A stretch of 30,559 nucleotides of DNA, taken from a virus. A program made the translations under genes and the position numbers. Shown one piece after another: positions 1 to 30,559 of the stretch. The notes under the pieces were generated by a model. It did no database searches. It saw nothing but the letters and a program-made list of their open reading frames with translations, and was not told the origin of the DNA. The stretch spans positions 1 to 30,559 of IMG/VR virus record IMGVR_UViG_3300033144_001010; one strand, given 5' to 3'. How positions within the stretch are numbered: the stretch's first letter is position 1; every line of letters starts with the position of its first letter.

Positions 1-1
1 C

Positions 2-283
2 AAAACAGCGGAAAAGCTGGATTTGAGCAGAGAGAAGCAGCACCAAAAACTGCAAAGCGCTATTGATTTAGCAATTGAAACTAAGAGTCCGTCAGCAATT
101 GTCAGTGCGATCCGTGAACAGAACGAAATGTTGGGTTATCACCGTGACAAGGCGCCCAATGCAGAGCGTGAGCGATCACTACAAGCTCGCATCACAGCTG
201 AGCAGCAGCGTGTATTACTGGAGTGTGCAGACGTACTGCTACGCAAGCAGGTGGAAAGTAAGGTGATTGACACACACAGCTAG
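2..283 (+). CDS. Probable terminase small subunit, 5'-truncated by window edge
   Basis: The reading frame is open to the left edge of the window, so this is probably the C-terminal part of a longer gene; a TTG at 23 is the only early start inside. The visible part is helical and charged. It contains a stretch of the type IREQNEMLGYHRDKAPN, which resembles the C-terminal region of phage small terminase subunits (an 'IREINEMLGLYAPEK'-like pattern just before the end). The role would be recognition of the packaging site and loading of the large subunit onto DNA. The large subunit gene follows at 984, after a non-coding gap and two small genes. The family assignment rests on this short motif and on position, so it is moderate. 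Confidence 0.55.
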   Translation, partial: KTAEKLDLSREKQHQKLQSAIDLAIETKSPSAIVSAIREQNEMLGYHRDKAPNAERERSLQARITAEQQRVLLECADVLLRKQVESKVIDTHS

Positions 284-635
284 CAGGAGCCGCGCCAGTG
301 CAATCGGACGCTGAACAGGCAGGAAGGCAGGGTTGAGCGTGTGAATGGCTTAGAACCGCAAAGAGACTCCTTATTCAGCAAGGGGGGGGGGCATCGGGGA
401 AGGGGGGGCGGGGTCGTGTATATAGGAGAACAGATTCGGACATATATAATATTTATTTTGTAAACAATACACGACAAGTTTTATCCAGAGAAATAATTGA
501 CATAAGTCCTTTATAAATTCTGCAAATAGTGCGTTTCTTGCGAATGCGTAGGGGTAATAGAAAATAAAACAATCGTCATAAGTCTAGTGTTTTCACGGGA
601 GAATGAAATGGACGGAGCAAAAGGAGAAATGAAAA
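284..635. other. Non-coding region between terminase genes
   Basis: About 350 bases without a convincing gene. The first part is GC-rich and ends in the G-tract described separately (382-413). The second part is AT-rich. It contains a TATAAT at 445-450 and a TTGACA at 497-502, but neither has a partner box at proper spacing, so I do not call a promoter. The octamer CATAAGTC occurs twice (501-508 and 577-584). By position, next to the terminase genes, this could hold a packaging (pac or cos) site, which is inference only. Confidence 0.5.
382..413 (+). other. G-quadruplex-type G-tract cluster
   Basis: Four runs of G (10, 4, 7 and 4 bases) are separated by loops of 4, 2 and 1 bases, satisfying the strictest G-quadruplex pattern. 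The rest of the window is AT-leaning and has no comparable run. Homopolymers of this kind are also prone to sequencing or assembly error, so the exact run lengths are uncertain. Confidence 0.75.
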
Positions 636-758
636 ATGAAGAAACTAGTATTATATAAGGGTAGTTCAACTGTCGCCACGTTTAAGTGCAAAGAGTGTGC
701 AATATATGAAATGAGACGATTGATGTATGCTATTAGGGTTGGAAAAAATAATGGGTAA
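636..758 (+). CDS. Small hypothetical protein (40 aa)
   Basis: A 40-codon frame beginning MKKLVLYKGSSTVATFKCKE, preceded by AAGGAG at 621-626 with nine bases of spacing, the best ribosome binding site in this stretch. An ATG at 629 in another frame gives only nine codons. It has two cysteines (FKCKECAIY, a CxxC). The stop overlaps the start of the next gene by eight bases, as expected for translational coupling. I do not recognise the family; position suggests a small late gene accompanying packaging. Confidence 0.55.
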   Translation: MKKLVLYKGSSTVATFKCKECAIYEMRRLMYAIRVGKNNG

Positions 759-993
759 TATACGCAGATTAAATAAGAGCTTGAATAAGGGCATAGCTTT
801 AGCTAAGACTGGCATTACATTCGGTGGTAGTCAGGTATGCTTGCTTTCTGGCGATACTGACAAGGCTCAGGCATTTAAGCAATCATGTATGCGTAATGCT
901 TACAGGGCTTCTTTAATGAACGTAACTGACATGTATATGGTAAGTGCATCGATACGCGACAAAGCTTTAAAGGGTGGGCCTATATGGAATTAA
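751..993 (+). CDS. Hypothetical protein between terminase genes (80 aa)
   Basis: I place the start at the ATG at 751 (MGNIRRLNKS), which overlaps the preceding small gene by eight bases; an upstream in-frame ATG at 727 lies inside that gene and has no ribosome binding site. The product is basic at the N-terminus and has two cysteines (QVCLLSG, KQSCMRN). It overlaps the large terminase start by ten bases, so it is co-translated with it. No family is recognised. It could be a packaging accessory protein on context alone. Confidence 0.6.
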   Translation: MGNIRRLNKSLNKGIALAKTGITFGGSQVCLLSGDTDKAQAFKQSCMRNAYRASLMNVTDMYMVSASIRDKALKGGPIWN

Positions 994-2609
994 GCCCCCA
1001 AGAAATAGCCAAGGCTGACCCAGCTTACTGGGCATGGCTCAATCAGATACAGATTGACGGTCGTCCTTTTAGTAAGGATGGTCGTGAGTATCAGATAGAG
1101 TTAATGCGCCCTATTACTCAGGATGGCAAGATTAAGCACAATGAGGTGATTAAGAAGGGTTCTCAGACTGGTGCTACTATGGGCAAGGCTATTGAGATTG
1201 CTCACGGAGCTATTCACAATTTGTATCGTGGCGGGATAACATACTTCTTTCCGTCTAAGACTGCCGTTGAAAGCTTCTCAGGTGCAAGATTCAAAACGCT
1301 TCTGAAGGATAATTACGAAAGCATAGGTACGTTCTGTAATGATATAAACTCTGTATATGCCAGAAGGATAGGCATGACAAACGTTAATTTCCGAGGCTGT
1401 AGCGGAACTACGGTTATTGGCGGAATTGAGAAAGACTCCAATCAGGTCAGGTCTGATCCTGCTGATTGGATTTTACTGGATGAGCGAGATATGTTTGATG
1501 AGATAATGGCTAATCAGGTAAACCAGCGGCTAGGTAACTCAACGATAAACCGTCGTTCTGATATGGGTACACCTAAGCTGCCAGAAGATGGAATAGATTT
1601 AATGTACGGCAAGTCAGATATGCGTAGATGGCAGATACCATGCACTAACTGCCGCAAGCATACATGTTTAGAGACTGAGTTCCCTCAATGTATCGGATTG
1701 GAAGATGGCAAGGGTTTCCCTATATGTATTCATTGTGGTGCAAGGATAGACCGTTCTGCAGGATTGTGGGTTCCTGATTCGCCTCAGAAGGAAACTGTCG
1801 GCTATTGGTGTTCACAGCTCCTTAACCCAAACAGGGATTTGGCTCATGTACTGAAAGAATTCGATGACCCCGCTGAATATGGTACATCGGAGGCTGAGTT
1901 CCAGAGAACAGTAATGGGTAACGCTTACGCTCGCGCAGAGGATGTTCTAAGAGAAACCGAGGTTCTTCAGTGCTGCACTAACGACCAGATGGCTTATTCT
2001 CACAACGGCCCTTGCGCAATGGGCTTTGACGTAGGCTATCCGATGATACACGCTGTTATCGGCCACAGAGTAGGAAATGACAGATATAGGATTATACGTT
2101 GTGCCAGAGTTAATAACTGGGATGACCTGCACGATTTAGCACAGAGATACAATGTGAAGGTTACAGTTGGCGATGCGATGCCTGAAAGCCATAAGATTCG
2201 TGAATGGGCTAAGACTGAGGCCGGCAGTGGAAATGCTGTATATCCATGTTACTATTCCGATAGTTTGAAGACTTTCGATAAATGGTCGCTTGATAATATT
2301 GTTACCGTAAATAGGACAGAGATATTTGACGCTTCACACAGAATGGTAACAAGTCCTGGTAGATTGCTTTTACCACGTAAGTGCAATGAAGTTGATATTT
2401 TCTTCCATCAGTATTGCCAGACAGCTAAATTTCTGGAAACTGATGCGAGAGGTAATTCTACTTACCGGTATAAAAAGATCGGCGACAAGCAAGATCATTA
2501 CAGAAGTGCGACTAACTACTTCCATCTAGCTTGTAAAAAGGTCGGTATTCCGAAGACCGAGAAACAGAAAAAAAGAGAAACGAAACAAGATACGAGTTAT
2601 CATTTATGA
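984..2609 (+). CDS. Terminase large subunit, lambda gpA type
   Basis: ATP-driven DNA packaging motor and headful or cos nuclease. At 541 residues it shows the gpA layout. The ATPase half has a P-loop-like KKGSQTGATMGK at 57-68 and a Walker B WILLDERD at 162-169, where the acidic pair coordinates Mg-ATP. A zinc-binding insert follows with C220/C223 and C248/C251, typical of the gpA family rather than T7 gp19. The C-terminal RNase H-like nuclease begins at GFDVGYP (D349), continues with VGD at 395-397, and has a late GDKQDHYRSA block. An AAGGGTGGG sits just upstream of the ATG. The stop overlaps the next start (ATGA). Confidence 0.93.
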   Translation: MELSPQEIAKADPAYWAWLNQIQIDGRPFSKDGREYQIELMRPITQDGKIKHNEVIKKGSQTGATMGKAIEIAHGAIHNLYRGGITYFFPSKTAVESFSGARFKTLLKDNYESIGTFCNDINSVYARRIGMTNVNFRGCSGTTVIGGIEKDSNQVRSDPADWILLDERDMFDEIMANQVNQRLGNSTINRRSDMGTPKLPEDGIDLMYGKSDMRRWQIPCTNCRKHTCLETEFPQCIGLEDGKGFPICIHCGARIDRSAGLWVPDSPQKETVGYWCSQLLNPNRDLAHVLKEFDDPAEYGTSEAEFQRTVMGNAYARAEDVLRETEVLQCCTNDQMAYSHNGPCAMGFDVGYPMIHAVIGHRVGNDRYRIIRCARVNNWDDLHDLAQRYNVKVTVGDAMPESHKIREWAKTEAGSGNAVYPCYYSDSLKTFDKWSLDNIVTVNRTEIFDASHRMVTSPGRLLLPRKCNEVDIFFHQYCQTAKFLETDARGNSTYRYKKIGDKQDHYRSATNYFHLACKKVGIPKTEKQKKRETKQDTSYHL

Positions 2610-3103
2610 GTAGAGCAGACAAGGAATCTTATTTAAAACAATATTTCTGGCAATCCGCTGGCGAGATAACCGTTCAGCAGGCTTTACTCGGCGCTGATGC
2701 TCTTTCCCACGCCGCTGTGAAGGCTCTTGTTGACGTTAATAAGATTCTGATAGAAGTTCCACAGGGCTGGCTTGCTATGGAATTGCGGTTCGACAGCGAC
2801 AGTGCAGAGAATACATCTGATGTTATTGAGTTGTATGCAGCTTCAACTTCTGATTCTAACCCTGACCATTATAGGCATTTTGCACAACTTACAACTCTGG
2901 CAGGCACACAGGAATATGGTACTAAAAAGTTCATTGACACGATAACACCCGTAAGTGAATGGCTAACCAGTAAGGGTGCTGTAAGCCCTGCTAATAACAC
3001 ATTTGGGAGCTATGCACTGAATACACATGGTTATAGCCATATTCTCGTAATAGCTAGTACGCTTAATAGTACGACTTTTTCAGTGGGATATAAAAAAATA
3101 TGA
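2606..3103 (+). CDS. Hypothetical virion-region protein (165 aa)
   Basis: Starts in an ATGA overlap with the terminase and ends in another ATGA overlap with the next gene, so it belongs to the same translation-coupled block. After a short helical N-terminus, the protein is rich in Ser, Thr and small residues with alternating hydrophobics (for example WLAMELRFDSDSAENTSD), consistent with a beta-sandwich as in minor head or decoration proteins. No catalytic motif is visible and I do not recognise the family. The structural role is inferred from position and composition. Confidence 0.7.
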   Translation: MSRADKESYLKQYFWQSAGEITVQQALLGADALSHAAVKALVDVNKILIEVPQGWLAMELRFDSDSAENTSDVIELYAASTSDSNPDHYRHFAQLTTLAGTQEYGTKKFIDTITPVSEWLTSKGAVSPANNTFGSYALNTHGYSHILVIASTLNSTTFSVGYKKI

Positions 3104-3453
3104 GTGAAGTCTACCATAACTATACAACTGGAAACACACTGTACTTCTGTACGTTTCAGCTTGATGGAAATGTTTTCCTGTCAAACGGTGAGTCTGACGA
3201 AGCATGGGGAACAGGCGGGCATGATGCAGACAGCTATGATATGGCAATGACAGAAGACGGTGTTGGCGGTCATTATGTAGGAACCTTCGATGCATCGATA
3301 CCAGTAGGAACTTACAGGGTAACTGTTTATTTACAGGCGGGAGCTAACCCCGCTGATACTGACTTTGCAATAGCACAAGGCGAGATATATTGGGATGGCG
3401 TTAAAGAAATTACTATATTTACTGAAATAGAATCTTGGCAGAAGAACGGATAA
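3100..3453 (+). CDS. Hypothetical beta-rich virion-region protein (117 aa)
   Basis: ATGA overlap with the upstream gene. The sequence alternates aromatic and polar residues (NTLYFCTFQLDGNVFL near the start; GTYRVTVYLQAGANPADTDF later), giving a compact all-beta Ig-like or jelly-roll prediction. It also has a conserved-looking close, GEIYWDGVKEITIFTEIE. There is no signal peptide or membrane segment. It lies directly upstream of the collagen-like gene, which starts three bases after its stop, so the two may form one particle component (inference). Confidence 0.7.
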   Translation: MSEVYHNYTTGNTLYFCTFQLDGNVFLSNGESDEAWGTGGHDADSYDMAMTEDGVGGHYVGTFDASIPVGTYRVTVYLQAGANPADTDFAIAQGEIYWDGVKEITIFTEIESWQKNG

Positions 3454-3456
3454 ATT

Positions 3457-4035
3457 ATGGCACAAAAACAAAAGCATTTAGGGCCGATAGAAAGCCTTAC
3501 AGAAGACATGGCGGCAAAGTTAATAAGTAGAATCATCGTTAAGGACGGTGGTTTATTCCTCGCCGGTAAAGGCGGTGGTAAGCTGGAAGTTCTAGCACAG
3601 GGCAATGAAGGCCCTGAAGGTAGGCGTGGCCCTCGTGGTTACGCTGGTGAAATGGGTTCAATAGGTTTAACAGGCGACGCTGGCCCAATAGGGCCTCGTG
3701 GCACGAAAGGAGAAACAGGCAATGAAGGTAAACAAGGACAAGCAGGGCAAAGGGGACCGCAGGGCGAAGCGGGCAAAGATGCGAAGGGAGAACGAGGGAT
3801 TCCTGGTGCGAGCGGTGAAGCAGGTGAAAGAGGTAGAACAGGAGATAAAGGATGTGCAGGCAGTCAAGGTCCCAAAGGCGAAAGAGGCATCCAAGGTGAA
3901 ACCGGTCAAGCGGGCAAAGACGGAAAAAGTATTAAAGGCCCCCAAGGTGAAAAAGGCGAAAAAGGCGAAACAGGAATAGCACCAGCAGAGCTTTTATCAA
4001 TAATTAACAGACTAAAAGTATTGGAGGCAAAATAA
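3457..4035 (+). CDS. Collagen-like Gly-X-Y repeat protein
   Basis: A 192-residue protein with an N-terminal helical cap (about 1-48), a Gly-X-Y region from G49 to G173, and a C-terminal heptad-like segment (PAELLSIINRLKVLEAK) suited to trimerise the collagen helix. Glycine is at every third residue except for two breaks of the same type: GKDAKG (106-111) and GKSIKG (156-161). The Y positions are rich in charged residues and not in proline, as in other bacterial and phage collagens that lack prolyl hydroxylation. There is one cysteine at 133. Phage collagens usually sit in tail fibres; here the gene lies between terminase and portal, so a head fibre or surface decoration is possible. Confidence 0.9.
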   Translation: MAQKQKHLGPIESLTEDMAAKLISRIIVKDGGLFLAGKGGGKLEVLAQGNEGPEGRRGPRGYAGEMGSIGLTGDAGPIGPRGTKGETGNEGKQGQAGQRGPQGEAGKDAKGERGIPGASGEAGERGRTGDKGCAGSQGPKGERGIQGETGQAGKDGKSIKGPQGEKGEKGETGIAPAELLSIINRLKVLEAK

Positions 4036-4036
4036 C

Positions 4037-4228
4037 ATGGGCGGTGGAGTACACAAACCTGACATACCCCCAGAACCTGCACCAACTGCTACGCCAGTTA
4101 TGGGTAGAGAGCAGGAAGAAGCCAAAAAAAAGGTTAAGCAAAGACAGGGCGGTAGAGCTTCTACTATATTTGCAGGCAGGCTAAACGAGCAAAGAAATAA
4201 CACAATATTAAATACAAGGCTTGGCTAA
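4037..4228 (+). CDS. Small pre-portal protein (63 aa)
   Basis: Ribosome binding site GGAGG at 4022-4026. The protein has a proline-rich start (HKPDIPPEPAPTATP), a basic helix (EEAKKKVKQRQGGRASTIFA) and a short tail. The GGRASTI-type motif recurs in small proteins encoded just before the portal of many T7-like and lambdoid-mosaic podoviruses. Its stop overlaps the portal start (TAATG), so translation is coupled. It is likely a minor head or connector-associated protein; the exact function of the family is not known to me. Confidence 0.7.
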   Translation: MGGGVHKPDIPPEPAPTATPVMGREQEEAKKKVKQRQGGRASTIFAGRLNEQRNNTILNTRLG

Positions 4229-5868
4229 TGTCCAGAGCAGACGAAATAATTGAGCAGATGGGTCAGTTTGAGACTGATAGGGCTAATTTTGACCAGCTAT
4301 ATCAGGATGCAACTGATTTCGCTATGCCGCAGAATAACCAGATTATAGACGAGAATTCTGCTGGCGAACCAAAGGAAGACCTATTTGATACTACAGCAGA
4401 AGAGTCTAATATCCAACTTGCCTCTGGTTTGTATTCGTATATGTTCCCGACCGAAGGTAGAGCGTTTGTTCTTGAGATTGACGATGACGAACTCTCTGAT
4501 AACGACGACGTTAAGCAATGGCTGGAAAAGACTACTAAGGTTATTCATAAGTATCTTATTAGCAGTACCTTCCGAGAATCATTCTTTGGCTTCCTGAAAG
4601 CTTTGGGTGTATTTGGTACCGCATGTCTGTATGAAGCTAAGGGAAAGAAATCTGTTATAAATTTCATAAACTACTTCATGCGTGATATTTACATTGCAAG
4701 GAACTCAGATGACGATGTAGATACTGTTTACCGCAGATTCAAATTTACTGCCAGACAAGCGGTTCAGGAGTTCGGTATAGATAATGTTGGCGAGAAAATA
4801 AAAGAAGCTTTCGGTGATTCCAAAAAGAGGAATAAGAAATTTAACTTCATTCATGCAGTTGAGCCAAGAAGTGATCGTGATCCTAAAAAAGAAGATCCGC
4901 AAAATATGCCGTTTAGCAGTGAGTACGTTGCAAGAGATGAAAAAATCATCATTAACACCAAGTCCGGCAAAGAATCAAGTGGTTATCCAGAGCTTCCGTA
5001 CCAAATAGGAGTATTTGACCGCGACAATATGGAAGATTTAGGCAGAAGCCCTACAATGAAGAAGCTTCCTGATATTCGCATGGCGAACAAGCTGAAACAG
5101 ATTAGGGTTAAGGGTTGGGATAAGATGGTAGACCCTACTGTTATGATGCCTGACGATGGTTCAATATGGCCGTTAGCTACTCAGCCAGGTGGAGTTATCT
5201 TTTATCGTGCTGGTGGCGAGAAGCCTGAATATTGGGAATTCAAAGGGAATCTTTCCGAGATTAATAGTGCAATATCTGAAACGATAACCACAATTCAAAA
5301 GGGTTACTTCGTAGATATGTTCGACCCGCTTATTGACAAGCAGAACATGACAGCAACCGAGATTATGGCAAGAGTTGAACAGAAGTTGCGTTTCCTTATT
5401 CCGATAATCGGAAGATTGCAAAGCGGACTGTTTAACCCGATGATACAACGAGTAATAGGCATACTTGCAAAACAGAAAAAGCTGCCGCCAATGCCGGAAG
5501 AATTGTCAGAGAAAGAATTCAGTGTTATGTACCTTGGTAGAATAGCCCTATCACTTAGAACCTTAGAAGTTGAAGGAATGACGAAGACTCTAATGGCGTT
5601 TGCACCCTTAGCTGATATGAATATCCTTGACTGGCTTGATAATATACAGATTGATGAATCATTTAGAGAATCATGGCGGGCAAACGGTGCATCTGCGGCA
5701 TGGCTAAAGAACGTTGCAGATAGAGATACAGAGCGGCAGGCAAAGGCAGAGGTGGCCGCGGCACAGGAACAAATGGCAGCAATGCCGGATATGATGAAAG
5801 CCGCTAAAGCAGGCGGCAGTAAACCTGAGGATGGAAGTCCCACAGCGGAGGTAATGAATGCACTTTAA
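4228..5868 (+). CDS. Portal (head-to-tail connecting) protein
   Basis: 546 residues, matching the T7 gp8-like family of podoviral connectors in length and pattern. It has an N-terminal helix (MSRADEIIEQMGQFETDRAN), the DLFDTTAEESNIQLASGLYS segment followed by MFPTEGRAF, and the FGTACLYEA strand. A long helical wing contains DPLIDKQNMTATEIMAR, and the tail is Ala/Gln/Met-rich. The portal dodecamer forms the vertex through which DNA enters and to which the tail adaptor binds. It overlaps the previous gene by one base and the next by eleven. Confidence 0.93.
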   Translation: MSRADEIIEQMGQFETDRANFDQLYQDATDFAMPQNNQIIDENSAGEPKEDLFDTTAEESNIQLASGLYSYMFPTEGRAFVLEIDDDELSDNDDVKQWLEKTTKVIHKYLISSTFRESFFGFLKALGVFGTACLYEAKGKKSVINFINYFMRDIYIARNSDDDVDTVYRRFKFTARQAVQEFGIDNVGEKIKEAFGDSKKRNKKFNFIHAVEPRSDRDPKKEDPQNMPFSSEYVARDEKIIINTKSGKESSGYPELPYQIGVFDRDNMEDLGRSPTMKKLPDIRMANKLKQIRVKGWDKMVDPTVMMPDDGSIWPLATQPGGVIFYRAGGEKPEYWEFKGNLSEINSAISETITTIQKGYFVDMFDPLIDKQNMTATEIMARVEQKLRFLIPIIGRLQSGLFNPMIQRVIGILAKQKKLPPMPEELSEKEFSVMYLGRIALSLRTLEVEGMTKTLMAFAPLADMNILDWLDNIQIDESFRESWRANGASAAWLKNVADRDTERQAKAEVAAAQEQMAAMPDMMKAAKAGGSKPEDGSPTAEVMNAL

Positions 5869-6142
5869 TCCAGAACAAATAAAATCGGCAGAAGAAAAGA
5901 TACGCAGGTCAGCTAATTTCCAGCGGATATTTAGTGGAAAAGGCGGGCAAGAGGTACTTGATGAGATTGACAAGTTTACACTATATAAAGGGAATACGTT
6001 TAACGCAGACCCTTATATAAGTGCATATAACGCAGGCCAAAGGTCGATGGCTGTGTTTATTCATAATATTATTGACCAGGATATAGAAACAGCAAGAAAA
6101 AGCTTAAAGGAGAATGAAAATGGCAAAACGAGAAAAGTGTAG
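5858..6142 (+). CDS. Bbp19-like small phage protein
   Basis: A 94-residue helical protein overlapping the portal end by eleven bases. It fits the small Bbp19-like family found next to portals in BPP-1-like phages: an acidic helix ending FSGKGGQEVLDEIDKFTLYK, then FNADPYISAYNAGQRSMAVFIHNI, the 'AYNAGQR' core being the most recognisable part. The biochemical role of the family is not established. Position suggests a connector or head-completion protein. Confidence 0.7.
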   Translation: MHFNPEQIKSAEEKIRRSANFQRIFSGKGGQEVLDEIDKFTLYKGNTFNADPYISAYNAGQRSMAVFIHNIIDQDIETARKSLKENENGKTRKV

Positions 6143-6659
6143 GAATTGTGGTGCTACATTAAGGCACGACAAAACATCAAGCCAGTACGATCCTGAATAT
6201 TGCAGTGGTTTATGCAGAAGGAAAGATGGCTCAGAACCGTATGTAAAAACAGCGGCAGAACAGGCTATGGTAGTAAAAGAAGCAAAATTACTAAAACCTG
6301 CATCGTTCAAGGACTACGAAAAGAACGTAGGTGGCCGCTACGTCCGCAGGTATGAGCCTCAGAAGCTTAACTGGGGCGAACCTATGTCTGCTAACGATTT
6401 ACTCCAAGCAGGCTTCAGGGCGAACAGAGAGCCTATACAGGGCGACTGGGATTATCAGGAAAAAGACCCCAGGGCAGATGCTATAGCACAGAATATAGCA
6501 GAGAATATTGTAGATACTGTAGTAGAGGCTGAAGAAGAACAAGTAAGCGACTGGAATACACTTCGTGCCAATGCTAAATGTCTAGGCATAAAAACTCACG
6601 GCAAGAAGCGTGCAGTTCTGGAAGCAGAAATAAAGGAGGCCGAAAATGGACGAGCCTAA
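6120..6659 (+). CDS. Zinc-binding protein with C-terminal SAP/HeH-like helix pair
   Basis: I choose the ATG at 6120 because AAGGAG (6107-6112) is then seven bases upstream; the in-frame ATG at 6114 would leave a single base. The 179-residue product begins with a zinc site, C7/C10 (KCRNCG) and C28/C32 (YCSGLC). The middle is basic and aromatic. It ends with LRANAKCLGIKTHGKKRAVLEAEI, which follows the SAP/HeH pattern (helix, 'LGI.THGKK..L', helix), a DNA- or RNA-binding fold. It sits between the portal and the scaffold genes, so it may be a head-assembly or DNA-contacting protein. The domain call is from pattern only. Confidence 0.75.
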   Translation: MAKREKCRNCGATLRHDKTSSQYDPEYCSGLCRRKDGSEPYVKTAAEQAMVVKEAKLLKPASFKDYEKNVGGRYVRRYEPQKLNWGEPMSANDLLQAGFRANREPIQGDWDYQEKDPRADAIAQNIAENIVDTVVEAEEEQVSDWNTLRANAKCLGIKTHGKKRAVLEAEIKEAENGRA

Positions 6660-7560
6660 TGTAAGTGACGCAGGTGGAGTAGAGCCAAGTGGAGATACTG
6701 GTTTTGTAAGCCAAGATGGCACATTCAACGATGGATGGACTGGCAGAGAAGAATTCAAGGCTAATGCAGATACGCTAAGCCGATACAAGAACGTTACAGA
6801 CTTAGCAAATTCGCACATGGAATTAAGGAGAAAGTTCGGCAAAGACCCTAACTCAATGGCTGAGATTCCAAACGAAACTTCGTCTGATGATGTAAAAGCG
6901 GCTTGGCGTAAAGCTAATGATATACCAGAAACAGTTGATGAGTATAAATATGACTATTCTGACGATTTTGCAACTAAACTTGGGCCACTTGACGATAAGA
7001 AGATGGCTTCTGTAAAAGAATTTGCCCACAAAGAATTAGGGCTTTCTAATGCAAGGTTCCAGAAGCTAATGGACTTCTATCACACAAATATATCTGGTGA
7101 TATTGACGCTAGCAGTGCATCTTTTGAGGAGCAGAAACAGACCGCCTTTGATAACGGCATGGCTATCCTGAACAGGGAATGGCTTGAAGGAACTGAAGAC
7201 AGAACATCTGCCGCTTTAGAATTCTTGCAGAAACATGGAGAATTTGAAGTAAGAGATAAAGAAGGCAACATGGTAAATCCACTGGAAATGCTATTTGCTG
7301 AAGCTCCAGGACTAAAGACTTCTCCTTGGTTAGCTATGATTGCCGATAATATGGCTCAGGCTATGAATGAAGATACGCTTCATGGTGGTCAGGGTTCTTC
7401 TACAGCAACATCTCTAGAAGGAATAAATACCCAAATAGCCGACCTTCGTAGCGAGCAAAGTGCCATAAGGGCCGCTAGTCCTGTCAATTACAAGAACGAT
7501 CCTAAATTTAAGGATAATGAAAGAAGAATGAAATTACTATATCAAAAGAAGCCGGCGTAG
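6646..7560 (+). CDS. Capsid scaffolding protein
   Basis: 304 residues, acidic and mostly helical, directly upstream of the capsid gene and preceded by a strong AAAGGAGG at 6632-6639. It shows the phage scaffold pattern: 'YKNVTDLANSHMELRRKFGKDP', then 'AEIPNETSSDDVKAAWRKANDIPETVDEYKY', equivalent to the 'vddLvkay..l....G...i.iP...D.e....a..k..G.P..p..Y' arrangement of gp9-like scaffolds. A C-terminal 'YKNDPKFKDNERRMKLLYQKK' basic helix is the likely capsid-binding end. It would template prohead assembly and then leave. It overlaps the previous gene by 14 bases. Confidence 0.85.
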   Translation: MDEPNVSDAGGVEPSGDTGFVSQDGTFNDGWTGREEFKANADTLSRYKNVTDLANSHMELRRKFGKDPNSMAEIPNETSSDDVKAAWRKANDIPETVDEYKYDYSDDFATKLGPLDDKKMASVKEFAHKELGLSNARFQKLMDFYHTNISGDIDASSASFEEQKQTAFDNGMAILNREWLEGTEDRTSAALEFLQKHGEFEVRDKEGNMVNPLEMLFAEAPGLKTSPWLAMIADNMAQAMNEDTLHGGQGSSTATSLEGINTQIADLRSEQSAIRAASPVNYKNDPKFKDNERRMKLLYQKKPA

Positions 7561-7710
7561 GCTTTTATATTTTCAGATAACCCTCGAAAGAGGCCCTGAT
7601 GCTTGTGCAAAAGATGCACTGTCCCAGTGGGACATAAAAAGCACAGGAAAGCCCCATTTTGGACAACCTTTCCGCAATAAAGATTAACTATTTTTTGAAA
7701 GGTAACTAAA
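7561..7710 (+). promoter_or_regulatory. Structured leader of the capsid gene
   Basis: This non-coding gap contains several hairpins. A CCTC/GAGG stem is closed by a GAAA (GNRA) tetraloop at 7582-7593. GTCCC/GGGAC with a 3-base loop lies at 7621-7633. A longer enclosing pair joins CTTGTGC (7602-7608) to GCACAGG (7641-7647, one G-U). An alternative stem joins GGAAAG (7646-7651) to CTTTCC (7668-7673) and shares bases 7646-7647 with the enclosing stem, so the two are mutually exclusive. There is no U-tract, so it is not a simple terminator. It may be an mRNA-stabilising, processing or translational-control element for the most highly expressed gene. Confidence 0.5.
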
Positions 7711-8673
7711 ATGATTAACATTACAGGTGGCATACCTACTTGGTTTACGTCTAAGTTCCACGACGACCTATATTTGGAATGCCAGAAAAGTGAGTCGCGG
7801 TTTTCGCAGGCCGTAAGAATAGAAAACGATCTATCAACCAACGAGGACAAAGGCTTTGATTATATGGGTCAATTCGAGTTGCAGGAAAAAACAGGTAGAA
7901 GCCCTGAAACTCCTGAGATGGACGCAAGTACACAGAGGCGTTGGGTAGAAACAGATCCATATCACAATTCTATATTGTTTGATATGGATGATGACCTAGA
8001 TATGAAACTGTCTCCAACTGGCGACTTTGTAACATCGTTTAAGAATGCAGTACAGCGCAAAAAGGATGTAATAATCTACAATGCGTTTGAAGCTGCAACA
8101 ACTTCTGGCCAGAAGGGTGGAAGCACTATCACATGGGCTAATCAGGACGGTAATGTAGCCTATAGTGGACTTAATACTGGACGTACAATCCAACATGACT
8201 GTTCGGTAGGAAACTGTTCTGCCAGTGATACCGGAATGACTACTGAAAAGATAGAACTTGCACTTGAGTATTTTGCTAATAACGAAGTTGACCCCAACAT
8301 ACCTATATGGTGTGGAATTGGTCCTCGTCAGGCAACAAATCTATTTGGTCAGGAAGAATACGTAAATGTTGATTACAGTAGCAGTAAACCTCTCACAAAC
8401 GGTCGCATACTTCGCAACTGGATGGGAATGAACTGGATTGTTGATCCAATGTTTACCGCTGGTTCAAATAACGATATTGATGGCGACACAAACGTAATCG
8501 AATGTTGGTGTTGGGCGCAGGATGCAGTGATTCTTGGTATAGCCGATGCGCTTACAATCAAGATTACAGAGGAATCAACAAGGTCTTACAGCCAGCGAGT
8601 ATATGTGCATATGAACATGGGTGCTATGAGATTTGATGAAGATAAGATTATCAAAATCGAATGTCAAGCTTAA
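7711..8673 (+). CDS. Major capsid protein
   Basis: 320 residues, placed immediately after the scaffold gene and preceded by GAAAGG. The layout fits an HK97-fold podoviral capsid family. The N-arm (GGIPTWFTSKFHDDLYLECQ) is followed by YMGQFELQEKTGR, then DDLDMKLSPTGDFVTSFKNAVQRKKDVIIYNAF (spine helix). A central P-domain carries PIWCGIGPRQATNLF, and the closing block is FDEDKIIKIEC. The 'D...v...fa.a..R..D..i..Af.g' pattern is typical of capsid proteins in T7-tail podoviruses that use a portal of this family. It forms the icosahedral shell. Confidence 0.88.
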   Translation: MINITGGIPTWFTSKFHDDLYLECQKSESRFSQAVRIENDLSTNEDKGFDYMGQFELQEKTGRSPETPEMDASTQRRWVETDPYHNSILFDMDDDLDMKLSPTGDFVTSFKNAVQRKKDVIIYNAFEAATTSGQKGGSTITWANQDGNVAYSGLNTGRTIQHDCSVGNCSASDTGMTTEKIELALEYFANNEVDPNIPIWCGIGPRQATNLFGQEEYVNVDYSSSKPLTNGRILRNWMGMNWIVDPMFTAGSNNDIDGDTNVIECWCWAQDAVILGIADALTIKITEESTRSYSQRVYVHMNMGAMRFDEDKIIKIECQA

Positions 8674-8682
8674 TTTATTTTT

Positions 8683-8697
8683 GCGGGTGTTTCCCGC
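8683..8697 (+). other. Intergenic hairpin after capsid gene
   Basis: GCGGG (8683-8687) pairs with CCCGC (8693-8697) around a 5-base loop. It follows the capsid stop and precedes the next ribosome binding site (AAAAGGAG). The downstream bases are TTAG, not a T-run, so it is at most a weak attenuator or an mRNA 3'-end protecting structure. Confidence 0.45.
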
Positions 8698-8715
8698 TTA
8701 GAAAAGGAGACTCTT

Positions 8716-9528
8716 ATGAGTTATGATAATTTGTTTTGGGGCAGTTCTGACGTGCCTAATAACAGTCAGTGGAAAATAAAAGCAGAAAGTCTACTTGCCG
8801 ATAGAGATATTTGGCATCCAACAGCAACTAAGAAATTTCCTCTTGGCGCACTAGCTGAATCACGTGATGGTCGTTTGTGGAGATACCAGGAAGACGCCGG
8901 AAGCGGTCTTAATATAGCCGAAGGTTGTCAAGCTGCTGCGGCAGATACAGATGCCGAATATGAAGTACAGACTAATAATCCTGACATTTGGGTTGTTGGC
9001 GACAAAACCATTACGGTAACTTCTACCGCCACAATAGCTGCTCACGAATTTGTTGACGGCTATGTATACGTTCCAGATGGTACGGGCCAAGGTAATATGT
9101 ATCTTATCAAGGACAACAAGGTCAGTACCGCCAATGCAACAACTGGATATGATACGGTAATTGAGATTGCTGACCAGGGTGGTATTCGTATTGCGATAGA
9201 GGCTGCATCTGACGTTACATTGTGGAAGAATAAGTACAAAGATGTTATCGTTTTCCCAACTGACCCAACTGGTTCAGCTACTGGCGTTACCATGACCGCT
9301 GTAACGGCTGGATATTTCTTCTGGGCGCAGGTTAAAGGTTACTGTCCTGTAGCAATGGGTGCAACTGATACCATCGTTATTGGTGACGCTGTTGGTTTAG
9401 GTGGAACTACTGCTGGTCAGTGTTGTTTACTTGACGTTGCGGCAGAGGGTGACACTTTCCTTGGTTATTGTGCAAAAGCACCAACTGCTCAATCTGATTA
9501 TGCGATTATTGACTTGAAACTAGAATAA
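8716..9528 (+). CDS. Putative capsid decoration / head protein
   Basis: 270 residues, directly downstream of the capsid gene with its own AAAAGGAG. It is mostly beta: repeated small residues and Val/Thr strands (VVGDKTITVTSTATIAAHEFVDGYVYV; ATGVTMTAVTAGYFFWAQVKGYC), with a late 'DTIVIGDAVGLGG' turn. The pattern 'GYVYV.DG.GQG..Y.I' and 'WAQVKG...V...' recurs in proteins encoded after the capsid in environmental podoviruses, where they are probably cement or decoration proteins. No signal peptide, unlike the next two genes. The function is inferred from position. Confidence 0.65.
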   Translation: MSYDNLFWGSSDVPNNSQWKIKAESLLADRDIWHPTATKKFPLGALAESRDGRLWRYQEDAGSGLNIAEGCQAAAADTDAEYEVQTNNPDIWVVGDKTITVTSTATIAAHEFVDGYVYVPDGTGQGNMYLIKDNKVSTANATTGYDTVIEIADQGGIRIAIEAASDVTLWKNKYKDVIVFPTDPTGSATGVTMTAVTAGYFFWAQVKGYCPVAMGATDTIVIGDAVGLGGTTAGQCCLLDVAAEGDTFLGYCAKAPTAQSDYAIIDLKLE

Positions 9529-9545
9529 AGAAAGGAGTACATAAA

Positions 9546-10244
9546 ATGAAAAACAGATTCGGAAAAATTTCGTTAGTTGTTTTATTTACAGTTGTAATCT
9601 CCTTGCTTGCTCTTAATTTGATCGTTCTACCAATTTCAGCAACACCGATTCACAGCAATGAAACCACTAAACTTGGTTCATTTACTGGGCCAGTTGGCGG
9701 AACTGCTCAGGATGATAATGTTAAGGCTTCACTTGATTTAGCACATACTGACCTTGACACTATAGCTACAGCGGCTGCTCTTAATCAGGACTATCTTGAC
9801 AATACGACTTTAGTTGCCGGAAAAACCTATTCACTCCAAATAACTGGTGTTAATGTTGGAGACGAAGACCTGTTTTTAGTTGCTGGTGGACCAATCCTCA
9901 TTACGTCTCTTGTTGGTGAGGTTACGACTGTTTTTGACACTTCCGCTGCTACTTCTAAGATAATGATAGATGCGACATCTGGGCTGGATTACGACTTTTC
10001 AACTGCTGTAGATTTAACTGATGCTGTTGATGGTGGAAGGTTTGTTTTTACAAATGTTAATCCTTCTGTCTTAACACCATTGGGTTTAACTACCGCTGGT
10101 TCAGGTAATTTAATGGATCCTTGGTACTGTGTACCGGGTATGATTGAGGTGGTAGATTCTGACGATAATGATTCAACAGGGGCTACTACATGGAGTATAA
10201 CTTTTATTCCATTAACATCTGGTGTTACAGTAGTAGCACAATAG
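9546..10244 (+). CDS. Signal-peptide-bearing virion-region protein A
   Basis: AAAGGAG at 9531-9537 fixes the ATG. The 232-residue product starts with a basic n-region and a long hydrophobic segment (ISLVVLFTVVISLLALNLIVLPISA), either a signal peptide or a membrane anchor. The remainder is beta-rich. From about residue 85 onward it is homologous to the product of the next gene: both contain a VAGG.I.I.SL.GE.TT block, 'DATSGLDYDFSTAVDL' against 'DATDGSDYDREFSTTVDI', and a W-C-P-G-IE element near the end. No family recognised. It lies between capsid and tail genes and is followed by a strong terminator, so its role may be particle-associated or at the envelope. Confidence 0.75.
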   Translation: MKNRFGKISLVVLFTVVISLLALNLIVLPISATPIHSNETTKLGSFTGPVGGTAQDDNVKASLDLAHTDLDTIATAAALNQDYLDNTTLVAGKTYSLQITGVNVGDEDLFLVAGGPILITSLVGEVTTVFDTSAATSKIMIDATSGLDYDFSTAVDLTDAVDGGRFVFTNVNPSVLTPLGLTTAGSGNLMDPWYCVPGMIEVVDSDDNDSTGATTWSITFIPLTSGVTVVAQ

Positions 10245-10251
10245 TTTTAAT

Positions 10252-10279
10252 GGGGCGGGTTTTGGCTCGCCCCTTTTTT
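10252..10279 (+). terminator. Rho-independent terminator
   Basis: GGGGCGGG (10252-10259) pairs with CTCGCCCC (10266-10273), eight pairs including one G-U, around a six-base loop, followed by six T. It lies eight bases after the stop of the upstream gene and would end or attenuate capsid-module transcripts before the tail genes. Confidence 0.9.
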
Positions 10280-10291
10280 AAGGAATATATA

Positions 10292-10819
10292 ATGAAAAAG
10301 AATGCAGGTAAAATTACAGTTGCCGTATTGATTCTTATAGCTTGCATGATAGTTGCTTATGCGGTAACTCCCGCATTTGCTATTAAGAGATCATACGATC
10401 AAGACGTGCTTACCATTAAAATGACATCTACGTTGGCCGGAACAACTGACCAGATGTTTACTGTTGCGGGTGGCAGGATTGAGATAGTATCTTTATTTGG
10501 AGAGTGTACCACTGCTGCTGGCACACCTGGAAATACTTTGATTCAATTGGATGCAACTGATGGGTCTGACTATGATAGGGAGTTTTCTACAACAGTTGAC
10601 ATTGGTGCTTTGGGTGCAGGAGATGTAATAAGATTTAGCAATGCAATAGACGAGGGCGTTTTAGATATTACGGCAAACACTGGTGCTGGACAGACGCTAA
10701 GTTGGTTTTGTTCTCCAGGTGAAATAGAACTAAACACAACATCTGGTACAACCGGCGCAATTGTCTGGTATATGTCATATCGAAAAATAGAAGCAGAAGC
10801 AGTAGTAACAGCGAATTAG
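10292..10819 (+). CDS. Signal-peptide-bearing virion-region protein B (paralogue of A)
   Basis: I start at the ATG at 10292, which has AAGGA seven bases upstream; longer in-frame extensions would run back through the terminator. The 175-residue product has a classic signal peptide (KKNAGKITVAVLILIACMIV, with a likely AFA cleavage before IKRS). The mature part is the same domain as in the gene at 9546, pointing to a tandem duplication. It has two cysteines, one shared with its paralogue in the WxCxPG element. Function unknown; it is exported or membrane-tethered if the signal is used. Confidence 0.75.
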   Translation: MKKNAGKITVAVLILIACMIVAYAVTPAFAIKRSYDQDVLTIKMTSTLAGTTDQMFTVAGGRIEIVSLFGECTTAAGTPGNTLIQLDATDGSDYDREFSTTVDIGALGAGDVIRFSNAIDEGVLDITANTGAGQTLSWFCSPGEIELNTTSGTTGAIVWYMSYRKIEAEAVVTAN

Positions 10820-10828
10820 GAGCCTACC

Positions 10829-11608
10829 ATGAGTATGACCGATAATGCTGCAAACATAGCCGCGTGTAATCAAGCCTTGAATATGCTTGGAGCAGAGAAT
10901 ATAACCGTTGGAGCAACAACTGAGCAGAACTACGTCTATTGTGCATCAGTTTTTGATGATGCAAGAGATGAGATACTTGCCGCTGGGCGATGGAACTTTG
11001 CTATGAAACGTGGCTATGCACTAGAGACTACAACTCCGGTGTTCGGTTACGATGAAGCATTTACGAAGCCCACTGATTCAGTAAAGATATGGACTATTGC
11101 ACAACGACAGGATGCAAGATTTGCAGTTGAAACTACTTTGATTCTTACTGACGAGGGTGAGACTCCGGCAAGCTGGATGGCGGCTAAGGATTACGTTGCT
11201 GGTCAATATTTATCGTCAGATGATACTACAGCAGGAACAAACTTAACTTACCTTGTTGATACTGGATTTACTTCCACATCGACATCAGAGACTACCGACT
11301 TGTCTACCTATTGCACAGCACAGGCATCAAACCTATCAGTTCTTGAAGTTGAGTACGTCTATCAGCGTACAGACGTTGACGCATGGCCTGTAGCCCCAAG
11401 GCAGTGTTTAATCATCAACCTTGCCCGAATGCTCGCCCCTTCAATTAAACAGAACGAGGAGGGTGCTGTGGCTTTTCAGCAGATGCTATACGGCAGTAGT
11501 AAGGTCACAGGATATCTTAATATAGCATTATCGCAAGATGCCCAAGAAGGTGGAATAATGACTGTAGCTACTAATACGCTTATGAACTCACGCAGGAGCC
11601 GTAGATGA
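10829..11608 (+). CDS. Tail adaptor protein, T7 gp11-like (tail tubular protein A)
   Basis: 259 residues against about 196 for T7 gp11. The N-terminus has the adaptor signature: CNQALNMLGAENITV, then CASVFDDARDEILAAGRWNFAMKRGY ('yd..rd.lL....W.fA..r..L'). The C-terminal half has LEVEYVYQRTDVDAWP followed by a helical INLARMLAPSI block. Between them (about 108-165) lies an extra segment of the type SWMAAKDYVAGQYLSSDD plus a Tyr strand and a Ser/Thr-rich tract, resembling small carbohydrate-binding-like inserts. It links the portal to the nozzle. Ribosome binding site AGGAG; ATGA overlap with the nozzle gene. Confidence 0.88.
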   Translation: MSMTDNAANIAACNQALNMLGAENITVGATTEQNYVYCASVFDDARDEILAAGRWNFAMKRGYALETTTPVFGYDEAFTKPTDSVKIWTIAQRQDARFAVETTLILTDEGETPASWMAAKDYVAGQYLSSDDTTAGTNLTYLVDTGFTSTSTSETTDLSTYCTAQASNLSVLEVEYVYQRTDVDAWPVAPRQCLIINLARMLAPSIKQNEEGAVAFQQMLYGSSKVTGYLNIALSQDAQEGGIMTVATNTLMNSRRSRR

Positions 11609-14600
11609 AAAGATTCTTAATTCTATTATTATTATGTTCAGTTGCTTTTGCTGAGAATCCATACAGGATTTTGAGCAACTTCAATGCGGGTGAATTGTAT
11701 CTTCTAAATGCAAGAGAAGATTTAGCAAAGTATCATTCCGGTTGCTCGATAATGGAGAATTTTATTCCAATGCCACAGGGTGGTGCAACTAAAAGACCAG
11801 GTACTAAATATATTGCGGAAGTAAAAACATCATCTTTGGCGACACGTTTAATACCTTTTGAGTACTCTACGGAGCAGTCTTATGTAATAGAAGCTGGCAA
11901 TCAGTATTTCAGGTTCTTTACTGATGGTGCTGCGGTTTTAACAGGTGATGGTACGGAAGATTTATCTACCTTGAATAATATAGTGGCACATTGGACTCTG
12001 AATGATAATGCTTCATCTGATACTGTTATTGACGATGATGACGATACACATCCGGGAACCTTGAAAACAGGTAATACCGAGGATGTTCACAGCGAAGGTA
12101 AGGTAGGTTCGGGGAGTTTAGACTTAGACGGTACTTATGCAGTTGAAATTGATAGTGATGCAGCCACTCTTAGTTTTACCGACGACAGTAAGGACGAGCC
12201 ATTTAGTATTGTTGGTTGGATTTTTATAAAAGATGGTGCAAGAAATCAGACTATTTTATCTAAGTGGCAGGCAGCGACTTTAAGAGAATGGAAATTTCTT
12301 GTTGATATAGATAGGAAAATGAGTTTTTATTTATGTGATGATTCTACGCAATTAGGCTCTGATCTTGTTGCCCAATGGAAGATGAATGAAAACGCGGCAT
12401 CTACAGCAGTTGATAATGCGGAGGGAACAGCTGGGTTTGATGGTGTTGCGTCAGCAAATACTACTAATTTACATGCGGCGGGCAAGGTTGGCAGTGGTTC
12501 TTTCGATTTGGACAGTCAATACTATGTAACAGTTTCAGATGCAGATGCTCTTAGTTTTGGGAATGGAACAGTAGATAGTCCATTCAGTGTAGGTGCTTGG
12601 GTTTATGTAACTAGTTCAGCAACCGAGCAACAGATAATCACGAAATATGATGGAACAACTGGCGCCGAAGATAGGGAGTGGCGTCTTTTTCTTGATGGAG
12701 AGGAAAAACTTATATTATATCTTGTTGATGAAAGCGCAAACGTTGGTATAGGTAAAACGAGTGATACTGGTCTCAGTGAGGGCTGGCATTTTGTAGCCGC
12801 GACATATACAGGTCAATCTACCACGGGGACAACTGCGGCTAACCTAATAACTTTGTATGTTGATGGTTCTCCGATCGCCGCAACTGCACAAAATAGTGGA
12901 AGTTATGATGCAATGGAGGCTGGCGCTTCGGATGTTATCATTGGTACTCTTACTCACACTGATGGTAATGTTGGTGCTATATTTCAGGATAAAATTGACA
13001 ATGTGATGCTTTACAGTACAGAATTAACCGCAATCCAGATTTCAAATCTTTATAATAATGGAATTGGAACAGAAGATTTAGATGCCGGTTTTCCGTATGC
13101 AATTACACAAGATGCCTTATCCAGTGGTTGGCATTTTGTAGCAGCGACTTATAGCGGAACACAATCAATAGCCGGAAAAGGTGAAGATGCTGCTGATGAT
13201 ATAATCTTATATGTTGATGGTGAAGCAGCTGGAATAAATGTATATAATGAAGACAATTACGATGCTATGGAAGATACTACAATTAAGGTTGTAATTGGTG
13301 GCCAATACGATTCGGCGGGTACTCTAGCAAATTTTCCCAGTAATAAACTTGATAATATAGCTTTGTTTAGCGATGTTTTAACTCCAACTGAAATTGATTC
13401 TTTGTATACTATTTCTGTTAGTGAATTAGAAACTCCATACCTTACTGCTGATTTATTTGAATTGAAATATGAACAATCTGCTGATGTTCTTTATATTACT
13501 CATCCTGATTATGAGACGCGGAAACTATCCAGGCAAACTAATAATGATTGGGAATTTAAATCTATTGCTATTGAAACTGGCCCATTTAGAACACAAAATA
13601 ATGATATTACGAAAACACTTTCCGCTTCGGCAACAACTGGGACGGTAACATTGACTGCTTCGGGCCATGCACCGTTTATAGCGAGTACAACTGCTGGCCA
13701 TTTGCCAAGTGGTTCTACTTCAACTTCTAAATCCCAGACAGGTGCATTATTTCAGCTCGTACATCCATTAGATGATTTATCATTTTCCGATACGCTTGAA
13801 GACGATTACGCTGCTAGTCAGACCGAGGGTGTTAGTTGGATGGATTGCGGAACACTTTATAAGGGTGCTGAATGGACGTGGGTCACTGATGGCACGTGGT
13901 TAGGTACAGTTGAGATCCAGAGAAACTACACTATTGGAGCCGCACACGATGCAGATGGATGGGAGACTGTATTCCCATACGACGGTGTTACAACTGCAAG
14001 AAACGTTTCTACTACAGGTACAGAGGAAGATGGTGATGCTGATTACAGAGTGATATTTACAGATGACACAAGCGGCACGGTTATTTCATATTTCACAACT
14101 GACCAGACCGAGGTTATTGGTATTGTGGAGATTACATCAGTTGAAAGCAAAACATCTGCAACTGGAACGGTTATCCAAACTTTAGGTTCTACGGATGCCA
14201 CATATAAATGGTCAGAAGGTGCATGGAGCAACTATAGAGGCTGGCCACAAACAGTAACCTTTTTTGAAGATCGGTTGTGTTTCGGAGGTAATACATCACA
14301 GCCAGATACAATATGGGCCTCTGTAACTTCGGATTATGAGAATATGGAGGCGGGAGTAGATGATGACGATGCCCTTTTGCTTACTCTATCATCTAGGCAA
14401 GTCAACGTAATAGAATGGCTGATAGGCAAAGATAAGCTTCTAATTGGAACCTCTGGGGCAGAATGGACAATAGCAGGTGGAACAGATGAACCTTTGACTC
14501 CGTCCAACGTGTTAGCCAAACAGCACTCAACATATGGTAGTGCGAACCTGCAAGCAACATTGGCTAATGAAAGTGTTTTGTTTTTCCAGAGAGGTAAAGA

Positions 14601-15477
14601 GAAGATGAGAGAACTTGCTTATAACTGGGAGCTTGATTCTTATGTTGCACCAGATATGACCATTTTATCTAACTTAATAACCGATAGTGGAATAGATGAT
14701 GTAGCATTTCAAAAGACACCGGACTCGATTTTGTGGTGTGTCAGGAACGATGGAGAATTGCCGGTATTTTCATATGAGAGAAATGAGAATATAACTGCAT
14801 GGTCAAGAATGGTCACACAGACAAACCAGGCTGGAACTCTAACTGACTCTGACTTTGAATCTGTAGCAAGAATACATGGCGACCCAGAAGATGAGGTTTG
14901 GGTTATAGTTGAACGAACAATAGACAGTTCCGTTGTAAGATACATAGAGCAATTCCAGCCAAGAGACTTCGGTGACGATGAGGATGCTTTCTTTGTAGAC
15001 TGTGGAATTACTTACGATTCAACTGCCTCATCTGCAATGACAGGATTAGACCACTTAGAGGGTGAGACTGTATATGTCTTAGCTGACGGTGTTATGTTTG
15101 ATACCGCCATTGTTAGTGGCGGCGCGATAACACTTAAATCAGGTGGTACTACTACCACGGCATCTACGGTTCAGATAGGACTTGGCTACGAAGCACACAT
15201 GAGAACAATGCCATTGAGTTGGGTTGGTGGTACAACAATACACGGAAAGCAAAAGAGAATAAGCGAAGTAATATCAGAATGGAATAAAAGCGGAGACTTC
15301 TCTATTGGCAAAGATGCTGATACCCTACAGGCATACAGTATTGACGGTCAGACTACCGATATTGATAGGAAGACGTTTCCAGCGGGTTGGGATAGAAATG
15401 GATATGTGTATATTTACCAACAGTCACCTGAGCCCTTAACCTTACTGTCAATTATGACGGAGTTCAATATTAATTAA
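11605..15477 (+). CDS. Tail nozzle protein, T7 gp12-like, with signal peptide and nested LamG domains
   Basis: 1290 residues; T7 gp12 has about 794. The core nozzle begins at about residue 20 (ILSNFNAGELYLLNAREDL, then ENFIPMPQGGATKRPGTKYI) and resumes at 607 (LETPYLTADLFELKYEQSAD, then VLYITHPDYETRKLSR). It continues through GWPQTVTFFEDRLCFGGN and FFQRGKEKMRELAYNWELDSY. Residues 1-16 form a secretion signal (MKRFLILLLLCSVAFA, cleavage before ENPY). No other start lies before the core, and an AGGAG precedes this ATG. Residues about 126-600 are two LamG-type lectin folds. The first half of one (126-250) is interrupted by a complete second (254-485), then finishes (495-600). It forms the tail tip and DNA gate; LamG domains probably bind surface glycans. 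Confidence 0.9.
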   Translation: MKRFLILLLLCSVAFAENPYRILSNFNAGELYLLNAREDLAKYHSGCSIMENFIPMPQGGATKRPGTKYIAEVKTSSLATRLIPFEYSTEQSYVIEAGNQYFRFFTDGAAVLTGDGTEDLSTLNNIVAHWTLNDNASSDTVIDDDDDTHPGTLKTGNTEDVHSEGKVGSGSLDLDGTYAVEIDSDAATLSFTDDSKDEPFSIVGWIFIKDGARNQTILSKWQAATLREWKFLVDIDRKMSFYLCDDSTQLGSDLVAQWKMNENAASTAVDNAEGTAGFDGVASANTTNLHAAGKVGSGSFDLDSQYYVTVSDADALSFGNGTVDSPFSVGAWVYVTSSATEQQIITKYDGTTGAEDREWRLFLDGEEKLILYLVDESANVGIGKTSDTGLSEGWHFVAATYTGQSTTGTTAANLITLYVDGSPIAATAQNSGSYDAMEAGASDVIIGTLTHTDGNVGAIFQDKIDNVMLYSTELTAIQISNLYNNGIGTEDLDAGFPYAITQDALSSGWHFVAATYSGTQSIAGKGEDAADDIILYVDGEAAGINVYNEDNYDAMEDTTIKVVIGGQYDSAGTLANFPSNKLDNIALFSDVLTPTEIDSLYTISVSELETPYLTADLFELKYEQSADVLYITHPDYETRKLSRQTNNDWEFKSIAIETGPFRTQNNDITKTLSASATTGTVTLTASGHAPFIASTTAGHLPSGSTSTSKSQTGALFQLVHPLDDLSFSDTLEDDYAASQTEGVSWMDCGTLYKGAEWTWVTDGTWLGTVEIQRNYTIGAAHDADGWETVFPYDGVTTARNVSTTGTEEDGDADYRVIFTDDTSGTVISYFTTDQTEVIGIVEITSVESKTSATGTVIQTLGSTDATYKWSEGAWSNYRGWPQTVTFFEDRLCFGGNTSQPDTIWASVTSDYENMEAGVDDDDALLLTLSSRQVNVIEWLIGKDKLLIGTSGAEWTIAGGTDEPLTPSNVLAKQHSTYGSANLQATLANESVLFFQRGKEKMRELAYNWELDSYVAPDMTILSNLITDSGIDDVAFQKTPDSILWCVRNDGELPVFSYERNENITAWSRMVTQTNQAGTLTDSDFESVARIHGDPEDEVWVIVERTIDSSVVRYIEQFQPRDFGDDEDAFFVDCGITYDSTASSAMTGLDHLEGETVYVLADGVMFDTAIVSGGAITLKSGGTTTTASTVQIGLGYEAHMRTMPLSWVGGTTIHGKQKRISEVISEWNKSGDFSIGKDADTLQAYSIDGQTTDIDRKTFPAGWDRNGYVYIYQQSPEPLTLLSIMTEFNIN
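12781..12808 (+). repeat. In-frame near-direct repeat within LamG region, copy 1
   Basis: Encodes GWHFVAATY of the inner LamG domain. It matches 25 of 28 bases with 13126-13153, 345 bases (115 codons) downstream, supporting an origin of the inner domain by duplication of the outer one. Confidence 0.85.
13126..13153 (+). repeat. In-frame near-direct repeat within LamG region, copy 2
   Basis: Encodes GWHFVAATY of the resumed outer LamG domain. It differs from the copy at 12781-12808 at three positions. Confidence 0.85.
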
Positions 15478-15905
15478 TGTATGTACAACCATTTAAAAAA
15501 GAAGACTTCTTAGCATTTGAGCCAATAGAGCCTATGGCAAAGGCCGAGATAAAGGATATGGAATTTGCTCAGGCAATAGAGGATTCTGGTCTGGCGATTT
15601 CTGCTGTGAGAGATGGCAAGATTGTAGCTTGTGGTGGGGTTCATCCATCTCTTCAGAATGGTCACGGTGAGCTGTGGCTAAGATTAAGCGAAACCTGTCT
15701 TGAACATAAATTAGAAACAATGAGATGGCTTGTAGATGGATTAAAAATCATTGAAGAAACATATCCATTCACCCAACTAAACGCAGTAATTAGATGCTGT
15801 TTTAACAAGAGCATGTCATTAGTAGAATATTTAGGTTTCAAAAGGACTCAGAGTATCATGTATAAAGACGAACAATGGGCGATATATTCTAAGAGGATTC
15901 AATAA
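15477..15905 (+). CDS. GNAT-fold virion protein, T7 gp13-like
   Basis: 142 residues (T7 gp13 is about 138), starting in a TAATG overlap with the nozzle gene and ending in another with the gp14-like gene. The strand-helix order is GNAT-like: LAISAVRDGKIVACGGVHPS, then GELWLRLSETCLEHKLETMR, then helix, then VIRCCFNKSMSLVEYLGFKRTQ, equivalent to the 'N..a.rl.eklGF' acetyl-CoA-fold region. Proteins of this kind sit between gp12 and gp14 homologues and are needed for particle assembly. Whether this one is an active acetyltransferase is unknown; the usual acetyl-CoA pyrophosphate loop is not obvious. Confidence 0.75.
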   Translation: MYVQPFKKEDFLAFEPIEPMAKAEIKDMEFAQAIEDSGLAISAVRDGKIVACGGVHPSLQNGHGELWLRLSETCLEHKLETMRWLVDGLKIIEETYPFTQLNAVIRCCFNKSMSLVEYLGFKRTQSIMYKDEQWAIYSKRIQ

Positions 15906-16414
15906 TGGCAGAAGCAGTTATAATTGGTGGCATAATAGCCGGTACGGGTATAGCAGCTTACGGCCAATATCAATCAGGCAAACAAGCTCAGTCACAGGCT
16001 AAGGCTCAGGCTGCATGGCATTCATACAACGCTAAGGTCGCACAGAGAGAAAAAGAATCACAAGATGCGGCTAATCTGTTCGCGTCTAAACAGCAGAAGA
16101 AAAAAGCTGAAGCGCTACTGAGCAGGCAAAGAGCTTTAATAGGTGCAAGTGGTGTTGAGATGGAAGGTTCACCTTTACTGGTAGCTGAAGATACCGCCGC
16201 TGAATTGGCTATGGAAGCTGAGAATCTAAGATTAACAGGCCAGAGGAAATCACAAGCATACGCAAGCCAGTCTATTCTTGACATATCAAAAGCAAGTGCA
16301 GCTAAGTCTGCCGCCGCTGGATATGGCAAGGCCGCTGTTATCGGTGCAGGAAGTTCTATCTTACAAGGAGCGTCTCAAACAGGTTATATGAAATATAAAA
16401 TGGATAACGCATAA
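15905..16414 (+). CDS. Internal virion (ejection) protein, T7 gp14-like
   Basis: 169 residues. It has an N-terminal hydrophobic glycine-rich helix (VIIGGIIAGTGIAAYGQYQ) followed by a long Ala/Gln/Lys coiled-coil. The family-diagnostic block is LLSRQRALIGASGVEMEGSPLLVAEDTAAE. In T7 this class leaves the capsid first and forms the outer-membrane part of the DNA ejection channel. GAGG lies upstream of the start, with a TAATG overlap at both ends. Confidence 0.88.
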   Translation: MAEAVIIGGIIAGTGIAAYGQYQSGKQAQSQAKAQAAWHSYNAKVAQREKESQDAANLFASKQQKKKAEALLSRQRALIGASGVEMEGSPLLVAEDTAAELAMEAENLRLTGQRKSQAYASQSILDISKASAAKSAAAGYGKAAVIGAGSSILQGASQTGYMKYKMDNA

Positions 16415-17916
16415 TGAAACTACCTAGATACATAGCAAGTACACCAGCACAAGGCACGGGACTCGCCAGAGCTAACGATATAGGAGCATTAACCCGTACA
16501 GGGGGTGCAGAGTTTGAGGCTCTTAAAGGGGCTGGTAGAGCCACACAGGGTACGGCTGATACAATGTTCCAAGTCCAGCAACATAAGCAGAAAATCAGCG
16601 ATGATACACAGACTGACAGAATAAGCCAGAATATCAGAATATGGGCGAATGAATGGGAGGCTGGCGTAGAGACTACTCGTGTTGAAACTCCAGACGACCA
16701 GAAACGAATCATGAAATCACAAAAGAAAAGCTTCAATGAAATGATCGCCAAGGAAACCAAGGGAATGTCTTCTGGTGTTCAGAGGAACATCAAAGCTCTA
16801 AGTACACAGATGTTTCCTACAATCCAGAACAGGGCAAGGAGATTATCAACCGCTAAGATATTGGATTACACAGTAACGACACGATCAGGAATGTCGCAGG
16901 CTAAGGCTTCCGCTGGCGATCTTGAAGGCGCAAACGCCGATGTAGATAAGATGTACGCAGAGGGTATTATTGTTGAAAGCGAGAGGGTTAAGTTAATAGA
17001 CGAGAACATAGAAAGCAATATTGTTAGCCTATATAGAAAAGGAACATATAGCGAGGTTGATAAAGACGGGAAGTTGGTAGAGAAAAACGGCCATGACGAA
17101 GCCAGGAAGGCATTGGAAGAATCTTCACTAGATAGCACACAAAAAGAAAGATTAGATGATATCATTGACACGGACGAAAGAGTTGTACAGGTAGAAGCCA
17201 ACGCAGACCTAAAGAATAAACAGAACGAAACATCTCTTAACCTTTTAACTTCTTTATGGGATGGCAAATTAACTGACGAAATGCTGCGTCAAGCAACAGA
17301 TAGTGGCATGATAACATTTGAAAGAGCCAAGGGATTAAGAGAAACACTAACCAACCCAAGCACGTTTGATCTACCATCTTATATTAAAGTTAAAAACGCC
17401 GTAAATTCTTATGAACGGGGCAAGATTAGTTTCGATGTTGCCCTTGATACATTAACCCAAAACGCCTCCATGCTTGGAGATCAAGGCAAAGGACTAACGG
17501 ATAAAATATTTGCGATGCCAAATAAAAACGAAGCTGACTGGGAGGGTGAAGGAATAGACTATATACAGAGTCAAATCTTAGAAAAAGATATATTTGGAAG
17601 ATTTTATGGTACTCCAAAAGAACAGACGGCGGCACTTGAAGCTAGGCTGGCATACGATGTTGCTATTGAAACAGCAGAGCGAAAGGGACAGCCAGTAGAA
17701 GGAAGAGATAAACTAATCTTAGCACATGATATTATGTTAAAATACCGCCCAGAGAAAAAAACGAAACCCCCAATAGAATTAGATAAAGGACTAGGCTCAG
17801 TGCCATTTATAAACGAGAATGATATCGACAAAGCTATTATTCGGGCAAAGGAAAGTCTTGGTGAAAAAGCCACTCCGCAAGATATAAAAGAAGAAGCTCT
17901 TAGATTATTAAGGTAA
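16414..17916 (+). CDS. Internal virion (ejection) protein, T7 gp15-like position
   Basis: 500 residues, highly helical and charged, starting MKLPRYIASTPAQGTGLARAND. A long helical repeat region follows, with alternating acidic and basic segments (for example SGDLEGANADVDKMYAEGII, a TPR-like 'GD..gA...id..y..G.i' unit). T7 gp15 is a helical tube of similar organisation that spans the periplasm during DNA ejection. The ending 'GEKATPQDIKEEALRLLR' is a typical terminal helix. Sequence similarity is weak; the assignment rests on gene order and fold character. Confidence 0.72.
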   Translation: MKLPRYIASTPAQGTGLARANDIGALTRTGGAEFEALKGAGRATQGTADTMFQVQQHKQKISDDTQTDRISQNIRIWANEWEAGVETTRVETPDDQKRIMKSQKKSFNEMIAKETKGMSSGVQRNIKALSTQMFPTIQNRARRLSTAKILDYTVTTRSGMSQAKASAGDLEGANADVDKMYAEGIIVESERVKLIDENIESNIVSLYRKGTYSEVDKDGKLVEKNGHDEARKALEESSLDSTQKERLDDIIDTDERVVQVEANADLKNKQNETSLNLLTSLWDGKLTDEMLRQATDSGMITFERAKGLRETLTNPSTFDLPSYIKVKNAVNSYERGKISFDVALDTLTQNASMLGDQGKGLTDKIFAMPNKNEADWEGEGIDYIQSQILEKDIFGRFYGTPKEQTAALEARLAYDVAIETAERKGQPVEGRDKLILAHDIMLKYRPEKKTKPPIELDKGLGSVPFINENDIDKAIIRAKESLGEKATPQDIKEEALRLLR

Positions 17917-17925
17917 ACTTATTAA

Positions 17926-20900
17926 ATGTCTCAATTAGAACAGAAGTTAGACAGCAAACTAGGAATAACCGATACTAATCAGGTTGGGCAATGGTCCCAA
18001 GTTGAATCTGCGATGGACGCGAAACTTGGAATTGAGCCAAAGCCAGAGCCAACATTCGAAGAAAAAGAAAAACATATTAAAGATGTAATGAATCTATCTG
18101 ATGAGTTAGACTTACCATATAGAAGAGTCATTGACGAATATGATGAGATACAGAGACAGAAGAAAGAATTTCCTTTTGGGGAATTGAGACAAGGTAGCAA
18201 TGAGTTTTCAGCTCGTAAAATGTTTAGGAATTTATACGACAAAGTTAAGCCGCCTCCACTTGGTGAAGCTTCTCCAGGACAGATATACGATAAATTAACA
18301 GAGGGCGTGAAGGGCACTGGTCGTATAGGTGTAGAGTATTTAGTTGGGAAAAAAACACTTGGGCTTGCAGATATGTTAGCGGAGCCGATGTCTGCATTAA
18401 AAGATGTTTATCTTGCGAATAAAAAGCTAAAAAAAGATTTTGAATCGAAAGGACTCACGGTTACAGATGTCGGTTCAAAGTTTGATCCTGCATGGAGAAT
18501 AACGGACAAAGATGGAAATGTTGAATTTATCTCACCTAATACTGTTGCTAATAAAGAATTATCATCTTCCATTGCCGAGCTTTATGATAGAATAGTAGGA
18601 TTAGAAGTTTCTCCAACTGAAAAGAAGTGGGGCGAAATTGCTAAGTCTATCGGCATGTTTAAGGGTGCAGCAAAATTACGAGGGCCCATGCCACGAAGTG
18701 TTGGAGCTCTCGGTAAAGCTGGGCACGCATTCCAAGTAGGCACAATTTATGGAACCGCCAACGAACTTTCTAATGGTATTAGTGGCGATGAATCTTACCG
18801 TGGTGCCATTGGAGTCATGGAAGACGGAGCAGTGTTAGCTGCATTGAGTCTTATGGGTTCAGGGGTCGGAGGCATTTGGAAAAAACTTAAACCAACAGAA
18901 CAAAGAAAAGCCCTTAAGTTACTAGGTCTTAAAGATGGTGCTACTGAAAAACAAATTAAGTCTGCCGCAAGAAAAGCCTTTTTGCGATACCATCCAGATA
19001 AAGTGGCTGGTATGCGGGCGGAATTCGACAAGACTCTTAGGGCAAGGGATATACTTCTTAACCCAGATTATGGAAAAGATATAATTTACAGAGGAAGTGC
19101 CCCATCTCCAATTAAGTTACTGATGGGTCTAACGCCAGAAGGCGACCCTATCCTGTCTGCTAAACCGATGATTAAAGTTGAACCTAAACCGGTTTTGATT
19201 ACCCCTACCGTAGCACCAAAAGCAACCGAGGCTCCACAGGGCGTTACAGAGGGGAAGAAAATATTGTTTCATGGTGGGCCGGTTAAGAAGGGCGAACTGC
19301 CTACTATCGAGAAGTCTGACCCAACAGATATTCGGGGTGTATTCTTTACGGAAGATGCTGAAACTGCTAAATCTTATGGAGAGAGAGAAGGGCGAGAGGG
19401 TATAGTACAGGAATTTGAAGTTGATATTAAAAAACCAGCTACAGGGGAAATTGCTGAACAAATAGAAGCTGAATTAAGAGCAGAAGGTGTTAAGGAACCG
19501 CATTTATTCCAAATGGTAACAGATGAATTATTGGATAGGGGATTTGATTCAGTTATTAGGGAAAGTGGAACTGGAGATGAATTCATAATCCTAAAAGACG
19601 ATGTCATTTCCCCCACCCCCGCACAGGGCGTTACAGAGAAACTGCCATTATCAGATAAAGACTTTGATAAATTTTCAAAAGGAATGCGACCTGGATTTGT
19701 AGATATCGAACCTTATGTAGACGCTCTGAAATCGGCCCATGATTGGACTTTTACTTTTGGCGAAACTAAACGATTAAATCCTGAATTATTTGACAAGTTA
19801 ATGGAGTCCTACGGAAAGAGGAATGCTTCTGTTGAGAAAGCTATATCTATTCTAAAGAGAAGCACCGTTGCAAGTCTAACAGAAGAAGAAGCAATGCAAC
19901 TTGCAATAACTTATGAAGATAAAAGATTAACCCCACCAGAAGGTTTAGAGGAAACCTTTAATGGATATAAAAACTTATTAGACAAGATAAGTGAACTAAC
20001 AGTTAAAGAAGGGATACTTAAGCAGACATTCCAAGAAAGAATGATAGCTGAAAATGAAGCTAAAATTTCTACTCTGCGAGATAGAAACCCTAGTTCTAAG
20101 AAAATTGCAGAGCTTGTAGCAGAGAACGAAGAACTAAAACAAATAAGATACCTACCACACAACATAGTTGCACAACGGGCGATTGAGGCTAAACTTGCAG
20201 AACTAAAAGGAGAAGAGAGAAAAGTATATCTCGGCTCTATAACAAGAATATCCGCTAAATTCAAAAAACGTGGCGGCAAGTTGTTTATGAAAGACTATCT
20301 TGATGCTGGAATATTAAAGCCAGGCGATATAGACATACGCAACCTTACGGCCCACGCATTAACTGACTATTATTACAAATCTGCACTCAAAAATTTATTT
20401 GATTACGCCACTGAGTCGGAACTAATAAAGCCTAGTTCCACTGAGCTTAGAAAACTTGGATGGCAAAATCAGCAGGAGATAGGGATAACATCCCCAGAAC
20501 TTACTGATAAGGTTGTTCATCCGTTGTTAGCATCAAGTCTTGCAGAGATGAAAGAAATGAAGCTTGGTAAGGGTGGCGGTACATTGAGACAGATTCTGTC
20601 AATGGTTAAAATAGGGCAATTTATAAAACCTTCCGTTATATGGACATACAATTCAATTCAGTCATTTATGAAGGGTATATATTTAATTGATCCAATAAAA
20701 GGGCAACAATTAATGGCTAAATCATTTAGGTCTGTTATTGGAAAAAATGCCTTATATCATAAACTCAACGAGTCTAATCTCTATCAGTTTCCTTATGAAG
20801 TATCGAAGGGGTCTATTGAAGAACAGATAGAACAATATATACGGCAAAATAGCCCAGAGGTTTTCCGCCTAACTAAACTTCTTGAAAAGACAACTGACAT

Positions 20901-21732
20901 GACGTGGAAGGCTGAAGATTTAGATTTAAAGAAAATGATTATGGTTGGGCATAAAGCATTGGCTAATCTTACATGGTTAGGTGACAAAGTTCAAAGAACC
21001 CATTCGTACCTTATACTTAGACAGATGGGATACCCGCACGATGAGGCAGTTAAGGTGGCGGCCAATTCTCATGGTGCATACTCAGCCCTTTCAGAGAAGT
21101 TCAAAAAAACACTATCACCAATTACTTTCGTATACTCTTTTCGTGTTTTAATGCCAATCGAGATTGCTAAAATATTAACAGAACCGCTTATTGGGATTCC
21201 AAGTGCATTTATAAAAGGCGAGTCTATACCTAAATACAAATGGAACCGATGGGTAAAGTCGTGGATTGGCGCGGTTGCTGTACCACTTCTTACAGATATG
21301 TATATGAAAAAAAGAGGTTTTGAAAAAGAAGGAAAGCATCTAGGCCCATTGGCGTGGAAATGGAAAAAAACTGTTATGCTAGATGGTAAAGAGCGAGAAA
21401 TTGTAGTTGGTGTCAATAATATTCTGAATATGCCAGTTAAATATTGGAATAGAATTACATATTACAATCCTATTAAGCCTGAAGCTAGGTGGCAACAATC
21501 AATGAATAATCTTATAAAGTGGGAAATACACCCGTTATGGCGAATATTCTTCTGGGATATACGAGAAAACAGAAAGTCTTTTGGGTCTGGTGTTAATATT
21601 TATAATCCCAACGACTCTACATCAAAACAGTTAGGCCAAACATTCCTCTATGTCTTTGGTCAATCTTTTCGTTTTTGGGGTGGCATGATGGATGCGGTTG
21701 GTGAAGGAAATATGATTGAAAGGGAACGCTAG
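17926..21732 (+). CDS. Giant ejection / polyvalent protein with J domain and ADP-ribosyltransferase-like domain
   Basis: 1268 residues in the position of T7 gp16. The N-terminus repeats 'L(D/M)xKLGI' twice. Residues about 326-383 form a DnaJ domain with ALKLLGLKDGATEKQIKSAA and an intact HPD at 356-358. Residues about 445-563 resemble the ADP-ribosyltransferase of phage polyvalent proteins: ILFHGG, GVFFTEDAETAKSYG, GFDSVIRE and a final DEFIIL with E552 as candidate catalytic Glu. The rest is helical; around 1095-1150 is a hydrophobic region (HGAYSALSEKFKKTLSPITF and WIGAVAVPLLTDMY) resembling late polyvalent-associated domains. I see no lytic transglycosylase motif, unlike T7 gp16. It is probably ejected into the host with the DNA, bringing effector activities. 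Confidence 0.85.
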   Translation: MSQLEQKLDSKLGITDTNQVGQWSQVESAMDAKLGIEPKPEPTFEEKEKHIKDVMNLSDELDLPYRRVIDEYDEIQRQKKEFPFGELRQGSNEFSARKMFRNLYDKVKPPPLGEASPGQIYDKLTEGVKGTGRIGVEYLVGKKTLGLADMLAEPMSALKDVYLANKKLKKDFESKGLTVTDVGSKFDPAWRITDKDGNVEFISPNTVANKELSSSIAELYDRIVGLEVSPTEKKWGEIAKSIGMFKGAAKLRGPMPRSVGALGKAGHAFQVGTIYGTANELSNGISGDESYRGAIGVMEDGAVLAALSLMGSGVGGIWKKLKPTEQRKALKLLGLKDGATEKQIKSAARKAFLRYHPDKVAGMRAEFDKTLRARDILLNPDYGKDIIYRGSAPSPIKLLMGLTPEGDPILSAKPMIKVEPKPVLITPTVAPKATEAPQGVTEGKKILFHGGPVKKGELPTIEKSDPTDIRGVFFTEDAETAKSYGEREGREGIVQEFEVDIKKPATGEIAEQIEAELRAEGVKEPHLFQMVTDELLDRGFDSVIRESGTGDEFIILKDDVISPTPAQGVTEKLPLSDKDFDKFSKGMRPGFVDIEPYVDALKSAHDWTFTFGETKRLNPELFDKLMESYGKRNASVEKAISILKRSTVASLTEEEAMQLAITYEDKRLTPPEGLEETFNGYKNLLDKISELTVKEGILKQTFQERMIAENEAKISTLRDRNPSSKKIAELVAENEELKQIRYLPHNIVAQRAIEAKLAELKGEERKVYLGSITRISAKFKKRGGKLFMKDYLDAGILKPGDIDIRNLTAHALTDYYYKSALKNLFDYATESELIKPSSTELRKLGWQNQQEIGITSPELTDKVVHPLLASSLAEMKEMKLGKGGGTLRQILSMVKIGQFIKPSVIWTYNSIQSFMKGIYLIDPIKGQQLMAKSFRSVIGKNALYHKLNESNLYQFPYEVSKGSIEEQIEQYIRQNSPEVFRLTKLLEKTTDMTWKAEDLDLKKMIMVGHKALANLTWLGDKVQRTHSYLILRQMGYPHDEAVKVAANSHGAYSALSEKFKKTLSPITFVYSFRVLMPIEIAKILTEPLIGIPSAFIKGESIPKYKWNRWVKSWIGAVAVPLLTDMYMKKRGFEKEGKHLGPLAWKWKKTVMLDGKEREIVVGVNNILNMPVKYWNRITYYNPIKPEARWQQSMNNLIKWEIHPLWRIFFWDIRENRKSFGSGVNIYNPNDSTSKQLGQTFLYVFGQSFRFWGGMMDAVGEGNMIERER
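19235..19251 (+). repeat. 17-bp direct repeat, left flank of ART module
   Basis: CACAGGGCGTTACAGAG, identical to 19622-19638. It encodes part of a flexible linker (QGVTE) just before the ADP-ribosyltransferase-like domain. Confidence 0.95.
19622..19638 (+). repeat. 17-bp direct repeat, right flank of ART module
   Basis: Perfect second copy, 387 bases (129 codons) after the first, so recombination between copies would remove the ADP-ribosyltransferase-like module exactly in frame. Confidence 0.95.
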
Positions 21733-21744
21733 GCACAAGAAGAG

Positions 21745-21987
21745 GTGTTTAATATTGGCCTTAATAAGCTTGACAAATTCCTTTTTACTGTGTTTGGCTA
21801 CAAATATGTCCGTTCTCCGTTAGAAGAAAGACAGGCTATAGCAATGGCAAGTCTCCAAAAGGAAATGACCAGAAGAATGTTCCAAGATGCAAAGAAATAC
21901 GAGGGCGAGGAACTAGAAAACAGGACAGAAAATTTAAAGATGTGGGCTAATAAATGTGAGAAGTGGATAAGCGGAGGTATGAAATAA
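21745..21987 (+). CDS. Hypothetical protein before tail fibre (80 aa)
   Basis: Begins with GTG preceded by AGAAGAG, twelve bases after the ejection-protein stop; no ATG alternative keeps the N-terminal part. The product is helical and charged (ERQAIAMASLQKEMTRRMFQ, then a Lys/Glu-rich stretch), without signal peptide or membrane segment. It ends directly at the tail-fibre start. Family not recognised. It could be a small structural or chaperone-like protein. Confidence 0.6.
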   Translation: MFNIGLNKLDKFLFTVFGYKYVRSPLEERQAIAMASLQKEMTRRMFQDAKKYEGEELENRTENLKMWANKCEKWISGGMK

Positions 21988-23949
21988 ATGAATCTACACC
22001 CAATAGCGAATCATTCCACCCTCCCAGACATGGGCGCATCCAACGCAGACCACGACGGACGCTACATACCTTACTCTAGCTTAGCAGGCGATGTATACAC
22101 TCTCGACACAGCAGGTATTACCCTAACCGCAGGGACTCTCACCGCAGCCAAATTAACTATAACTGACAATCCAGCTTACGGTTCTTTTGATATAACGGTC
22201 ACTGACGGATCGCCTGAAATCGTTGAAATTGGCTATACTCCATTATTTAACAATTCAACGACAATGAAGATTCAAAAAAACGGGAACGGGTCTATTGAGT
22301 TATTCGGTGAAGCTCCATCGGGATATACTCCAACATTGAAGCTTTCAGGCTATAAGTTCGGAGACGAGCTTAGAACACTTTCGTTCAGTATTGATGACAG
22401 TTTGTTTAATACTGCAATTTTTGAAGGTGTTGGAGCGTATAAACTCGATGGTAATATTGTAGGAACTGGTGATTTTAGTTGTGCTGGCGATATTACAACA
22501 ACCGATGGAGTATTGTCGGTATATGATTCAAGTGGAACTGTCGCAAGAACTAATCTTGGCGCATTTAGAGGACATGGAACTGATGGTACTGGCTCAAGTT
22601 ATATTAGTGTAACGAGAGATAACGCAGTATTTACAGAAATAGAAACCAATGGCCAGACTTCTGGTTTTAGATATGGCGGTCAATGGGATACTAACATTGT
22701 CAACACATATCCCGCTACTTCGGCTTATGGTAATATAAATTTCATCACGGGCGGAGTAAACGGTGGTATAAGACTACAAATCACTGGCGGTAGTGCTGGT
22801 GGTTTAGTAGGAATTGGTGTAACTCCAACAGTTAAATTTGAAATAGGCTCAACTGATAATTCTGATTCAATAAAGATATACCATGACAATGAAGACATGC
22901 ACATTAAATGGACCGACGGTGTATTGAACATTCAAACAGACGAAGGCGATAATACAGATACCAGCATTTTTATAAAGGGCAAGGGAACTGGTATTGGTAT
23001 TTTAAATCTTAACGACGAGGACAATGCTGAAAGGCTCGTCTTAAAGGCTCAAGCAGCTTACGGTTATATAGAAACGGTAGGATCAGATCCAGGTAATTTA
23101 AGATTTCAGCATCAAGCAGTTGCTGGTATTGAATGCTTTGGTAATTGTGCCGAAGGTCAAACAAGAAAACTAAGTCTTTATGGCCATAAAACAGGTGGAG
23201 CACAAAAATATAATCTTGATATAGAGGTATGTGCAGATGCAGATGATACAGTAAGTTTTAGTAGTGTGTCTAATTACTTTTTTGATGGTAATATAGGTGC
23301 AGGTATACAGCCTACAGCGGCCCTTACGCTTAAAGCTGGTACAGCAGCGGCAGGTACAGGCCCGCTTAAATTTACAGCAGGGACAGCACTGACATCGCCT
23401 GAGACAGGCGTATTAGAGTTCCACGATAGTCGATTATATATGACTAATAAAAGCGTACGAAAAGCTCTCGATAGAACAAGCGATGTCGCGGTGGAAACGG
23501 TAACTGTCGCTAATTCTGCTAGTGAAACAGTATTATGGACAGGAACAATGCCAGCGAATAGTTTAGTTGCAGGAAATGTTTTAAAGTTCCAGGCAAGTGG
23601 ACTTGTTAGTAATAACGGCAATCACGCAGATAATGATTTCACAATTCGAGTAAGAGTTGGTGGTATCGCTGGTGCGGAGATTATATCACTTACACCAACA
23701 ACTAAGGCTATGACTGATGAGCATTGGCATATAAAAGCCAACGCTACGCAAAGAACCGTTGGTGCGGCTGGTTCCAGAGCAGCACATCTGCATTTACAGG
23801 TGGGAGACGCAGATGAAGAGGAGGTGATAGCTATGGCAACTATAGATACAACAGCAAATATGGACGTAGTCGTTACCGTAGATTGGGTAACAGCACATGC
23901 AAATAATTCTATAAGTTTATATCAAGGTTTTATGGAATATAAAAATTAA
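21988..23949 (+). CDS. Tail fibre / receptor-binding protein
   Basis: 653 residues, beta-rich and Gly/Thr/Asn-rich as in trimeric fibres, GGAGG ten bases upstream. The N-terminus (LPDMGASNADHDGRYIPYS) is of the 'GaSNaDHD.RY' type that recurs in phage fibres. The shaft has an internal duplication: about 102-158 (SIELFGEAPSGYTPTLKLSG ... YKLDGNI) and about 379-436 (AGIECFGNCAEGQTRKLSLY ... YFFDGNI). A common fibre module, LTLKAGTAAAGTGPLKFTAG followed by PETGVLEFHDSRLYMTN, precedes a C-terminal beta domain (about 500-653) with a His-rich HLHLQV motif, the likely receptor-binding head. Confidence 0.87.
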   Translation: MNLHPIANHSTLPDMGASNADHDGRYIPYSSLAGDVYTLDTAGITLTAGTLTAAKLTITDNPAYGSFDITVTDGSPEIVEIGYTPLFNNSTTMKIQKNGNGSIELFGEAPSGYTPTLKLSGYKFGDELRTLSFSIDDSLFNTAIFEGVGAYKLDGNIVGTGDFSCAGDITTTDGVLSVYDSSGTVARTNLGAFRGHGTDGTGSSYISVTRDNAVFTEIETNGQTSGFRYGGQWDTNIVNTYPATSAYGNINFITGGVNGGIRLQITGGSAGGLVGIGVTPTVKFEIGSTDNSDSIKIYHDNEDMHIKWTDGVLNIQTDEGDNTDTSIFIKGKGTGIGILNLNDEDNAERLVLKAQAAYGYIETVGSDPGNLRFQHQAVAGIECFGNCAEGQTRKLSLYGHKTGGAQKYNLDIEVCADADDTVSFSSVSNYFFDGNIGAGIQPTAALTLKAGTAAAGTGPLKFTAGTALTSPETGVLEFHDSRLYMTNKSVRKALDRTSDVAVETVTVANSASETVLWTGTMPANSLVAGNVLKFQASGLVSNNGNHADNDFTIRVRVGGIAGAEIISLTPTTKAMTDEHWHIKANATQRTVGAAGSRAAHLHLQVGDADEEEVIAMATIDTTANMDVVVTVDWVTAHANNSISLYQGFMEYKN

Positions 23950-23960
23950 AGGAAATTAAA

Positions 23961-24200
23961 ATGGACAAAACTATAGAAATAGTAAATAAAGAGTTTGACG
24001 CAGAAACGGGCGATATAGAAATAGAACAAATATCTATATCAGAGCCTGCAACCAAAACAATAACTCTTACAAATCTAAGAAAGGAGCTTCAAGAAACACA
24101 GGACGAAAGAGATATATGGCTTGACAGAATGAATGCAAGGATTTTAGAGAAGCAAAACGAAATAACGGAAATAGAAATAGCATTAAATATAAAGGAATGA
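23961..24200 (+). CDS. Small coiled-coil protein (79 aa)
   Basis: AAAGGA precedes the ATG. An acidic N-terminal beta segment (IEIVNKEFDAETGDIEIEQI) is followed by a C-terminal coiled coil (LRKELQETQDERDIWLDRMN and on). Small proteins of this shape often follow tail fibre genes and may assist fibre trimerisation or attachment. Family not recognised. Confidence 0.7.
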   Translation: MDKTIEIVNKEFDAETGDIEIEQISISEPATKTITLTNLRKELQETQDERDIWLDRMNARILEKQNEITEIEIALNIKE

Positions 24201-24203
24201 AAA

Positions 24204-24425
24204 ATGAAAGCAGAAGACCTAAGTATCAGTGAACTTAAAGTAGTAGCGTACGACCTTATGGCCGGATTAGAAAAAGCACAGAGAGATTTACAGGCTATCA
24301 ATCAGTTAATTGCCCAAAGGGGTGCTGAAAATGAAAACAAGAGAACTGTTGTGGAGCAAGATACGAGAGAACCAGGAACTGAAGGAACGGAACAAAACGC
24401 TAAGAATAAGAAACAAGGAACTTAA
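24204..24425 (+). CDS. Small helical protein with polar tail (73 aa)
   Basis: Starts three bases after the previous stop, with AAAGGA in the preceding gene's end. Residues 1-38 are an amphipathic helix (LSISELKVVAYDLMAGLEKA QRDL); after residue 40 the sequence is polar and low-complexity. That polar tail is exactly the part that overlaps the next gene in another frame. Either the two genes overprint, or a frameshift joins the two coiled coils. Function unknown. Confidence 0.6.
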   Translation: MKAEDLSISELKVVAYDLMAGLEKAQRDLQAINQLIAQRGAENENKRTVVEQDTREPGTEGTEQNAKNKKQGT

Positions 24426-24498
24426 AGATAAAGTTAAGGAATTATTATCAGGAGAGCTGCCATGTCAGATCACGAATGCACAGAAGAAGCGAGAATAA
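24331..24498 (+). CDS. Overlapping coiled-coil protein (55 aa)
   Basis: ATG at 24331 with AAAGGGG nine bases upstream. The product is an amphipathic coiled coil, LLWSKIRENQELKERNKTLR followed by KELKDKVKELL. It overlaps the previous gene by 95 bases in the +1 frame and the next by 37 bases. The coil pattern is better than expected for a chance frame, but it could also be the continuation of the previous gene after a sequencing or programmed frameshift. Confidence 0.5.
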   Translation: MKTRELLWSKIRENQELKERNKTLRIRNKELKDKVKELLSGELPCQITNAQKKRE

Positions 24499-24647
24499 CG
24501 AGGAACGAAAAAGATATACAGGATATGTGGAAAGTGTTAGATGAACTTAAAAAAGCCATGACATACCGATTGCCGCTATGGGCAACATTTGTTATAGCCG
24601 GCTTATCTTCTGTCAGCACTGGCCTGATAGTTAGGATGATTTCATGA
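24462..24647 (+). CDS. Holin-like small membrane protein
   Basis: AGGAG lies upstream of the ATG. The 61-residue product has an N-terminal charged coil (NEKDIQDMWKVLDELKKAM) and one C-terminal membrane helix (LPLWATFVIAGLSSVSTGLI) followed by R. This is the layout of XhlA-like or class III holin-like proteins. In T7 the holin gene 17.5 also directly follows the tail fibre gene, supporting a lysis role. It overlaps the next gene by four bases (ATGA). Confidence 0.65.
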   Translation: MSDHECTEEARITRNEKDIQDMWKVLDELKKAMTYRLPLWATFVIAGLSSVSTGLIVRMIS

Positions 24648-24895
24648 AACCTCGCTCTTATAAATTCAATACACTATTAGAGATAGACTGGATTGATATA
24701 TCAGATAACAATTCATGGCTAACTCCATATCAGGCAATGCATCTTATGCCTTGCAAGTGTAAATCAGCAGGGTACTTTTTAAATCAAGATGAAAATGTAA
24801 TAAGGATAAGCCCAACCATACAGATAGAAACTAAGGATAGGGGCAGTTTAGTTATACCCTGGGGCTGTATAACAGGAATTAAGAAGCACGAATAA
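24644..24895 (+). CDS. Hypothetical protein ending the + strand block (83 aa)
   Basis: Translation-coupled to the holin-like gene through ATGA. The protein contains MHLMPCKCKSAGYFLNQDEN and a closing beta segment IETKDRGSLVIPWGCITGIKK, suggesting a small beta-barrel (Sm- or SH3-like) fold. No motif allows a function. It is the last gene before the strand switch. Confidence 0.65.
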   Translation: MKPRSYKFNTLLEIDWIDISDNNSWLTPYQAMHLMPCKCKSAGYFLNQDENVIRISPTIQIETKDRGSLVIPWGCITGIKKHE

Positions 24896-25066
24896 GTCAT
24901 TTTTCATTCCTTCCTACGATAGGTCGCTGGCATCCGCTGGCGGCCTGTCAATTAAAATGGCCCCCCACCAACGAGGTAGAGGGCGTGTGTTTACAACGTT
25001 ATGTATTGTGATGTTTTATTTAGCCGTATTCGCTTGGTTTCTGGCTCATCATCGCCCCTTTCTATA
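24896..25066. other. Convergent intergenic region
   Basis: Non-coding junction between + and - strand blocks. AGGTCGC (24921-24927) can pair with GCGGCCT (24940-24946, one G-U) around a 12-base loop, and CGCTGGC is repeated directly within it. There is no T-run on either side, so it is only a possible bidirectional transcription barrier. A six-C run lies at about 24961-24966. I see no convincing gene; a tiny - strand frame after an AAAGGGG at about 25050 encodes only ten residues. Confidence 0.4.
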
Positions 25067-25237
25067 TTATTTTAAAAATATCTCGGGCCTAAACATTACT
25101 AGCGTTGCCATAATACCAGTAAGAGTGCCGATAAGCCAAAAAACACTCGGATCAGTAACTTTGCCGGTAATATCTAAGTATAAACCTAATGCACCACTGC
25201 CCATTATTAACAAACTACTCATAATAATATGTTCCAT
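25067..25237 (-). CDS. Two-helix membrane protein, holin candidate (56 aa)
   Basis: A - strand frame with AAAGGAAAG upstream of its ATG, the same leader as the u-spanin candidate at 29501. The product has two hydrophobic segments, IIMSSLLIMGSGALGLYL (residues 4-21) and PSVFWLIGTLTGIMATLVMF (30-49), joined by a short polar turn (DITGKVTD) and closed by a charged RPEIFLK. This is class II holin topology. It starts 14 bases after the metallophosphoesterase stop and ends the - strand block. It could otherwise be any small membrane protein. Confidence 0.6.
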   Translation of the reverse strand: MEHIIMSSLLIMGSGALGLYLDITGKVTDPSVFWLIGTLTGIMATLVMFRPEIFLK

Positions 25238-25250
25238 CTTACTTTCCTTT

Positions 25251-26039
25251 CTAAACTATTTTAATTTCTTTTCCATTGGGGAGAATAGCCCTACCCTTAT
25301 TTATTGGCACTGAATACATAGTAAAATCATGTACCCCTACATAAGCCACCCAAAAGCCGTGTGTCCATCCTGTTGGGTTTCCGTCATGTTTATACATAGG
25401 CATTCTTTTACACAAGCAGCCGGCACACATAGCCGTCGTAGGCATATCTGACGCTGGATATGTAAGCGTATCAGACTGCATCCGGTGTGCGTGGTTGAAT
25501 ATCACTGATTGCAATGGGCTTTTCCGCCTATGGGCTGCAGCACAGTGTATGCTATACGACCAGCCATGAACACAGATTAGCTTGTCGTGTAATCGAATAG
25601 GGGTGCCTTGGTCAACGTATATAAAGTTCTTCCTATTCTCACTAAGATTAACTTTAGGGGAGATTAGATTAAATACCGAAATAGCACCACTGCCATGCGT
25701 AGCCGCCCATCGTTCGATATGCGCATCGTGGTTGCCCTCTTGAAAATATGTAGATTTAGTATACTTTTGAACCTCGTCAATAAACTTATTGGCTGGGTCA
25801 AGCTCTGTTGTTTTAAAGTCTAAAGCTATGGCTTCCTTGATAGTCTGGTTGCCGAACTTAGAGAAGGGGGTAGCTTGCAATAGATCATTTCCAATTATAA
25901 CATTGTCAGGCTTGAACTCTCTCTGCGCCGCCATTGCCACCGCCACGGCCTCTTCATCGTGGTCGGGAATATGCATATCGGGATAGCCCATCCATCTCAC
26001 GGCTTTACTCTTGCATCTGTGCGTTATTTCGGTTTTCAT
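25251..26039 (-). CDS. Calcineurin-like metallophosphoesterase
   Basis: 262 residues with the binuclear-metal motif series in order: D21/H23 (PDMHIPDHD), GND at 50-52 (usual GDxxD/E), GNHD at 102-105 (EGNHDAHIER), VHGW at 157-160, and NHAHR at 182-186 (usual GHTH). The enzyme hydrolyses phosphomonoesters or diesters, often of nucleic acids, in phages. AAAGGAT precedes the start, and the gene overlaps the 3' end of the RNA ligase gene by 35 bases, so both proteins are made together. This pairing suggests RNA end-healing, for example removal of 2',3'-cyclic or 3'-phosphate before ligation (inference). Confidence 0.87.
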   Translation of the reverse strand: MKTEITHRCKSKAVRWMGYPDMHIPDHDEEAVAVAMAAQREFKPDNVIIGNDLLQATPFSKFGNQTIKEAIALDFKTTELDPANKFIDEVQKYTKSTYFQEGNHDAHIERWAATHGSGAISVFNLISPKVNLSENRKNFIYVDQGTPIRLHDKLICVHGWSYSIHCAAAHRRKSPLQSVIFNHAHRMQSDTLTYPASDMPTTAMCAGCLCKRMPMYKHDGNPTGWTHGFWVAYVGVHDFTMYSVPINKGRAILPNGKEIKIV

Positions 26040-26970
26040 TTACAATCCTTTCTTGGAATAAGTCTGGCATGACATCTTTAATCTTAGCCGTAACCATCTT
26101 ATGTAATCGCTTATAGTTTACAATCGGATACTTGTACTGCTTAACGAAGTTCCAGCTTTCCTCTACCACTAGGTCGTGATAAACACAGCCAAGTAATCTT
26201 GGTATAAACTTACTAGACCAGCCACCTTCTGTCAACACTATTTTTGCGCGGGTTTTTTCTATCAAGGCTTTAGTGCAATATTTAGCTACAATATGTGTCT
26301 CAACTTCAATCCTTGCAGACTTTTCCGTTGGCCCCATAGTCTTTGTGTGTTTCTCTTTAAATTCAGATGTGACTATCTTGGCCCATGTAGTTCTACCGTA
26401 TTTGTTTTTATACTGGTAGTTCTTTATCACAATGCCTTCGCCCGCACCCTTGCCGTCTTCGATAAGAAAATTATTACCTTCTAAGCATTTCAAAAAAGCC
26501 TCATAATTACCATTGTCATATTTCGCTATACACGGAATATAATCTAATCCGAAGTCTTCCATTAGTGGTTGATATTCTTCATATGTCAGGTACTCAAACT
26601 TCTCACCGGATGGCAATTCTTCTGGCAAAACTCTTGTTACGTCAAACACATAGAACTTACGCCACGTATCGTCTCGATAGGTCCTCAGGCTGTGCGGTAC
26701 AAGCCATTCGCCAAATAGCCGCAAATTAGGGTGAACCAGAAAGAAATCTTTCAGTGCCCGATTTCCAGCCAGATCATGGTAGAAGCCTGCGTTGTCATAT
26801 TTCTTAGTCAGCCTTCTTTTCCTACTACCAAACCTAACACCGTGATTAGTAAGCCAAGCACTTCCATTTGTGCCATCTATCTTGGGGAAAACATAACACG
26901 TCCCAAATTCTATTCCGTCAACCTCCATCGTGCCAAATCTTTCAATATGCTGATATTTCTTAAATTCCAT
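26005..26970 (-). CDS. RNA ligase, Rnl2-like nucleotidyltransferase
   Basis: I start at ATG 26970, six bases after AAGGA; an in-frame TTG two codons upstream is too close. The 321-residue protein has the nucleotidyltransferase motifs: motif I PKIDGTN with adenylated K30, motif III LFGEWLVP (85-92), then FYVFDV (106-111), motif IV EGIVIKNY (178-185) and motif V WAKIV (196-200). A helical C-terminal domain follows. This matches T4 Rnl2-type ATP-dependent RNA ligases that seal nicks in duplex RNA or broken tRNA. It is encoded immediately before the metallophosphoesterase. Confidence 0.9.
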   Translation of the reverse strand: MEFKKYQHIERFGTMEVDGIEFGTCYVFPKIDGTNGSAWLTNHGVRFGSRKRRLTKKYDNAGFYHDLAGNRALKDFFLVHPNLRLFGEWLVPHSLRTYRDDTWRKFYVFDVTRVLPEELPSGEKFEYLTYEEYQPLMEDFGLDYIPCIAKYDNGNYEAFLKCLEGNNFLIEDGKGAGEGIVIKNYQYKNKYGRTTWAKIVTSEFKEKHTKTMGPTEKSARIEVETHIVAKYCTKALIEKTRAKIVLTEGGWSSKFIPRLLGCVYHDLVVEESWNFVKQYKYPIVNYKRLHKMVTAKIKDVMPDLFQERIVNENRNNAQMQE

Positions 26971-27109
26971 CTTCAATCCTTTTCAATAATCCTTCACGTA
27001 ATTTATTGTAACATTCCTGGCATGGATACCTATTCTTGTCCCAGCTTATATCCACAATGCCTCGCTTTCCGCAAGTGCCGAGCCAGACGTATTTCTTTAA
27101 GGGTTTCAT
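26960..27109 (-). CDS. Small cysteine-containing protein (49 aa)
   Basis: Starts in an ATGA overlap with the end of the upstream gene and overlaps the RNA ligase start by eleven bases. The product starts MKPLKKYVWLGTCGKRGIVD and continues with a CxxC (YPCQECYNKL). With C13, C30 and C33 it looks like an incomplete small zinc-binding fold. Its tail encodes the ribosome binding site of the ligase gene, so at minimum it couples ligase translation. Function unknown. Confidence 0.6.
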   Translation of the reverse strand: MKPLKKYVWLGTCGKRGIVDISWDKNRYPCQECYNKLREGLLKRIEDGI

Positions 27110-27534
27110 TTATATCTCAATCCCTGTAACATAGAGCCCACCTCGAACTCCGCTTGCTCGCCTGTAGTGCTAATTACTACACTACAGGGAGAGGACTCAA
27201 CCTCGGCCAGAACACCGCTAGAAAGATGGTCCTCTGGAGCATAGGCCACAAGACCATCGCATTCTGATGATACTTTAAGCCACCATGAAACGATTCTATC
27301 ACCTGGAATACCGTCCAGATAGGCCTCTCGGATAATAATCTCATGCTCGTGCGGGACTATCCATGTAACCTGAGGGAACTTGCCACGAAGCCACCCTGCG
27401 ACCTGTAGAGCCGTGGTGATATTCAAGTCCATATCTGCTAATGATGCCCTATCGCCCAACCTACCCCTGACGGCGGCTGCAAAGTAGACGCATGTTACGT
27501 CTGGGTCATTTAGTGCTTTAATTAGATCTCTCAT
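27106..27534 (-). CDS. Nucleoside deoxyribosyltransferase-like (DUF4406-type) protein
   Basis: 142 residues with AAAGGAAG upstream. The fold pattern is Rossmann-like as in nucleoside 2-deoxyribosyltransferase relatives: VTCVYFAAAVRGRLGDRASL, then a helix with 'N...A..vA..L', then WIVPHEHEIIIREAYL, and a CDGLVAYAP strand followed by SSGVLAEVESS (the 'D.v.....pS.G...E...a' site where Glu is catalytic in the family). It would act on nucleosides, nucleotides or related ligands. The exact substrate cannot be inferred. Confidence 0.65.
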   Translation of the reverse strand: MRDLIKALNDPDVTCVYFAAAVRGRLGDRASLADMDLNITTALQVAGWLRGKFPQVTWIVPHEHEIIIREAYLDGIPGDRIVSWWLKVSSECDGLVAYAPEDHLSSGVLAEVESSPCSVVISTTGEQAEFEVGSMLQGLRYK

Positions 27535-27626
27535 AATCTTCCTTTCATACTATATATATGTTGTCAGTGTCAGGATTTTTACTACGGCAAAGTAACCCAA
27601 ATAGGTGACTAAACCTCGACACTTGT

Positions 27627-27782
27627 TTACTTGTGCATAGGTTTAAGGTCTATCCCAAACATTTTCTTAAACAAATCTATTGGCTCGTCCCACTTATGCC
27701 CGCATACACAATAGTCTGTTCCTTTTATTCTTTGTGTGTGGCATTTCGGGCAATACTCGGTTTCTGTTTCTTCTTCATTCAT
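27627..27782 (-). CDS. Zinc-ribbon small protein (51 aa)
   Basis: The start overlaps the stop of the dNMP kinase gene by eight bases. The product has a clean zinc ribbon: C11xxC14 (EYCPKCHTQR) and C25xC27xH29 (YCVCGHKW), then a short helical tail (PIDLFKKMFGIDLKPMHK). Such proteins are common in phage accessory operons and may bind nucleic acid or protein. A second ATG at 27778 is out of frame. Confidence 0.7.
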   Translation of the reverse strand: MNEEETETEYCPKCHTQRIKGTDYCVCGHKWDEPIDLFKKMFGIDLKPMHK

Positions 27783-28407
27783 TTAGCCAGCCCCTTTCGT
27801 TAATAAGCTTCCATATGGCTTCGTTCTGTTGCTCTATTGTCATTTCTCGGTTGTCTAAGACTGCGTCAAACAGTGTCATTTCAGGGAAATCCTTGTCTGG
27901 GTGAGCTAATACATTTCCTGTGTCGTATTCTATTGCATCCAACGCAGTTTCAGACTCATGTTGGTCATCGTGCGGATTCCTGAGCAAGCGTATTACGTGG
28001 CCACCTAATTCCTGTATACACTTTACTTCGTTTGGGAAGCGGACGTCTGAAGTAATAATCAATCCCTCATCGAATGAGCCTTCTGATATATCGTCAAAGC
28101 CGTCTTTGAGTTTCTTGACACCCACTTTATAGGCATTTACCCAACAATCTGGGTCAAGAGAGCGAAACCAATCTGTACCGACAATTTGTAAGACCTCTCG
28201 ACTGGTTTTGCCACATGCGAGAATCTTATTTTTATCCTCATCGCTTCCCTGTAAATTCTTGTGTGTAGCGCCAAAACAATGCCCAACAATCTTCTTCAAA
28301 TCATCGGCAAAGTTTATTTGGACGCAGGCGCAACTTCGCTTTTCGATATCATTGCCCGCCGTAGTCTTGCCGCTCTGTTTCTTGCCACTAAATGCTATTA
28401 TTTTCAT
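27775..28407 (-). CDS. Deoxynucleoside monophosphate kinase
   Basis: 210 residues with AGGAG upstream. P-loop GKKQSGKT at 8-15, then the lid and NMP-binding pattern of phage dNMP kinases: INFADDLKKIVGHCFG, TSREVLQIVGTDWFRSLDPD followed by W, and the ITSDVRFPNEVKCIQELGG block, diagnostic for the phage family, then VIRLLRNP. It phosphorylates dNMPs to dNDPs to feed phage DNA synthesis from degraded host DNA. It is the main nucleotide-metabolism gene of this strand. Confidence 0.88.
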   Translation of the reverse strand: MKIIAFSGKKQSGKTTAGNDIEKRSCACVQINFADDLKKIVGHCFGATHKNLQGSDEDKNKILACGKTSREVLQIVGTDWFRSLDPDCWVNAYKVGVKKLKDGFDDISEGSFDEGLIITSDVRFPNEVKCIQELGGHVIRLLRNPHDDQHESETALDAIEYDTGNVLAHPDKDFPEMTLFDAVLDNREMTIEQQNEAIWKLINERGWLNE

Positions 28408-28453
28408 ATTATTCTCCTATAGATTTAAGGTTACAACTTCTCCACGCGGATTC

Positions 28454-28984
28454 TTACGAGGCACTGCCTTGCCTTTTTGCAAAATAAACTCCCGCAACCA
28501 CGTGAAACTGGTCTGGCCGAATTTCATTACTAAAACTAAAGCACTCAAGCCATGTCCCAAAACCAACGCACCCCGCGGAAACAACATTTGCGACAGTTCT
28601 CGTACACCAGTCTTTCTTCTTCGATGGTTTCCATATTTTCCATTTACTTATGTGGCAAAGCTGACTAATGAGTGCATACGGAGTGCCTTCCAACCTCTTG
28701 GCCTCAAGGTAAGCCATGTCTTCTTCTTCCCGCGTCATCAGTACGTTTATAGTGTCCCATCGTTCAGAACCATGACTATACCCTATTTGCTTGAACCTCG
28801 CGCATTTCACGTCATCCTGCATTGTATTTGAAAAGCTTATATGATTGTATAGGGATGAAAATTGAAATTCAGTATGCACCTGCGGGCTTGATCTGATAGC
28901 GATAAGCCTGTTAATCCATGTTGGTTTCTTACCAAAAATCTGTGCTTTTTTGTAATTATAACTTCTTATTTTGCAACAATCCAT
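28454..28984 (-). CDS. Permuted NlpC/P60-like cysteine hydrolase
   Basis: I choose ATG 28984, which has AAGGGAAG upstream, over an in-frame GTG at 29005. The 176-residue product has a circularly permuted papain-like order: catalytic His in VHTEFQF (H37, E39), then RWDTINVLMTREEEDMAYLE, then EGTPYALISQLC and the catalytic Cys in KKDWCTRTVANVV (C127). Related proteins are amidases or peptidases. It could be a lysis enzyme, but it lacks a recognisable wall-binding domain and a signal peptide, so substrate and role are open. Confidence 0.7.
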   Translation of the reverse strand: MDCCKIRSYNYKKAQIFGKKPTWINRLIAIRSSPQVHTEFQFSSLYNHISFSNTMQDDVKCARFKQIGYSHGSERWDTINVLMTREEEDMAYLEAKRLEGTPYALISQLCHISKWKIWKPSKKKDWCTRTVANVVSAGCVGFGTWLECFSFSNEIRPDQFHVVAGVYFAKRQGSAS

Positions 28985-28985
28985 T

Positions 28986-29141
28986 CTATTCTTCCCTTTC
29001 TTCACATACTTCGTCCCATAAATTAAGTTTTAGGCATTCCAATGCGCCTATTACTTCGCCATAAGTTAAGTCGTATTCCCTGCGGAAGTAATCTATTTTA
29101 AGCTGTAAAGCATCTATTAGCCTTGCCGTAGATTCGACCAT
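28986..29141 (-). CDS. Small conserved-type phage protein (51 aa)
   Basis: ATG at 29141, with AAGGCGG upstream inside the end of the previous gene. The product is helical and acidic: ARLIDALQLKIDYFRREYDL, then TYGEVIGALECLKLNLWDEV. This 'eydLtygEviGaLe.lKl.L' pattern is familiar from small phage accessory proteins of unknown function. Its stop is one base from the next start. Confidence 0.6.
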   Translation of the reverse strand: MVESTARLIDALQLKIDYFRREYDLTYGEVIGALECLKLNLWDEVCEEREE

Positions 29142-29142
29142 C

Positions 29143-29463
29143 TTATTCACCGCCTTTCATTATATAAGTAAATTTATAAATTACATCACCAACTTCAAAA
29201 TCTCCAAACGCAATATCATCTTCAATTGCAATACAAGATTCAATTAGTCCAAGCTTCGTGGCTAATTCTTGTATATCGCATCCATCTAAGCAATCTATGC
29301 CCCAACATTCCTGCTTGATTATTTCTCTGGCAAATGCTTTAAGCTTATCATTCTCTGCTTGAAGCTGCTCAAGCATCCAGAAAATCTCAAGAGGGTCATC
29401 GTCCCATATTCCACCATCAAGCTCTTCTCTGGATTTCTTAATATATTCCGCTATCTTACTCAT
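29143..29463 (-). CDS. Hypothetical coiled-coil protein (106 aa)
   Basis: I place the start at ATG 29463 rather than the in-frame GTG at 29472, because AAGGCGG then has correct spacing. The product is acidic: a helical N-terminus (KIAEYIKKSREELDGGIWDD), then a leucine-zipper-like coil (MLEQLQAENDKLKAFAREII), a cysteine pair (CWGIDCLDGC) and a beta-like end (FGDFEVGDVIYKFTYIMKGG). The middle resembles the coil at 30138-30326. Function unknown. Confidence 0.65.
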   Translation of the reverse strand: MSKIAEYIKKSREELDGGIWDDDPLEIFWMLEQLQAENDKLKAFAREIIKQECWGIDCLDGCDIQELATKLGLIESCIAIEDDIAFGDFEVGDVIYKFTYIMKGGE

Positions 29464-29500
29464 CCTATTCACCGCCTTTTTGTTGACATCAACAATATGG

Positions 29501-29932
29501 TTATTTATCTAACATTCGTTTACGCTTCTGATAAGCTGCCGTCAACGCCGCAACCAGAGCTATCCAATACGAAGGCTGTTTGCTCTTTTCTTTGATCGTC
29601 GCCACTGCACCGTTAGCCTCATTGTAAGTCTCAATAATCCCTGTAACGATGTTCTCGACCTGATTAGGGTCTTGCTTGAGCAATTCAGCTACCACAGCCA
29701 GCTGGTTCGGGTCTAAGTCTTTGATGATGCCTTCTGCTGTGGCCTTGATAGCAATAAGCCTGTCATTAGTCTCGTTTGCATCTGCTATCGTCTCATTAAG
29801 CTTCTCTGTTGTATTCTTTGCAAGGGTTACGCCAGTCTCTAAGCCTCCCAGAAAATATCCCACGCTTTCGGCTGAGCCACATCCAGCTACCACACAGATA
29901 GCTACAATCATTGTAATGTATAATGCTTTCAT
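29501..29932 (-). CDS. Lipoprotein with C-terminal membrane segment, u-spanin candidate
   Basis: AAAGGAAAG lies upstream of the start. The 143-residue product has a type II signal peptide with lipobox VAGC (Cys18, followed by GS, which favours outer-membrane sorting). A helical periplasmic region (about 40-115) follows, with repeated 'DPNQ..' and Asn-rich coils. A short C-terminal hydrophobic segment (YWIALVAALTAAY, about 122-134) is closed by KRKR, which orients the end to the cytoplasm. Lipid anchor plus C-terminal membrane helix is the topology of unimolecular spanins such as T1 gp11, which fuse inner and outer membranes at lysis. The membrane segment is rather short. Confidence 0.7.
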   Translation of the reverse strand: MKALYITMIVAICVVAGCGSAESVGYFLGGLETGVTLAKNTTEKLNETIADANETNDRLIAIKATAEGIIKDLDPNQLAVVAELLKQDPNQVENIVTGIIETYNEANGAVATIKEKSKQPSYWIALVAALTAAYQKRKRMLDK

Positions 29933-29997
29933 TTTACTTTCCTTTCTTCTATTTTTAATTCGATTCTTTTATTTTAAATACCATTCCATTAAAGTAA

Positions 29998-30134
29998 GAC
30001 GTGGGTGAGATTCGAACTCACGTACCCATATTTTCAAAGACCCTTACAATTGATCAAGTCTTCTATTTTCCGGTTCTTTCTAGGATTCATATCCATGGTA
30101 AATCCTAGGCAATAGGCCTCTATGCAACCACGTC
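29998..30134 (-). tRNA. tRNA-like element with aberrant anticodon and variable region (possible pseudo-tRNA)
   Basis: Read on the - strand: GACGTGG (30134-30128) pairs perfectly with CCACGTC (30004-29998) as a seven-base acceptor stem. It is followed by TT and a canonical D-arm with A14, G18G19 and A21. Near the 3' end is a perfect T-arm GTGAG-TTCGAAT-CTCAC. Between them is TAGGA/TCCTA (extendable to an eight-base stem) with a 17-base instead of 7-base loop, starting TTTAC with U33 in place. A 59-base variable region then contains its own hairpin. Total length is 137 against about 75. It is either a decayed or inserted tRNA, or a tRNA-like RNA. Confidence 0.6.
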
Positions 30135-30137
30135 ATT

Positions 30138-30326
30138 TTATTCATCTTTCAGGGCTTGCAACTTATCTTGCAATTCCTCATTCTCTGCCTGAAGTTCGTC
30201 TATTCTTTCCTTAGCTTCCTCGCGAAATCCTCTTTTCAATAGCTCAGAGACTGATAGTTTGGCTAATGCCGCAGCATGTCGAATCGCACGATATGCATAC
30301 TTGCTACACTCTTCTGGACTTCCCAT
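30138..30326 (-). CDS. Small coiled-coil protein (62 aa)
   Basis: Starts at the end of a 15-codon frame (one-base overlap, TAATG). The product has an Ala-rich helix (YAYRAIRHAAALAKLSVSEL) and a C-terminal coiled coil (RIDELQAENEELQDKLQALK). No membrane segment. Its stop lies three bases before the tRNA-like element, on the same strand. Function unknown. Confidence 0.6.
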   Translation of the reverse strand: MGSPEECSKYAYRAIRHAAALAKLSVSELLKRGFREEAKERIDELQAENEELQDKLQALKDE

Positions 30327-30373
30327 TATTCGCCTCTACGTTCATTCCAAAATTTACATTTACTACAACTCAT
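30326..30373 (-). CDS. Possible 15-residue CxxC micropeptide
   Basis: Frame MSCSKCKFWNERRGE with AAAGGC upstream. Its stop overlaps the next start by one base, so it may act as a translational coupler. CxxC followed by an aromatic resembles the first knuckle of small phage zinc proteins. It is too short to be certain. Confidence 0.35.
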   Translation of the reverse strand: MSCSKCKFWNERRGE

Positions 30374-30385
30374 TATTCATTGCCT

Positions 30386-30559
30386 TTATATTTTCTCAGG
30401 ATCATCAAATTTAACATTTACGTCCCTAAGTATATCTAATACAGCGTGTTTAAAAAAGCGAAGTGATGTTTTTTGCAAGTACAAACCACAGCCCTTACTT
30501 TCACTCCACCCGCATTTCCTGCACGTCCTTGATTGTACCAATTCCCCTGTGCATAATGT
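30386..30559 (-). CDS. Partial protein with zinc-like motif, cut by window edge
   Basis: A - strand frame open at the right edge, so only the last 57 residues are seen. It contains RTCRKCGWSESKGCG (C13 and C16 of the visible part, plus C24) and ends FKHAVLDILRDVNVKFDDPEKI. The CxxCGW motif suggests a small zinc-binding protein. It is the first - strand gene seen in the window. Confidence 0.55.
   Translation of the reverse strand, partial: TLCTGELVQSRTCRKCGWSESKGCGLYLQKTSLRFFKHAVLDILRDVNVKFDDPEKI

Follow-up and report, generated by a model that had tools for sequence, protein, structure and literature searches.

The nozzle gene and its insertion site

The window, by which we mean the whole stretch of 30,559 bases analysed here, is the record of an uncultured virus with a podophage-like gene order (terminase, portal, capsid, adaptor, nozzle). 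The protein encoded by the last gene of this series, the features of which are collected in Table 1, matches the phrog_376 profile at 3e-182 across aa 23-1290 and the nozzle of Carin-1 (PDB 8ck1) at 1e-103, and homologues are also found in Pelagibacter and epsilon15-type phages. The upstream gene on the adaptor side (10829-11608) matches phrog_394, a tail protein (3e-25), the nozzle gene following that of the adaptor (tail tubular A). Judged by its sequence, the gene is therefore a podophage tail nozzle of the phrog_376 family and a homologue of the Carin-1 nozzle. In T7-like phages, nozzles are hexamers that form the end of the tail, with a platform, a fibre dock, a beta-propeller and a tip (PMC10575957).

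The nozzle of Carin-1, a Cobetia phage, belongs to the same protein family across both core parts but, unlike that of the window, is without an insert, and in the alignment the flanks of the window's insert meet at its residues 108 and 111. In many nozzles this site spans only about seven residues, and the insert measures about 250 residues in nozzles with a single LamG and about 490 in those with two nested ones. Pelagibacter phages (HTVC203P, HTVC010P) and epsilon15-type phages share the homologous core and the same site, but present either no insert or, in HTVC010P, an 80-aa E1_FCCH module where the window has nested LamGs. E1_FCCH is also found there in L150, and a CBM_5_12 module in L139. 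A single nozzle loop, equivalent to that between Carin-1 residues 108 and 111, may hence accept extra modules.

A LamG domain interrupted by a second LamG domain

A preliminary description of this locus had proposed that the nozzle harbors a LamG domain nested in another. All the motifs that it named lie in a single open frame and where it had placed them: IVAHW at 11980 and FYLCDDSTQLGSD at 12325-12363 in the outer N half (N1), LVAQWKMNENAAS at 12364-12402 and QISNLYNNG (ending at 13062) in the inner LamG, and SSGWHFVAATYSG at 13120-13158 and EIDSLY (ending at 13407) in the outer C half (C1), with ETPYLTADLF starting at 13429, after the end of the outer LamG. The nesting itself is borne out by a profile of 225 columns, built from nozzles with one LamG, which matches the block in the order 1-123, 2-225 and 127-225, and by homologues without one or both LamGs. 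Both outer halves are matched by this profile (121 and 89 bits), and the best of 500 shuffled blocks reaches 10.5 bits, against 89-244 for the real segments. In a comparison of the halves, N1 matches the inner N half, N2 (38% identity, E 3e-31), and C1 matches the inner C half, C2 (42%, E 7e-22), with no match between N and C halves.

Table 1. Location of the nozzle gene and of the parts of its LamG block in the window.
Feature	Coordinates	Strand	Evidence
Tail nozzle (tail tubular protein B) gene, 1290 aa	11605..15477	+	phrog_376; PDB 8ck1; phage homologues
Nozzle core before insert (aa 19-118)	11659..11958	+	aa 23-116 align with Carin-1 nozzle residues 14-108
Outer LamG, N half, N1 (aa 125-249)	11977..12351	+	Single-LamG profile columns 1-123, 121 bits
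Inner complete LamG (aa 254-483)	12364..13053	+	Columns 2-225, 244 bits; Laminin_G_3 1.8e-14; AF2 region Z about 20
Near-repeat copy 1, encodes GWHFVAATY of inner LamG	12781..12808	+	
Linker NNGIGTEDLDAGFP (aa 484-497), inner LamG to outer C half	13054..13095	+	Gap between profile matches
Outer LamG, C half, C1 (aa 498-601)	13096..13407	+	Columns 127-225, 89 bits; Laminin_G_3 positions 77-150, 8e-8
Near-repeat copy 2 (25/28), encodes GWHFVAATY of outer LamG	13126..13153	+	
Nozzle core after insert (aa 607-1290)	13423..15474	+	Restarts at Carin-1 nozzle residue 111

The Pfam model Laminin_G_3 (PF13385, cut-off 27.6 bits) scores 54.5 bits on the inner domain (positions 5-151) and 33 bits on the outer LamG, where it matches the C half only (profile positions 77-150). 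With the whole 1290-aa protein as query, Pfam returned nothing even at E 1, which is a false negative, since the block alone gives 4e-21. An assembly artefact or a frameshift is ruled out by the one open frame and by the recurrence of this architecture across twelve distinct nozzles. On this sequence evidence, the window nozzle carries a LamG with a second complete LamG inserted in one of its loops.

Relatives with no LamG, one LamG or a nest

Relatives were gathered from viral contigs and cultured phages, and profiles of each half were scanned against all their reading frames; an alignment of nested and single blocks together (MAFFT) spread the single ones over both copies and was left out of the analysis. 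The complete N-N-C-C order is shared by the window and eleven other distinct nozzles, besides near-copies and partial contigs, and the order N-C, that is, a single LamG, occurs in nine. The competing arrangement envisaged beforehand, two LamGs in tandem (N-C-N-C), occurred in no reading frame of the collected relatives and is ruled out on that account. In all twelve nested nozzles the outer LamG is broken within columns 121-129 of the single-LamG profile: in each protein its N half ends at columns 121-126 and its C half starts at columns 121-129, with a complete inner LamG between the two.

Nozzles with zero and with one LamG, a search for which had been suggested, were both recovered at the same site, in agreement with the earlier claim that the block is inserted in the nozzle core. 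Relatives with no LamG, with one LamG (its halves joined) and with the nest thus make up a series at a single site of the nozzle, and this natural series offers material for the study of how proteins tolerate insertions within insertions. No nested LamG nozzle was found among the cultured phages, in which the sole LamG match is weak (Winogradskyella phage, E 8e-4), and the genome contigs yielded one relative, in a Planctomycetota bin, which is possibly a viral contig inside the bin. Since at least eleven other viruses have the nest as well, the arrangement can be regarded as genuine and old, and as a module that is exchanged.

Some relatives depart from this scheme. In a nozzle on a Planctomycetota-binned contig (L165, 3180-7091), the LamG is broken at another of its loops, the intruding LamG (Pfam 1.7e-19) being unrelated. 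The nozzle at 4438-7683 of L123 has a single LamG with an insert of roughly 150 aa in its C half, for which only a weak discoidin match below the cut-off was obtained (F5_F8_type_C, E 0.003). The nozzle at 3964-8082 of L127 (the same contig as L013) contains about 75 additional inserted residues within its inner LamG, that is, a third level of nesting.

Age and probable exchange of the nest

The 25/28 near-repeat had been read as a sign of recent duplication. The repeat is present and encodes the conserved LamG motif GWHFVAATY, but the recent date does not hold: the nest is already carried by homologues only 39-50% identical, and the mean identity between inner and outer LamGs is 0.37 inside a protein versus 0.36 between proteins. 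Since inner and outer copies are no closer within a protein than between proteins, a recent duplication is ruled out and the event must be old. In the window, the inner LamG shows an identity of 0.53 to the inner LamG of another virus, against 0.42 to its own outer one.

In the tree of the nozzle core, nested forms are interspersed among single ones, with eight changes for the twelve nested rows, at least seven of them forced, and a single clade of nested forms is rejected (p-AU 2e-8; 2e-4 within the main clade). The LamG trees, which are weakly supported, do not reject one outer and one inner clade (p 0.55 and 0.78). Because nested and single forms are scattered on the core tree, the cassette appears to have been exchanged or lost often. 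The LamG block is 43-50% identical where the nozzle core reaches 86%; the window and L059 share 86% of their flanks but 43% of the outer LamG, whereas L128 and L059 are 78/79% identical in the outer halves and 67/64% in the flanks. These contrasts fit an exchange of the cassette, the nest having presumably arisen once or very few times and having since been passed between nozzle backbones through recombination.

The changes forced by the core tree might also mean that, instead of exchanging a ready-made cassette, the individual lineages gained or lost the inner LamG repeatedly and independently. The second, unrelated LamG-in-LamG at another loop in L165 and the nozzle L135, the inner and outer LamGs of which are each other's closest, would agree with such a history, but we consider it rather improbable given the identical split site in all twelve nested nozzles, the greater likeness of nested outer LamGs to one another (0.46) than to single ones (0.39) and the outer halves that L128 and L059 have in common across more divergent flanks.

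A putative adhesive role at the tail

The choice of host by short-tailed phages is commonly ascribed to fibres and spikes; a nozzle loop that has repeatedly gained and swapped lectin-like modules, with one placed inside another of like fold, suggests a second site of adhesion on the tail. The sequence anatomy, the invariant split site, the modular series and the decoupled evolution are matters of observation; from them it seems fairly probable that the nozzle loop displays swappable, recursively nested lectin-like modules that would face outward on the particle and serve in host-surface binding, with a putative part in host range. Each nozzle subunit would display two LamGs outward, about twelve per tail if there are six subunits as in T7-like phages, and these may act, beside the tail fibres, as multivalent adhesins of low affinity that bind glycans of the host surface or envelope components. 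A location of the LamGs at the tail tip is plausible. Surface adhesion is their most likely role because of their fast divergence, their replacement by other modules, one of which is carbohydrate-binding, and their lectin-type fold.

A LamG-type fold alone says nothing of function, and the domains could instead be structural, stabilizing the nozzle hexamer or binding fibres or decoration proteins without host contact. This we judge unlikely, given that they diverge fast against a conserved core and are frequently replaced, that L139 bears its CBM_5_12 module at the very same site and that many nozzles manage without any module there. A precedent for the adhesive reading comes from Vibrio phage OWB, the TTPB of which is reported to bind a host membrane protein on which adsorption depends and, when added beforehand, to inhibit adsorption (PMC7241545). 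The likeness is one of description, both being the same kind of tail protein; the OWB receptor is a protein, and the available portion of that report does not mention LamG (PMC7241545).

The deeper nests lend themselves to a broader but less secure proposal, for which the balance is close to even: the podophage nozzle loop may be a recursive display site, in which modules sit within modules and whole nests are swapped between lineages, changing host-surface binding. Under this proposal L127 would represent the series nozzle, LamG, LamG, small beta domain, while L165 (a LamG holding another LamG at a different loop) and L123 (a LamG holding a discoidin-like domain) would represent further ones.

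Neither add-on modules on the structural proteins of phages nor phage-borne LamG domains are new kinds of feature. Ig-like domains, for instance, are scattered in phage structural proteins as swappable add-on modules on virion proteins; their fold differs from that of LamG, and they are not known to be nested within one another. The window's domains resemble LamG/Laminin_G_3 (PF13385) and CBM40-type lectin domains in sequence profile and predicted fold, but differ from ordinary ones in that one copy is interrupted by a second with the same fold. In the literature searched, coverage of which was incomplete, we found neither a LamG that sits at a conserved turn of another LamG and is exchanged between nozzles nor anything relevant on LamG with nozzles or with domain insertion.

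The separated outer halves as a probable single unit

Structure prediction had been named as a check on the split fold. In the AF2 model of the nested block (13 sequences; pLDDT 80, pTM only 0.59), the strands of the outer halves repeat the strand order of the inner LamG and of a single-LamG model, the insert being located at a hairpin turn of the outer LamG. The modelled inner domain is a jelly-roll that matches solved LamG-type domains along its whole length (5ho2, Z 20.3, rmsd 2.7 over 193 residues). It alone is listed in the PDB comparison of the nested model, many rows of which are receptor-binding parts of clostridial toxins; these matches reflect a common jelly-roll fold, and no functional relation is claimed. 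The single-LamG homologue L026, a natural empty site, folds separately as one domain with most of its core at pLDDT 80-94, both halves contributing to a match with CBM40 and NanC lectin domains (Z about 18); the likeness to CBM40 is one of fold only.

The identities of N1 and C1 run in parallel (43/43, 78/79, 62/63 and 60/59%, agreeing within 5 points in eight nested pairs), and those of the inner halves do not follow. Given the core, distances show a partial correlation of 0.65 for N1-C1, a value reached in 0/2000 permutations, against 0.31 for N2-C2, 0.42 for N1-C2 and 0.10 for N2-C1. Since N1 and C1 diverge in step, the separated halves behave as one unit, and the models suggest that they pack as one fold. 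A strand-swapped or crossed arrangement, in which N1 pairs with C2 and N2 with C1 or halves are swapped between neighbouring nozzle subunits, could draw on the N1-C2 correlation but is very improbable, as N1 tracks C1 best and to within 5 points, N2-C1 is near zero and the inner LamG matches solved domains over its full length by itself. In the favored arrangement, the turn of the outer LamG after strand KMSFYLC and before the strand that precedes GWHFVAATY would hold the second complete LamG, with N1 and C1 folded together as one jelly-roll from which the inner LamG stands off.

Other features of the contig

The nozzle begins with a signal-peptide-like stretch, MKRFLILLLLCSVAFA (11605-11652), which is odd in a virion protein. 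This start is kept in the main LamG clade and in its near relatives L139, L134 and L141, and is missing in all other nozzles examined, the LamG-bearing L026 and L130 included. Signal-like hydrophobic starts are also seen on two genes between capsid and adaptor (9546-10244 and about 10292-10819), neither of which has a match in NCBIfam. Close to the terminase gene, positions 3457-4035 encode a 192-aa protein with collagen-like G-x-y repeats. A small gene 3' of the nozzle (15477-15905) matches phrog_4177 and phrog_308; in Pelagibacter phages and epsilon15, the gene at the position after the nozzle is annotated as an acetyltransferase.

Follow-up and report, generated by a model that had tools for sequence, protein, structure and literature searches.

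The question raised by this locus is whether an RNA ligase and a metallophosphoesterase (MPE) whose genes overlap form one RNA-repair pathway or are separate genes that happen to be neighbours. How phages repair RNA in the face of tRNA-cutting defences is under active study, and gene overlap or adjacency is often read as a shared pathway. The locus lies in a 30,559-base virus record, the whole of which was analysed and is called the window here; profile matches identify a gpA-type terminase, a head-tail adaptor, a major head protein and tail genes. Both genes are on the minus strand. The Rnl2-family ATP-dependent RNA ligase (26005..26970, 321 aa), recognised by PF09414, PHROG 548, its motifs and a structure model, is followed by a PHROG 221 MPE of 262 aa (25251..26039), which has an ATG start and retains its metal-ligand motifs. 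The 3′ end of the first overlaps the 5′ end of the second by 35 nt (26005..26039), just as an earlier sequence-only reading had described. That reading had taken the pair for a split version of bacterial Pnkp. They are likely to be independent accessory genes in a tailed phage, a Rnl2-type ligase and an MPE phosphodiesterase, standing side by side by recent mosaic exchange. Both belong to known families and are ordinary phage genes; the junction between them is informative, and the signal in their adjacency is weak.

The ligase has an ATG start at 26970, giving 321 aa, or a TTG start, giving 323 aa. Further upstream on the same strand are a 142-aa ORF (27106..27534), which by eye resembles a nucleoside deoxyribosyltransferase and has no convincing match in the Pfam and PHROG libraries, and a deoxynucleoside monophosphate (dNMP) kinase (27775..28407; PF21448, PHROG 139). 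A tRNA-like element had also been placed in this block, and neither ARAGORN nor Rfam finds one: ARAGORN reports no tRNA or tmRNA in the whole 30,559-nt window, Rfam has zero matches in the window at gathering score, and at a relaxed threshold (E 10) the sole trace between 24400 and 30559 is a sub-threshold 18-base tmRNA scrap (30005-30022). Between 24900 and 28600, predicted promoters are equal to chance (9 vs 7.9), and predicted terminators are in slight excess (5 vs 2.7).

The ligase matches Pfam RNA_ligase (PF09414) at 1.3e-16 and the RNA ligase profile of PHROG 548 at 2e-45. Eighteen aligned ligases share the invariant residues K30-x-D32-G33, R50, E88, F109, E178-G-x-x-x-K183 and K198, which make up nucleotidyltransferase motifs I (KxDG), III, IIIa, IV and V. 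The best match of its AlphaFold model (mean pLDDT 82.8, pTM 0.60) is T4 Rnl2 (Foldseek, 2hvr, E 7e-14); the model aligns with 2hvq (VIA) at Z 17.9, with an rmsd of 2.7 over 196 residues, and a profile built from the 18 ligases finds T4 Rnl2 among the PDB sequences at 2.8e-5. Profiles, invariant motifs and structural match agree, and the protein is a Rnl2-family enzyme, as had been proposed. After residue 223 the model is helical, and its alignment with one full-length Rnl2 chain spans 278 residues, though at an rmsd of 9.5 Å. Identity to T4 Rnl2 is about 20% in the structural alignment; unlike T4 Rnl2, the window ligase belongs to the phage and prophage clade of PHROG 548, with relatives in viral and bacterial genome contigs. 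Membership of this family suggests that the enzyme seals RNA nicks: AMP would be loaded on Lys30, and nicks with 3′-OH and 5′-phosphate ends would then be closed. Its most plausible substrates would be tRNAs on which the cut of a host defence nuclease leaves ends of this kind or, alternatively, ends healed by another enzyme not seen in the 30.6-kb record. The ligase is probably a stand-alone RNA-sealing enzyme with an anti-defence role.

The MPE matches the metallo-phosphoesterase profile of PHROG 221 at 5e-23 over most of its length. No MPE model in Pfam matches it, NCBIfam gives just a sub-threshold YfcE model (0.05), and a phmmer search of the PDB returned nothing informative. Among 19 aligned relatives, the presumed metal ligands D21, H23, D52, N103, H104, H183 and H185 are invariant and H158 is nearly so; these residues and the profile match bear out the assignment of a phosphoesterase gene. 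The aligned relatives share the metal-site motifs and a C-terminal HGF motif with the window MPE. Its known kin are PHROG 221 phage MPEs, such as gp29 of Verrucomicrobia phage P8625, the protein of locus L131, the zinc-ribbon MPE of locus L115 and the protein related to it in Cronobacter phage Dev-CD-23823; the PHROG 221 profile is common to the proteins of the window, L115 and L131. The window MPE and two close relatives have Asn or His before D52 and Asn before H183, where P8625 has Gly, and they lack the N-terminal extension of the P8625 protein.

The structure model of the MPE (pLDDT 84.2, pTM 0.86) has the PolD DP1 exonuclease and Mre11/SbcD as its top Foldseek matches (E 6e-7 to 2e-6), and aligns with 6t8h (VIA) at Z 15.1, with an rmsd of 3.5 over 211 residues; the MPE sequence profile has no significant match to Mre11 (E 0.2 and above). 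Since it is the fold and the metal site that the model and alignment establish, any statement about the substrate is conditional. Judged by its modelled fold, the MPE probably serves DNA or nucleotide metabolism as a nuclease-like phosphodiesterase; it would use two metals and have DNA or nucleotides as its substrate, working alongside the dNMP kinase. The nearness of this fold to PolD DP1 and Mre11/SbcD nucleases would also suit a nuclease used in counter-defence or host takeover, as mycobacteriophage Gp48 is, in which case both genes would occupy a common cargo spot for unrelated anti-defence genes. There is a precedent for a phage MPE directed against host defence: Li et al. 2025 (PMC12287305) describe Gp48 of A10ZJ24 as an MPE that is active as a phosphodiesterase, damages the integrity of host DNA and is required to overcome host defence. 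The likeness to Gp48 drawn here is one of described function, and the fold does not fix the substrate, with LpxH, YfcE and Vps29 (Z 12-13) within about 3 Z units of the top match. Such a role for the MPE is unlikely, and a phosphodiesterase of DNA or nucleotide metabolism is preferred.

Bacterial Pnkp resembles the window in having both an MPE-fold phosphatase and an RNA ligase. It differs in being a single chain with a kinase, and its phosphatase and ligase domains align poorly with the window proteins. With a Pnkp from a Hymenobacter genome (L303; TIGR04075, 1397 bits) as the yardstick, hhalign aligns the Pnkp phosphatase with the MPE profile over 78 columns at a probability of 53, while a true MPE relative, that of L115, used as positive control, aligns over 190 columns at a probability of 97. 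Where the Pnkp phosphatase has the motif GDxxDRG, the window MPE has NDLLQ. The Pnkp ligase domain aligns with the window ligase profile over 20 columns at a probability of 9.6. Pnkp phosphatase is not among the PDB fold-list matches of the MPE, a list that is not evidence of absence. Pfam detects no kinase domain in either protein, and the polynucleotide kinase (PNK) profile has no match in the 30.6-kb window; the record may be a partial genome, in which case a kinase may lie elsewhere. The likeness to a split Pnkp is therefore not borne out by the profile comparisons or by the gene content of the window.

A functional analogue of Pnkp made of two genes is a separate proposal: the MPE would heal 2′,3′-cyclic or 3′-phosphate ends and the ligase would seal them, reversing the damage done by anticodon nucleases. 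For phage ligases, Iyer et al. 2021 (PMC7824862) already suggest PNK, RlaP and phosphatases of the HAD, calcineurin-like and HD types as partners; this counts in favour of the proposal, as does the adjacency of ligase and MPE in the window, L115 and L131. If the anticodon-nuclease cut leaves a 5′-OH, a 5′ kinase is required, and the window has none; the match of the MPE to the Pnkp phosphatase domain is only partial; and co-occurrence of the two genes, treated below, is not conserved. In locus L129 the ligase has a PNK directly downstream and a PHROG 221 MPE 5.8 kb away; this MPE is no stand-in for a kinase-phosphatase, because a PNK is already beside the ligase. Taken with this evidence, a healing and sealing pair is quite improbable. 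A search of the PMC collection found no paper that treats metallophosphoesterase, RNA ligase, phage and RNA repair together.

The closest relatives of each protein bear directly on co-occurrence. The nearest MPEs, the sole close ones found in IMG/VR, are those of L026 (80%) and L027 (79%), where a dNMP kinase lies nearby upstream of the MPE; in L027 a DUF1937/PHROG 355 gene separates the two. No RNA_ligase family match is found over 46.9 kb of L026 or 45.9 kb of L027, and a direct protein search is also empty. In P8625, where no ligase was found, the MPE and dNMP kinase genes overlap. L002 is the structurally closest phage record found, with a tail protein 53-64% identical to that of the window; its ligase is 61% identical and is followed by a DnaD-like helicase loader, and it has no PHROG 221 gene. 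L027 resembles the window in its terminase (35%) and, in pieces, its tail protein (37-50%); neither a window-like terminase nor a window-like tail protein was found in L026. Since L002 has the ligase without the MPE and L027 the MPE without the ligase, the window unites two states that are found apart in its kin. Conserved co-occurrence, which the sequence-only reading had itself named as its test, thus turns out mostly negative.

The survey of ligase neighbours covered 135 loci: 89 from IMG/VR, 44 genome contigs, one named phage and the window. The IMG/VR set joins the best 80 of 235 relatives with 25 from a first scan, giving 89 distinct loci; a length or profile filter excluded 2 of the 46 genome-collection loci, and L029, L031 and L032, which repeat L013, the window and L011, were removed. 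Since some near-duplicates remain (L021/L022 and L122/L124 look alike, and L128/L217 are probably the same contig), what is counted is loci rather than independent events. The window and two other loci have an MPE as the immediate neighbour of the ligase, each from a different MPE subfamily. In L115, a contig of 4.3 kb, it lies downstream of the ligase with a 1-nt overlap and has no BLASTP match to the window MPE; in L131 it lies 193 nt upstream and is 25% identical. The MPE profile is also matched in the examined flanks of L166, L129 and L011, 4.4 to 7.4 kb from the ligase, bringing the non-window cases to five, and in none of the 46 genome-collection loci. Whole-record searches were made in 75 of the 89 IMG/VR ligase records for PHROG 221 and in 48 for PNK; PHROG 221 is present in 10 of the 75 (7/50 and 3/25), and two of the eight strong cases have the MPE adjacent to the ligase.

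The window, having been picked for its adjacency, was left out of the adjacency statistics. In two of the five remaining cases the MPE lies less than 200 nt from the ligase and on its strand, where 0.12 cases would be expected; P is 0.005 when the expectation is halved for strand, and without that halving the expectation doubles. Since phage genes often share a strand, this halving is too generous and the true P is weaker. A pairing in which MPEs are repeatedly recruited as the healing partner is unlikely in spite of the excess. It would be a considerable surprise if, on at least three separate occasions (window, L115 and L131), PHROG 221 MPEs had been recruited beside Rnl2 ligases to replace the HAD phosphatase of PNKP in RNA 3′-end healing.

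The recurrent partners of the ligase are RNA-repair genes, namely PNK, RlaP-like nucleotidyltransferases and RtcB, and not this MPE. Of the 135 loci, 11 have a PNK, always at most 980 nt from the ligase, and so do 6 of 48 whole ligase records, in loci where it is linked. The window thus differs from the T4-type PNKP and Rnl system, whose PNK gene is linked to the ligase in those 11 other loci. Nucleotidyltransferases lie less than 1 kb from the ligase in seven loci: L028, with an RlaP Pfam match, and L122 with five relatives, which are PHROG 388 like that of L028 where tested. The closest relative of the ligase (70%, L001) has RtcB 375 nt away. Most ligase loci have no RNA-repair partner in the flanks examined. 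Phage loci with PNKP and Rnl, with or without RlaP, are exemplified by MW202692 (L028), whose ligase is of the same family and 33% identical; its RlaP, ligase and PNKP genes overlap in a row, and the window has none of these partners. Of the proposed RNA-repair pair, then, the ligase half stands, being of the Rnl2 family with kin that adjoin RNA-repair genes, and the pairing itself falls on co-occurrence, the Pnkp profiles and the junction.

Several of these neighbourhoods have features of their own. The overlapping RlaP nucleotidyltransferase, Rnl2-like ligase and PNKP of MW202692 (L028:4318-6817) make up a compact RNA-repair operon. In L001:5747-8281, the ligase is followed by an RtcB-type tRNA splicing ligase (PHROG 1075), so that two RNA ligase classes stand side by side. 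Four kinases from the PNK profile set, adjoining or near a Rnl2 ligase, apparently carry a C-terminal HD rather than a HAD phosphatase (L136:11202-12131, L122:11630-12709, L137:10920-11813 and L118:11890-12822); the HD match is by Pfam in L122 (8.7e-6) and was judged from the alignment in the other three. The survey thereby shows PNKP, kinase-HD proteins, RlaP-like nucleotidyltransferases and RtcB as recurrent partners of the ligase in related phages.

The dNMP kinase is a more constant neighbour of the window MPE than the ligase is. In a control set of 80 loci fetched by dNMP kinase, 11 include an MPE at a distance of 605-1976 nt, and none has the ligase; two of the 11 are L026 and L027 again, and the other nine fall into three clusters at 50% identity. 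The density of MPEs is 11.2 per Mb in these loci vs 3.7 per Mb around the IMG/VR ligases. In L098, which was in the search alignment, the MPE and dNMP kinase genes overlap as they do in P8625. Since an amidase, identified by eye, intervenes between MPE and dNMP kinase in L280 and L294, this link may itself be positional. Many MPEs elsewhere adjoin lysis-type or other phage genes, as judged by eye, which marks the MPE as an accessory gene that is mobile. For the zinc-ribbon MPE of L115, relatives are present in 635 named phage records; that of Cronobacter phage Dev-CD-23823 lies by endonuclease VII and an exonuclease, and L222, the one close IMG/VR relative of the L115 protein, has no ligase in the flanks examined. 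In a PinkBerry phage, this MPE follows DnaB and an unrelated 235-aa gene, and the order in L115 is DnaB, ligase, MPE; this ligase, too, has the look of an insertion into a replication block.

The junction in the window is marked by the MPE leader and by an out-of-frame ligase tail. The conserved part of the ligase ends at residue 305, near which most aligned ligases stop, and the window frame runs 16 codons further through CCAAGAAAGGATTGTAAATG; this tail (residues 306-321) is the ribosome-binding leader of the MPE and its first codons. The 13-nt leader, CCAAGAAAGGATT (26044..26056, minus strand), contains the ribosome-binding site and lies inside the ligase frame. The window and the examined stretch of L027 each contain a single copy, directly before the MPE start, and L026 does not share it. 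L027 thus has the same leader without a ligase, and a different upstream gene there overlaps the MPE by 23 nt, so an overlap at this place is not evidence of coupling to the ligase. Each of the two window genes has its own AAAGGA-type leader a few nucleotides before its ATG, and translational coupling is therefore not needed. This arrangement suggests that the two genes were joined recently: the ligase gene would have been placed directly upstream of an existing MPE gene and have lost its own stop, so that its frame now extends over the first 35 nt of the MPE gene. The overlap would then be a by-product and not the mark of a two-enzyme operon. Adjacency that can be traced to a junction scar is a useful caution where overlap is taken to mean a shared pathway.

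Three other ORFs of the window are worth recording. A 183-aa ORF (28454-29005) without a library match may have, by eye, a permuted papain-like (NlpC/P60-type) His...Cys arrangement. The 143-aa ORF at 29501-29932, which has a lipoprotein-like N terminus and a coiled-coil-like body and only weak PHROG matches to families of unknown function, is possibly a spanin-type lysis protein, again by eye. Amid the head and packaging genes, a 192-aa ORF (3457-4035) matches collagen-like and tail-fibre PHROGs.
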